64,000 nt of DNA from Cordylochernes scorpioides. Taxonomy: Eukaryota > Arthropoda > Arachnida > Pseudoscorpiones > Chernetidae. Both the position numbers and the translations under genes were made by a program. Positions 1 through 64,000 of this stretch are shown here, in pieces (position 1 is the first letter of the stretch; every line of letters begins with the position of its first letter). The notes under the pieces were generated by a model. That model did not search any database. It saw only the letters and a program-made list of their open reading frames with translations, and was not told the DNA's origin. The DNA lies in contig CP092879.1 of the NCBI GenBank assembly GCA_030710605.1, positions 48,419,946 through 48,483,945 of the forward strand, read 5' to 3'.

Positions 1-151
1 AATATTGTAATTAAAGAGATAGTAGGCAAATAGGGCATTTGTATATTTGGAGTTTGAGTCTATAGAGGAATATGTTAACGTAAATTATAGGATATGCGAT
101 ATTTCGAAGAATTTTAGGAAATGTTGATATCGGGCTATCGTGTTATGGTTA

Positions 152-2430
152 TTACTGCAAGGCCAGGAGAGCACGATAGGCATCAGGAAGATCTATTTTA
201 CGGTTGATGCTGTTATGTCTGTGGGATTCTATGGATTCGAGAACTAATCGCTGGTGCTGGTTATGAATGCGTCTGTAATGTATGGTGGGGTGGTTGGTGT
301 TGAATGTATGGCCAGTATTGAGTGTGTGCTGGTAAAGGAGGGACCTGGTGTCTTGGTTGGAGATGTTTCTAGAATGCTCAGACATTCTGATGGCGACGGA
401 TCTACCTGTCTCGCCAACGTATGTGGCAGAGCATTGCTCACACGAGACAGAGTAGACCGCGCCAACAGAATGGAGGGGATCAGGGGGGGCATGCGATTTA
501 GTATATGGGTGACGGAGGGATGTGAGCAGGTTGGAGGAGTTTTTATATAAGGTGCGGATACCGTATGCTTTAAGGCTTCTGGCTATGTCGGCTGAGGAGG
601 GGGAGTAGGGAAGGAAACATAATGATCTGTAAATTTTAGGTTGGTTGGAGGGGCCAGGTGTATATGAATGTCTATTGATGAATTCAAGCGGAAACGATGC
701 TATGGAGAGGTGCGATATGATGAGATTTTTCTCAATTTCTTTAAATATATCGAGCGAACAGTGGGTATAGATTCTTTTAGTGAGAGCTTTTACTATGTTG
801 ATTTTGTGGGAAATGGGGCAGTGTGAATTGAAATGGGTATAACTGGGGGGACACTGTTTTTTGTAGTAGACTGTGGTGTGGAATGAGGATGCAGTACGTA
901 TTATTAGGATGTCTAGGAATGGGATGACCTGGTTTGATTCTATTTCCAAAGTAAAGGAGATGTTGGGGTTAAAACTATTGAGGGCTGCAAGTATGGTGCT
1001 CTCCTGGCCGTGTCTGCATAAGCAAAAGACGTCATCAATATAACGGCGCCATATTTGTATATCTATAGGGAGGGTACGGGTGATCCAGTTGTCTATTTCG
1101 GACATAGCGACTTCTGCGACAATAGAGGAAAGAGGGCTACCCATTGGCGAACCCTTAATTTGTCTGTAATGATTTTCTAGGAATGTGAAACAGTTCATGC
1201 TCAAGCAGAGCTTGGTAAGTTGTATTATGGATGAAGCTGTATGGGGATCTACACTATGTGAGCCAAGGAACCGCTCCAGACTATCTATGATGAGATTGTG
1301 GGGAAGACTGAGGTAGAGGGAGGTTACATCGAAGGAACACATTATAAAATGTGGGGCGGGTTTTAAGGCAGTTAACTCACTGATAAAGTGGGGGGTGCTA
1401 CGTATGGAGTATATATTCCTGTGGTTGTGTAACAGAGGGGAAAGGTAGTTAGAGAGGAATTTGGCCAATGGATAAGCTGGTGAAAGATGGTAGGCGATAA
1501 TCGGACGGAGTGGTACGTCCGGTTTATGGATTTTTGGCAGGCCGTAGATGTATGCTCTATTGGAAAGGTTGGAAATAAATATCTTGTAATCATCGGGGGT
1601 AATGTGCTTAGATTTTTTCAACTGTAGTAGGGAGGTTCTGAAAACTTTAACTAGAGAGAGGCTAACCTTGTCTGAGATAGGGGAGAAGGTGGTATCATCT
1701 CCGAGTAGATCGTGCATCTTGGCTCGGTAATCCTCTTGGTTCATGATGACGGTATTTGAGCCCTTGTCGGATCGGGTGATGACTATGGATTTACTCTGCT
1801 TAAGTCTTTGGAGTGTTCTTAGGTCTGCACGGTAGTTGGGAGGAGGGGTATAAGGTTTAGATAGAGTCTTGGCAACCAATGTTCTCACGGAATGTTTGTC
1901 TTGCAGGCTGTACTGTTTGATGGTAGATTCGACGGAGCTAATGACCTCAGGGATATTGGGCTTGGAGGGGATGCGGAACTTGAGGCCCTTCTCTAATAGT
2001 GATATTTCTGAGGGAGATAGGGTACGGTGTGACAAGTTGACTACATTTGACGACTGCTGCTTCTGATTGTAGGAGGCAAGGAGAGGGTATGAAAATTTCT
2101 TTTGCCAGAAGAGTAGTTTCCTCTGGTGCCTGAGTGATATGTTCTTTTCTTGCGCCCTGATATCATTTGTGATACCGATAATATGATTTGCAAGTTCTGC
2201 AGGAGGGACCTTTTGAGCTATTAGGAAAAGTAGCCCTTTGATTGATTTGGTCAGAAACCTTATGTTCGAAAAACAGCCCTTGATTCTGGCGTTGAGCAAT
2301 TGTTGTTGGGTTTTCCTAATGAGGATCCTGGAGAAAGGGTTATCAACGGGGTCCTTGAGCCTAAGAGAGGGAGGAATGAATCCAGCATTCTTGCAGTGAC
2401 GGTTGAATTGGAGATGGCTTCGCCATCGGC
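152..2430 (-). CDS. Penelope-like RT/GIY-YIG endonuclease, left copy
   Basis: Encodes a retroelement polyprotein that would copy element RNA and nick target DNA. The open frame runs from 2476 to 152 (774 codons), but the first 15 codons lie in the other arm, so the true start is not seen. Numbered on that frame: SDKGSNTVIM near 236-245, GLPKIHKP 312-319, RT motif A FDVTSLY 382-388, motif B GSPMGSPLS 442-450, motif C YIDDVF 479-484, and a GIY-YIG domain from about 673 (VYSVSC, then YVGETGRSVAIRM and a late glutamate in LVLESIESH). The catalytic aspartates are present and there is no internal stop. The copy looks young and nearly intact, lacking only its extreme 5' end. Confidence 0.92.
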
Positions 2431-4036
2431 AAATACCGTCATCATGAACCAAGAGGATTACCGAGCCAAGATGCACGATCTACTCGGAGATGATACCACC
2501 TTCTCCCCTATCTCAGACAAGGTTAGCCTCTCTCTAGTTAAAGTTTTCAGAACCTCCCTACTACAGTTGAAAAAATCTAAGCACATTACCCCCGATGATT
2601 ACAAAATATTTATTTCCAACCTTTCCAATAGAGCATACATCTACGGCCTGCCAAAAATCCATAAACCGGACGTACCACTCCGTCCGATTATCGCCTACCA
2701 TCTTTCACCAGCTTATCCATTGGCCAAATTCCTCTCTAACTACCTTTCCCCTCTGTTACACAACCACAGGAATATATACTCCATACGTAGCACCCCCCAC
2801 TTTATCAGTGAGTTAACTGCCTTAAAACCCGCCCCACATTTTATAATGTGTTCCTTCGATGTAACCTCCCTCTACCTCAGTCTTCCCCACAATCTCATCA
2901 TAGATAGTCTGGAGCGGTTCCTTGGCTCACATAGTGTAGATCCCCATACAGCTTCATCCATAATACAACTTACCAAGCTCTGCTTGAGCATGAACTGTTT
3001 CACATTCCTAGAAAATCATTACAGACAAATTAAGGGTTCGCCAATGGGTAGCCCTCTTTCCTCTATTGTCGCAGAAGTCGCTATGTCCGAAATAGACAAC
3101 TGGATCACCCGTACCCTCCCTATAGATATACAAATATGGCGCCGTTATATTGATGACGTCTTTTGCTTATGCAGACACGGCCAGGAGAGCACCATACTTG
3201 CAGCCCTCAATAGTTTTAACCCCAACATCTCCTTTACTTTGGAAATAGAATCAAACCAGGTCATCCCATTCCTAGACATCCTAATAATACGTACTGCATC
3301 CTCATTCCACACCACAGTCTACTACAAAAAACAGTGTCCCCCCAGTTATACCCATTTCAATTCACACTGCCCCATTTCCCACAAAATCAACATAGTAAAA
3401 GCTCTCACTAAAAGAATCTATACCCACTGTTCGCTCGATATATTTAAAGAAATTGAGAAAAATCTCATCATATCGCACCTCTCCATAGCATCGTTTCCGC
3501 TTGAATTCATCAATAGACATTCATATACACCTGGCCCCTCCAACCAACCTAAAATTTACAGATCATTATGTTTCCTTCCCTACTCCCCCTCCTCAGCCGA
3601 CATAGCCAGAAGCCTTAAAGCATACGGTATCCGCACCTTATATAAAAACTCCTCCAACCTGCTCACATCCCTCCGTCACCCATATACTAAATCGCATGCC
3701 CCCCCTGATCCCCTCCATTCTGTTGGCGCGGTCTACTCTGTCTCGTGTGAGCAATGCTCTGCCACATACGTTGGCGAGACAGGTAGATCCGTCGCCATCA
3801 GAATGTCTGAGCATTCTAGAAACATCTCCAACCAAGACACCAGGTCCCTCCTTTACCAGCACACACTCAATACTGGCCATACATTCAACACCAACCACCC
3901 CACCATACATTACAGACGCATTCATAACCAGCACCAGCGATTAGTTCTCGAATCCATAGAATCCCACAGACATAACAGCATCAACCGTAAAATAGATCTT
4001 CCTGATGCCTATCGTGCTCTCCTGGCCTTGCAGTAA
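2431..4036 (+). pseudogene. Penelope-like RT/GIY-YIG endonuclease, 5'-truncated right copy
   Basis: Same protein as the left copy, starting at its residue 241 (TVIMNQEDY) and running without stops to TAA at 4034-4036. It keeps all RT motifs (YIDDVF, GSPMGSPLS) and the GIY-YIG domain but lacks the N-terminal 240 codons. The frame stays open upstream to 2300 only because antisense of the left copy happens to lack stops, so that part is not native coding. 5' truncation fits target-primed reverse transcription. Confidence 0.88.
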
Positions 4037-4302
4037 TAACCATAACACGATAGCCCGATATCAACATTTCCTAAAATTCTTCGAAATATCGCATATCCTA
4101 TAATTTACGTTAACATATTCCTCTATAGACTCAAACTCCAAATATACAAATGCCCTATTTGCCTACTATCTCTTTAATTACAATATTCATAACAAATGAA
4201 AAATCCCCATTTGCATAGCACATTCCGCTAATATGTAAATAATCATGTGTATATACTCTCTTTCTAGCCACATTACCTACGTTATAGTGTCACGTCTACC
4301 AC

Positions 4303-4331
4303 GCCTGTAGAAGGGTATTTTGCCCGAAAGC
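4303..4331 (+). other. Conserved Penelope-like 3'-tail hairpin, hammerhead-like
   Basis: CTGTAGA (4305-4311), a GGG/CCC stem and GAAA (4326-4329) follow the layout of a hammerhead core (CUGANGA, stem II, GAAA). The fourth base is T where A is required, so cleavage is unlikely. Hammerhead motifs are known in Penelope-like elements. A related tail occurs on the minus strand near 53565. Confidence 0.5.
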
Positions 4332-4399
4332 TCGCACCGTTATAATTGTCTAATAAAGAAACTTTTCTTCTTTTATTCCCTTTTATCGCATAAATAATA

Positions 4400-5385
4400 C
4401 CGAGAAGATTATAACTGTCTTTATTCGCTGAGAAGATTTATGTTGAGCCAACTGAAATTAGTAAAGAATTAAGAGATTAAGGTCTTATTCTTTGAGTTTT
4501 ACACTAATTTCAATTACGCGATATGGACGGCGTTATAAGTTGGGTGGAAATGATTCGGCCGCAATGGGATGGTCTCCTGGAGGTGGTACGATCAAATACT
4601 TACTTATTGAATGCCGGGCGGGATCGCATGAAGCATTAAATGACATCGTGAAATGCTTAAAGAAACACCCTAGAAGATTGGGGATCGACAAAATGACGAC
4701 ATGGAAAATGCTCAACATTGTACATTGGCAGCAAAATGATATCTTGCTATTGTATGGACGACCACTTCTTCCTGAAATGTGCAGCGGATGTTAGTCCCAG
4801 AATTAGGTCCTTGAGGCGACACTTTCCTGTGCAGATGACATAAAGACGCATGACAAAACAGCACATGAGCATTTAAACTAGCTTCAATTCCTGCCATTTA
4901 TTAATTTAGTTGACCAATAGCTATAGAACCACTGGAGACCTCCATAACTGTGTGAATATTTTAGTGAGAAATGAGCGATTCAATTCTATGAGCCATGAGG
5001 TATCCTGTAAGATCGGAGTTGTACCCCATTCATTTTTTTTAATAGTAGCCAGTGCGAGATATTTCCAGGATTTTTTTTCCTAACTGTCATATAATTCGAA
5101 AACTAGAAAACTACACCATTTTAATACAGTTTACGTTTAGCATCCATGTGAACTCAATATGACTATTGAACGTAGATTGAAGATTAATGAGCGAGCCAAC
5201 CTAGAGAGAACGAGTTTAATAGGCTTACAATCAATAGTTGAAGCAAACTATTCGCACAAATTTGTTATGTTCTCTCTCTAAATGATCTATGACATTATAG
5301 GTTTTCTTAACAAGGTAACTACCCCGCCGAGTGTATATGGAGTTATAAAGCTTAAGGGTCATAGGCTGTTGGAATAGAGTAGTTC
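4400..5385. other. No recognisable gene
   Basis: A mixed-composition stretch after the retroelement tail. A 100-codon frame at 4492-4794 has no motif I know and opens on a non-ATG codon. No transposon ends were recognised. Confidence 0.4.
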
Positions 5386-5439
5386 AAAATTAAGAGTGAT
5401 AATAGATCGGGATCCAGATCCCGATGACGGGTTTCGAGG

Positions 5440-5640
5440 AAACACCAGAGGGATGAAAAGGCAGTGAAATGTGTAGAAAATGATGGAAGAGAGATGAGAG
5501 AGAGGTGATGAAAGAGGTGTTGAAAGTGATAAAAAGAGTGAGAAAGCGTTGAATGTTGATGAGAAAGAGATAGAGAGATGCAGAAAGATGTTGAAAGAGA
5601 AAGGATTGGAAAGGGTTGGGTAAAGAGTTTTGTAAATAGT
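5440..5640 (+). repeat. Degenerate purine-rich GAAAG/GAGAG tract
   Basis: About 200 bp almost entirely of A and G with T spacers, built on irregular units such as GATGAAAGAG and TGAGAAAG. Minus-strand frames over it are low-complexity Ser/Leu/Phe and are not credible genes. Confidence 0.65.
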
Positions 5641-5649
5641 AGATAAAGG

Positions 5650-7937
5650 TTGATAGAAGAAAGTACATTTAATGTATAAAGCGTAGCTGTCGACCGCAAT
5701 ATCGCCTCGATAGAACTATTTCTTTTAAAATAAGATATATTATGCACTGGGGGTTTGTGTAAGCTGATTTACATAAGTTTCAGCGATTGTATACACTATT
5801 TAATATAGATAGGTCTTTATTAATTACAATATTAGGTTATATATTAAATAGCAAATATGTCTTAGTGTTATGGTGAACTTTGAAGAACTTGCAGTTTTTC
5901 TTTTATTTTAAACTATAACGTTTGTTCTAAACTTCCAGTTTTTCCTACTTTATATTTTTGTTAACAATTTTGTCTTAGTGTCATGGTGAACTTTAAACAG
6001 TTTGCAGTTTTTTTTTTTCATGTGTTCTAGTGCTAAGTGTTGAAAGGAGCTTTAACACCATGTTTCAGGGTTTGTGTGTTATTTGTCTCAACCTTGTCTT
6101 TGTGCAGAATACCGTTTCACAACCTTACTGTAGTGTTTGTTGCCATCTTTAAAGATCTTCACAATTTATTTTAATATTAGTGTGTCATTTAGAGAAAATT
6201 GTCACAACCTTATCCTTGTATAGAACACCGTTTTTACACCGTTTTATTTAATAAGTTATATGAGAGATTTTAGATATAGTATGAGAGTTACTATTTACAT
6301 GAGCCAAATCGACCCAACAGTTAGAGCAAGAGGGGGGAACTCAGATATTTCCTCCTTTCACGTGACGCGACTGTTCACCCCGACCGGTCGTGCCAGATAA
6401 GAGGGAATACCAGGAAACTCTGTCCTACTGACATCGCTCCCTCAACACGAGGAACGTCATCCCGCTGCTTACTAGTCGGTCACAAGACCTTAGGCAGTCT
6501 GTTCTTGCACTTCGGGTTTGTGATAGGGCTCCATGCTCGCTACAAGGACGACATCTTGGGTTTTCGTGTTCTCCTAGTGTAGAATTGGCTCAGCCTCATT
6601 TTTAGTATAGTATATAATTAAGAGTCGTCTCACAAGCTTGTTTTAATATGACACACCGTTTTGAAGAGCTTGTACAACCTGTCAGGATATGATTTAGGAA
6701 AATTTTAGTTTCTTTTTATTGTTATGTTACAATTTTATCCAACAATAGAACCAGAGCGGACTCAGAAGTAATGAGACGAGGGGAAATTGACAGAGTTAGT
6801 GTGGACAGTTTAACTTTACGCAGGTCTACAAGGGTGAAAGGGCCCACACAGTGTAAATTCTGCTCAGACCGTCGCCTCTAACTAGGATTTTGGAGTGTGT
6901 ACGGAGAATCAGCTCGATAGAATGAGAAGTTTAGAGATTTCAACCTTTTTTTTTTTAAACCTTTTTTTTTTTTAAAGTAGAACTTCATTAGGATTCCTTT
7001 TTTTTTTTAATACAAACTATTTCTTGTTAAAACCCGAGTTTCAAAGACCAATGAGAATAATGTATACCACTGTGAATTAACTATTTAGTGTAAATCTGAA
7101 ATTTTAGTTATTATCAGGAGTAATAGGTGAAGGAAGGTGTAGGAAATCACAACTTAGAGGGGGGCTATGTCTAAAACAACAAACCTAATAGGCATCCTAT
7201 GGCTTGTGTTGGGTAATTCAGAAACCCTATAATCCCTGGCCTTCAGGTAGTAGCTTTGAAATAGGTTTCTAATGAGGACATGAAAGGTCAATCTTTCAGA
7301 GTAAAGTTGTGAAGTGTAGGGACCCTAAGCCAGGGGTAGAAGTTAAGTAGGCCCAGACCGTAGTCGATCCTTGGAAAGCACTTGAGAATGTTAGTGTTGG
7401 GTAGTGAATCATAAACCCTATAAATCCATCTTTCAATAGAGTGTTGAGGTCGGACTACTGCAAAGGGGACAGACGCACGATGAAGTAAGAAGATAGTGAC
7501 TTCACCCACGGTGGCTAGGGGAGTGACTCAATCCGCTTTTATGAGGTGTCACGTTTAATGGTCCTTTATTCGCCATTGTAATTTGTGTGTGTCTTTATAG
7601 AATTGTCGTGAATAGTCACTTAGTGTCAAAGCAAGGGCAGTTTTTGAAATTACATTTTTTTTAGGTAGGTTAGCTTTCAGATTATTTAGAATTGTTAACC
7701 ATTTTATTAACAATCATTTATCAAGTATAAAGTATTAGTATATATAGAGTTTGTATGAGGCATTAATTTAAGTTAATAGGGCATTAGTCCCCACTTTGTT
7801 TTAATTAGAAACTTTATTTGATTTCACATTTGTCCTGAAAATTTTGTTATTATTAGGATCTATCAATGATGATAATTATAGTACTTTGGCTTGTGTAGCA
7901 GCTTTTAACTTTAGTTTGTATGCAAACCGTGAATGAT
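5650..7937. other. Gene-poor stretch, nothing recognised
   Basis: No frame longer than about 75 codons. Imperfect duplicated phrases (CTTAGTGTTATGGTGAACTT near 5870 and a diverged copy near 5970) and T-runs near 6945-7010 suggest old repeats. No domain, TIR or LTR end was recognised. Confidence 0.4.
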
Positions 7938-7954
7938 GGGGGGGGGGGGGGGGG
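7938..7954 (+). repeat. G17 homopolymer
   Basis: Seventeen consecutive G. It could form a G-quadruplex or be a sequencing slippage site. C-tracts of similar length occur in B at 23041 and 28459. Confidence 0.9.
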
Positions 7955-9360
7955 TGTATGAATGGATTGGTTTAATGAATGTGTAAGAAGGTTAAAAAAC
8001 AATTATACTGTAAAGACCAAAGGTACTTTAGCATAGAATAGGGAACCAATAGGTTCAATTTTAAATTTGATTTCTTTATTTGTTAGGAACGATAGCCTCA
8101 CAGGGCTGTACAACTCTATTGTTAGGAAAGGTATTCGCTCCATTTTGTTAGGTCTCCCCTTTCGGGAGTATAAAATTTTAATTTCTATTACTAGGGTAAT
8201 CAAGTACTCTTTGTTATTTATATCAACTTGAATTTTAAGAGTCGTAGATAATGATCATATCTCGATTCTCAGACTGGAAGGTTGTGGGAGGTTATGATCA
8301 GACCAGAAACCCCACCAAACTTCCCCTCATTAGAGGAAACGAAGAGGTATAGATTGAATTTTATGCAGGATGGGGGATTTGTTTTAGCCATGCCGTATAG
8401 CCTGGGGTACAACGGCGCGACCTTGGGTAACAGATCTGACACCGTAGTTTCGACGCTTTTAGCGTGGCTGGAGCGAGGGTGTTGCAGACGGGAGGTCCTG
8501 TAAGATTGGCAAGTAGGCAGAGATTGCCCAGTTATTCTAGACGAAGTGTTTCCGTCTATTGAATTTTTTTTTGGTACCAGTTTGATCCCCCATAGCTAGC
8601 GGAAGTTTCTTCTAATAAAGGATTCGCCCTGCCATACGTTTTGTTGGAATGAATTCGAGCATAAGACCGATTCGAGAGACAGAATAAGTAATTATTAGGA
8701 CCTTCAACGAGTTTAAACTCGTTCCATGTTAGGATAAAATTTTAAAGTATTAGTTAACTATAATGACCGCGAACGAGACGCCAGAACAAGCCAGTGAGTC
8801 AAAGTTTTAGAAGTGTTGTATTGAGGACAGTAGAATTAAGAGCAGTTATACAGGGAGTAGAGTTCTGAAGGAATTTGTAAAAGGAACCAAAATTTCAGAT
8901 TGATAAAATTCAAATTTATAAGATGTAGATTTGTAGGATTCAGGTCAAATGAATAGAGAGTATATTAGTAGATGAAAGTAATATGAATTTCTTGGAAAGG
9001 GGAGGTAGCTGAACTGTACACACCCCAGAGGCAAGGTAAACGGAGCCACAAACAAAATAGTAGAAATTGATTAGTTTCTCTGTCAAACAGAGAGCTTTCT
9101 TCATACGGTTGTCACCCTAGATTTAAATGGACTGTGTAGTTTAATAGAGGTCTGGGATATATTCCATTTGACCAAGATTCTAAATGACGTACCCATCTGA
9201 GTTGAGAGTATTGTAACAGAGGAATCTAACACATAAGAGAAAACACACCCTCCAGTAGGATCGGGATAGACGAATATTACCCAGTGACCAACTCGTGATT
9301 CCAGACTGAATAAGATTGAAAAACTTAACTGAGATACTAAACCTTGAACCTTCAGCGCAC
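7955..9360. other. No recognisable gene
   Basis: Contains a 73-codon frame at 8282-8503 with no motif known to me. Phrases around 9020 (CCCCAGAGGCAAGG) recur diverged near 10010, so this and 9960-10700 may share an old repeat. Confidence 0.35.
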
Positions 9361-9960
9361 AAATATATATTATGTTTACATTTTCTTTTTCAATATGTTA
9401 TTATTTTTATATCATATATATTATATTATAGTCATATACTATTCATTTCAACAATTTTATTTTGACATTCATGATATTAATATTTATATTAAATATTTAA
9501 TTATATATATTTTGTCACCATATATAATCTTGTAGTAGTTTTCTTTTGTCATCTATCATGGGATGATTTTTATCACTTATATCTTAACATATTTAATCAC
9601 TATCTACATGATATGTTTTTACTTCAATATATATGTTATACTCATCATATAACATGGAAGGATTCATTTTATCATTACATATTTCGTGCCTTATTTAATG
9701 ATTACTTACATAATTTGTTTTCTGTAATTTTTGTTTAGCAAAAGTCATCATGTCATAGGCTAATCATTATATACCAAGATATTTCTTTCAGCTAACTATA
9801 ATTATCCTTTCCTTTGATTGTATATATATATAACTATACCACACGAATGTCTTGATTGGTACGAAAATAAAGATGCTGGCATGTTTTAGGAGTTGGACTA
9901 GTCAGTTATTTCTAAACGACTTCTTGGCGCCCAATTTTTTATATATAATATGTAATAGGG
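9361..9960. other. AT-rich spacer
   Basis: Very AT-rich sequence with TATATA runs. The open frame at 9344-9535 is low-complexity Ile/Tyr/Phe and is not credible. No gene seen. Confidence 0.5.
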
Positions 9961-10840
9961 AAATGTCCTAACTGTATTGTTAGCAGAAAGAAGGTAGCAA
10001 TGAATCCAGTACCCCAAGAGGCAAGGATGGGGTTGAGAGGACTTACCACTAGGAAGGCCTACTCCTCAAGACCAAAGAAGAAAGTGGAAGGGTGGTATAT
10101 ATACCCATGAATGGTAAGACAGATGACCTTGCTTACTTCCATACATATGATATGACTGTCCCCAATAACCTATTTTGATAACAGTGTTCTGACAGAATAA
10201 TAGCACATAAAAACCCCTTTGCCAGGATGCGCAATGCCCACTAATGTTCGGAATAATAAACATCTAGAATGGCATACCATCATTTTGACTAGCCTTATCT
10301 TCCCTATAGGTTTCGGTACATCTGGCTTCACCTAGTAATGGAAAATGCATTTTGCTAGAAATGGGCCTGCTTTCATAGTAACTGATGAAAGGCAGATGAA
10401 TAATGAATAGCACAAACGCATTTGTCCATTACTTGGCAGGGGGAGGATTGTTGGGGCACGTTTTTTGTAACCATACCCCAACAGAAGGCGTATGTATAAT
10501 CAAATCAAATGGATACATGGCTTCCCTCCCACATAGACTTACAGACCATTTTTTTGCCCAGAAACTTAGACACTTGGTGACACCAGACTTCCATGCCGAA
10601 AGCTGATGCCTGGTAAAGAAGAAGACATCCAGAGACATCCGAGCTGGAAACTGTTGTTTCATATGTACATATATTCCCCTCACCAAAAATTTAGGTAAAG
10701 GTGACCAGAAAAAAAAAAAAGAGAAAAATGGAGAAGGAAGATCTCTAAAGACTGAACCTTATAAAATATCCTTCCCGAGAAAGGAAAGCATCACATTACA
10801 GTCCAGGTAAAAAGGGCCTGGGTCAATTTTAGCCAAGACG
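9961..10840. other. No recognisable gene
   Basis: Short frames on both strands (10403-10606 plus, 10429-10686 minus) overlap each other and carry no motif. Nothing else was recognised. Confidence 0.35.
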
Positions 10841-10842
10841 GG

Positions 10843-10864
10843 GGGACGATATATATATCGTCCC
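10843..10864. repeat. 22-bp perfect palindrome
   Basis: GGGACGAT followed by an AT core and its exact complement ATCGTCCC. It could extrude as a hairpin or bind a dimeric factor. It lies just upstream of a GC-richer patch with a possible splice donor. Confidence 0.7.
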
Positions 10865-10929
10865 GAGAAAAAAGGGAGGATTGTATTTCAATCCATGTGG
10901 AAAGGAGGGGGGGGCTGGCGTCTGAAATT

Positions 10930-11217
10930 TTACACTATCGCCGGACTGTTTCTCTCTTTAGATTTTTGTTTTGGTAATACTATATCTTCTATTTTGATGA
11001 GGCCTGGGGCGTCTATGAAATTGATACTGGAGCCGTTGGCCATTTTGATTGGTGTTTCTTTCGGCGAATGAAAATGGAGAGAGAGATGAATAAAAGAAGG
11101 TTTTTTGCCAAAAGGCGGGAGATTCGATCGGAGTCGCTCAGTGAGAAGGACGATTTTTAGTCGGCCTGAGACGTAGAGGAGACCAGACCTTGCCGCCACT
11201 TTCGAGAAAAGGTAAGC
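10930..11217. other. Candidate promoter or first-exon patch
   Basis: A GC-richer island in AT-rich surroundings. On the plus strand it ends in a good splice-donor match, GAAAAG/GTAAGCC, near 11214. The SWEET coding exon in C is preceded by a splice acceptor, so a non-coding 5' exon must lie upstream, and if A and C are truly adjacent this patch is a candidate. On the minus strand an ATG in good context (around 11042) opens a 37-codon frame starting MANGSSINFIDAPG, which I do not recognise. Both readings are inference. Confidence 0.3.
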
Positions 11218-11229
11218 CATTTGTCATTA

Positions 11230-11956
11230 TGACTTAGCGCCTTCCCCCCCTTTTTTGTGTAGTAGCCAACCTAGATTTCGCATGGGCCCCAAAGGGCTAT
11301 AAAGTAACTTCAGGTCACCCCTATCTAAATTTTACTATGTACATAGCATATCTCGTCAGTATAGACATGTTCCCAAATTTTAAGATATTTAAATAAATAT
11401 CTAGAGAAATTTTCTTGTTTCCTCTGTTACCTATTTCATACATAATTTGCCTTATGGTGCTATTCCCACTGTTTAAATGAAATGTTGTATGTTTCTTACC
11501 CATTTGAAGGGAATGTTACTAATAATCAAGTCTCCCATAAATTACCGGCCACATACATTGCCGCGAGTGTCTGTGTTTCAGTGTTTTATAGATTGCCCAA
11601 TTTAATAACGATTTCATGGGTTGTCTGATGAAATTGTATAATAGTGTCGCGGCTGTTTCCATCTTTAGACCATTGTTCTGACAAAATTATATGCTCGAAC
11701 CTTGTTTTAGCTCAACCCTTAATCAATTACAGAGTTTTTTTTTCCCCTGTGAATGTGATGATGTAAAGACATATGCCGATAGTGCATCACTGACAGCTGT
11801 GCTGCTATTATACAACATTAAGGTCTTCCTGCGGGTTATATACATGGGGTTGTTGGCCTAATTTGCTATATATATATATATACTTAAGTAAGGAAACTTT
11901 TAATAAGTCACATTGTGTATCCTCCCTTTTCAACTATCCAAACCGGGAACCCATCA
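11230..11956. other. No recognisable gene
   Basis: AT-rich spacer between the GC-richer patch and the repeat at the end of contig A. It includes a TA microsatellite near 11870. Confidence 0.4.
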
Positions 11957-12258
11957 CATGTATCTAAATTAAAATGAAAAATGTCTAAATTAAAATTGAA
12001 AATGTCTAAATATAAATGCAAGTGTCTAAATTAAAATTAAAATGTCCAAATATAAATTAAAATTGTCTAATTAAAGTTAAAAACCTATAAATGAAAATAA
12101 AAAACTCCTGTGTCTAAAACACTAGATACTCAAATGTCTGCCCATACCTCATAGGAAGTGTCAGACCAAATTTAACAACCCAATCATAGAATCTATAGAC
12201 TACGGAAATTGAGCATCATTTGTCTGTATCATTACTTTATCTTAAATTCAAATTTTAC
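11957..12258 (+). repeat. GTCTAAA-repeat and flank shared with contig B
   Basis: A series of about 18-20 bp units built on TGTCTAAATTAAAATG, then unique-looking sequence. It matches B at about 20869-21151 with scattered differences. Upstream of 11957 A and B are unrelated. The match stops exactly at the N gap. Confidence 0.8.
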
Positions 12259-12358
12259 NNNNNNNNNNNNNNNNNNNNNNNNNNNNNNNNNNNNNNNNNN
12301 NNNNNNNNNNNNNNNNNNNNNNNNNNNNNNNNNNNNNNNNNNNNNNNNNNNNNNNNNN
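12259..12358. other. Assembly gap, 100 N
   Basis: Exactly 100 N, a conventional scaffold gap of unknown true size. It separates contig A from contig B. Confidence 0.99.
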
Positions 12359-12601
12359 TATCAAATTGGACATGGGCAAAGTTTATCTAACACCAAGGCA
12401 ATTAGTCGCTTAATATGCTAAGGAATCGAAGACTAGCATCCTCTTATTCTTGCCTGTAGGAGCTTTAATTCAACCATTGTTCAATAAAGAAATTTATTGC
12501 AATTAAAGTAAGTATTGAAATATAGAGGCTCTACTGGATGTGTGGGAGTGAAACTTTAGCATAATAATAATATTATATATTTTTTTTTTTGTTGTTGTTG
12601 T

Positions 12602-12895
12602 TATTATCCCTAGTACACGTGATACAGGCCATGATAATTATGGTGGGTAGTTGGCAACTGCTTTTACTGTAAATGCACCACATGTCTACACGTGAGAAAA
12701 GCAGTTCGACTTTTCACTCTGCCAGAGCCTCGTTTGGTTACTTGCACTCACTGGTGGGGTTGGAGTTTTGCAAGAATCTGGGGCCATTAAAGCAATTTTT
12801 TTTTTAATTAGAAAAAAGTGCCCAATGTGGGATTTGTCCCAGGTCGTAGCAGTCAAAAACCAACAGTTTAGACAACCCATCCACCGACACTCCAT
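12602..12895 (-). repeat. tRNA-derived SINE, copy 1
   Basis: Read on the minus strand, it starts with a decayed tRNA-like head (GTGCCCAATGTGGGATTTG is the complement of its B-box region). The body contains GCAAGTAACCAAACGAGGC and ends near CATGATAATTATGG. The same unit recurs at 35196, 52236, 53205 and 57140, always on the minus strand. Confidence 0.7.
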
Positions 12896-12899
12896 AAGA

Positions 12900-13430
12900 G
12901 TATCATTGACCCTTTAAGCAGCAGCATTTAGGCTTAAAATAAGTAAATTTTGGCCTCTGATTTTGACCCATATGAGTAGATTTGGGCTACCACTTTTTTT
13001 TCTAATATGAAGGTACTTTATATATTATAAAACACACACTATATCCTATATGGATATAAAGGTACTTTAGAATTAACAGATAAAAGAAATTGTAGAAAAA
13101 AATGTTCAGATAATACTAAGTTTTTTTGCAGAAAAAAAAAGATTTGTTAAAAAATCTATAAAAAGAAAGGTATCATATATATTTTTCATATTTATTTTCC
13201 TTCTATAATATATAGAAAAGGGATAACCAGATAAAATTTTAAAAGATTATTTGCTTCTTATTTTAAAGGAAATTCTGACCAAAGAAAAAATAATGGAGTC
13301 CTTTAAGGTTTAAGAGATAAAGTTTTCTATATATATATATATATACAAACTATAACAAAATCGTTATCAACAGAAATCAAAGAATCACCATAATTCTGTC
13401 ACATGGCGTGACATGCTACTTGAGGTGAGC
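12900..13430. other. AT-rich spacer, no gene
   Basis: Long A/T runs and a TA microsatellite near 13330. No coding frame or transposon end recognised. Confidence 0.45.
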
Positions 13431-13439
13431 TGCTTGGAG

Positions 13440-13680
13440 TGGCCATAAAATAAAAAAGGATTACAGGGGAATAACCTGCACCAGGCTGACGAGGGCCAAC
13501 AGCCCAAAACGCGTTTGTGGTTGGCTTTTCTTGATTTATCAAGAAAATGGGTTGGCAAAATATTAGGGAACAGGCTATATCAACATTTAGTTGATTTCTG
13601 TTCCACTAGATGGCGGCATCTAAAAAAGTTCTTTTGAACATGGTCAGGATATGCCTTTTTTTTTGTATTTTATTAAAGAT
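13440..13680 (+). repeat. Retroelement 3'-tail-like repeat with hammerhead-like core
   Basis: CTGACGA (13486-13492), a GGGC/GCCC stem and AAAACGCG resemble retroelement tails that carry hammerhead-like cores. The GAAA box reads CAAAA, so it is imperfect. The right part (ACTAGATGGCGGCATCTAAA, then GTCAGGATATGCC) is related to the hairpin family at 34235 and 51426. Confidence 0.4.
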
Positions 13681-14098
13681 AACATTTAAATAGTTTATAA
13701 TAATATTAATAATGAAACTATATTAGACCTCTGAAAAAATTATAATTTACAATCATTTTTGAAGGTAGAACCCCTTTATCAATTTCTTATTATAGTCTTT
13801 CATGAGAAACCATAGCCTAAAAAAATGGTTTAAACCCAGCCTCTCCTGGAGGTAGTCTCTCATCAGAAACTTAAGTAAACTTTATCAAAAGGAGTCTTTT
13901 ATCCTAAACAGATTCTTTGATAAGAGAACACATCCAGGAGAGACTAGATTTGGCTATGTCTATATGGAACTCTACTGTAGATTGATAGAGAGGAGTGATT
14001 CCTAAGATACTTTAGAAAAAACTCTTTCTACAAAGGTGTATTATGGTGTATCATTATCAATTGTTATTAATTAAAGATCATCTTGCAACTCAAATATA

Positions 14099-14487
14099 AA
14101 CTCACGGACAAAACTTATCGAAGTGAAAGTCTTGTTTTCGCTGGTCAACTATTTTTTTTAAGGAGACAGAGGCATTTTTGTTCACACTTGGTTATCTCGC
14201 AGTCTTCAATAAAGGGCACTGTGTATCGAATACCTTTCAGAGTTATTGATACAAGAAAATAAGACCTAATCCAAATAAATTTATAGTGTGTGACATTTCC
14301 ATTTTATTCTTTTGTCTGATGATGGTAACAACACTGTTACCAAAACGTCACACACACTATTATTTTATTTGGATTAGGTCTTTTTGTATCTATAATCCAA
14401 ATTGTGCTTTATCATTTCAGAGTTATTGTTTAAATACCGATATACATGATAAGAGGTACAACTTTCTTAAGTTTTATCCATGAGTGT
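14099..14487. mobile_element. Tc1/mariner-type MITE interrupted by a fold-back MITE
   Basis: Terminal inverted repeats are near ACTCATGGACAAAACTTA and its complement CCATGAGTGT. The element is normally about 206 bp (25737, 52792). This copy is longer because a fold-back element (about 14233-14415) sits inside it. Non-autonomous; no protein. Confidence 0.7.
14233..14415. mobile_element. Fold-back MITE family F1 nested in mariner-type MITE
   Basis: The arms read ACAAGAAAATAAGACC, then CCAAATAAAT, GTGTGTGACATTTCC, a short loop with GATGATGGTAACAAC, and the complementary arm ending TATAATCCAAATTGTGC. This is the most abundant repeat family in the window. Confidence 0.75.
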
Positions 14488-14537
14488 ATTTTACAGGAAG
14501 GCCAACTTTAAAATATTGTTTCAATTATTACCTAGTA

Positions 14538-14701
14538 CAATAGAACCTCCATGAGAGGACATTCTTGCTAGAAGACAGTTTCCTTCACCAAAATTACCAT
14601 TTTTTACTAATTACCAACTCTCTCTGAAAAAAGGACACCTCTCTCTAAAGGACACTTTGGCTCTACAACTATGTGTTGTCCTTTACTGAGAGGTTTTACT
14701 G
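14538..14701. mobile_element. pogo-like MITE family P1
   Basis: Ends CAATAGAACCTCCATGAG and GAGAGGTTTTACTG flank TA dinucleotides. Internal inverted GAGGACAC/GTGTCCTTT boxes. About 165 bp, non-coding. Confidence 0.75.
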
Positions 14702-14709
14702 TATAAAAA

Positions 14710-15120
14710 TGTTTTTGAGAGTTCCTTCGTGGAAAGGTCATTTTAAATGAATAAAGAAAAAAGTTGGACACAAGGCAATTTTGATATATGTGGGAAAAAA
14801 TGTAACAAACTTTAGATGAGTCAGTAAAAGTCTCACTGTATTTTTCTTCTCAAATATCCTGTGAAATGTACATCTCTACAAAGGCTATTGTTTCGTTGTG
14901 TCAATTTGGAAAGAAAAAAAAAATCACAAATAAAATATAATGGCGCGCGCTATAGAAATGCATTTAAGGTATTTACAGAAAAAGAAAACATGCTCCAAAT
15001 CTAGCTAAAAATTTCACATAAACACTCATCTAAGAATCATTAGGATGGGGGGAAATGAATGCACATTATAGAAACATTATTTGGGACCAAGATTTTATGC
15101 TGTTATATGCTCTAAAACAA
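14710..15120. other. Intergenic AT-rich sequence, no gene
   Basis: No frame, domain or repeat end recognised between the P1 MITE and the palindromic element that follows. Confidence 0.4.
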
Positions 15121-15121
15121 T

Positions 15122-15348
15122 ATTTGCCTAGTTTTACTGCAAATGTTTCTTTTGAACGAAGAATTGTAATTTATTTTAAAAAGAAATAACGACTATTTCT
15201 ATCCTTAGGGATGAAGTATGAATTGTGTTACTCTTCACAATTCATCCTTTCATACTTCATCCATAAGGATAGAAATAATCATTATTTATCCATAAAATAA
15301 ATTACGATTTTTCGTTCAAAAGAAACATTTGCGGTAAAACTTGTCAAA
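15122..15348. repeat. Palindromic element, about 100-bp arms
   Basis: Left arm (AAATGTTTCTTTTGAACGAA, then TTCTATCCTTAGGGATGAAG) is mirrored by a right arm ending in the same bases near 15335. The loop holds TGTTACTCTTCACAATTC. A diverged half copy lies at about 41825-41960. Confidence 0.75.
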
Positions 15349-15552
15349 CGTCGTTTTACAATCATAAGCCGTATTATATTGTATTATATATATAACTGTT
15401 ATAACAAATTGAACTTGAAAATTATAGTGTTATATCCAAGTTGAGAAAACTCTTATAGAAAAGGTAGCAACTAATTAGTTGAAGCAGCCATTTGGGGATC
15501 ACAAGGTAACAAGACTGGATCCGAAAAGAATAATCCTGACAATTCAGAGGTA

Positions 15553-15727
15553 CAGTAGAACCTCCTTGAAAGGACACTTTTGCTAGAGGACACCTCTCTA
15601 CAAAGGACATTTTTCATTTGCAAAATTACTATTTTTACTATTTAGCAACTCTCTGGTAAGAGGACACCTATCTCTAAAGGACACTTTGGTTCTACAATTA
15701 GGTGTCCTTTACAGGGAGGTTCTACTG
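15553..15727. mobile_element. pogo-like MITE family P1
   Basis: CAGTAGAACCTCCTTGAAAG to GGTTCTACTG, with TA on both sides, 175 bp. One of the best preserved copies. Confidence 0.85.
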
Positions 15728-15832
15728 TATAACTTGGACAGAGATCAATAAATGAGATTCATCAACACAACAAGGACAAGAATCACAAGGTGACAATATA
15801 CCAAATCCAGATAATATAAGATTCAGTTAGAC

Positions 15833-16080
15833 CAGGGGTCGGCGGCTCGCGAGCCACATGTGGCTCTTTGGATGTGAAGCTGCATGTAGTACTTGTATAA
15901 ATAAAAACTTCATTTATGCGAGTACTATTTATTTATGGATTTTTTAAAACTTTTATATTTTGTAAATTGTCATTTTTTTTGACTCTTCCAACTCAAAAGG
16001 TTATGACCTCAGACTTTCAGTAAACCCCACTGTTGTCCTTTTCAAAATGGCAAGCTCTAAGCAAAGTTTGTCTTTCGCCA
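15833..16080 (+). mobile_element. hAT-type transposon remnant, one end
   Basis: Begins CAGGGGTCGGCGGCTCGCG, then GAGCCACATGTGGCTCTTTG. This is the familiar end of a hAT family whose TIR opens CAGGGGTCGGC. The other end and any transposase were not found, so this is a fragment. The right limit is uncertain. Confidence 0.55.
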
Positions 16081-16418
16081 ATCTATTTTTCTGGTACACA
16101 CATATACATAAGGAAAAAACAGTCGGATAATACACTTTTTTGGAGCATTGATGAAGCTACATCTTTAATTAATCAAACCTACAACTATGGAATTCTCTAA
16201 AATCCAAAGTAGTAAATTATGAAACCAACGGTGTTATCTTCGACAAAACTACGTTCAATGCTGTTACCAAAACCTACAAAAAAACTTATTTGGATTTGTT
16301 CTTGTTACCTTATAATTCTTACCTATAAATCAAGTTTGTACCATATCACACACAAAATACAATATAGATATAAATAAAATGTTTAGAAATTCAAAATTGA
16401 ATTAAGATGCTAGATATA

Positions 16419-16595
16419 CAGTAGAACCTCAATAAGAGGACACTCACGCTAGAAGACACCTCTCTAGAAAGGACAGTTTTCATTTGTAAAATTACCATTT
16501 TTACTATATAGCAACTCCCAGTAAGAGGACACCTCTTCCTAAAGGACACTTTGGCTTTTCAATTAGGTGTTGTCCTTTACAGGGAGGTTCTACTG
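16419..16595. mobile_element. pogo-like MITE family P1
   Basis: CAGTAGAACCTCAATAAGAG to GGTTCTACTG, flanked by TA, 177 bp. Confidence 0.85.
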
Positions 16596-16599
16596 TATA

Positions 16600-17520
16600 T
16601 AGAAAAGAGACCAGAGTGATCAAAAAGTGATCATTGATACAGGGCAGAATTTTATCCCTGGTCCCAGTAGATGGTATCAACAATGCTCACATTTCCCAGT
16701 CATAGCATCTTCAATTCAGTCTCAATAAACAAACACTTTATTAAATCAATAGGCTAGAGAGAATTCAATAAGAATGAAAGCCAACTTTAGTAAAGACTAG
16801 AAAGAGGGGGTTTCAATATATAAAAATTGTATAAACATCAACAACAAAAGTATTACAATGAAGTTAGAGACAAAAATGAAAGTGTTTTATAAAAATGAGA
16901 TGCCTTCTTTTGAAAGATAGCCAAAATATCAACCCTTTTGCTTTGCCGATCAAGTGTCTTTGTTTGATAGTAAGCCTTCTTCCAGCCAGGTATCTTTCAC
17001 CCTTTCACATGTCAGTTTGGGCCTTTATTCTGACACCTTTCATGTATCAATGCAGGATCTTAGCTGAGACATTCTACCTGTTCAATCTGTTATGCATTAT
17101 AGCTGAATTTGATGATATTGTGGTTATTAAAGGGAGTTGTAACTGACCTTGATTTTGACAATTAATTTTTTAACAATAAAGTTTTTTTACAGTGTTGGCA
17201 CACCCGGGATAAATCTATACCTTATGGTAAACAGCAGTGGGTATAACAAACAACATGAGCTAGCTTGTCCGGTACACAGCAAAAGGGTTTTTTAAATAAT
17301 AATATACAGCATATATAGATGGGAATATATTGCACTTGTTCCCGATATAAATAAATGATAAAATAAATAGTGTCTTGTTATTTCCAACAAGAGTGTTGCA
17401 GCTACTTAGTGCGAGTGATGATTGAGTGCCCTAACTAGCGGAGTGATGGCCTTACGAGAGATGGTCTTTGGGAGTAGGTTGAAATCATCTAATTCTCTAC
17501 ATTGTTGAGGTGTCGTGACT
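16600..17520. other. Downstream flank of the F-box gene
   Basis: No coding region recognised. The 83-codon plus-strand frame at 16895-17146 shows no domain. The region should include the 3' UTR of the minus-strand F-box gene, but no clear AATAAA on that strand was found close to its stop. Confidence 0.4.
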
Positions 17521-18777
17521 TTAGAGGCAGGTTAACCTGAACCGAAAGATCCTGAGGTTCTTAATCTGGGCGTTCCTGGAGACCAGGAGGACCACGTCAT
17601 TCCTGCAGGCATTGACATCAATGGAGATAACGGCGGCGTCCACAAAGCCGTTCCAGATGTGCTGGTGGTAGGAGGTGGCCTCCAGCAGGGGGATGGAGTA
17701 GAGGTAGACATGGCCGTTGGCCAGCCCCAAGGCCAGGAAGCTGCCCCAGAAACTGAGGGCCCTTACTTCAGACTGGGTGGCGATGGAGTGGCAAGTGGCA
17801 AAGTGGTCGGAGGAGATGGTTAGGTGTTGCATGGGAGCTTGGCAGAACCACAGGGTGTTGAAGTAAGAGGTGATGAGGACCGGCTCTATCTCACACCGCA
17901 GGAGGGTAGGTGTGCTCTCACCCAAGTTGTGCTCAATGGCGGGGGGGCTGTCCGTCAGTGAAGCTGACCTGAAGGAACACACCCCGTGTCTGAGCTCCAT
18001 CAGGGTGAGTTGGTCCCCCTCCAGCCCCATGGCATTGGAAGAGCCAGGGATCTTCACAGTCACCCTGTGGGAGATGTTGACAGTGGAGGGGTCGCCGGTG
18101 GAGGTCACCTTGTAGATCTCCACGTAGCGGTTGAGAGTGAGGGCAGCGAACTGGTCCCCTGACACCTCCAGCTGGGAGTAGCAGCCGTTCTGGTACACCA
18201 CCTTGCCCAGGTCACTCAGCTTGTGGATGGGGGACACCTTCCAGGCAGCAATCTTGCAGTTGTGCAGGAAGCAGATGAAGTGAGGCCAGTGGGCGGAGGA
18301 GCCAGCTGGGAACAAGGGGTGGATAGCCCTAGCTACAAAGGAAGGAGGCTTGGCCACGGTGTCGAAGCGCTGCAGAGTGGTGGAGTCGTGGAGATGCAGC
18401 CCTCCATCGTAGGTGGACACCACGATGTAGCGGCCACAGATGAGCCTGCACTGGCAGATCCTGGTCTCAGTGGAGAGGGAGATGATGTCCATGGGCCGCA
18501 CAGACTGGCTAAAGTTGAGGGAGCAGTGCCACAGGTAGTAGATCCGGCGCCAGTCGAAGGTGACATCCAGCTGCAGGGAGCTGACCATCTGTTGCAGCAC
18601 CTGCGGGTTGATCTCGCGCTGGCAGTACCGCTTCCACAGACTCTGGCAGTTCTTCTCCTTCTCCAGAAAGGGAAACCACTGGGAGGATACGCTGCTCATG
18701 GTGTCCCGGGATTTACCATCCAGGAGATCCAAGATCTTCATGAGCACCTCTGGAGGCAGATCCGAGATCTTGGTTTT
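17521..18777 (-). CDS. F-box / WD40-like beta-propeller protein, exon 2
   Basis: Main coding exon (418 codons plus stop). It begins at a 3' splice site, TGTTTTTCAG at the high-coordinate side, and joins exon 1 in phase 0, giving a 432-residue protein. Residues about 17-60 form an F-box (KISDLPPEVLMKILDLL, then WFPFLEKEKNCQSLWKRYC), the Skp1-binding module of SCF ubiquitin ligases. The rest is a degenerate WD-like propeller, with blade-like strands such as GRYIVVSTYDGGLHLHDS and GSFLALGLANGHVYLYSIP, expected to bind the substrate. The exon is markedly GC-rich against AT-rich surroundings. Closest named class is FBXW; the subfamily is not identifiable by eye. Long antisense frames over it are shadows. 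Confidence 0.85.
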   Translation of the reverse strand, partial: KTKISDLPPEVLMKILDLLDGKSRDTMSSVSSQWFPFLEKEKNCQSLWKRYCQREINPQVLQQMVSSLQLDVTFDWRRIYYLWHCSLNFSQSVRPMDIISLSTETRICQCRLICGRYIVVSTYDGGLHLHDSTTLQRFDTVAKPPSFVARAIHPLFPAGSSAHWPHFICFLHNCKIAAWKVSPIHKLSDLGKVVYQNGCYSQLEVSGDQFAALTLNRYVEIYKVTSTGDPSTVNISHRVTVKIPGSSNAMGLEGDQLTLMELRHGVCSFRSASLTDSPPAIEHNLGESTPTLLRCEIEPVLITSYFNTLWFCQAPMQHLTISSDHFATCHSIATQSEVRALSFWGSFLALGLANGHVYLYSIPLLEATSYHQHIWNGFVDAAVISIDVNACRNDVVLLVSRNAQIKNLRIFRFRLTCL

Positions 18778-19507
18778 CTGAAAAACACCTCAGCACTTGA
18801 AATATTTGGGGATCATACAACAATACCTACAAGTGCTAGCTCAATAGTCTCCCGCAAGAAACTCAACAACATGGCAAACCCAATCTCTCTCCTGGAGGTG
18901 GTCTCTCAACAGAACCTTTGCTTTGGTTGAAACACTCCCCATGACTTGGCCTGACATGACAGAATTCTGACAAGAGACCTCCTACAGGAGACACCAGGTT
19001 TACTAATGTTTTTAGGCTATGGCCTCTCAAGGTAGACTGTAGGTGAATGAGTGTCGTTGCAACTCCCTCCATTATATATACATATCGGTAATTTGTTGTA
19101 GCAGAATTAAAGCCATCAATATCATTTTAGGTAAAACATTCCTAAGAACAGCATACCTCCTAAAACAGGATCCCCCTTGGTTTAGTTGTTCCATTCATTG
19201 AAGATTTTCATGGGGGAAATAATGCATTCATTTTTCCCCTTTGTCATCAATATTCGGCACCTCTTTTGCTTCTATTCAAGAAATTCAAAAAGTAATAGCT
19301 ATAAAGGTCTCAAATTAAAATACTGTTAAGCCTGAAGACCATCAAGGTATCTCACTCTTGTCTAATAAATGACAATAAATGAATGTATGCTGGTAGCACA
19401 ACTACCATAGTATTACTATATTTTGTGGTAAACACAAATAAGGGTTCCTTGAACAAATTATCTGCTGAAAATTGTACAATATTTACCATGACTTTTTGTA
19501 TACTTAC

Positions 19508-19549
19508 TTTGACTTCATTCTGGTTGGTTTCTATATGATCCTCCTCCAT
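19508..19549 (-). CDS. F-box gene exon 1 (start exon)
   Basis: Fourteen codons, MEEDHIETNQNEVK, from ATG at 19549 to a strong donor AAA/GTAAGTAT at 19507. The 730-bp intron (18778-19507) leads in phase 0 to exon 2, giving ...NEVK-KTKISDLPPEV, which places the F-box right after the start. The start context is AGAAATGG. Just upstream, CTTGTGCAG/CAGAGAAATG looks like a further acceptor, so a non-coding 5' exon may exist. Confidence 0.75.
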
Positions 19550-19599
19550 TTCTCTGCTGCACAAGATTTTTTTATTATTAATCTCTAATAAATTTATAT

Positions 19600-20734
19600 G
19601 AGTAAATGCGCTGAAAAACTAATAATGTATTAATAGGGTAAAGAATTATATTCAATGAAATAAATACAAGAAAATTGTCAATACCTATATTTCATTACCA
19701 TATTTTAAAATATTGCGAGGAATTAAAATTACAAGTATGACATTTTAATTTTGAATATTATGCTACCGGTGTGTGTGTTTTATTTTTATTTGAAAAAAAT
19801 ATATATATATTTAATAATTCTATCTAAAAATCAAATCAATCTTTCAAAATTTTCAATGAATGTCATTAACACTTAAAACTTATTTTTGTATATGACACTT
19901 TTAGACGTGAAATAACCTACTTTTTTTTACTTCTGTAGTATAAATGCGAATTTTGAATTTTTTTTAAATATTCGAAAATATACTAAACATCATAACAATA
20001 AAAAATGATATTTTAATTTGGTAAAAACCATTTTGATATTGTCTGCAAAATTATTTAGAAGTATCTTTTTGAAAAAAAGCCAATATGATATGAATTTTAT
20101 TGACTATAAACAATTTGTAAAAATTAAATGAATGCATTTATTTTTGAAAAATTTACTTATGTCATGAAAAACCAATATAATAGTTTATAAATGATATATA
20201 AGGCTTGCCTTTTATTTTATTTTATAATAAAAAAGTGAGGTATACAAATAGATATTTTTCATCGAAGATATATTTTTTAAACTTGTATAAATGGGATTAA
20301 AAATAAAATAATTTGAAAACATTCCTAATATATTATTTGAGAAATATTTAGACTGAAATTTTCAATTGATATTTTATTTCAAACTGAGAAATTAGACCTA
20401 AAAATATATCAAATTTCAAAATAATGTCTCATTTGTAAAAAAAAAAAAACAAGAATCTGGATTAATTTTTATCAAAATAAACACACTGGAAAAAAGTTAA
20501 TTCCAGAACAAAAATATAACGAAATAAGTATTTCCATGGTGGATAGGACAAGCAGTAAAGCTTTCACTCTGAATATACAGCTCTAGTCACATAATGTGTA
20601 GTCCAAATATCGAGAGAAATGTTCTGATTAATTGTGACTTTAGTTGTAGGTAAAAGGGAAAAAAATTTTTCAAAATTGTTTCAATAGCAAAAAAAATTAA
20701 TTCTAGATCAAAATTTCGATAAGAAGAGTTGATT
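19600..20734. other. AT-rich spacer between divergent genes
   Basis: Lies between the F-box gene (minus) and SWEET exon 1 of contig B (plus). It presumably holds regulatory sequence, but no specific element was recognised. Long A and T runs, no coding frame. Confidence 0.45.
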
Positions 20735-21000
20735 TATAGGTTTTTAACTTTTAATTGAACAATTTTAATTTATATTTAGACATTTTTCATTTTATTTAGA
20801 CACTTTCATTTTTATTTAGACATTTTTATTTTAATTTAGACAAATTGACTTTTCTATAAAAAGCCCATGTATCTAAATTAAAATGAAAAATGTCTAAATA
20901 TAAATGAAAGTGTCTAAATTAAAATTAAAATGTCCAAATATAAATTAAAATTGTCCAATTAAAAGTTAAAAACCTATAAATGAAAATAAAAAAAAAACTC
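20735..21000. repeat. Fold-back of GTCTAAA units
   Basis: The left arm has TTTAGACATTTTTCATTTTA-type units and the right arm (from 20869) has their complements ATGTCTAAATAAAAATG. The arms are separated by about 25 bp. Contig A carries only the right arm (11957 onward). Confidence 0.75.
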
Positions 21001-21338
21001 CTGTGTCTAAAACACTAGATACTCAATTTTCTGCCCATACCTCATAGGAAGTGTCAGACCAAATTTAACAGCCCAATCATAGAAACTATAGACTAAGGAA
21101 ATTGAGCACCATTTGTCTGTATCATTACTTCATCTTAAATTCAAATTTTACTTGATTTCTTAGTTTATATAAAAAAGTTTATGGATCTTTTTATTTTATT
21201 GCATTTTCACTGAAAATGCTTTACCCATTTGGATTAAATAAGTAGTTTGGAATCAATGTTATTTGAACCACGAGTAAAATTCGCCTAAAACTAAAGAGGC
21301 TGTCGGGCTAAATAAATTAATAATGTTCATTTTAATTA

Positions 21339-21482
21339 AAATTTTACACAAATAAATTTACTGGCAATGCGTTTCTTTTTTTTTTTTTTAATCTCTACAA
21401 AAAAAAAAAAAGAAACGCATTACCAGTAAATTTATTTGTGTAAAATTTTAACGATAGAGGGCAATAAAATTTAATTTACTAA
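21339..21482. mobile_element. Palindromic MITE, present in B only
   Basis: Arms of about 45 bp around AAATTTACTGGCAATGCGTTTC and poly-T/poly-A. Flanked by TTTTAATTA (21330-21338 and 21483-21491). Contig C has a single TTTTAATTA (35646-35654) and no insert, so this is a clean empty-site polymorphism with an apparent 9-bp target duplication. Confidence 0.75.
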
Positions 21483-21667
21483 TTTTAATTAAGCTCGATA
21501 AAAATGAATTTATATTTTACAAATTTTATCCCTTGAAAATTTGGTCAAATATAAAAAAATATTTTGTTTATTTTGGTCACGTGTACATAATACACTTATT
21601 ATATCGGTAACTTTAAATTTCAACATATTTTTACTTTCATAAATCTTACTTTTTGCAGAATTTTAAA

Positions 21668-21735
21668 ATGGATTTACTCTTCTTTATATCAGGCGCTGCC
21701 ATTATATTTACAATCGGAACATTCTTCACAGGCAT
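21668..21735 (+). CDS. SWEET sugar transporter exon 1 (contig B copy)
   Basis: MDLLFFISGAAIIFTIGTFF, then TG and a split codon, ending at donor AT/GTACGT. An acceptor (TTTTTGCAG at about 21656) sits just before the ATG, implying a non-coding upstream exon. Forms TM1 of an MtN3/slv domain. Identical to the contig C exon at 35833. Confidence 0.85.
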
Positions 21736-21849
21736 GTACGTAATTATTCTTTACCTAATGACAGTTTGACAGCCCTTTAAATAATTTAATAGTAAAAAGT
21801 AAAGCTTTTTTTTTTTTCATGTTTTCTCTTTTGGCACGAAAGAACTTAT

Positions 21850-22290
21850 TTTAATAATAAATACTATATATATAAATACAATGTCTGTCTGTCTGTTGGT
21901 GATGCACAATTCATATTCGAAAACTACAGGGAGTTGATACTTGATTTTTTCTAGAGGTTTTTTATGACCTAAAAGGAGGAAGAAATCCAGAAAAATTAAG
22001 ATTTCTATCACAAATTCCTTAGAATTACGAATTTTTTTTTTTAAATCAAGATACATACCAATTTATCTGTTATAATCCAGCAATCTGCCTCAAATATCAT
22101 CATGTATATATTTATATTAATTATATAATCTATCATCATCATCTATATGTATGCACTGCATGTTTGTGAAGCCCAATTTCAACTCAGAAGCTGCTGAAAG
22201 TTGAGAATTTACTTTTTCAGCAATTGTTCATGACCTTAAATTAAGAAAAAATCCAAAAATTCAGTTTCCTATCGCCAACCTTCTTGAATT
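21850..22290 (+). repeat. Helitron-like 5'-end sequence, two diverged units
   Basis: TATATATATAAATACAATGT followed by CTGTCTGTCTG and GAAAACTACAGGGAGTTGA is typical of the 5' part of arthropod Helitrons. A second diverged unit starts near 22140. The 3' hairpin/CTAG end was not found. Contig C has the same at 36010-36450. Confidence 0.5.
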
Positions 22291-23030
22291 ATAATCAAAT
22301 AAATTAATCCTGTATGACGTTTCGGTAACAGCATTGTTACCATCATTTTTATTGTTGTTACCATTTTTTAATTATTTTGTATGATGATGGTAACAACGTT
22401 ATTACCGAAATGTTACATGCTATTAATTTATTTGGATTTGGTCTTTTTTTTTCTTGTAGCTATAATCAACAATCCAAATTGTGCTTTACCATTATTTCCA
22501 AGTTTTTGAAACACAAGGTAATAAGACCAAATCCAAATAAATAAAAGTATGTGACATTTCAGTAACAATGCTGTTATTGAAACATTACCTGCTTTTTATT
22601 TATTTGGATTTAGTCATATTACCTTGTGTTTCTAATCTATAATGTGCCTTATAATTTCAAAGTTTTTTTTTTTTTTGGATACGGCTTGATAAAAAAGGCT
22701 ACTTTTATCAAAATTGAAAACATTCTTAAGTTAAAAAACCTGCATTACAAGATTATTTTTCCCTTACACTAAGTGCATGTTTGGTGAGCCACCCTCTCCA
22801 GTTATAGTTCCAAATTTTATCAGATTTTTGAGCTATTTTTGATGCATGCGATTCTTTAAACAAAACATGATAAAGCACAATTTGTATTATAGATTTTAAA
22901 CACAAGGTAATAAGACCAAACCCAAATAAATAAATAGTGTTTAACGTTCGGTAAATGCTACGTTGTTACCGAAACATGACATACTATTTATTTGGATTTG
23001 GTCTTATTACCTTGTATTTAAACAAAACAA
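22288..23030. repeat. Three fold-back MITEs of family F1
   Basis: Copies at about 22288-22475, 22500-22650 and 22866-23030. Each has mirrored arms ACACAAGGTAATAAGACC, AAATCCAAATAAAT and a GTAACA/TGTTAC stem. The outermost bases (GATAAAGCACAATTTG) belong to the element as well. No coding capacity. All three recur in contig C (36455-37195). Confidence 0.8.
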
Positions 23031-23040
23031 TTTTCTACTG

Positions 23041-23057
23041 CCCCCCCCCCCCCCCCC
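23041..23057 (+). repeat. C17 homopolymer
   Basis: Seventeen C in a row, absent from the aligned place in contig C (near 37207), where CCCATACTGC is read. This is either an expansion or a slippage error. Confidence 0.85.
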
Positions 23058-23221
23058 TTACTGCAATGAATAAAAATAGTTGAAGGGTTTTGCTCACAAG
23101 ACTTTGCAGTGAACCCTCCTAGCAGTTTTGCCAGTTTAAATCTACCATACTCCACTATCATTGTATTTTGATTTTATACACACTGATACTGAAGATTAAC
23201 TCTTTTGGAAAAAGTATTTTA

Positions 23222-23850
23222 AACAAATGATAAGGCACAATTTGGATTATAGATTATAAACACAAGGTGTGAGTTGACAACCATCATGACTGGGTTAAGT
23301 AGAATGCCTTTGTCATTAAGACTAGTAGGAGCACTACTCAGTGGCAGGCTGATTTAGCTCCAAAAGAAATGGCGGCCTTTGACATGAGGAACAGATGCCA
23401 TGTGCAGCTGCTCCTAACAAGGAGTATAAACGCTGCTAATCCTGTATCCCTGGATTAGGAGCCCTTACAGGGTACTATCAGCCGGGCCAGCTGAGCCCAG
23501 GTTTTTTAGTGAGCTTGTTACTGCTCCCCCTCCTCCTTTTTCATCCGGGCTTGGGACCGGCAAAGGCGGAGTTATAAACACAAGGTAATAAGACCAAATC
23601 CAAATAAATAAATGGTGAGTGACGTTTCGGTAACAGCATTGTTACCATCTTCAGACAAAAGTACTGAATGAGAAATTTTACCACAGCATATTTAATTTTT
23701 TTTTTTTTTTATAACAGTGACTATTTAAAATATGTTGTGGTAAAATTTCTCATTCAGTACTTTTGTCTGAAAATGGTAACAACGCTGAAACGTCACACAC
23801 TATTTATTTATTTGGATTTGGTCTTATTACCTTGTGTTTATTTTAAACAA
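23222..23850. repeat. F1 fold-back MITE interrupted by an R2 retroposon
   Basis: The left arm breaks after ACACAAGGT (23268) and resumes at 23572 with a repeat of TTATAAACACAAGGT. The right arm ends near 23850. The interruption is the R2 element. Confidence 0.8.
23269..23571 (+). mobile_element. R2, a SINE-like retroposon with 15-bp target duplication
   Basis: A 303-bp GC-rich unit flanked by TTATAAACACAAGGT on both sides (23254-23268 and 23572-23586). It contains GCCTTTGTCATTAAGAC, GCACTACTCAGTGGCAGG, CCTGTATCCCTGGATTAGG and TTGGGACCGGCAAAGGCGG. The target duplication indicates retroposition. Its head could be tRNA-like, but no clean B box was seen. Short frames in it (MEYKRCSSC...) recur only because the repeat does. 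Confidence 0.7.
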
Positions 23851-23984
23851 ACTATATGTACATAAGCTTTGAAGACAGTAGAAATACAAAAATAATTTCT
23901 AAAATTGCTTTGAGCACTTCTCTTCCTCAATCAACAATAGTAGTTCACTTAAACTTATCGCTTGAATGAACTATTTAATCACTG

Positions 23985-24255
23985 TATTTGAAATGGTGGG
24001 TAGTTGAAGAGGACATGCTCCATGGTTTGATCTTCCTCTTGGCAGTGTGGATATGTTGGATCAGGGACTTGTGTGTTTATTGTGTCAGCTTGAACATGAC
24101 CTGGTATGGGTGAGATTTCCTCAGGTGTCAGGTTGATTGGTTGGATTTAGCTGCCATTTTGGCAACCTGATCCCCACATTCATTTCCTTTAATTCCTTTT
24201 TGGCTTGCTACCCAACAGAATTGGATGTTTTTATCAGTTGAAAGACCATGTAAAT
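23985..24255 (-). pseudogene. RNase H / zinc-tail fragment of a jockey-like element (B)
   Basis: Minus-strand translation shows KNIQFCWVASQKGIKGNEC, matching the end of a non-LTR RNase H domain (WVPxHVGIxGNE). It is followed by CPHCQEEDQTMEHVLF-like residues, the cysteine/histidine tail of such elements. Stops and frameshifts interrupt it. Contig C has the same fragment at about 38085-38350. Confidence 0.65.
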
Positions 24256-24268
24256 AACTTAATATTTA

Positions 24269-24446
24269 CAGTAGAACCTCCATTAGAGGACACTCACGCA
24301 CTAGAAGGCACCTCTATACAAAAGACAGTTTTCATTTGCAAATTTACCATTTTTTACTATTTAGCAACTCTCCGCTAAGAGGATACCTCTCCCTAAAGGA
24401 CACTTTGGCTCTGCAATTAGGTGTCCTTTACAGGGAGCTTCTACTG
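24269..24446. mobile_element. pogo-like MITE family P1
   Basis: CAGTAGAACCTCCATTAGAG to GCTTCTACTG, TA-flanked, 178 bp. Orthologous copy in C at 38377-38557. Confidence 0.85.
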
Positions 24447-24749
24447 TATTAAATTTTATTTTTAAATAGTCTCTCATGAGAGACAAAAAAAAATGATTTT
24501 TAATGTTCACCAGCCATTCTAGGAGATGGTCATTCAAGGGACACTCGTTATAGTTGACTTACACACAATGGAAATTTATTTTAGGTTTACAGGGATGTTT
24601 TGAAGATCATTTGTTGGTTTGGTTTGGAAAAATGATAGCCACATCAACCACTTATTTATTAAATCCTGAAGTTTCAGTGACTTGCTCTCAGGAGAATGAT
24701 TATTTTGAATACTATTTCTACTTATATGCATACACGGTTTTCTAAACTA

Positions 24750-25187
24750 TAGTTAAACTTGTCTATAGCGCCCCCTCTAAATAGCGCCTTTCTCTCTATA
24801 GCGCCCCCTCTAAATAGCGCCTTTCTCTCTATAGTGCCCCCTCTAAATAGCGCCTTTCTCTCTATAGCGCCCCCTCTAAATAGCGCCTTTCTCTCTATAG
24901 CGCCCCCTCTAAATAGCGCCTTTCTCTCTATAGCGCCCCCTCTAAATAGCGCCTTTCTCTCTATAGCGCCTCCTCTAAATAGCGCCTTTCTCTCTATAGC
25001 GCCCCCTCTAAATAGCGCCTTTCTCTCTATAGCGCCCCCTCTAAATAGCGCCTTTCTCTCTATAGTGCCCCCTCTAAATAGCGCCTTTCTCTCTATAGCG
25101 CCCAATTTTTTAAATATGTAGTACGATGCGATTTACATTAAAAGTGACTTGAGTCTCAAGAGGGGGTGCTATAGACAGGTTTAACTG
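24750..25187. mobile_element. MITE carrying a 33-bp minisatellite, B only
   Basis: Ends TAGTTAAACTTGTCTATAGC and GCTATAGACAGGTTTAACTG are inverted and flanked by TA (24748-24749, 25188-25189). Contig C keeps the empty TA site at 39934-39935 (CTAAAATACATG). The 33-bp array fills most of the element. Confidence 0.85.
24762..25103 (+). repeat. 33-bp minisatellite, ten full units
   Basis: Unit built from TCTATAGCGCCCCCTC plus TAAATAGCGCCTTTCTC. Ten units from 24762 to 25091 keep exact 33-bp spacing, with a partial eleventh. A few units carry GTGCCCC or GCCTCC variants. The period is a multiple of three, so both strands stay open and give an 11-residue protein repeat that is an artefact. Confidence 0.95.
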
Positions 25188-25217
25188 TACATGTAAAGCA
25201 TTGTGCATTTGCATGAG

Positions 25218-25392
25218 CAGTAGAACCTCCATGAGAGGACACTCCCGCTAGAGGACACTTCTCTATAAAGGACAGTTTTCATCGCCACAATTTACATTTT
25301 TACTTTAAAGCTACTCTCAGGTAAGAGGACACCTCTTTCTAAAGGACACTTTGGCTCTGCAATATGATGATTTTTACAGAGAGGTTCTACTG
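25218..25392. mobile_element. pogo-like MITE family P1
   Basis: CAGTAGAACCTCCATGAGAG to GAGGTTCTACTG, 175 bp. Counterpart in C at 39964 carries an internal insertion. Confidence 0.85.
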
Positions 25393-25736
25393 TATATTGA
25401 GAAATAAATAAGAGCTTAAAAATAAAGGATAAAATACAAGGAAGGTCGTTTGTGGGAGACTCTACGGTACCTTCCAGCACAACACTTATATCCTTCCTCT
25501 AGTTTGTAACCTGAGGGATAGATCACCTTTATAGGGCAGAAATAGACAGTGTTATGTTTCTTTCACTTCTTTAGGACTCTTTTTACCTTCTCTGAAAGAC
25601 AAAGGGCATGTGATGAGCACATCCACTCTGTGTGAGAATATATCATGATGTTCTAACCAAATTACTGTTATAAAAGAGGTTGTTAAAATAAAGTCACACT
25701 ATTTACCAGATCTGGCCTCCACAGCTTTTCCTAACC

Positions 25737-25942
25737 ACACTCATGGGGACAAAACTTAAGGAAATTGTATCTTTTAGCATGTATATCAGGATTCAGACAA
25801 AAACTCTGAAAGATATTACAGTGACCTTTATTGAAGACACACGAGATAACCAAGTGTGAACAAAATTACCTCTGTCTTAAAAAAAATAGATGACTGGTTA
25901 CATGAACGATTTTTCACTTCTTTAAGTTTTGTCCATGAGTGT
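25737..25942. mobile_element. Tc1/mariner-type MITE
   Basis: ACACTCATGGGGACAAAACT to GTTTTGTCCATGAGTGT, 206 bp, non-coding. Confidence 0.8.
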
Positions 25943-26179
25943 CTTTTCCAAATAAGCTTCCAACAAACAAATTATATTCGACACAATTAGATTAAGGGTT
26001 TCATGTGTTCACATTGGGGATATATACGTCACAATATGATAGAGATATAGCCTGTTCCTCAAGAAATAAATGGAAAACCCACCTACCTCTCAGTAGCTTT
26101 TTTAAAAATCAAACATGACACAAACTAAACTAACTTCCACTGTGATACCATCTCTCCTGGGAGGTGTATGTAGTCATCT

Positions 26180-26500
26180 CTCATTAACCAGGACCAAAAA
26201 CTCCACTTTTGCCGGTCCCAAGCTCGGATGAAAAAGGAGGAGGGGGAGCAGTAACAAGCTCACTAAAAAAACCTGGGCTCAGCTGGCCTGGCTGATAGTA
26301 CCCTGTAAGGGCTCCTAATCCAGGGATACAGGATGAGCAGTGTTTGTACTCCATGTTAGGAGCAGCTGCACGTGGCATCTGTTCCTCATGTCAGAGGCGA
26401 CCATTTCTTTTGGAGCTAAGTCGGCTTGCCACTGAGTAGTGCTCCCAGTCTTAATGACAAAGGCAGACACATTCTACTTCACCCAATCATGATGGTTGTC
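26180..26500 (-). mobile_element. R2 SINE-like retroposon, inverted copy
   Basis: Complement of the R2 unit: CTCCACTTTTGCCGGTCCCA at its left and GTCTTAATGACAAAGGCAG at its right. It is the only minus-strand copy in the window. Confidence 0.75.
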
Positions 26501-26689
26501 AAATCTCTTTTTTAACTTTACAAGCTTGACGCCCTAATATGATTGAGTGGAGATAAGAAAGAAGAAGACCAATAGTGAAATAGAGCCATACTGAATAGAG
26601 AGATTTTAACCATTATATGCAAGATCTGATTACAATCGGAACATCAGAGAAATTCTACAGATGTATTTGAAATAAAGTCTTATAGAAAT

Positions 26690-26885
26690 ATGATAAGGTA
26701 CAATTTGTAGTATAGATTAGAACTACAAGGTAATAAGACCAAATTTAAATAAATTAATTGGCGAAAAGAGGTTTAGATTTTTATTCTTTTGTCTGATGAT
26801 GGTAACAACATTGTTACCAAAATGTCATATACGTACTATTCATTTATTTGGATTTGGTCTTATTACCTTGTAGTCTTGTAGAAAC
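26690..26885. repeat. Fold-back MITE family F1
   Basis: Arms ACAAGGTAATAAGACC and GGTCTTATTACCTTGT with a central GATGATGGTAACAAC/GTTACC stem. Confidence 0.75.
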
Positions 26886-26939
26886 CTTTAATTCCTGAAC
26901 ATTGTAAAACAAGTTGTTGAACTAAGTGGTGTGTTTCAG

Positions 26940-27017
26940 AGAAATTTGCCACAATATCTGGAAGAAAGGAAGCACCCTTGACATATCTTCCCTACCCTTT
27001 ATGTTTGGATTCCTCTG
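26940..27017 (+). CDS. SWEET exon 2 (contig B copy)
   Basis: Begins after GTGTTTCAG and ends at CTCTG/GTGAGTGT. Codes EICHNIWKKGSTLDISSLPF then MFGFL with split codons at both ends. This is the cytosolic loop and TM2 of the first MtN3/slv domain, where the KKGST and SSLPF motifs are typical. It differs from the C exon by two synonymous changes. Confidence 0.9.
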
Positions 27018-27129
27018 GTGAGTGTAACCAGCGCTTAGATTCTTTAAATAATTGCAAAGAATTCTTCCTCTTTCTTATCTCCACTCAATCATATTAGGGT
27101 ATCAAGTTGTGACCCTTGATGGTGTCTGT

Positions 27130-27431
27130 TTGACAACCATCATGACTTGGTGATTTAAAATGCATCTGCCTTTGTCATTAAGACTGGGAGCACTACTCAG
27201 TGGCAGGCCGACTTAGCTCCAAAAGAAATGGCCGCCTCTGACATGAGGAACAGACACCAGGTGCAGCCGCTCCTAACATGGAGTACAAACGCTGCTCATC
27301 CTGTATCCCTGGATTAGGAGCCCTTACAGGGTACTATCAGCCAGGCCAGCTGAGCCCAGGTTTTTTAGCGAGCTTGTTACTGCTCCCCCTCCTCCTTTTT
27401 CATCCGGGCTTGGGACCAGCAAAGGCGGAGT
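27130..27431 (+). mobile_element. R2 SINE-like retroposon
   Basis: Plus-strand copy ending TTGGGACCAGCAAAGGCGG. It lies in SWEET intron 2 of contig B; C carries the same copy at 46145. Confidence 0.75.
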
Positions 27432-27464
27432 TGCAAAGGATTAAACACAATAAACCAATCAAGA

Positions 27465-27665
27465 TAATGATAAAGCACAATTTGGATTATAGATTATAGC
27501 TACAAGAAAATAAGACCTAATCCAAATAAATTAATAGTATGTGACGTTTCGGTAACAATGCTGTTGCCGAAACTATTAAATTATTTAGAACCATTTATTA
27601 TTTTGTCTGATGATGGTAACAATGCTGTTGCTGAAACGTCACACACTATTAAATACTGGTTTTAC
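27465..27665. repeat. Fold-back MITE family F1
   Basis: GATAAAGCACAATTTGG, then a TACAAGAAAATAAGACC arm, a GTAACA loop and GTCACACACTATTAAAT. The right outer arm is lost. Confidence 0.65.
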
Positions 27666-27885
27666 TGTAATACTATTTATAAATTTCCTTTTGTAGTGTT
27701 TATGCAGGATCTTGAATTTGAAAGTGTTGGTTCAGAATGGTGTGGGACAGATGCTTGTAGCCCTATGCACGTATTTAAATGTATTTTTATGATTGGCCTT
27801 GCCAGGTGGAGGAAACATTATCACACATATGTGAAAGACACTCCACATGTGGGGTAATTCTTCAACACATACTACAGTTAAAATT

Positions 27886-28250
27886 AGAAACTATTTTAGA
27901 CGCGTAAGATTCTTTTTGAAATAAAATAATTTCTACTGCCCTTACTGTAATGGAAAAATTAATGGGAGGGCCTGGCTCTTCAGTGATGAACCCTCCCAGC
28001 GGTTTCGTCAGTTTAATCTACCATCACGCTGTTATATTGCATTTTTCGATCTTCCTTTTATAGTGATACTGTTGCTAGATTCTTGGAATGGGTATTTTAG
28101 ATGAACTATGGACATAAGCTTTGAGGACAGCAGAATTACATACAATTATAGATATATAATTTTTTCATTGCAGTAAGGGCAGTAGAAATTGTTTAATTTC
28201 AAAAAGAATCTTACGCGTCTAAAATAGTTTCTAATTTTCATAACAGATGG
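27886..28250. repeat. Inverted-repeat element family D1
   Basis: Arms AGAAACTATTTTAGACGCG and CGCGTCTAAAATAGTTTCT about 365 bp apart. Inner arms read CTACTGCCCTTACTGTAATG. Related copies at 46861, 47755 and 57476. No protein. Confidence 0.75.
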
Positions 28251-28458
28251 CACGCTAGTGCATCGTAACATACTACAGTACTTATGTCAGCATTGTCCAA
28301 ACTATATATAGGTCGAAGATTTTCCATAAAAAGATACTCTTGATAGAGGACACCTTCGGACAATGTCTCAACTACAGCACCCACCCATTTCTTCATTTTC
28401 CACAAAAACAAGTGATTTTTTCAAACAAAAAAATGATTTTTTCGCAACAAATTACAGT

Positions 28459-28492
28459 CCCCCCCCCCCCCCCCCCCCCTTTTTTTTTTTTT
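28459..28492 (+). repeat. C21 followed by T13
   Basis: Pure pyrimidine tract of 21 C then 13 T. It is collapsed in contig C near 47445. Prone to slippage and to non-B DNA. Confidence 0.85.
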
Positions 28493-28964
28493 GACCAATT
28501 TTTCAATTTTTTATTAAAAATAAAAGTTATTTTGATGAAAATTCTGATAGAAACATTCTAAAAATGAAAGATTCATAAAAATTGAGTTTTTTTTTTTTTC
28601 GATTACAATATTTTGAACAAAAAATGAAATATCACTCTTCGTAATTCTCTCCTGTTGATTCATTTCTCTTTATTAGTAATTTTTCTCAAAGCAAAAATTT
28701 AAATATTTTGAAAAATAATAGATCATCATATTCGTCACTATATCATAGGATTTTATAAATGTCTTTTTTTTTTTTCTAAATACAGTAAAACCCCTCTATA
28801 GTGAACCCCAATGGGACAGAGCTTTTGATTCACTATAGCCACGGTTTGGCCATTTTTTTTTTTTTTTTTTTCTAAATTTTTAGACCATATAATTAAAAAA
28901 CAGCCATACAAACAGGAAAAGGCAGCCACTTAATAATGGTCACTTCGTTTTAATTCCCTTCTTC

Positions 28965-29275
28965 TTCTTCCTCTTTCTTATCTCCACACTGGGTGAAGTA
29001 GAATGCGTCTGCCTTTGTCATTAAGACTGGGAGCACTACTCAGTGGCAGGTCGACTTAGCTCCAAAATAAATGGCCACCTCTGACATGAGGAACAGATGC
29101 CATGTGCAGCCGCTCCTAACATGGAATACAAACGCTGCTCATCCTGTATCCCTGGATTAGGAGCCCTAACAGGGTACTATCAGCTGGACCAGCTGAGCCC
29201 AGGTTTTTTTAGTGAGCTTGTTACTGCTCCCCCTCCTCCTTTTTCATCCGGGCTTGGGACCGGCAAGGGCGGAGT
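28965..29275 (+). mobile_element. R2 SINE-like retroposon inside pogo-like element
   Basis: GTAGAATGCGTCTGCCTTTG to TTGGGACCGGCAAGGGCGG. It breaks the pogo-like element between TTTTAATTCCC and AATGCTGAATATC, which are adjacent in the other copies. Confidence 0.75.
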
Positions 29276-30189
29276 AATGCTGAATATCAAAAGAAGTCAT
29301 TTGATAATAGGTTCTTCTTATCATTAGCATACATGTTTATATATAAACCTATGTATTATTTAAAAATTAAGCCAAATCCCCTAGGCAAAACATTATTAAT
29401 TATATATTTAAAAGGTATAAGAGTATTTTAGAACATCTTTCTAAAATAATATAATACTAAATTTATTTGAAAAATTCCTCTAATACCTTGTTGTTTGAAA
29501 GTGAAAAGTGAAATTTAAAAATAAGAATTGTCTTAAAATATCGTTATTTCCATCAAATAAATAAAGCTCAGTGTATTCTGAATCAATTGAGGATGAATTA
29601 AAAGTATCCAATTAAAAAAAATCGGACGCGAAACATGTTGATACGATAGCGCGATTGGTAAAATTGCGAATAAAAAACGCCAATTTGCAAACACAAAATT
29701 GGTGGTAAAACGGCCGGCCAGGGAGGAATATCCGCGAACCCCGAATGAGTCATATACCTAACAAGAATTCCATTCTAAAAATAGAACTGTAGTGGTAGTT
29801 TTTGAGAATTTATAAGTCGATTTGTTTGTGGCCCATGAGACACGGGGGAACTTGGGGGAACTATTTTTTTCTTCTTCTTCTTCCAATTCCAGTTTCCACA
29901 TATTCTTCTGAAGTGTATATTTAATTTTGTTTTTAACCTGTTATTCAAAACATTTCTGGCCTTAAAATTATTTGGAATTATTTTTTAGCCTAGGTTAAAC
30001 TTGATATAGAATGCTTCTAAAAGGGCAGGCTGCCCTGTTTTTTTTTTTTTTTCAAGAACGCCACTCTTTGTTTCTTTTCTCTATTTTGGAAGCCATTTGT
30101 ATTTTTCTTCTATTTCAAAATTGCCGAATGCAAAGATATTCTATTAAATAAAAGTATAATGTGTAAAAATTAATACAACATACAGCAAA

Positions 30190-30316
30190 AATAGAATGGA
30201 AATGAAAACAACAACAAACAACAAAAAGCCTTTATTTAGGGTCACTGACCCTATACAGGATTCACCAGAGGTATGCATAAGAACAAAGCAGTGAGATGGA
30301 AATGAAAACAACAATG
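30190..30316 (-). repeat. Short retroposed segment with about 17-bp target repeats
   Basis: AATGGAAATGAAAACAAC lies on both sides of a segment that, on the minus strand, ends AAATAAAGGCTTTTTG plus a GTT-rich tail. An inverted copy including its flanks lies at about 30595-30712. Reads as the 3' end of an unidentified non-LTR element. Confidence 0.6.
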
Positions 30317-30892
30317 TCGCTAATTTTTTTGTTTTGAAATCGCGATCCTTGAGCTGAAACATGCTCAAAATTTTGTTGTTTTAAAAAAATTTAAATCACA
30401 ATTTTAAGTTCGTTATAAGCATAGTATTTTAAATAGATTTTATCATTTTGGGACCAAAAATAGGTTCGTTATAGGGGTAGTTTGTTATTTTAAAAATCGC
30501 AAAGTTCGTTATGACGATGGTAATTTCAATGGAATGGAATTGGGAATCGCCGTGGGTTCGTTATAAGGGGAGGTTCGCTATATCCAGGGTTCGTATCATT
30601 TCCATCTCACTGCTTTGTTCTTATGCATACCTCTGGTGAATCCTGTATAGGGTCAGTGACCCTAAATAAAGGCTTTTTGTTGTTTGTTGTTGTTTTCATT
30701 TCCATTCTATTTTTACTGTACATGGTTTTCTAAATGGTCTCTAGATGGATGCTTCTCAGTTTGCCAAAGCTGGTGTTGTGGCTTTGTCACCGACCCCAGC
30801 CCGCTAGTTTGTTCTGATGGTCAATAGATGGCGGAAGAGATGACCAATATCTTTATAGATCAATTATCTCCCAGCAAAATTTTCATCTATAT

Positions 30893-31082
30893 ACAAGGTT
30901 GTCCCAAAAGTTCGTAAATTCTTGCTAAAAAAATCGCAATACCAATATTATTCGCCGTTTTGTATAATGTCTTTGTATTATGTATAAAGTAATTGTATTA
31001 TATATTCGCCGTAATAATATTATTCGCCAAGTAATAAGAAAAATAACCTTTTAAGAAAAACACGAACTTTTAAGACAACCAT
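30893..31082. mobile_element. mariner-type MITE just before SWEET exon 3 (B)
   Basis: ACAAGGTTGTCCCAAAAGTT and its complement near GAACTTTTAAGACAACC are mariner-like ends. About 190 bp. It stops about 35 bp before the exon, so it contributes the intron end. Ortholog in C at 48870-49069. Confidence 0.75.
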
Positions 31083-31116
31083 ATAGATATATCTAAAGAT
31101 TGAATCTATGCTTGCA

Positions 31117-31240
31117 GCTCCTTCCTTTGGTTCAAGTATGGATTGTACATCCACGATGGGACTTTGATCGTAGTCAACTCTGTTGGACTTCTCTTGAACA
31201 TCGGCTACATCATCTGGTATTACCTCTACAGCATTTCCAA
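31117..31240 (+). CDS. SWEET exon 3 (contig B copy)
   Basis: Acceptor TATGCTTGCAG, donor TCCAAG/GTGGGT. With exon 2 it reads ...FGFLC-SFLWFKYGLYIHDGTLIV, then VNSVGLLLNIGYIIWYYLYS and ISK. It covers the end of TM2 and TM3, and the LWxKYG and VN(S/T)VG motifs are diagnostic of SWEETs. No difference from the C exon was seen. The minus-strand frame here (MVTPIPGTHL...) is a shadow. Confidence 0.92.
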
Positions 31241-31297
31241 GGTGGGTTCCAGGAATTGGTGTGACCATCTAGGATGTAAGTTTACTTCCTGCAATAA

Positions 31298-31525
31298 TGT
31301 CACAAGGTAATAAGACCTAATCTAAATAAATTAATAGTGTGTGATGTTTTTGTAACAGCCTTGTTACCATCATCCGAATCAAAAAGAATAAAAGTGATGC
31401 AAATAGATTCATTTTTATTTTTTGTCTAATGATGGTCACAAGACCCTTACAGAAACATCACACAATATTAATTTATTTGAATTAGGTCGTATTTTCTTGT
31501 AGCTATAATCTTTATAATCCAAATG
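31298..31525. repeat. Fold-back MITE family F1
   Basis: CACAAGGTAATAAGACC, then GTGTGTGATGTTTTTG, a GTAACA stem and a right arm ending TTGTAGCTATAATC. Confidence 0.7.
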
Positions 31526-31927
31526 CCATATTAAAAAAGTGCTCATGTTAGTGGTCAGGATATGCCTAATTTATTTTTTTATAATATATATATATTATAT
31601 CATCTAAAATACAATTATTATTATTTTTTTTAAACATATATTTTATTTTCATTCATTGACTGTTTTACATATTTAACCATAGATTCAAAACATACCACTT
31701 TTAATTATTATTGTTGTAAATATGTATAGTTAACCCTACCTTTTTTTTTTTTTTAAATCACTATTATAGAATTCATTCTATAAATTCTATATTGCAGTGA
31801 TAAATAATTTTATGTGTAATTTTACTTCAAGTAATTCAAAATAGAATCTACTTGAAAGGTAAATAATTATCTTTACTTTTTACGACCACCTCTTTTCAAC
31901 AACAAAACACAAAATCGTAACTCAATA

Positions 31928-33376
31928 CAGTAAAACCCCGCTAATACGAACCCTGGATATAGCGAACCTTCCCTTATAACGAACCCACGGCGATTCCCGA
32001 TTCCATTCCATTGAAAATACCATCGTTATAACGAACTTTGCGATTTTTAAAATAACGAACTACCCCTATAACGAACCTATTTTCGGTCCCAAAATGATAA
32101 AATCTATTTAAAATACTATGCTTATAACGAACTTAAAATTGTGATTTAAAAATTTTTTAAAACAACCAAATTTTGAGCATTTTTCAGCTCGCGAATCGCG
32201 ATTTCAAAACAAAAATTAGCGGCATTGTTTGTTTTCATTTCCATTCTATTTTTGCTATAGGTTGTATAAATTTTTACACATTATACTTTTATTTAATAGA
32301 ATATCTTTGCATTCGACAATTTTTAAATATAAGAAAAATACAAATGGCTTTCAAAATAAAGAAAAGAAATAAAGAGTGGCGTTCTAAAAAAAAAAAAAAA
32401 AGTGGCAACACGCCCTTTTAGAAGCGTTCTATATCAAGTTTAACCTAGGCTAAAAAATAATTCCAAATAATTTTAAAGCCAGAAATGGTTTGAATAACAG
32501 GTTAAAAACAAAATTTAATATACACTTCAGAATAATATGTAGAAATTGGAATTGGAAGAAGAAGGAAAAAAAAAAAAAACAGTTCCCCCAAGTTCCCCGT
32601 GTCTCATGGGCCACAAACAAATCGACTTATAAATTCTCAAAAACTACCACTACAGTTATATTTTTAGAATGGAATTCTTGTTAGGTATATGACTCATTCA
32701 GGGTTCGCGGATATTCCCCCTGGCCGGCCGTTTTACCACCGATTTGGTGTTTGCAAATTTGCATTTTTTATTCGCAATTTTACCGATCGCGCTATCGTAT
32801 CAACATGTTTCGCGTCCGATTTTTCTGAATTGGATACTTTTGATTCATCCTCAATTGATTCAGAATACACGGAGCTTTATTCCTTTGATGGAAATAACCA
32901 TTATTTAAGACAATTCTGATTTTCAAATTTCACTTTTCACTTTCAAACAACAAGGTATTAGAGGCATTTTTCAAATAAATATAGTATTATATTATTTGAG
33001 AAAGATGTTCTATAATAGTTTTATACCTTTTAAATATATAATTAATAATGTTTTGCCTAGGGGATTTGGCTTAATTTTTAAATAATACATAGGTTTATAT
33101 ATAAACATGTATGCTAATGATAAGAAGAACCTATTATCAAATGACTTCTTTTGATATTCAGCATTACTGTAAAGAAATAGGTCAATTTAGGGAATTAAAA
33201 CAAAGTGACCATTATTAAGTGGCTGCCTTTTCCTGTTTGTATGGCTGTTTTTTAATTATACGGTCTAAAAATTTAGAAAATTTTAAAAAATGGCCAAACC
33301 GTGGCTATAGTGAACCGTGGCTATAGTGAACCAAAAGCTCTGTCCCATTGGGGTTCACTATAGAGGGGTTTTACTG
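31928..33376. mobile_element. pogo-like element, full-length non-autonomous copy
   Basis: CAGTAAAACCCCGCTAATAC to AGAGGGGTTTTACTG, TA on both sides (31926-31927, 33377-33378), 1449 bp. It is inverted relative to the copy at 28783. Internal AACGAAC boxes repeat the end. A 76-codon frame (32689-32919; acidic SELDTFDSSSIDSEYTELY) may be a transposase relic but has no recognisable DDE motif. Confidence 0.8.
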
Positions 33377-33384
33377 TATGTATA

Positions 33385-33539
33385 CAGTAGAACATGCGCA
33401 TGAGAGGACACTCGTTCTAGAGGACACCTCTCTACAAAGGACAGTTTTTCATATGGCAAAGTTATGAGAAGTCTTTTAACCATCAAGACGTGGTTAGCCA
33501 TGTTTTTTAGGCTATGATCCCTAATGGAAGACTTTACTG
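33385..33539. mobile_element. P1-like MITE, recombined
   Basis: CAGTAGAACATGCGCATGAG to AAGACTTTACTG. The left half is P1 and the right half is diverged. Confidence 0.5.
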
Positions 33540-33559
33540 TATATTACAGGGCTTGCAGG

Positions 33560-33985
33560 GCAAAAGTAACTAATTTTCTGCTCCAATGCTGAAGAGGCTA
33601 GGTGAAGTTCATTATGGCATATGGTAGAGAGAAAAATCATTTTAGGATGACCATAAAAAACATCAAATTGATATCAATATTGGTTTTTTGGTGCATAATA
33701 TTGAAGATGGGTTCTCGCCCACGAATAGCAGCTGCAACATTCCTAAAAAAGTGGTGAATCTTCCCAGCTGTTTCACCAATTTAATCTACCAGACTACCTC
33801 TCTTGGTTCACCACTAATGAGCCAAGCCCTCCCAATATATGTTTTCATCACAGTAAGGACAGTAGAAGTTGGATTGAATGTGTGAAAGAAACATTCACAT
33901 CTTAATGTTTTCATTTGCTGTAATCAGATGGGATTGCTAATGTGAGATTTCAACTGTACCGACTTATAATATAGGAGAAGGGTGT
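33560..33985. other. Intronic repeats, no gene
   Basis: Contains a D1-type fragment (GTAAGGACAGTAGAAGTTGG near 33860). No coding frame is credible. Confidence 0.45.
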
Positions 33986-33989
33986 AGGT

Positions 33990-34165
33990 AGAACAAACTC
34001 CCTGTAAAGGACAACACCTAATTACAGAACCAAAGTGTCCTTAAGGTAGAGGTGTCCTCTTACCTGAGAGTTACTAAATAGTAGAAATATCATTTTGAAG
34101 ATAAAATACTGTCCTTTGTAAAGGGTGTTCTTTAGCATGAGTGTCCTCTCACGGAGGTTCTACTG
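33990..34165. mobile_element. pogo-like MITE family P1 (B; interrupted in C)
   Basis: GTAGAACAAACTCCCTGTAA to GAGGTTCTACTG. At 34079-34080 (ACTAAATAGTAG) it is uninterrupted. In contig C a 1280-bp pogo-like element is inserted at exactly this TA. Confidence 0.8.
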
Positions 34166-34234
34166 TATATATCTAGCATCTTAATTCAATTTTGAATTAC
34201 TTAACATTTTCTATATGTATATATATTAAAATAA

Positions 34235-34437
34235 AGAAGGCATTTCCTGACCATGAGCACATGTGCTTTTTTAGATGGCAGAGCACCATCTAATGGAGAA
34301 AAAAATAAACTAAATGTTTATTTATCTTGCTCCGTGATAAATAAACGTTTGTTTATTTTTGCTTCACTAGATGGCTCTCTGCCATCTAAAAAAGCACATG
34401 TGCTCGTGGTCAGGAGATGCCTTCTTTATTTAATATC
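34235..34437. repeat. Hairpin element with AGATGGC arms (B)
   Basis: AAGCACATGTGCTC-type arms, TTTTTTAGATGGCAGAG and CTCTGCCATCTAAAAAAG, about 200 bp. The contig C copy (51426-51530) is shorter, with a collapsed loop. Confidence 0.75.
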
Positions 34438-35195
34438 AACACCTAACCCACTTATCTTTTATTTTTTAAATATTATTTTTTCATATATTTATATATATGC
34501 CTATTGTATTTTATATATTCTTTATTTTGTGTGTGATAATGGTACAAACTTGATTTGTAGATAAGAATTATAAGGTAACAAGACAAAATCCAAAGTTTTT
34601 TTTTGTATTTTTTGGTAACAGCATTGTCTGAACATAGTTTTGTCAAAGCTAACACTGTTGATTTTATTAATTTACTACTGGAGGTTATTTCTATGTATTA
34701 ATCCATCTGATTGATTGCCCCTCTGCCTCAGTGACCAATTCTGAAAGATCTCAACATGTATACCTCCGATGAACAGCCACCTCTAGGAGAGGCCAAGCGT
34801 ATTGTTGTTGTCATTGTTTGTCATTCCCACAAAGGTTTTCCCAGAAATAAGTAGATAAAAACTATTGCGAGCTATGTATTGTGAAATCTACTGGGGTCCA
34901 CAGATGGCCCAGTAGATAGAACACTTGCCATCATTAATATTTCTACACCAGAAATTGTCCTCCCATCTTGTTTAAACACTTGATAACAGTACTATTTAAT
35001 AACATGCTGTGATATTTTTCTCATTTATCCTTTTGTCTGATGATGGTAAAAATGCTATTATCAAAACATCACACATTATTAATTTATTTGGATTAGATCT
35101 TATTACCTTGTTTCAATTGAACCAAATATAATTGAACCATTTTTGAATTCCATTCAGTCTATTTACATTAACTAGCTATTTTTTTTTGCTTATCT

Positions 35196-35365
35196 CTAGT
35201 ACACGTACAGGCCATGATCATCATGGTGGGAAGAAGTAGGCGACTGCTTTTACTGTAAGTACACCACATGTCTACACATGTGAAAAGCAGTTCCACTTTG
35301 CACTTACAAATGTGCCAGAGCCCCATTTGGTTACTTGCACTCGCTGGTGGGGTTGGACTTTTTGC
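35196..35365 (-). repeat. tRNA-derived SINE, copy 2, cut by gap
   Basis: Same body as the 52236 copy (CCACATGTCTACACATG and GGTTACTTGCACTCGC), ending at the N gap before the tRNA-like head. Confidence 0.75.
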
Positions 35366-35465
35366 NNNNNNNNNNNNNNNNNNNNNNNNNNNNNNNNNNN
35401 NNNNNNNNNNNNNNNNNNNNNNNNNNNNNNNNNNNNNNNNNNNNNNNNNNNNNNNNNNNNNNNNN
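35366..35465. other. Assembly gap, 100 N
   Basis: Exactly 100 N between contig B and contig C. Contig C begins at TTGATTTCTTAG, the sequence that in B directly follows the stretch ending contig A. Confidence 0.99.
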
Positions 35466-35832
35466 TTGATTTCTTAGTTTATATAAAAAAAGTTTATTAA
35501 TTTTTTCTATTTTATTGCATTTTCACTGAAAAGGCTTTACCCATTTGGATTAAATGAGTAGTTTAGAATCAATGTTATTTGAACCACGAATAAAATTCGC
35601 ATAAAACTAAAGAGGCTGTCAGGCTAAATAAATTAATGATGTTCATTTTAATTAAGCTCGATAAAAATGAATTTATATTTTACAAATTTTATCCCTTGAA
35701 AATTTGGTCAAATATAAAAAAAAATATTTTGTTTATTTTGGTCACGTGTACATAATACACTTATTATATCGGTAACTTTAAATTTCAACATATTTTTACT
35801 TTCATAAATCTTACTTTTTGCAGAATTTTAAA

Positions 35833-35900
35833 ATGGATTTACTCTTCTTTATATCAGGCGCTGCCATTATATTTACAATCGGAACATTCTTCACAGGCAT
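35833..35900 (+). CDS. SWEET sugar transporter exon 1
   Basis: Start exon of the complete gene: 22 codons plus AT of a split Ile codon, donor AT/GTACGTAATT. The full product (exons 1-6) is 216 residues, the usual SWEET length, with two MtN3/slv repeats and seven predicted membrane spans. It would move sugars passively across the plasma or internal membranes. An acceptor TTTTTGCAG lies 9 bases before the ATG, so the 5' UTR begins in an exon further upstream, not identified with certainty. Confidence 0.88.
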
Positions 35901-36009
35901 GTACGTAATTATTCTTTACCTAATGACAGTTTGACAGCCCTTTAAATAATTTAATAGTAAAAAGTAAAGCTTTTTTTTTTTTCATGTTTTCTCTTTTGGC
36001 ACGAAAGAA

Positions 36010-36450
36010 CTTATTTTAAAAATAAATATTATATATATAAATACGATGTCTGTCTGTCTGTTGGTGAAGCACAAATCATATTCGAAAACTACAGGGAGTT
36101 GATACTTGATTTTTTCTAGAGGTTTTTTATGACCTAAAAGGAGGAAGAAATCCAGAAATTAAGGTTTCTATCACAAATTCATTAGAATTACGAAAAATTA
36201 AAAAAAAATCAAGATACATACCAATTTATCTGTTATAATCCAGCAATCTGCCTCAAATATCATCATGCATATATTTATATTAATTATATAATCTATAATC
36301 ATCATCTATATGTATGCACTGCATGTTTGTGAAGCCCAATTTCAACTCAGAAGCTGCTGAAAGTTGAGAATTTACTTTTTCAGCAATTGTTCATGACCTT
36401 AAATTAAGAAAAAATCCAAAAATTCAGTTTCCTATTGCCAACCTTCTTGA
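36010..36450 (+). repeat. Helitron-like 5'-end sequence (C)
   Basis: Orthologous to 21850-22290; TATATATATAAATACGATGT and CTGTCTGTCTG. Confidence 0.5.
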
Positions 36451-36454
36451 ATTA

Positions 36455-37195
36455 TAATCAAATAAATTAATCCTGTATGACGTGTTTCGGTAACAGCATT
36501 GTTACCATCATTTTTATTGTTGTTACCATTTTTTAAAATTATTTTGTATGATGATGGTAACAACGTTATTACCAAAACGTTACACACTATTAATTTATTT
36601 GGATTTGGTCTTTTTTTTCTTGTAGCTATAATCAATAATCCAAATTGTGCCTTACCATTATTTCAAAGTTTTTGAAACACAAGGTAATAAGACCAAATCC
36701 AAATAAATAAAAAGTATGTGACATTTCAGTAACAATGCTGTTATTGAAACATTACCTGCTTTTTATTTATTTGGATTTAGTCATATTACCTTGTGTTTCT
36801 AATCTATAATGTGCCTTATAATTTCAAAGTTTTTTTTTTTTTTTGGATACGGCTTGATAAAAAAGGCTACTTTTATCAAAATTGAAAACATTCTTTAGTT
36901 AAAAAACCTGCATTACAAGATTATTTTTCCCTTACACTAAGTGCATGTTTGGTGAGCCACCCTCTCCAGTTATAGTTCCAAATTTTATCAGATTTTTGAG
37001 CTATTTTTGATGCATGCGATTCTTTAAACAAAACATGATAAAGCACAATTTGTATTATAGATTTTAAACACAAGGTAATAAGACCAAACCCAAATAAATA
37101 AATAGTGTTTAACGTTCGGTAAATGCTACGTTGTTACCGAAACATGACATACTATTTATTTGGATTTGGTCTTATTACCTTGTATTTAAACAAAA
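36455..37195. repeat. Three fold-back MITEs of family F1 (C)
   Basis: Orthologs of 22288-23030, in the same order. Confidence 0.8.
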
Positions 37196-37369
37196 TAATT
37201 TTCTACTGCCCATACTGCAATGGTTAAAAATAGTAGGAGGGCCTGGCTCATCTGTGGTGAATATTCCCAGCGGTTTTACCAGTTTAATCTACCATACTGC
37301 ACTACCATTGTATTTTGATTTTATACACACTGATACTGAAGATTTAACTCCTTTGGAAAAAGTATTTTA

Positions 37370-37950
37370 AACAAATGATAAGGCACAATTTGGATTATAT
37401 ATTATAAACACAAGGTGTGAGTTGACAACCATCATGACTGGGTGAAGTAGAATGCCTTTGTCATTAAGACTAGGAGCACTACTCAGTGGCAGGCCGACTT
37501 AGCTCCAAAAGAAATGGCCGCCTCTGACATGAGGAACAGACGCCATGTGCAGCCGCTCCTAACATGGAGTACATACTCATCCTGTATCCCTGGATTAGGA
37601 GCCCTTACAGGGTACTATCAGCCAGACCAGCTGAACCCAGGTTTTTTAGCCTGGCAAAGGCGGAGTTATAAACACAAGGTAATAAGACCAAATATAAATA
37701 AATAAATAGTGTGTGAGGTTTTGGTAACAGCGTTGTTACCATCTTCAGACAAAGTACTGAATGATAAATTTTACCACAGCATGTTTTATTTATTATTATT
37801 ATTTTTTATTTTGATAACGGTAACTATTTAAAACATGCTGTTGTAAAATTTCTCATTCAGTACTTTTGTCTGAAGATGGTAAGAATGCTGTTACCGAAAC
37901 GTCACACACTATTTATTTGGATTTGGTCTTATTACCTTGTGTTTATTTTA
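37370..37950. repeat. F1 fold-back MITE with R2 insertion (C)
   Basis: Same nested arrangement as in B. The R2 unit (about 37404-37667) has lost about 50 bp near its 3' end but is flanked by the same ATAAACACAAGGT repeat. Confidence 0.75.
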
Positions 37951-38084
37951 AACAAACTATATGGACATAAGCTTTGAGGACAGTAGAAATACAAAAATTA
38001 TTTCTAAAATTGCTTTGAGCACTGCTCTTCCTCAATCAACAATAGTAGTTCACTTAAACTTATAGCTTGAATGAATTATTTAAT

Positions 38085-38350
38085 CACTGTATTTGAAATG
38101 CTGGTAGCTGAAGAGGATCTGCTCCATTGTTTGATCTTCCTCTTGGCAGTGTGCACATGTTGGATCAGGGACTTGTGTTTATTCTGGCCATGTCAGCTTG
38201 AACATGACCTGGTGTGGTTGAGATTTCCTCAGGTGTCAGGTTGATTGGTTGGATTTAGCTGCCATTTTGGCAACTTGATCTGCACATTCATTTCCTTTAA
38301 TTCCTTTATGGCTTGCTTCCCAACAGAATTGGATGTTTTTATTAGTTGAT
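38085..38350 (-). pseudogene. RNase H / zinc-tail fragment of a jockey-like element (C)
   Basis: Ortholog of 23985-24255, also interrupted. The shared decay shows the fragment predates the B/C split. Confidence 0.6.
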
Positions 38351-38376
38351 AGGTCATGTAAATAACTTAATATTTA

Positions 38377-38557
38377 CAGTAGAACCTCCATTAGAGGACA
38401 CTCATGCACTAGAAGACACCTCTCTACAAAAAAACAGTTTTCATTTGCAAAATTATCATTTTTACTATTTAGTAGCTCTCCGGTAAGAGGATACTTCTTT
38501 CTAAAAGACACTTTGGCTCTGCAATTAGGTGTTGTCCTTTACAGGGAGGTTCTACTG
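38377..38557. mobile_element. pogo-like MITE family P1
   Basis: CAGTAGAACCTCCATTAGAG to GGTTCTACTG, TA-flanked. Confidence 0.85.
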
Positions 38558-38574
38558 TATTATCAAAAACAATA

Positions 38575-38745
38575 AAATAATAAAGCACAATTCAAATTAT
38601 AGATTATAAACACAAGTGTGTTTATACTAACACACTTTTGAATTAACACAGTGTGTATAACAAACACACTTACATTACAAAAAAAAAAAATATTTATTTA
38701 TTTTGATTTGGTCTTATTACCTTGTGTTTAAAAATAATAAAATGT
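38575..38745. repeat. F1 remnant with internal ACACAC changes
   Basis: The outer arms AAAGCACAATTCAAATTAT and GTCTTATTACCTTGTG remain. The centre is replaced by GTGTGTTTATACTAACACAC-type sequence. Confidence 0.6.
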
Positions 38746-38889
38746 GATAAAGAGATATTTATAACCTAAGTTCTTGGAGTACAGAATGCCAACTACCTGG
38801 GCTGTTCATCATACTAGTATGGAATAGTGCTAAGCGCTTTTAATTGTATCAGGAGTGGGGAAAAAAAAAGTTTGTTAAAAAGAGAGATA

Positions 38890-39138
38890 CAGTGGTACCT
38901 CGACATACGAGTTTAATTCGTTCCGCAACCTTGCTCGTATCTTGAATTACTCGTATCTCGAAGCAAATTTTCCCATACAAAATTCCCATTTAAAATCACA
39001 GATTAATATCTTCGACACTACCGAACCGAACTCGTATCTCGAATTTCGCTCGTAACTCAAAGCAAAAAATCACTTGCTCGTCGGCTCGTATCTCGAAAAA
39101 CTCGTATGTTGGGGCGCTCGTATGTCGAGGTACCACTG
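38890..39138. mobile_element. pogo/Tigger-type MITE
   Basis: CAGTGGTACCTCGACATACG to GTCGAGGTACCACTG, TA on both sides, 249 bp, with internal CTCGTATCTCGAA repeats. The end sequence is the familiar Tigger-type TIR. It sits between two diverged copies (38757, 39141) of a 90-bp segment. Confidence 0.88.
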
Positions 39139-39139
39139 T

Positions 39140-39440
39140 ATTTATAACCCAGGTTCCTGAGGCGCAGAACGTCAACTACCTGGGAAGTCCAGCTCACTAG
39201 TATGTGCAATGCACATTTAATCGCATCTTGGTTTGATTGGTGAGTTGAACCAGTTGATTAGGAAGTTCCATGTTGAGGTTGAGTCTGGAAGTCTGGCCAT
39301 AGATGTAGGATTGAGGTGGGTCAGTCTAAGCAAGATTTTGTTAGAAAAATAAAGTGTGCATAGGTATCTGTTGAAAAAGTGCTCAATAAATGCACCACCC
39401 AATATTTAACATTGTGAATTTTTGTTTGAATATTTTAAAA
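39140..39440. other. Second half of 90-bp direct repeat, no gene
   Basis: AACTACCTGGGAAGTCCAGC matches AACTACCTGGGCTGTTCATC at 38790. The 61-codon minus frame at 39217-39402 has no motif. Confidence 0.45.
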
Positions 39441-39600
39441 TTTACAAGGTAATAGGACCACAAATCTAAATAGTGTGTAATGTTTCAGTAACAACGTTGA
39501 TAGCGAAACGCCACACACTATGAATTTATTTGGATTTGGTTTTATTATACCTTGTAATTCTAATCTATAATCCAAATTGTGTACCATATAATTTTCAAAT
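39440..39600. repeat. Fold-back MITE family F1
   Basis: TACAAGGTAATAGGACC, a short GTAACAACGTTGATAGCG core and a right arm TATACCTTGTAATTC. Confidence 0.65.
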
Positions 39601-39963
39601 TTAATATAATTTTTTATATTTTTAACCAGAATTATTAAACTTTATAATTTTATATAGTCTCACACAAGACAAAAAAAAAAAAATCAATTTTTTGTGTTCG
39701 CTGGCCATTCTAGAAGGTGGTCATGCCAGGACACTCATTACAGTAGACTTACGCACAATGGAGATTTATTTTTGGTTTACAAGGATGTTTCAAAGTTATT
39801 TTGTTTGTTGATAGCTAAATCAACCAATTATTTATTTACCTCCCGACGTTTCAGTGACCCACTGTCATTCTTCTCAGGAGAATGGTTATTTTGAATCCTA
39901 TTTCTACTTATATATGTACATGATTTTCTAAAATACATGTAAAGCATCTTACATTTGCATGTA

Positions 39964-40233
39964 CAATAGAACCTCCATGAGAGGACTAGTTACTTGTTAG
40001 AGGACACTTCTCTATAAAGGACAGTTTTCATCGCCACAATTAACATATTCACTTTAAAGCTACTCTCTGGTAAGAGGATACCTCTTTCTAAAGGGTACTT
40101 TGGCTCTGCAATAAGGTGACCTTTACAGAGAGGTTCTTCAAAGAACACCATCAAAAGTCGCAAGCTTTACAAGCTTGACACCCTAATATGATTGAGTGAA
40201 GATAAGAAATATGAAGACAGAGAGGTTCTACCG
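39964..40233. mobile_element. P1 MITE with internal insertion (C)
   Basis: CAATAGAACCTCCATGAGAG to GAGGTTCTACCG. About 70 extra bases after 40139 separate it from the B copy at 25218. Confidence 0.65.
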
Positions 40234-40599
40234 TATATTGAGAAATATAAATAAGAACTTAAAAATAAAGGATAAAATACAAGGAAGGTCGCTCTATGGT
40301 ACCTTCCAGCACAGCACTTGTATCAGACACTTGTACCCTTCCTCTAGTTTGTAACCTGAGGGACAGATCACCTTTATAGGGCAGAAATAGACAGTGTCAT
40401 GGTTCTTTCACTTCTTTAGGACTCATTTTACCTTCTCTGCAAGATACAGGGCAAGAGCACACAAAAATATGCACATGCACTCTGTGTGAAAATATATTAT
40501 GATGTTCTAACCAAATTACTGTTATAAAAGAGTCTGTTAAAATAAAGTCTCACTATACCAGATCTACCCTCCACTGTTTTTCCAAACTACACTCATGGA

Positions 40600-41060
40600 C
40601 GTACATTTTACACACTTTTGCAACTCTTTGATATATACATATATATTATTCAAAAATAGCTATTTGCTTTTCAACTTTAGTTTTTATAATAATTTAACAT
40701 CTGAAATTATTCGTTAATAAGTTACAATTACCAATATTTCTCTGGAAATTATGCACTGCCAACAAAATTAGAGCCACATGTAGGTTTCCATTTTAAAAAC
40801 TCCTTTAACAGCTATATGACAGTTGTGAATTAGCTCAAGGAAAATAAACAATTTGGTAAAGAAATAGTTATAATTATTTCTAGCACAGCTTAAAATTCAT
40901 AGAAACACTAAGAAAATGTAGCAAACAAACATCCACAATTATAATTTTTGGTGAGATACTCATTTCAGTGATTGGCAATGTGTCACTGAGTTTATTAATC
41001 TGTATCATATATCAATATTATATCAAAAGAATATTTTTGATGAGTTTTTCACCTAACTAT
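40600..41060. other. Intronic sequence, no gene
   Basis: AT-rich, without recognised repeats or exons. It starts at a fragment of the ACACTCATGGAC mariner-type end. Confidence 0.45.
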
Positions 41061-41240
41061 ACACTCATGGACAAATCTTAAAGAATGTGTACCTTTTAGC
41101 ATGTATATCGGGATTCAGATAATAACTGAAAGATATTTGATACACGAGATAACCAAGCGTGAACAAAATTACCTCTGTCTCTTTAAAAAAAAAAAATAGA
41201 AGACCAGTGACATAAAAGATTTTCCACTTCTTTTTGTTGG
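41061..41240. mobile_element. Tc1/mariner-type MITE, right end lost
   Basis: Left end ACACTCATGGACAAATCTT is present; the right TIR is missing and other sequence follows. Confidence 0.55.
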
Positions 41241-41574
41241 TTGGAAGTTGTTTCAGAAAAAACACAGCTACATCAATCAATGATTTATTTAATTCTTGAT
41301 GTTTCAGTGACTTGATGTCACTCTCCACAGGGGAATGGTTATTTTGAATCCTAGTTCTACTTATATACATACGCAATGTTATAAAATAGAGAGGTGAGAG
41401 AGAGGTGTCCTCTTACCGGGAGAGTTGCTACACACCGTAATTTTGGTGATGAAAACTGTCCTTGGTAGAGAGGTGTAGGGCAAGTATCCTCTCGTAGAGT
41501 ATGTTCTACTGTACTGGGGTTAGAAAGAAGAACCACATGTTGGAGAAAACACAAATTAGTTCTAATTATCACTA

Positions 41575-41752
41575 CACTAGAACCTCCATGAAAGGACACT
41601 CATGCTAGAGGAAACCTCTCTACAAAGGACAGTTTTCATATGAAAAATTATAATTTTTTACTATTTAGATCTTCTCTGGTAAGAGGATACCTCTCGAAAA
41701 AGAACATTTTGGCATTGCAATTTGGTGTCCTTTACAGAGAGATTCTACTATA
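41575..41752. mobile_element. pogo-like MITE family P1
   Basis: CACTAGAACCTCCATGAAAG to GATTCTACTATAG. A second P1 fragment lies just upstream (about 41385-41514). Confidence 0.7.
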
Positions 41753-42512
41753 GCACTTTTTTGTAATACAAATTTTTGAATTCCTTTAGAATTAGATGCT
41801 CATTAAGATACTTTTTATGTATTGTAGAACGACATTTGAAAATTATCCCGCATGTGTTTCTTTTAAACGAAAAATCAAAATTTATTTTAAGGAGAAATAA
41901 CGATTATTTCTAACCTTAGGGATGAAGTATGAAAGGATGAATTGTGAAGAGTAATGATAAACGGGAAAAATAGCACATGCTGGATAATTTTTAAATGTCA
42001 TTCTACAATCATAAGCTGCACTATATTGTATTATAAACTAGCGGATATACCCGGCTTCACCCGGGTTTTACCTGAGTAAAGGTTTGTCTAACGAACATTT
42101 GTTAAAACAATTCTCTATAAACTTATTTTAAAAAAATAATGGATATATTTTGATAATTTGAAACTCGTAAATTTGAATATCTTGATAAAGTGAACATTTT
42201 TCCCGGTCCCTTGAAAAATACTCGATAAGTTGAATAAAATCAATATTAATTGGTTCCCTCGGTACTTGGAAGTTAAAGGAATAGTATCTTTGCCTTGGAA
42301 TTGTATCATTATTCTTGTCTCGAATAAATTGCCGTGTCATCCTGAATTTTGTCTTTCCTAATTTTCTACATTACAAAATCATCATTTTATCTATTCTCCC
42401 AATATATATGTTGTAGATAAATGATAAAACTAACTTTGACTTGTGCGCAATTAATAGGTAGAAAATCTTACTTTTGATAAATAATCTTTAAGATAATAAA
42501 CTTAGTGATAAT

Positions 42513-44355
42513 GTTGTTGTTGTTTCTTATCCCCTTGTGTAAAGATTACACGAATTCCATGAGTTCATGCTCCTCGAGCTGTTTTATGATGAGCAGCGGC
42601 CTCTCCCCAAAGGTCCTGTTTAGTGCATCTAATGCAAGCCAAAATGTGTTCTGGAGCTGCAGGTACCAAACTACATTTTGGGCAAGTGGGATAAATTTTG
42701 TTATTATTTTCTATCTTCAATGGCTTGAGATGGCCTGTTCTAAATCTTGTTAGTGTTGTTTGATGCTGTCTATTTCTGATGTTCAGAGCTCCTCCTGGGT
42801 TCACTCCACTGTACCAACTGTGCTTAGGTGGGATCCTCCAGTTCTTGTTTATTTTTGTTTTGGCTATTGTTTCTATTTCTTTAAAAGTAAGTTTATTTTT
42901 CTGTGGCAAGGGTTCTTTTGTGCCCTTTTTCGCTAGCACATCAGCAGCTTCATTGCCTTCAATGCCAACGTGTGAGGGTATCCATTGAAGGTGAATTTTT
43001 GAGGTTTTTGAGAGTTTTTGGAGATAACCAATTATGTTCCTGCTTACTTTGTCTCTGAGTTCCTCTGTGTGACTCAAGTGTTGTATGGCACTTCTACTAT
43101 CAGTAAGAATCCAGATATCTTGATAATTAGTATTTCTGATGGATTTTAAGGCTTCATAGATGGCTATAAGTTCTGATCTGAAGACTGAGCAAAAATCTGG
43201 GTTTCTTCTGTTCATTTTCTCAATGCCATTTGTGGTTTTGATGAGACAGCCACTGCCAGTGTGTCCTAGCTCGTCTCTGCTACCATCGGTATAGATAGTT
43301 ATTGCATTTTTAGGAATGTTAGTAATTATTTCTAATGATAATTGTTTTAAGTATTCTGGATTTTGGTATTGTTTGTTGGTGGGTTCATTTAAAGTGGCAT
43401 TAAAAATAACATTTTGTAGTGGCTTGCATGGAGAAATTTTTTCTGCTAAATAATTTTTTTCCACTTTATATTTTAAAAATTCATTTCTTTTGGCCAGGTG
43501 TAGAGGGCCTTCTTTTTTGAGTCTTAAATTGGATTCCCAATTAAGTATGTACTTGGAAGTTCTGTGTTTGTTTCCATAACTCTTGATTTTGTTTATATAT
43601 TTTGGCAGATTGTAGCTTCTTCTATCCATTAAGGGCATAATGTCTGCCTCGTAAAGTACAATCACATTAGGGCAGGTATTACGAAGACCTGTAATAATTC
43701 TAGCTGCACTTAGTTGTATCCTTTCCAGTGATTTTAGATTTGTTTCAGATGCTGTACCATAGATTTGATATCCATATTCCAGGATAGGTCTAATTAGAGA
43801 TGTGTAAGTTAATTTTAGTGTGGTTGCATCGGCTCCCCACTCTCTTCCTGAAATATATTTCAGGATTTTTAGTCGGTCTCTTCCTTTTCTAATAACTTCT
43901 TCAATATGTTTACTGGAGTTAATTTCTGGATCCAAGGTGCAGCCAAGATATTTAGGATGTTTATTATATTGCAATTGTTGTTCTTTCAGAATAATTTTTG
44001 GTTTTATTTTGTATAGTTTCTTATCGGTAGTAAAAAGACAGGTTTCAGATTTTTGGGGGTTAAATTCTAATTTATGTTTATTAGCAAATTTTTCTAGGTG
44101 GAAAAGAGTCTTGTTCAAATCTCTTTCAGCTTTTTTCCAGTTAGTATTGTTGCTCCATAGAATAATGTCATCAGCGAAAAGTCCAATATTGGTTTTATGT
44201 GAAATTTTTTCTTCTATGCCTGCAATAAATAGGGTGAAGAGAGTTGGGCTAAGGACTGATCCTTGTGGTAATCCTTGGTTTAATTTGAAGGTTTTAGATA
44301 GAGTGCCATTATATTTGACCCTGATGTATCTATTTTTAAGGAAATCATTTATCCA
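42513..44355 (-). mobile_element. 5'-truncated jockey-type retrotransposon
   Basis: The 9-bp repeat AGTGATAAT lies on both sides (42504-42512 and 44356-44364). The minus-strand 3' end is a GATAAGAAACAACAACAAC tail. The 5' end is cut within the RT domain. Contig B has no such insertion. A matching 3'-tail scrap is at about 55200-55265. Confidence 0.85.
42565..44355 (-). pseudogene. Jockey-type RT and RNase H polyprotein, C-terminal part
   Basis: Open for about 600 codons from the truncation point. It starts within RT at WINDFLKNRYIRVKYNG, then QGLPQGSVLSPTLF and the catalytic FADDIILW. The RNase H domain runs from IYTDGSRDELGHTGSG through FRSELIAIYEAL and LTDSRSAI to WIPSHVGIEGNEAADVLAKK. The C-terminal tail is CPKCSLVPAAPEHILACIRC. 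Endonuclease and N-terminal RT are missing. Codons upstream of 44355 belong to the host Helitron. No stops, so a recent insertion. The RT/RNase H/CCHC order resembles elements known from spiders. Confidence 0.88.
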
Positions 44356-44879
44356 AGTGATAATAAAACATATAGATAAAAAAAACTTGTTATCATCGTC
44401 GCAATGGGGGCGCTGCTTGCGAGTTAAATCTACAAATTTGCAAATAACTCTAAGGATATTCAAGATATTCAAGAAAAATTATTTTTCAAAAACCTTCCCG
44501 GGGATATACCTAATAATATCTCAAAAATTCGCGGCGATTGGATGTATGGTTTTTGAATCTATAGAGTACAGACAGACAGACATTCAATTTTATATATATA
44601 CAGATTACTTTTTATGTATGTAAATCACTTTGGTTGAAAATAACACACTGTGAGCTAAACATATCACAAATGATGTATGACCATGGTCACATCAAAATGC
44701 TAAGAAATAATGAAGATTGAATTAGATAAACTGTGTGCTAAGACTGACTTCTAAAAAAATATTGCTTAAAGGATGCATTGAAGGCACATGAAGACGCCCT
44801 TGTATCTATATTTGGGAACCAACTGAAGAGTTAAACCAAAGCAACATCTTACCACTCATTGAAAACTATAGATTTATCC

Positions 44880-45070
44880 ATAAAATTCTAACTGGATTTT
44901 TCTCTGGGAAATACCAAAATGAAAGGAATTTTTGAATCTCAGATTCTGATTCAATTTTGTCTCCTGAAGACAAGCAATATGCACATTGTTGTCACGGAGA
45001 AGACAAGTTTTGATAGTGGACATTGCTGCTGCTATGATGGAGATGCATGGAGACATCTAAGGCTCTTCTT
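44880..45070 (-). pseudogene. AP-endonuclease fragment of a jockey-like element
   Basis: The minus strand reads STIKTCLLRDNNVHIACLQ, then ETKLNQNLRF. IACLQETKL is the conserved QET motif of non-LTR AP endonucleases. It is about 60 residues long, with no continuation. It lies upstream of the RT copy in element order but is separated by other sequence, so it is probably a separate relic. Confidence 0.65.
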
Positions 45071-45244
45071 TGGACAACAACAACAACAAAGGAATTTTTC
45101 GTAATCATGCAATTCCCTTTGACACAAAATGATGAGATTGGGAACCTGGAAACAACTAGCCCAGAGCCAAACTGAATAGAGAGCTCTCAATCATTATTTA
45201 CAAGATCTGGTTACAATCAGAACATTAGAGAAATTCTACTGGTG

Positions 45245-45895
45245 TAATTTAACACAAGATAATAAAACCAAATACAAATAAATATGCATTATTTATTTGG
45301 ATTTGGTCTTATTACCTTGTGTTTATAATCTATAATTCAAATTGTGCCTTATAAACACAAGGTAATAAGACCAAATAAATAAATAGTGTGTGACGTTTCG
45401 GTAATAGCATTGTTACCATCTTCAGACAAAAGTACTGAAGTAATGAAGATGGTAACAACGCTGTTATCGAAATGTCACACACTATTTATTTATTAGGATT
45501 TGGTCTTATTACTTTGTGTTTATAATCTATAATTCAAATTGTGCTTTATAAACACAAGGTAATAAGACCAAATAAATAAATAGTGTGTGACGTTTTGGTA
45601 ACAACGCTGTTACTTAAACGTCACACACTATTTATTTATTTGGATTTGGTCTTATTACCTTGTGTTTATAATCTATAATCTGAATTGTGCCTTATTGTTT
45701 AGATTTATTCTTTTGTCTGATGATGGTAACAACATTGTTACCAAAATGTCATATACGGGGCACATCCCCTGCATGATCATCTATATTTTAGTTTTTTTCC
45801 ATTTTTAATGTAAATTATTGACAAGAAGTCAATAAAATTTGTTTCAATTGTCTTTTAATTTATTTGGATTTGGTCTTATTACCTTGTAGTTTTGT
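45245..45895. repeat. Cluster of four fold-back F1 elements
   Basis: Copies at about 45245-45345, 45352-45545, 45545-45690 and 45700-45895. Each has ACACAAGGTAATAAGACC arms. The fourth contains an insert after GTCATATACG. Loop lengths vary from near zero to about 100 bp. Confidence 0.75.
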
Positions 45896-45964
45896 AGAAA
45901 TATTTTAAACTTTTCATTCCTGAACATTGTAAAACAAGTTGTTGAACTAAGTGGTGTGTTTCAG

Positions 45965-46042
45965 AGAAATTTGCCACAATATCTGGAAGAAAGGAAGCAC
46001 CCTGGACATATCTTCCCTACCCTTTATGTTTGGTTTCCTCTG
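45965..46042 (+). CDS. SWEET exon 2
   Basis: Same protein as the B copy (EICHNIWKKGSTLDISSLPF, MFGFL). Acceptor GTGTTTCAG, donor CTCTG/GTGAGTGT. Both nucleotide differences from B (CTG for CTT, GGT for GGA) are silent. It codes the first cytosolic loop and part of TM2. Confidence 0.92.
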
Positions 46043-46144
46043 GTGAGTGTGACTTAGATTCTTGAAATAATTGCAAAGGATTCTTCCTCTTTCTTATCTC
46101 CACTCAATCATATTAGGGTATCAAGTTGTGACCCTTGATGGTGT

Positions 46145-46430
46145 CTGTGGTGAAGAATGAGTCTGCCTTTGTCATTAAGACTGGGAGCACTACTCAGTGG
46201 CAGGCTGACTTAGCTCCAAAAGAAATGGCCGCCTCTGACATGAGGGACAGACATCGTGTGCAGCTGCTCCTAACATGGAGTACAAACGCTGCTCATCCTG
46301 TATCCCTGGATTAGGAGCCCTTACAGTGTACTATCAGCCGGGCCAGCTGAGCCCAGGTTTTTTAGCGAGCTTGTTACTGCTCCCCCTCCTCCTTTTTCAT
46401 CAAGGCTTGGGACTGGCGAAGGCGGAGTTG
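46145..46430 (+). mobile_element. R2 SINE-like retroposon
   Basis: Ortholog of the 27130 copy in B. Confidence 0.75.
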
Positions 46431-46459
46431 CAAAGGATTAAACACAATAAACCAATCAA

Positions 46460-46645
46460 GATAATGATAAAGCATAATTTGGATTATAGATTATAGATAC
46501 AAGAAAATAAGACCTAATCCAAACAAATTAATAGTGTGTGACGTTTCGGGAACAATGCTGTTGCAGAAACTATTAAATTATTTAGAACCATTTATTATTT
46601 TGTCTGATGATGGTAACAATGCTGTTGCCATTAAATACTGGTTCT
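46460..46645. repeat. Fold-back MITE family F1 (C)
   Basis: Ortholog of 27465-27665, same truncated right arm. Confidence 0.65.
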
Positions 46646-46860
46646 ACTGTAATACTATTTATTAATTTCCTTTTGTAGTGTTTCCGCAGGATCTTGAATC
46701 TGAAAGTGTTGGTTCAGAATGGTGTGGGACAGATGCTTGTAGCCCTATGCACGTATTTAAATGTATTTTTATGATTGGCCTTGCCAGGTGGAGGAAACAT
46801 TATCACACATATGTGAAAGACACTCCACATGTGGGGTAATTCTTCAACACATACTACACT

Positions 46861-47230
46861 TAAAATTAGAAACTGTTTTAGACGCGTATGATTCTTTTTG
46901 AAATTAAACAATTACTACTGCCCTTACTGCAATGGAAAAATTAATGGGAGGGCCTGGCTCATCAGTGATGAACCCTCCCACCGGTTTCATCAGTTTAATC
47001 TACCATCACGCTGTTATATTGCATTTTTCGATCTTCCTTTTATAGTGATACTGTTGCTAGATTCTTGAAATGGGTATTTTAGATGAACTATGGACATAAG
47101 CTTTGAGGACAGCAGAATTACATACAATTATAGATATATAATTTTTTCATTGCAGTAAGGGCAGTAGAAATTGTTTAATTTCAAAAAGAATCTTACGCGT
47201 CTAAAATAGTTTCTAATTTTCATAACAGAT
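46861..47230. repeat. Inverted-repeat element family D1
   Basis: Arms AGAAACTGTTTTAGACGCG and ACGCGTCTAAAATAGTTTCT. Ortholog of 27886-28250. Confidence 0.75.
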
Positions 47231-47754
47231 GGCGCGCTAGTGCATCGTAACATACTACAGTACTTATGTCAGCACTGTCCACACTATATATAGGTCGAAG
47301 ATTTTCCATAAAAAGATACTCTTGATAGAGGACACCCTCAGACTATGTCTTGACTACAGCACCCACCCAGTTCTTCATTTTTCACAGAAACAAGTGATTT
47401 TTTGAACAAAAAAATGATTTTTTTCTCACCAAATTACTGCCCTCACTTTTTTTTTTTTTGACCAATGTGATTTTTTTTTCTTTTTGTGTATTTTTTATTA
47501 GAAATAAAAGTATTTTGATGAAATTCTGATAGAAACATCCCAAAAATGAAATAATAATAAAAATTGAGGTTTTTTTTTTCGATTACAATATTTTGAACAA
47601 AAAATGAAATATCACTCTTCATAATTCTCTCCTGTTGATTCATTTCTCTTTATTTGTAATTTTTCTTAATTTTTCAAAAATTTAAAAATTTTAAAAATAA
47701 TTGATTATCATATTCCCCACTATAAAATAAAAGGATTTAAAAGCGCAAATGTTT

Positions 47755-48150
47755 ATTTTATACATAAAACGAACTTCTACTGTCCTTACTGCGATGAAAA
47801 AATATATTGGGAGGGCTTGGCTCATCAGTGGTGAACCCTCCCAGCGGTTTCACCAATTTAATCCACCAGACCGCTTCTCAGAGCTCTAATACTGTATTGG
47901 ATCATTCTGCTTCTATATGCTACACTGAAGGATGGAATCTTAGAAATGGTTTTCAAGTAAACTATGGACATAAGCTTATAGGACAGTATAATTACGTTCA
48001 AATATTTGCTTCGAGCAATGCTCTTCAGCAAACTATAAAGACAAGGCCAGTTAGGCGAAATTGGCGAAACCGCTGGGAGGGTTCACCACTGATGAGCCAA
48101 GCCCTCCCAATATATTTTTTCATCGCAGTAAGGACAGTAGAAGTTCGTTT
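47755..48150. repeat. D1-related palindromic element
   Basis: AACTTCTACTGTCCTTACTG and CAGTAAGGACAGTAGAAGTT are inverted, about 390 bp apart. Inner arms GGTGAACCCTCCCAGCGG. Confidence 0.7.
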
Positions 48151-48429
48151 TATGTATAAAAGAAACATTCGCGCTTTTAAATCCTTTTATTTTATATGAA
48201 TAGATGGCGCGTTATTGCTTTGTGTTAATTCATCACTATATCATAGGATTTTATAAATGTCTTTTTTTTTTTTTTTTTCTAAATACATGGTTTTCTAAAT
48301 GGTCTCTAGATGGATGCTTTCTCAGTTTGCCAAAGCTGGTGTTGTGGCTTTGTTACCGACCCCAGCCCGCTAGTTTGTTCCGATGGTCAATAGATGGCGG
48401 AAGAGATGACCATTATCTTTATAGATCAA

Positions 48430-48839
48430 CTAGCCGAATGACCCGGGCAACGCCCGTGTTTTACCCGATTGAATGTTTTTATTCAAATACTATTTGTTAC
48501 AATTATAAATTGGCGCCTTAAATAAATGCATATATTAGTTAATAACTATAGCCTATGTGCTTTATCTGTCTATGTACTGTTGGCTTCCGTAGGCGTCTCT
48601 TACTGGGAAAAAGAAAGAGAGGATTCCATTTGGTTATTATCTAATATATGCATTTATTTAGGGAGCGACCCGCTCCAACACAATAGTTACAAAGACGAAA
48701 TAGCGAGTGGGGGGGGGGCAAAGGTGGCGTGATCGTAGCCAACCAATAGGAGGGCGCCATTCCAAAAAAAAAAGCAAACGGTGACAGAGGTGAATGATTA
48801 AGAGATGAAGAATTGATGACGCTCGTAACTGTATATAGA
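48430..48839 (-). mobile_element. Non-autonomous Helitron, C only
   Basis: The minus strand starts TCTATATACAG and ends with hairpin GGGCGTTGCCC, GGGTCATTCGG and CTAG. Contig B has the uninterrupted host site TAGATCAATTATCTCCC (30855-30871). No target duplication, as expected for Helitrons. 410 bp, non-coding. Confidence 0.85.
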
Positions 48840-48869
48840 ATTATCTCCCAGCAAAATTTTCATCTATAT

Positions 48870-49069
48870 ACAAGGTTGTCCCAAAAGTTCTTAAATTCTT
48901 GCTAAAAAATCGATAAACCAATATTATTCGCTGTTATGTATAATCTCTTTGTATTATGTATAAAGTAATTGTATTATGTATTATTATGTATTCGCCGTAA
49001 TAATATTATTTGCCAAGTAATAAGAAAAATAACCTTTTGAGAAAAACACAAAATTTTGGAACAACCTTA
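48870..49069. mobile_element. mariner-type MITE just before SWEET exon 3
   Basis: ACAAGGTTGTCCCAAAAGTT to TTTTGGAACAACCTT, 200 bp, 34 bp from the exon. Confidence 0.75.
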
Positions 49070-49103
49070 TAGATATATCTAAAGATTGAATCTATGCTTG
49101 CAG

Positions 49104-49227
49104 CTCCTTCCTTTGGTTCAAGTATGGATTGTACATCCACGATGGGACTTTGATCGTAGTCAACTCTGTTGGACTTCTCTTGAACATCGGCTACATCATC
49201 TGGTATTACCTCTACAGCATTTCCAAG
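49104..49227 (+). CDS. SWEET exon 3
   Basis: Acceptor TATGCTTGCAG, donor TCCAAG/GTGGGT. Codes the rest of a split Cys, then SFLWFKYGLYIHDGTLIVVN and SVGLLLNIGYIIWYYLYS with ISK. TM2 end and TM3; phase 0 at the end. Confidence 0.93.
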
Positions 49228-49489
49228 GTGGGTTCCAGGAATTGGTGTGGCCAACTAGGATGTAAGTTTACTTTCTGCAATAATTCTACAAGTTAATAAG
49301 ACCAAATCCAAATAAATTGTGTGTGACATTTGTAACATTCCTAAAAAGTTTCACCAATTTAATCTACCAGACCACCTCTCTTGGTTCACCACTAATGAGC
49401 CAAGCCCTCCCAATATATTTTTTTCATCACAGTAAGGATAGTAGAAGTTTGATTGAATGTGTGAACGAAGCATTCACGTTTTAATATTT

Positions 49490-49770
49490 TTATTTGCTGA
49501 TAAAGCACAATTTGGATTATAGATTATAATACAAGAAAATAATACCTAATCCAAATAATTTATTAGTGTGTGACCACCACCAAAAATCCACTTTTAATTC
49601 GTAAGAAGAATATTTCAAGTTGTCTTAAAAAACTATTTTTCCTTATCTGTTATCTTGTTTAAACACTTGATAACAGTACTATTTAAGAACTTGCCGTGAT
49701 ATTTTTCCTCATTTATTCTTTTGTCTGATGATGGTGACAATTTTGTTGCCGAAACGTCACACACTTGTAT
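49490..49770. repeat. F1 fold-back remnants
   Basis: GATAAAGCACAATTTGG with an outer arm, then about 110 bp of other sequence, then GATGATGGTGACAATTTTG and GAAACGTCACACAC. Confidence 0.55.
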
Positions 49771-49852
49771 TTTTATTTGCTGTAATCAGATGGGATAGCT
49801 CATGTGAGGTTTTAACTGTACCAACTTATAATATAGGAGAAGGGTGTAGGTA

Positions 49853-51312
49853 GAACAAACTCCCTGTAAAGGACAGCACCTAATTACAGAACCAAAGTGT
49901 CCTTAATGGAGAGGTGTCCTCTTACCTGAGAGTTACTAAATACAGTAAAACCCCTCTATAGTGAACCCCAATGGGACAGAGCTTTTGGTTCACTATAGCC
50001 ACGGTTTGGCCATTTTTTTACTTTTCAAAATTTTTAGACCGTATAATTAAAGGACAGCCATACACACTGGAAGAAGCTTCCTCTTAATAGTGGTCACTTT
50101 GTTTTAATTCCCTTAATTGACCAATTTCCTTACATTAATACTGAATAATAATAGAAATCATTAGATGATAGGTTCTTCTTATCATTAACATACATGTACC
50201 TCTATGTCTAACTTAAAAATCAAGACAAATCCTAGGCAAAGTTTTATTAAATATATATTCAAAGATATAAAATGATTTTAAAACATCATTATCACATTAT
50301 ATAATACATTGTTTACTTGGAAAAATGGCTCTAACACCTTGTTGCTTCAAAGCACTCTTCAAGTATTGCACCATTCAAATAAAGTTGGTGTTTTTCTTCC
50401 ATTTCATTTTCCCACATATTCTTCTTGGTCTAGATTTCGTTTTTTTTTTTTTTTAAACCTGTTATGCAAAACATTTCTGACTTTAAAATCACCATAGTTA
50501 ATGGCATAAAAATAGTTTTTGTTTGATCACGGGACCATTTATTTGGATTTTTTTTTTTTAGCCCTAAAACGTACGATCGCGATCGCGGCAAAAGTTGAGG
50601 TTGATTCCTCTTTGTAACAATTTTTAATAGCTTTATATTTTATCTTTTATAATAGAAAAGTTATATTATCTTATTTTAATATGTTCTTAACATTTTGCCT
50701 GTGTTGTTTCACTTTGAAAAGTTCTGAAAATGGCCTTTTTTTTTTTAAAAGAAATAACGCTTTTGTTTTTAAAATGCCTTTGTTTTCTTCATTTTGGAAG
50801 CCATTTGTATTTTTATATTTCAAATTTAATGGATGCAAATATATTCTATTTAATAAAAAGTATAATGTGTTAAAATTTATACAACATACAGCAAAAATAA
50901 AGTGCAAAATTCAAAACAAACAATGCCGCTAAATTTATTGTTTTGAAATCGCGATCCGCGAACTGAAACATGCTCAAAATTTGGTTGTTTTAATTTTTTT
51001 TTAAATTACAATTCTAAGTTCGTTATAAGCATAGTATTTTAAATAGATTTTATTATTTTGGGACCGAAAATAGGTTCGTTATAGGGGTAGTTCGTTATTC
51101 TAAAAATCGCAAAGTTCGTTATAACGATGGTATTTTCAATGGAATGGAATTGGGAATCGGCGTGGGTTCGTTATAAGGGAAGGTTCGTTATATCCAGGGT
51201 TCGTATTAGCGGGGTTTTACTGTAGTAGAAATGGTCATTTTGAAGATAAAATACTGTCCTTTCTAGAGAGGTGTCCTCTAGTGCAAGTGTCCTCTCATGG
51301 AGGTTCTACTGT
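49853..51312. mobile_element. P1 MITE split by pogo-like element (C)
   Basis: The left part ends ACTAAA/TA at 49942 and the right part resumes TA/GTAGAAATGG at 51223. Joined, they match the uninterrupted B copy at 33990-34165. Confidence 0.8.
49943..51222. mobile_element. pogo-like element, C only
   Basis: CAGTAAAACCCCTCTATAG to AGCGGGGTTTTACTG, 1280 bp, with a TA target duplication. Contig B has the empty site. It is the same family and orientation as 28783-30718 and inverted relative to 31928-33376. Confidence 0.88.
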
Positions 51313-51425
51313 ATATCTAGCATCTTAATTCAATTTTGAATTACTTAACATTTTCTTTATATATATATGTGTGTGTGTGAAAAAATAATAGAAAAAATAA
51401 TAATAAAAAGGTCAGGTGTTGATAA

Positions 51426-51530
51426 CAAAAATAAAAAAGGCATATCCTGTCTAGGAGCACATGTGCTTTTCAGGCGCTCTGCCTTCTGAAAAGCACATGT
51501 GCTCCTGGTCAGGATATGCCTTTTTTATTT
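51426..51530. repeat. Hairpin element with AGCACATGTGCT arms (C)
   Basis: GGAGCACATGTGCTTTTCAG and CTGAAAAGCACATGTGCTCC around GCGCTCTGCCTT. Short-loop version of 34235-34437. Confidence 0.75.
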
Positions 51531-51559
51531 TTATATATATATATATATATATAAAAATA

Positions 51560-52235
51560 TGTATATGTATAATGTATATTTTATATATTCTTTATTTTGT
51601 GTGTGATAATGGTACAAACTTGATTTATAGTAAGAATTATAAGGTAACAAGACAAAATCCAAAGTTTTTTTGTATTTTTTGGTAACAGCATTGTCTGAAC
51701 ATAGTTTTGTTAAAGATAACACTGTTGGTTTTATTAATTTACTACTGGAGGTTATTTCTTTGTATTAATCCATCTGATTGATTGCCCCTCTGCCTCAGTG
51801 ACCAATTCTGAAAGATCTCAACATGTATACCTCCGATGAACACCCACCTCTAGGAGAGGCCAAGCGTATTGTTGTTGTCATTGTTTGTCATTCCCACAAA
51901 GGTTTTCCCAGAAATAAGTAGATAAAAACTATTGCGAGCTATGTGTTGTGAAATCTACTGGGGTCCACAGATGGCCCAGTAGATAGAACACTTGCCATCA
52001 TTAATATTTCTACACCAGAAATTGTCCTCCCATCTTGTTTAAACACTTGATAACAGTACTATTTAATAACATGCTGTGATATTTTATCATTTATTCTTTT
52101 GTCTGATGATGGTAAAAAACGCTATTATCAAAACATCACACATTATTAATTTATTTGGATTAGATCTTATTACCTTGTTTCAATTGAACCATTTTTGAAT
52201 TCCATTCAGTCTATTTACATTAACCAGCTTTTTTG
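51560..52235. other. Intronic sequence with one F1 fragment
   Basis: Ortholog of 34490-35190. An F1 half (GATGATGGTAAAAAACG to TCTTATTACCTTG) lies at about 52085-52180. No gene. Confidence 0.5.
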
Positions 52236-52540
52236 CTTATCTCTAGTACACATGGTACAGGACATGATAATCATGGTGGGTAGAAGTAGGAGACTGCTTT
52301 TACTGTAAGTGCACCACATGTCTACACATGTGAAAAGCAGTTCCACTTTGCACTTACAAATGTGCCAGAGCCCCGTTTGGTTACTTGCACTCGCTGGTGG
52401 GGTTGGACTTTTTGCAAGAATCAGGAGCCATTAGGGCATTTTTTTTTTTAAATCATAAAAAAGTGCCCAATGCGGGAATCGAACCTGGGTCGTAGCGGTC
52501 GAAAACCAATGGTTTAGGCCATCCTTCCACCAACCCCCTT
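52236..52540 (-). repeat. tRNA-derived SINE, copy 3, best head
   Basis: The minus strand begins GTTGGTGGAAGGATGGCC (A-box-like) and carries an exact B box GGTTCGATTCC (complement of 52475-52485). The body follows with CACTCGCTGGTGGGGTTGG on the plus strand. It supports Pol III origin for this family. Confidence 0.8.
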
Positions 52541-52791
52541 TTAACCAGCAATAATTCAACAAAGTGTTCTATAATTTCCTTTAGTTTCTTGTGTTGACAG
52601 CAAAATGTCATAGAAAATTGTCCACTATCAGTGGATGATGCAATGAATTGACAATGATCTTGACAGTGTACAAGAATTGAGAGACCATTGTGATTTACTT
52701 TATTAGTTTTTAAAAATCCACAGGTTTTAAACTGAGGTGATGGTTTTTCCAAAAAATATTTTTTAGATCTACACCATCCTCCCATATATAT

Positions 52792-53004
52792 ACACTTATG
52801 GACAAAACTTAAGGAAGTGAAAAGTCATTGATGTCGTTGGTTATCTATTTTTTTTTTAAAGAGACAGAGCCAATTTTGTCCACACTTGGTTATCTTGTAT
52901 GTCTTCAATAAAGGTCACTGTAATATCTTTCAGAGTTATTGTCTGAATCATCCCGATATACATGCTAAAAGGTACAACTTCCTCAAGTTTTGTCTATGAG
53001 TGTT
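52792..53004. mobile_element. Tc1/mariner-type MITE
   Basis: ACACTTATGGACAAAACTTA to GTTTTGTCTATGAGTGT, 213 bp. Confidence 0.8.
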
Positions 53005-53204
53005 TATTTGAACCTCGGGAATACAGTAGAGCTTCTCTCTCTAAAGGACTCCCAGTTTCAGAACCAAAGTGTTATTTAGAGAGACTGGAGTTCAGAGCTA
53101 AATTGACAAAAATGGTAATTCTGGCAATGAAAACTATCCTTTGTAGAGAGGTATCCTCTAGTAGAAGTGTCTTCCCATGAAGTATGTTCTACTGTACTTT
53201 TTTT

Positions 53205-53400
53205 TTGCTTATTCCTAGTACACGTGGTACAGGCCATGATAATCATGGTGGGTATAAGTAGGTGACTGCTTTTACTGTAAGTACACCACATGTCTACTAC
53301 ACATGTGAAAAGCAGTTCGACTTTGCACTTTCAAATGTGCCAGAGCTCTGTTTGGGTACTTGCACTCGCTGGTAGGGTTGGACTTTTGCAAGAATCGTTC
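53205..53400 (-). repeat. tRNA-derived SINE, copy 4, headless
   Basis: Body only, from AGTACACGTGGTACAGGCC to GACTTTTGCAAGAATCG. The tRNA-like head is missing. Confidence 0.7.
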
Positions 53401-53519
53401 TACTTTACTGATAATAGGTACCTATTTCTATATTTCCAGCTATTGCCACATTGACATTAGTATAGGTTATATAATTGCCAGGAACAAATAATAAAAAACA
53501 CGAAATCATGAGGCTAGAT

Positions 53520-53625
53520 TTCTTTTAAGGTTTATTATTTTTCCGAGCTTTTGATCATTTATGCCCTTCTACAGGAGGGTAGAAATGCTCAAAAGTTTGA
53601 TGAAATAACAAAACTTTAAAAGAAC
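53520..53625 (-). repeat. Hairpin with Penelope-like 3'-tail motif
   Basis: The minus strand reads CTCCTGTAGAAGGGCAT, then CAAAAGCTCGGAAAAATAA, like the tail motif at 4305. The other arm, CAAACTTTTGAGCATTTC, is its imperfect complement. It sits about 90 bp before SWEET exon 4. Confidence 0.55.
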
Positions 53626-53711
53626 CCCCCTTTTGCCTAATGATTCCGTGCTTATTATTGATATTAGCTGTTAACCAATGTCTCATCTATTGTCTCCGAT
53701 GTCTGCGGCAG

Positions 53712-53867
53712 AGTCTGGTCCATCGCCAGCTGATCTTCCTCATGGTTCCTCTCACCTGGCAGTGGGTCATGGCTATTATGGCGGACTCTGAGTCCGTGGT
53801 CTCCTACACCGGACTGATGGCAGCCTGCTCCAGTCTGCTCTTTGCTGCTGCCCCTGTTTCTTCCTTG
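53712..53867 (+). CDS. SWEET exon 4
   Basis: Acceptor TCTGCGGCAG, donor TCCTTG/GTAACT, 52 codons in phase 0. Reads SLVHRQLIFLMVPLTWQWV, a linker with MADSESVVSYTGLMAACSS, then LLFAAAPVSSL. It covers TM4 and TM5, and AAPVSSL corresponds to the SPLASL motif at the start of the second MtN3 repeat. GC-rich against the surrounding introns. Confidence 0.9.
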
Positions 53868-53966
53868 GTAACTTTCTTGTAACTAGACTCGGATGTGTGT
53901 TTATGTCTACATGACTTTCATCCCTCCAGTCTCATTACATATTGATGAGACAAAGGCAGGGATGTA

Positions 53967-54077
53967 CTACTCAGATAGTTTATTTGGCACAGTGCTGGGC
54001 TCGTGGTCCAGGAAGGTCATGATGTTCGGGATCTCGCCGGGCCGGTTGTAGGAGGGGTTGGAGCTGTAGCTGGACAT
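53967..54077 (-). CDS. Candidate small antisense exon in SWEET intron 4
   Basis: A GC-rich 36-codon frame on the minus strand, MSSYSSNPSYNRPGEIPNIM, then TFLDHEPSTVPNKLSE and TAG. AATAAA (complement of 53979-53984) overlaps its end, and an AG (GCGATTAG/AATG) precedes its ATG. It looks like the last exon of a gene on the opposite strand, or a short protein. I do not recognise the family, and no upstream exon was found. Confidence 0.45.
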   Translation of the reverse strand: MSSYSSNPSYNRPGEIPNIMTFLDHEPSTVPNKLSE

Positions 54078-54089
54078 TCTAATCGCCGG

Positions 54090-54610
54090 GTTGAAATACA
54101 AATAGGATGGAGATTAATTTTATAATTGACGTTAGTTAACACATTGCTGTGAAACGGTGGTCAATGGTCAAATACAATTTATCCCCATCATCTCTGTCGT
54201 GTCGTATCTCAGATATAAGTAATTAATTAAAAATAAACAAAAATTAAAATAATTTGTACTGCTCCCGTGTACCATGCTACTTGTTGACACACAACAATAT
54301 TGTATTGGGAATTTTTGCTTGCTAGATACATATGCATAAATGTCTATCCACAACTTTGTCAGAATTTGACCTGGATCATATATTAGATTTAATTTGGATT
54401 ATGTTTTTTTAAAAATTCGCATGGTAAAAGTTGTTTAATTTCAACCCTATTTTTGTCATCACTAAAGATTTAAGCTGTTTGAATGTTTTTTTTTTTTTGG
54501 ATCTCATTGTTGTCATTACTAGTGATTCAAGTTGTATTAGCCACCTTTGCTTTAAGAGAGAGGGGTTATAGTGTACTGGAAAAATCTCATTATATGGAAG
54601 CCCTCTCCTT
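54090..54610. other. SWEET intron 4 sequence, no gene
   Basis: AT-rich, with no transposon ends recognised. Confidence 0.45.
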
Positions 54611-54619
54611 CTTCTTCTT

Positions 54620-54935
54620 TCTTATCTCCACTCAATCATATTAGGGTACTGGGTGAAGTAAAATGCGTCTGCCTTTGTCATTAAGACTGGGAGCACTACT
54701 CAGTGGCAGGCCGACTTAGCTTCGAAAGAAATGGCTGCCTCTAACATGAGGAACAGACGGCATGTGCAGCCACTCTTAACATGGAGTACAAACATTGCTC
54801 ATCCTGTATCCCTGGATTAGGAGCCCTTACAGAGTACTATCAGCCGGGCCAGCTGAGCCCAGGTTTTTTAGTGAGTTTGTTACTGCTCCCCCTCCTCCTT
54901 TTTCATCCGGGCTTTGGACCGGCAAAGGCAAAGTT
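54620..54935 (+). mobile_element. R2 SINE-like retroposon
   Basis: AAATGCGTCTGCCTTTGTC to TTTGGACCGGCAAAGGCA, ending about 40 bp before SWEET exon 5. Confidence 0.75.
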
Positions 54936-54975
54936 TGGAAGCCCTGAAAAGAGAAATACAAGCTTGATGTTGCAG

Positions 54976-55095
54976 GTGGATGCGCTGAGAAGAAGGAATG
55001 CAGATGACATGCCAATACTTCTCCTTATCTTCACTTTCATTGTCACAGCACTCTGGACAACCTACGGGGCTCTGATCCAGGATAGATTTGTCATT
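54976..55095 (+). CDS. SWEET exon 5
   Basis: Acceptor GATGTTGCAG, donor GTCATT/GTAAGT, 40 codons in phase 0. VDALRRRNADDMPILLLIF, then TFIVTALWTTYGALIQDRF and VI. This is the loop and TM6 of the second MtN3 repeat; R(T/R)xNADxMP and LWxxYG are family motifs. Confidence 0.93.
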
Positions 55096-55099
55096 GTAA

Positions 55100-55640
55100 G
55101 TTGGCTCTCTTCTCCTTGATGTACATTATCTCTAACACTAGATTCTATATTTACATCTCACTTAAACTCTGGCTACACTTTCATGTTGTTATATCCATGT
55201 GGTTGTTGTTGTTTCTTATCCCCTTGTGTAAATATTACACAAATTCCATGAGTTCATGCTCCTCACGCTGTGTTATATCCATGTGGTTCTTATAACACCA
55301 AAATGAGTATTTTTTAATAATTGGCATTTCTCTGGTTAGAGGACACCTCTCCCTAAAGGACACTTTTTACTCTACATTTAGGCAGAGGTTCTACTGTATA
55401 TGCCTCTCTAATATATATTTAATAAATATAATATAGACATTTTGCATAGTTTTTTTACATTTATTTATACGATTTTAATATGATACCAAATCCCAACACA
55501 AATTATTTTTTTGGAATGGCTCAAATATTGTGAAACATGTGAGGACAAGCTAAGGCACACAAATGACAATTTATATACAATAGAAATTATCTAGTTGTAA
55601 AGCCCTAGTTTCCTTTATAAGGAGAAATGTCTGGAGCGCT
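55100..55640. other. SWEET intron 5, repeat scraps
   Basis: Contains a jockey 3'-tail scrap (about 55200-55265) and a P1 half (GGTTAGAGGACACCTCTCC to GAGGTTCTACTG, about 55333-55398). Confidence 0.5.
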
Positions 55641-55679
55641 GATAATTAGTAAAATTGGTGGTGGTGGTGTCTTGTCCAT

Positions 55680-56100
55680 GGATCAGATCAGATCGGTCTG
55701 TGCACCCTGATCACAATACCGGCCAACAAAAGTGCCTTGTTCATTTGGATGTCATCTTCTGGATTGATGTCTGCCATATAGAGGGCTGCAAGGATGGCCG
55801 GGCATCTGTATATATGGTCCGGAGTGAGTTGGGTGTCGTGACAGTTATTGCAGATTCTGTAGGATCTAGTCATGTCGGAGATTATCTTCATTCCTTTAAA
55901 ATGTCCTGTTTTGATTCTTGATACAGTTGTTGTTAATTCTCTGTTAATGTTGAGGTTGCATATGGGCTGGGGTATTTTGGTTTTTGTAATGAGTTTTGCT
56001 TTTGCTATGAAATTGCCCCTCTTCCATGGAGCGGAAAAATCAGTAAAATTGGTAATTTTGATGATGAAAGCTGTCTTTTGTAGTAAATAAAAGTTATAAT
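55680..56100 (-). pseudogene. C-terminal fragment of a jockey-like polyprotein
   Basis: The minus strand reads RELTTTVSRIKTGHFKGMK, then RICNNCHDTQLTPDHIYRCP and MNKALLLAGIVIRVHRPI. The CxxC...H....C knuckle after a TxxxRxxTGH stretch is the tail of jockey-like elements with RNase H. It has diverged from the copy at 42565. Truncated at the N side. Confidence 0.7.
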
Positions 56101-56716
56101 TAATACAAAGCAATATTTATATGTAATTCTACTGTCCTAAAAGCTTATGTCTCCATAGTTTTATTAATACCATTTCTAAGATTTCACCCTTCATGGGGAC
56201 ATATAAAAACAGAATGATCCAAAACAGTATTAAAGCTCTAAAGAAGCGGTCTGGTAGATTAAAAATTGGTGAAACCGCTGGGAGGGTTCACAACTGATGA
56301 GCCAAGCCCTCCCAATATATTTTTTCATTGCAGTAAGGACAGTAGAAGTTTGATTGATGTGTGAAAGAAACATTCACGTGTTAATGTTTTCATTTTCTCT
56401 AAAAGTTATAATGATAGAGAATTTATTTATTTCAACACACAAAACGCAATATCCCGGCTAGGGATAATTGTGTCGATTTGCCTTTTTTTTTTTTAACAGA
56501 AACAGTTAATACAAACAGGTAAACATATTATACAAGAAAAGGTAATCAACATAAAAAGAGAAACAATAATATATATTAGGAACCTGAACCTTTCAGGTTT
56601 GAAAGAAAATCATAAATATATCTTTTCCCTGGAGGATTTATGTTTTTATTTTAATAAATATATCTACAAAAATAGTTAAACCTATGATCATGATAGAGAA
56701 TTGAATGTGTCTCCAG

Positions 56717-56821
56717 GTTCCCAACAGTATTGGTTGCACCATCGCCGCCTGCCAACTGGTGGTGTACCTACTCTACTCCAAGAAAGGACCTCAGAAGGAA
56801 CCCTTGCTGCTCGGAATCTAA
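56717..56821 (+). CDS. SWEET exon 6 (terminal)
   Basis: Acceptor GTGTCTCCAG. VPNSIGCTIAACQLVVYLLY, then SKKGPQKEPLLLGI and TAA (56819-56821). VPN(x)IGC is the hallmark of SWEET TM7 and is followed by a short cytosolic tail. ATTAAA at 56959-56964 is a likely poly(A) signal. Confidence 0.94.
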   Translation, partial: VPNSIGCTIAACQLVVYLLYSKKGPQKEPLLLGI

Positions 56822-56829
56822 TTCTTTGT

Positions 56830-57135
56830 TATGTGTTGGTGGTGGATTCTTCTTGTCATTTTTTTCCCATGTTTTTTTAAACCATGTACAGATTCAATCC
56901 ATATTGGAAATTGTGTAAGATGTATATATGTTTTGTTGGTTAGATGGCTTTGTTTTTTATTAAAAATGCCATTTTATATTACCCAGTTATATGTCTCGTT
57001 GTTGTTTCCTCAAAAGGGTTCCACATTATGACAGAAAGACAGTTTTCACTGGACTCTTCAAACATGACAAATGCTACAAGAAAATAAGACCTAATTCAAA
57101 TAAATTAATAGGTGTAAACAAGGTGTAATTCTGGA
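56830..57135. other. SWEET 3' UTR and flank
   Basis: AT-rich downstream sequence including the poly(A) signal, then a short F1 arm (TACAAGAAAATAAGACC at about 57073). Confidence 0.55.
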
Positions 57136-57139
57136 ACAC

Positions 57140-57425
57140 CTGGCCATGTTACAGGCCATTATAATCATAATGGGTAGTAGTTGGCGACTGCTTTTACTGT
57201 AAGTGCATCACATGTCTACACATGTGGAAAGCGTTTTGATTTTCGCATTTATAAATATGACAGAGCCCTGTTTGGTTAGATGTACTCAATGGTAGGGTTG
57301 AATTTTTGCAAGAATCAAAGGCTATTGAAGAAATTTTTACTATTTTGAAAAAAGTGCTCAATGCTGATTCTGATTCCAGGTAATGGCTGTTGAAAATGAC
57401 AGTTTATACCACTTGTTTACTGACC
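57140..57425 (-). repeat. tRNA-derived SINE, copy 5, decayed
   Basis: GTTACAGGCCATTATAATC to CATAGCTGAG. The head region (AATGCTGATTCTGATTCC) has lost a clean B box. Confidence 0.65.
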
Positions 57426-57475
57426 CCCATAGCTGAGAAGCCAAGAATGGCTTCAAATAGAAAAGGTGATCAAAA

Positions 57476-57842
57476 TTCGAAACTATTATAGACGCGTATG
57501 ATTCTTTTTTAAAATAAACAATTTCTACTGTCCTTACTGCAATGGAAAAATTAATCAGTAGTGAACCCTCCCAGCGGTTTCGCCAGTTTAATCTACCATA
57601 CCACTGTTATATTGCATTTTTCGAACTTCCTTTTATAGTGATACTGATGCTAGACTCTTTGAATGGGTAATTTAGATGAACTATGGACATAAGCTTTGAG
57701 GACAGCAGAATTACATACATTTTAAATATATAAAATGCTTCGAGCAATCGCTCTTCCGCAAATATCAAATTGTGTCTTTTATTATAGCAATTATATTATG
57801 ATGCATTAGCGCGCCATCTGTTATCAAAATTCGAAACTATTC
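57476..57842. repeat. Inverted-repeat element family D1
   Basis: CGAAACTATTATAGACGCG and GCGCGCCATCTGTTATC ends, with inner CTACTGTCCTTACTGC. Diverged copy. Confidence 0.65.
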
Positions 57843-58134
57843 ATAATAGAAATAACGCATCATAATAGAAAAGTGGATCATCATAGCATACATTGTGATA
57901 TGAGAAAATGCTAACTTTTATTTTATTTCAATTTAAAGTGCTATGTCCCCCTAGAGACACTTTCGCTGTCATACATGTATGCCTTTACATTTGTCTATAC
58001 ATATATATACAATTTTTTTTTAGGCCGTGAATAGAATAGTCATATAATATTAACAATGAGAAAGAGAGAAAAAAGAACTGTGTACAAAAGAAAGAAGTGT
58101 CTGGCAATATGTACAATCAGCATTATATAAATTA

Positions 58135-60200
58135 CACTGGTCAACAAGATTTTTGCACAAGAGAACCTGATTATGTTTCTAGTGTAACTTTTCATGCTGA
58201 ACTCAAAAATCCAATCAGAAATTTCCCATCACTTATGGTTTTTGCGTGACGGTCTTTTTTTAGTATTGGGATAAATACAGTAAAAATGCAAACAATGTTA
58301 CGTAATCAGTTTTTCATAACCCATATTACATTACACTGGTTTATCAAAAAATATTTTTCTTTGTCCACAAATAAATAGCATCCTATCTACATGTCCTGAA
58401 TCCAAATATACCATTAGTTTTTTTCTATTACGCAATATTTCTGAGATACACCTACTTGAAATTTGGAAATATTGTTAATATATAGGCATATATGAACGAA
58501 ACATATATATTTATTAAAAAGCAGTGACAGTGGATTTTCTTCTATACTTTGCTTGCGGTAGATCCCTCTTGAGTGTCCAGCAGTAGTCGGCAAGCATAGC
58601 GGGACTCCATTTACCTTGGTACCGCTTCTCCATGCTTGATATATCTCGATGAAACCTCTCACCATGCTCATCGCTAACTGCGCCAAGATTGTCTGGAAAG
58701 AAATCTAGATGTGAATGCAGGAAATGGATCTTGAGGGACATGTTACATCCCAGTGCCTTGTAGGAAAGCTATGTTGAATCATGTTGGATTCATGTGCTAT
58801 TGGCACTAATGGGAACTTATTTCCATTGTGAAGGAGAACAGCTTTCATACTAATTTTTGAAGAATCAATGAATAAACGCCACTCTTCTGTATCATGGTCA
58901 TGACCAAGCGCTTCCATTAGACTAACAACATCATTGCAATATACTAAATCATTCTCTTGTGAAAAGAAGTCTTGAAATTCATCTTGACGCTTGCGAAAAA
59001 AGCATACTTTTGTGACTTTATGCAGTAGATTCCAGCCTTTTAACCTAGAGCCTAAAAGTTCACTCTGTTTTTTTGGATAAATCTAAATCACGTACGAGGT
59101 CGTTCAAATCTCCTTGGGTTAATAAATGAGGTTCAGATAAAGCACCTGCTTCAAAATTTGTGTCATCCCACTGTTGCTCTCGTCTATTTGAATCATCGTC
59201 ACTAAATATTACATTTTCAGGAGGCTGTGGAACAGGTAAAATATCACTATGAGGAACCGGTCTCATAGCAGAAGGCAAATCTGGATATTCAACTGTAGGT
59301 CTTGATTTGGATGTAATACCTGTAGTCTTTGTCAAACAAAAATAACAGTCTGAAGAATGGTCTTTAGATTCCCTCCATATCATTGGAACCGCAAAAGGCA
59401 TATGATGTTCACCTTTAATCCACCCTGTAAGATGTCGAACACAAATTACACAACAATGGTGAGGAGCCCAAGTCTTATCTTGGTCACTGACTTTAAAGCC
59501 AAAATAAAGTTCATAGCACTTTTTGATGAGCGGTGTAAAGTTTCGCCTTTGAACTTTGAAAGTTAATTCCCCACAAATATAACAGAAAATATCAGGAATA
59601 TTAATGCAACGCCTCGGCATATTGACACAGTCTAGTGCACACGATTTATAAAAGCAAATCGATAAAGAAGAATAAACTAATCACTTCAAATTTACCTGTC
59701 ACTTCTGCTGCAAATCTATTAAACAAATCGTTAGATTCAATTTAAATATATATATTAAAACTGTTAATGAGCAAATACCATTACAGAGCTTGTCGTTATT
59801 TTTGAGTTGAAAGCAAAACAGATTATAATATTATATAATAATAAATTATATATATTCAATTAAAATTTCAATAATTTGTTATTTAAATTAATATTTATGA
59901 TTCTTAAAGAGCAAAATTTAATTAATAACAAATAAAATAAAGCTTTTGGCTCCACATACCAACTCTTCTTGTCAAAAATAAAGCGCTAGCTTAGTTAATG
60001 ATGTAACTTAAAAAATGCTTACGTAACATTGGTTGCATTTATTACTGTATTTATCCCAATACTAAAAAAAGACCATCAGGCAAAAACCATGGGTGATGGG
60101 AAATTTGTGATTAGATTTTTGAGTTCAGCATGAAAATTTACACTAGAAACACCATCAGGTTCTCTTGTGCAAAAAAAAAAGTTTTTTTTGTAGACCTGTG
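58135..60200. mobile_element. TIR DNA transposon of unassigned family, 2066 bp
   Basis: Ends CACTGGTCAACAAG and (complement) CACAGGTCTACAAAA. Inverted arms extend about 190 bp (shared GCACAAGAGAACCTGAT, CATGCTGAACTCAAAAAT, TTAGTATTGGGATAAATAC). The 3-bp target duplication TTA is at 58132-58134 and 60201-60203. CACT-type ends with a 3-bp duplication recall CACTA/EnSpm, but the protein is not a CACTA transposase I know. Confidence 0.82.
58514..59620 (-). pseudogene. Zinc-finger-like protein of the TIR transposon, broken
   Basis: ATG at 59620 opens 186 codons: MPRRCINIPDIFCYICGEL, HHCCVICVRHLTGW, and CYFCLTKTTGITSKSRP then PDLPSAMRPVPHSD. The C-x2-C pairs suggest zinc binding. A one-base change in an A-run near 59070 shifts the frame, after which LLGSRLKGWNLL and MEALGHDHDTEEWRLFIDSS continue. 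Around 58760-58790 a large internal piece is missing; the frame resumes at LGCNMSLKIHFLHSHLDFF and ends EKRYQGKWSPAMLADYCW plus KYRRKS. I know this as a multicopy uncharacterised protein family of arthropods and cnidarians. The missing middle probably held its core domain. Confidence 0.78.
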
Positions 60201-60204
60201 TTAT

Positions 60205-60550
60205 CAGTTTCTTAACTGGAAAGTGGAGGGAGGAGAGTCTTGTTTTAAGAAATTTAAATTATTTTCAACACGTATGATCATTTTTTATTAAAATAATTTT
60301 CTACTGCCCATATTGCAATGATTGCAATAATAGTTTTGTTCTAGCTATAAAGAAGATGGATTACACATTGTCCCACACCTGGCTTCTTCATCACCATTTG
60401 TTAGTTGAGGAATATTGCATCCAAAGCCTTCAATTTGTAAAAATTGATGTTATTCAACCTAAAAATCTGAAAGTATGCTGAAACCCTTGTCCTTGGGGGG
60501 AGAAATCTCTCTAAAAGTTGGAATAGTCAAAATTATTAGACCAACTGCAT
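60205..60550. other. No gene; one D1 scrap
   Basis: A D1-like fragment (TTTTCTACTGCCCATATTGC at about 60299). Otherwise nothing recognised. Confidence 0.4.
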
Positions 60551-60554
60551 AGAC

Positions 60555-60690
60555 AGAAGAAGGCAAGAGTAAACCACTTCTATATCAAGCACTACTGAGA
60601 AAACTATATGGACAGATCTATTTGAAGAATATTTGTCCTTATAGTTGCCAAAAGTCAAACTCAACTCGATGGACTGGACGCTGTGGGTGG
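60555..60690 (+). repeat. SINE-tail-like relic
   Basis: AGAAGGCAAGAGTAAACCAC, then AACTATATGGACAG and AGTCAAACTCAACTCGATGG resemble a conserved SINE 3' domain seen in several animal groups. No head or target duplication was found. Confidence 0.35.
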
Positions 60691-60714
60691 CATGAATTTC
60701 TAAGTGGAGTCAGA

Positions 60715-61080
60715 ATTATTTAGATGTTTTGAGGTAACTGTTGTATCCAAAGAATTTTTTGTGTTGTTTCACTGGCGTCTTTGCTTTCTCCAACCAATTG
60801 TCTTAATAATTGGCTAGGCAGTCTGTCTCCAAGTTATTCTTGAGTCAACAACTGCTGTAGTTTTTTAAATTCGCTGTCAGCTGTACATTCAATTATGGTT
60901 TTCTTTAGTGTGTCATATTTATTGTCTGGCGGAGGTGACACAATGAATTTACATACCTCTATGGCAGTTGATGGAGGTAAAAGTGAAATTATATAAGAAA
61001 ATTTCATGTCATCATTTGTAATTGGACTTGGCCTTGTTCAACAACTTGTTGAATTGGCCAAACTACTTGTCACTACTAGT
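60715..61080 (-). pseudogene. Ty3/gypsy gag fragment
   Basis: The minus strand reads LPPSTAIEVCKFIVSPPPDN, KYDTLKKTIIECTADSEF, KKLQQLLTQE, a stop codon, LGDRLPSQLLRQL and ILWIQQLPQNI. This order (LPP, PPxxxYDTLK, LxQLLxxEELGDRxPSQxLR, L(W/F)xxRLP) is the gypsy-type gag core common in arthropods. Interrupted, with no protease or polymerase nearby. Confidence 0.72.
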
Positions 61081-61084
61081 GAAC

Positions 61085-62330
61085 CAAATGATGCCACTTT
61101 TTGATCTATGAGCATACTCAGAGTCAGCTAACCAAGTACAATGTGTACTGCAAGAACTAGAGATAACTTGGGGGAGCTTACTGAGATGTACTTAGATGTC
61201 CTTTAAATGAAAATTATATTTTCTAACCAGCTTAAGACCCCACAATCTTGGAATTTGGCTAGGATTCCTCTTGTACTGTAAGTTTCCTCCACACACCATC
61301 CTAGTCTTTTTCTCTAAGGATGTTAAAAATGGTATTCTTTATTTGAAAGAAAGAATAAAATACCTTTATCCCTCTCATTTTAAAACGATTTTCACAACAG
61401 AAGAATAAATGTTCACAGGGTGAGCATACACATGTTCATTAGGTTGAGCACAATAAGGCTGGGACATCATTGAAAAAGTCTCTGACAGTTGCTTGCAGCC
61501 AGTGATGAGAGCCAGCAGATCTGACGTTTGCAGGAATCTGCTGTCACCTCAGAGATGCAGGGCCCTCAGACTGATGGGGTGTGAAGAACCTGGTGAACCA
61601 ACTCAAAAACCCTGGATGAGACCTCCCAGAGACTCATTCTTCTCTTACTCTACGACATCCAGATGTCAGAAGCTTGCAGGGTCATTCACATCTAGGCAAG
61701 ATTAGCTATTGGCAGCCTTTCAGGCAGGTGTGCCAAATCTAGTCCACAATGTTCAGCATTCCTCACATGAATCCCGCCTGTCTGCAGGCGCAGCTGGTTG
61801 ATGGTGGTTTCTGGTGAAATGTAGAATGGAGGTAGTGCAGGATGGAATACAGGACCATGCTATTTGTTGCTCAGGCACAACTCACCAATGAGAGGCCACA
61901 GGTGAAGGGAGACCATCTAGTGATTGCCCTCTCCAGCAGCCCTATCAGGATATTCAGGAGATTCCCAGAAGGTTATTTGTCCAATGCTTCCAAGAACCGC
62001 GACTAAGAAAAGCATACACTATTAAAACTACGAGTATATACTCATTTCCTTTCTTGATTTTAGGGATAGAATTCAGGATAACAGGAATACTAGGAAAATT
62101 ATAAATCCCACATCTGTAGTTAAACAGTTATGTTCCCTTTTGAAAGAGGCATCTTAAAAGGTTTAACAGATCTCTCTTCTACAAGCACAACATGGACATC
62201 TGGGGACTGAGGTCAGAGGGCAAAAGTTTTAAAAATTATTTTAAATTTATGAACTGCACATAACCAAGTGATGTATTTTAATCATTTTCTGTTCTGTGTT
62301 CAATGTTCTGCCTTGTTCAGTTGAAAAGTT
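61085..62330. other. No recognised gene
   Basis: No domain-bearing frame on either strand. A GC-richer part (61480-61980) has short frames only (for example 61493-61705). It may be old element sequence. Confidence 0.35.
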
Positions 62331-62339
62331 AGAGCCCTA

Positions 62340-62567
62340 GGTATCTTTGGAATTTAGTATATGTAACATAAACAGATTATTATGTTATTATTATTGACTT
62401 TTGACCATGTTTATTAATGTTGTAATATATAAAAATTTAGCGTAGAACAAGCGCAGCCATGCTTGTAGTAAATAAAATATATTACAATTAAAGGGTGGTA
62501 ATTACTTAATAAAATATAATTACTTAATAAAATATAATTAATAGAAACCCACAACGGCTATGTAACA
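62340..62567 (+). repeat. Probable 5' LTR, 3' part
   Basis: AT-rich sequence with AATAAA motifs, ending CTATGTAACA directly before the primer-binding site. The 5' edge was not located (a TGTAACATAAAC near 62361 is a candidate). Orientation is opposite to the gag relic at 60715, so it is a different element. Confidence 0.45.
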
Positions 62568-62585
62568 TGGTGGCAGCGGTGGGAT
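62568..62585 (+). other. tRNA-Leu primer-binding site of an LTR retrotransposon
   Basis: TGGTGGCAGCGGTGGGAT is the complement of a tRNA-Leu 3' end including CCA, over 18 bases. It follows a CA dinucleotide, as expected at the end of a 5' LTR. No gag or pol follows: tandem repeats and a Helitron take that place. Confidence 0.7.
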
Positions 62586-62689
62586 AAGGAAAGATAAGTA
62601 AAATTCTGAAAATACTAAGCCTAACGTTCGAAATTTAGAGAAAACTAGATATATATAAATCATATTGGAAAAAGTGAATTTAGTGATAA

Positions 62690-62910
62690 TTTATATTTTA
62701 ATTGATACATTTCAAAAATTTAATTTATATTCGAATTTGATATACATTTCAAAAAGTTCATTTATATATTCGAATTGATACATTGAAGAAGTTAATTTAT
62801 ATTCGATTTGATATACATTTCAAAAAGTTCATTTATATTCTAATGGATATACATATCAAATAATTCATTTATATTCGAATTGATACATGTTTACAGGTTC
62901 ATTTTTCGAT
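62690..62910 (+). repeat. AT-rich tandem repeat of about 40-bp units
   Basis: Units such as CATTTATATTCGAATTGATA then TACATTTCAAAAAGTT repeat about five times with variation. They lie after the primer-binding site. Confidence 0.75.
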
Positions 62911-63004
62911 TAAAAATTGTTGGAAACTGAATGCTACGACGGCTAGCGCCACGCTACCCTTATCATCATCACCTACAGTTTGTTTACTTCTTCTATATAT
63001 TATA

Positions 63005-63897
63005 CTAGCCGAATGACCCGGGCAACGCCCAGGTTTTACCCGATTAAATGTTTTTATTTAAATACTATTCGTTACAATTATAAATTGGCGGCGTGGATGT
63101 CACTCTTGTGAAACGTCCCGCTCCAAACTTTGTGTCTGAGAAGCGATATTTTTATAGAAAGATGATCTGGCTTTTGTTTTCTGCTCGAATGAATGTTTTT
63201 CTGTTAGAATTTTGTTCCTGCATACAAAATAATGAGCTGGTTTCACCTGTGGTCTCTGCTTTTTGGAATTTTTTCCCGATATAATTTTGTATCTGATAAT
63301 CTTACATGATACAGCAATATCGTCATCATCATTTTCTGACTAATAATATATAGTTTTAATAATTGATTTATATATTTTTTAAAATAGCCTATCGTCTTCC
63401 CCGTATTTTTTTACCTATGTATGGAAATTTTGGTTTGAATTAGTGAACTACTGCAAATTTGTATAAAAAAAAAAACACACAAACAACATAAACAAACATA
63501 CAAACATTCATTTTTATATATATATGTAATATAATATAATATAATAATATAGAAGATATAATATAAATGAGTTTTAAAAATTGTTTTAAAAAAATGCATC
63601 GGCCGGGAATCGAACCCGGGCCGCCCGCGTGGCAGGCGAGCATTCTACCACTGAGCCACCGATGCGTATACAAAATGGCCATATTTGGGTATTCATTCCA
63701 TTCCGGATTACTCCGCGTAAAAAAAAAGTTCTTCAAATGAAAAAAAGAAATAGCCAAAAATACTAATCAAAATGCAGCCGAAAATTTTCCTCAGGTTTAT
63801 AAAAAGCGACATGCAAAATTTGGTACCAATTGGTTCAGTAGTTTTTGAGTTTATCGCGAAACAGACAGACAGACAGAAATTGACTTTTATATATATA
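63005..63897 (-). mobile_element. Non-autonomous Helitron carrying tRNA-Gly
   Basis: The minus-strand 3' end has the GGGCGTTGCCC hairpin, GGGTCATTCGG and CTAG next to T. The 5' region has TATATATATAAAAGTC and CTGTCTGTCTGTCTG. The very 5' TC is displaced by a second Helitron whose CTAG starts at 63898. 3' part is nearly identical to the Helitron at 48430. Length about 893 bp. Confidence 0.78.
63595..63665 (-). tRNA. tRNA-Gly (GCC)
   Basis: 71 nt. Acceptor arms GCATCGG and CCGATGC pair fully. Anticodon arm CTCGC-CTGCCAC-GCGGG has GCC at the centre. The T arm CCGGG-TTCGATT-CCCGG is intact and serves as B box, with discriminator A. The D stem has one C-A mismatch at position 11-24 compared with the usual GTTC/GAAT. 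A T7 run (complement of 63588-63594) directly follows as a Pol III terminator. It lies inside a Helitron on the same strand. Confidence 0.93.
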
Positions 63898-64000
63898 CTA
63901 GGCGAATGACCCGGCTTCGCCCGAGAAATCCCTTGGGTGCAATTTCCTTCATACTAAAAGTATATCAATAATAAATATTAGAAGTGCCATAGAATAGCAA
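63898..64000 (-). mobile_element. Second Helitron, 3' end, runs off the window
   Basis: CTAG at 63898-63901, then GCGAATGACCCGGCTTCGCC; on the minus strand this is the GGGCGAAGCCGGG hairpin before CTAG. It is inserted at the 5' terminus of the tRNA-bearing Helitron. Confidence 0.72.

Follow-up and report, generated by a model that had tools for sequence, protein, structure and literature searches.

A tRNA-Gly(GCC) gene lies near one end of the window (the whole 64-kb stretch of DNA analyzed here, C17:48419946-48483945), enclosed in an element with the structure of a Helitron (Table 1). ARAGORN and Rfam (RF00005, 58.6 bits) both detect the gene, in each case as the sole match of that scan in the 64 kb. 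Read along the minus strand from 63897 to 63005, the element begins with a TA-rich stretch and AAAAGTCAATTTCTGTC, and finishes with the hairpin, TCATTCGG, and CTAG. The tRNA is situated ~230 nt from the element 5' end, in the same sense as the element. Its A and B boxes match what we take to be the Pol III box consensus, and together with the terminator they provide the sequence features of a tRNA-Gly gene with a putative promoter. The sequence-only reading of this DNA had described a complete-looking tRNA gene with its terminator, oriented like the Helitron around it, whose hairpin, CTAG, and A/T insertion site were visible; all of this holds.

Table 1. Features of the tRNA-bearing element and related sequences in the window.
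Feature	Position	Strand	Evidence or remark
Non-autonomous Helitron copy, T11C subfamily	63005..63897	-	5' end 63897 (TC start missing), 3' end 63005
3' terminal CTAG, then T	63005..63008	-	Sequence; minus-strand reading
3' terminal hairpin, 8 nt before CTAG	63017..63033	-	Sequence; fold z -2.52 for 63005-63045
tRNA-Gly(GCC) gene, T11C D-stem mismatch at 63655	63595..63665	-	ARAGORN, Rfam, fold
Pol III A box TGGCTCAGTGG	63648..63658	-	Sequence
Pol III B box GGTTCGATTCC	63606..63616	-	Sequence
T7 run directly 3' of tRNA, Pol III terminator-like	63588..63594	-	Sequence
Cassette common to unit E, absent from tRNA-less relatives	63551..63707	-	Outer limits approximate
3' end of second Helitron, head to tail upstream	63898..64000	-	Sequence
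Isolated copy of same Helitron 3' end	48430..48515	-	95% identity over 86 bp

The 5' boundary near 63897 is genuine, but the window copy lacks the initial TC, and the CTAG of another Helitron abuts it directly. That second element runs past the end of the window and also bears a tRNA-Gly(gcc) (L009:1760-1830). A 98.9% copy of the window element (L010) is located 34 kb away; as the two have the same flanks, L010 looks like a segmental duplicate. At the other end of the window are inverted copies of one reverse-transcriptase ORF (152-2476, minus strand, and 2300-4036, plus strand), the first of which contains an RVT_1 domain. A C-terminal stretch resembles the GIY-YIG domain of Penelope-like elements.

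The D-stem mismatch of the window tRNA is confirmed as a C for T at tRNA position 11. Canonical copies of this tRNA-Gly score 66.7 bits in Rfam, compared with 58.6 bits for the window form, and adopt a cloverleaf as their minimum-energy fold. Neither the window form (T11C) nor a second variant with a T-stem change (position 48, C to A) yields a cloverleaf in such a fold, which ignores base modification. Genome-wide, the exact canonical tRNA occurs at 1,792 places, the exact T-stem form at 1,310, and the exact T11C form at 469. It had been suggested that the mismatch could mean early decay; since 469 exact copies share it, it is not private to the window copy and marks a subfamily.

We find that the element is repeated as a unit. 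Forty of 4,623 candidates were scored in the element search, giving 45 matching pieces, from which the 40 main places were taken, window copy included. The element extends end to end at 37 of these 40 places (the exceptions are L038, L046, and L048), with flanks that are mostly unrelated. All 37 full-length copies end in CTAG followed by T, and 29 begin with TC; those without TC are the window copy, L010, and six others. When both ends were strictly required, 101 loci gave 44 elements, which are not all independent (some loci overlap and some are segmental duplicates). The base after the element is T in 44/44, and the base before it is A in 37/44. The T-arm string of the tRNA is present in 39 of the 44, while the other five have either a mutated tRNA (L016, L039, L045, and L108) or none (L083). 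Among the 39 elements with a T-arm string, the A box string is found in 37, and a run of at least four Ts soon after the tRNA is found in every one.

Empty sites provide a second line of evidence. At L014, a tandem repeat is interrupted by the element, and other units of the repeat show the exact uninterrupted junction. The exact junction is also seen in other repeats for L025, L028, and L054/L093 (one site, duplicated), with small differences further out. These empty sites lack a target duplication, and the site at L025 is G|T. They were judged on seven junction-spanning alignments, the remaining matches (many of them TA-rich or inside Helitrons) being set aside. An alignment at L009 was rejected as an empty site, as it displays only the start of the neighboring Helitron.

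The family thus has a 3' CTRR with a hairpin just before it and, at the family level, a 5' TC, and it inserts between A and T with no duplication of the target. This is strong evidence that the surrounding element is a non-autonomous Helitron carrying a tRNA. The examined loci do hold many nested and partial Helitron pieces, and such a background could in principle place an ordinary tRNA locus between two unrelated Helitron fragments. That reading is refuted by the same end-to-end order in 37 of the 40 copies, together with the empty sites, and we give it almost no weight; the two ends belong together. Tandem Helitrons with two tRNA-Gly copies are also seen (L082, L090, L094, and L105), and four same-strand pairs lie 359-410 bp apart among the matches listed for the exact T11C tRNA. 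In L090 and L105, the 5' flank is common and the 3' flank different, as if the composite had moved as one.

Both the tRNA and the 5' end of the element were followed through the genome. Among 30 loci with the exact canonical tRNA (the first places on C1), 26 are in the 5' half of this Helitron, three are in a different tRNA-Gly-bearing repeat that we call unit E (L049, L050, and L065), and one is ordinary-looking (L073). In two copies of unit E (L050 and L065), copies of one ~55-bp stretch flank the cassette on both sides. Conversely, among 30 loci selected through the element 5' end (again the first on C1), the tRNA is present in 25 and absent from five. The five tRNA-less relatives diverge directly after GAGTAA, and two of them (L086 and L098) proceed to a Helitron 3' end of their own, with a hairpin and CTAG. 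We considered an autonomous role for the tRNA-less copies and rejected it, as L086 and L098 end within ~1 kb and no ORF longer than 118 aa was found in the five tRNA-less stretches.

The stretch common to the Helitron and unit E is ~150 bp long, comprising 38 nt 5' of the tRNA, the tRNA itself, and ~42 nt 3' of it. A tRNA with intact Pol III boxes within a repeat could suggest a tRNA-derived SINE that inserted into a Helitron. However, the common cassette includes sequence 5' of the tRNA, and a T-run terminator, with no A-rich tail, directly follows the tRNA. We therefore reject a SINE origin, which would predict a tRNA at the 5' end, a tail, and a target duplication, and consider it very improbable.

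The idea that this family carries the tRNA in many copies is borne out by genome-wide counts. With up to three mismatches, the tRNA 70-mer occurs at 17,359 places in the 2.62-Gb genome (24 contigs), while its reversed control occurs at none, which excludes chance. At the same threshold, a 34-mer of the element 5' end occurs at 11,027 places, a 70-mer of that end at 8,299, and a marker of the tRNA-less relatives at 2,702. The exact 3'-terminal 20-mer, which belongs to elements with or without the tRNA, occurs at 41,720 places. The tRNA 70-mer outnumbers the 5'-end 70-mer, and the latter (up to three mismatches) lies upstream of 22 of the 30 perfect tRNA copies. Thus, other or broken 5' ends explain the surplus only in part.

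We consider it highly probable (roughly nine in ten) that a Helitron captured a tRNA-Gly(GCC) cassette, which then spread by rolling-circle transposition. A non-autonomous Helitron would have captured a piece of ~150-160 bp that included, besides the complete tRNA gene, the sequence flanking it on the 5' side and the T-run terminator; in the element, this piece now follows a leading segment of ~190 nt. Rolling-circle transposition, presumably with RepHel proteins acting in trans, would then have multiplied the composite, giving rise to several subfamilies and to thousands of insertions, most of them with A before and T after. This proposal starts from direct observations, namely how the element ends and inserts, how often it occurs, that its 5' end is found both with the tRNA and without it, and that two subfamilies have broken stems. 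Capture and rolling-circle copying, with mobilization in trans, are proposed because they follow from established Helitron biology. The source of the captured piece may have been a host tRNA locus or unit E.

We also sought a link to an autonomous partner. A search for RepHel domains scored 150 matches of 1,987 candidates, and L109 encodes a helicase-like C-terminus that falls below Pfam cut-offs. Attempts to link RepHel elements to the ends of the tRNA-Gly Helitron failed. Among the matches listed, no exact 3'-terminal 20-mer lies within 50 kb of the RepHel copy at C1:2999987, and the listed 3' ends near it mismatch. No matching terminus is present in one 1.3-kb stretch 3' of another RepHel ORF (in L109); this stretch contains a 5S-bearing repeat.

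The tRNA could be mainly a passenger, or it could be a part of the element that is of use. Stem-breaking changes are fixed in two subfamilies that have spread (T11C and T-stem), and both leave strings that fit what we assume to be the A and B box consensus. The T-stem subfamily was tested with 33 of the 37 full-length copies, leaving out L009 and L010 (window type), L022 (mixed marks), and the duplicate L035. Its tRNA does not differ from the rest of the element in the frequency of changes (17/2309 vs. 218/26185, P = 0.72), except that non-CpG sites show fewer in the tRNA (6/1782 vs. 188/24404, P = 0.043). A reading of the T-stem subfamily as the youngest was rejected, as the comparison of copies and consensuses does not show this.

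A second sample consisted of 25 5'-anchored copies from four subfamilies. Unmasked, the tRNA has proportionally fewer changes than the flank (20/1680 vs. 115/5408, P = 0.014), with L101, whose tRNA is rearranged, excluded from the tRNA count. With homopolymers masked and L101 dropped entirely (24 copies), they are again rarer in the tRNA (20/1680 vs. 56/2181, P = 0.002). When only singletons are counted, the difference is not significant (20/1680 vs. 38/2181, P = 0.18). Subfamily consensuses differ at 0-2 of 70 tRNA sites, compared with 5-14 of ~219 flank sites. In new copies, tRNA and flank mutate at similar rates, while inherited changes seem to be rarer in the tRNA. The substitution tests disagree on whether the tRNA may be under selection.

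These results bear on the possibility that the tRNA promoter or transcript helps the Helitron, through transcription of the 5' region, donor opening, or insulation, such that master elements keeping the tRNA spread better. The deficit of changes in the masked sample would fit such a role, as would the box-like strings retained in both stem-broken subfamilies and the recurrence of other Pol III genes at Helitrons (tRNA-Thr in antisense near 3' ends, and a 5S junction past the RepHel domain; see below). Nevertheless, the T-stem subfamily as a whole shows no difference between tRNA and flank, and the difference among singletons alone is not significant. Furthermore, the tRNA-less relatives have also reached thousands of places, and the two subfamilies spread despite their broken tRNA stems. 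We regard a promoter role as unlikely, though far less so than a SINE origin, and suggest that the tRNA has been carried mainly as a passenger of the captured cassette.

Other Pol III genes are found in the vicinity of these elements. ARAGORN detected 121 tRNAs in the 101 loci: 110 Gly(gcc), seven Thr(ggt), and one each of acc, gtc, Tyr, and Phe. Those with acc and gtc anticodons are mutated tRNA-Gly by sequence, and, among the seven tRNA-Thr, three are in L094 and L033/L035 are duplicates. tRNA-Thr(GGT)-like genes lie antisense beside the 3' end of the tRNA-Gly Helitron at L087:778-850 and L088:2129-2204. A similar arrangement occurs at L050:1890-1962, where Rfam gives only 31.7 bits and ARAGORN reports no tRNA. 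A tRNA-Thr-like 72-mer occurs at 5,351 places with up to three mismatches, none of them exact, and many of those listed have an acceptor-stem change. A tRNA-Phe (L044:1597-1669) and an intron-bearing tRNA-Tyr (L034:2021-2111) are also present, near repeat pieces reading AACACAAGGTAATAAGACC.

A full-length 5S rRNA gene (114.3 bits) is located between inverted repeats at L109:556-900 (C2:3628300-3629600), directly after the helicase-like C-terminus. A 49-mer spanning this junction, which contains only the start of the 5S gene, occurs at 365 places genome-wide with up to three mismatches. For RepHel domains on C1-C6 (53 among the 150 listed), the 5 kb downstream contain an exact junction on the same strand in 34/53, and none has one upstream. 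The spacing is the same in 29 of these 34, and a second copy often lies 441 bp beyond the first. Seen from the other side, of the 97 exact junctions on C1-C6, 45 have a listed RepHel domain nearby and 52 stand apart from any on that list. Rfam found no 5S copy in the 64-kb window. Several inverted-repeat elements like the one around the 5S gene do occur there (22509-22631, 23573-23841, 36675-36798, 37667-37946, and 45251-45892), and the motif CTGAAGATGG...CCGAAACG resembles hammerhead-type repeats of Penelope-like elements.

The antisense tRNA-Thr genes near Helitron 3' ends and the 5S junctions at RepHel domains suggest that Pol III genes are recurrent cargo in this genome. A bolder version holds that they are useful Helitron parts: tRNA-Gly on the 5' side, antisense tRNA-Thr on the 3' side, and 5S beyond the RepHel ORF, each acquired separately and kept for promoters or terminators that aid transcription, donor opening, or copying. 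We view this version as doubtful. If true, the host would carry, as a by-product, potential tRNA-Gly genes by the thousand and potential 5S genes by the hundred.

The cargo for which Helitrons are known consists of pieces of protein-coding genes, and gene capture has been described in maize and bats (see also PMC4778049). Among other transposable elements, tRNA- and 5S-derived SINEs and Cassandra retrotransposons, which contain 5S sequence, carry Pol III gene sequence. Those are retrotransposons, whereas the carrier here is a DNA element in which the tRNA is internal and without a tail. The number of tRNA genes counted in such a genome cannot be read as the number of functional genes. Questions that can now be tested are whether a tRNA pool can be inflated by transposons, whether copies of this kind undergo silencing, and whether Helitrons benefit from Pol III promoters.

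Our element resembles these Helitron captures in its terminal TC and CTRR, 3' hairpin, insertion between A and T, and host fragments as cargo. It differs from them in that the cargo is a complete Pol III gene, present in thousands of near-intact copies. Among the entries listed in our searches of an open-access library, none named a Helitron with a tRNA-Gly, and the one close report concerns an Arabidopsis tRNA-Cys cluster that overlaps Helitron annotations (PMC10701932). The two cases are alike in that tRNA genes occur with Helitron-like sequence, but the Arabidopsis cluster is local and tandem, with 4-6 units. That report states that no case of a non-coding RNA would precede a tRNA captured by a Helitron, and the authors' own Helitron predictions across the cluster were not reliable. 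As an example of a small-RNA gene carried by a Helitron, the element described here is unusually clear. Dada elements (PMC3706591, PMC8869645), likewise DNA transposons, are reported to be associated with tRNA and snRNA genes; however, Dada elements insert into small-RNA genes as targets, whereas here the gene is the cargo.
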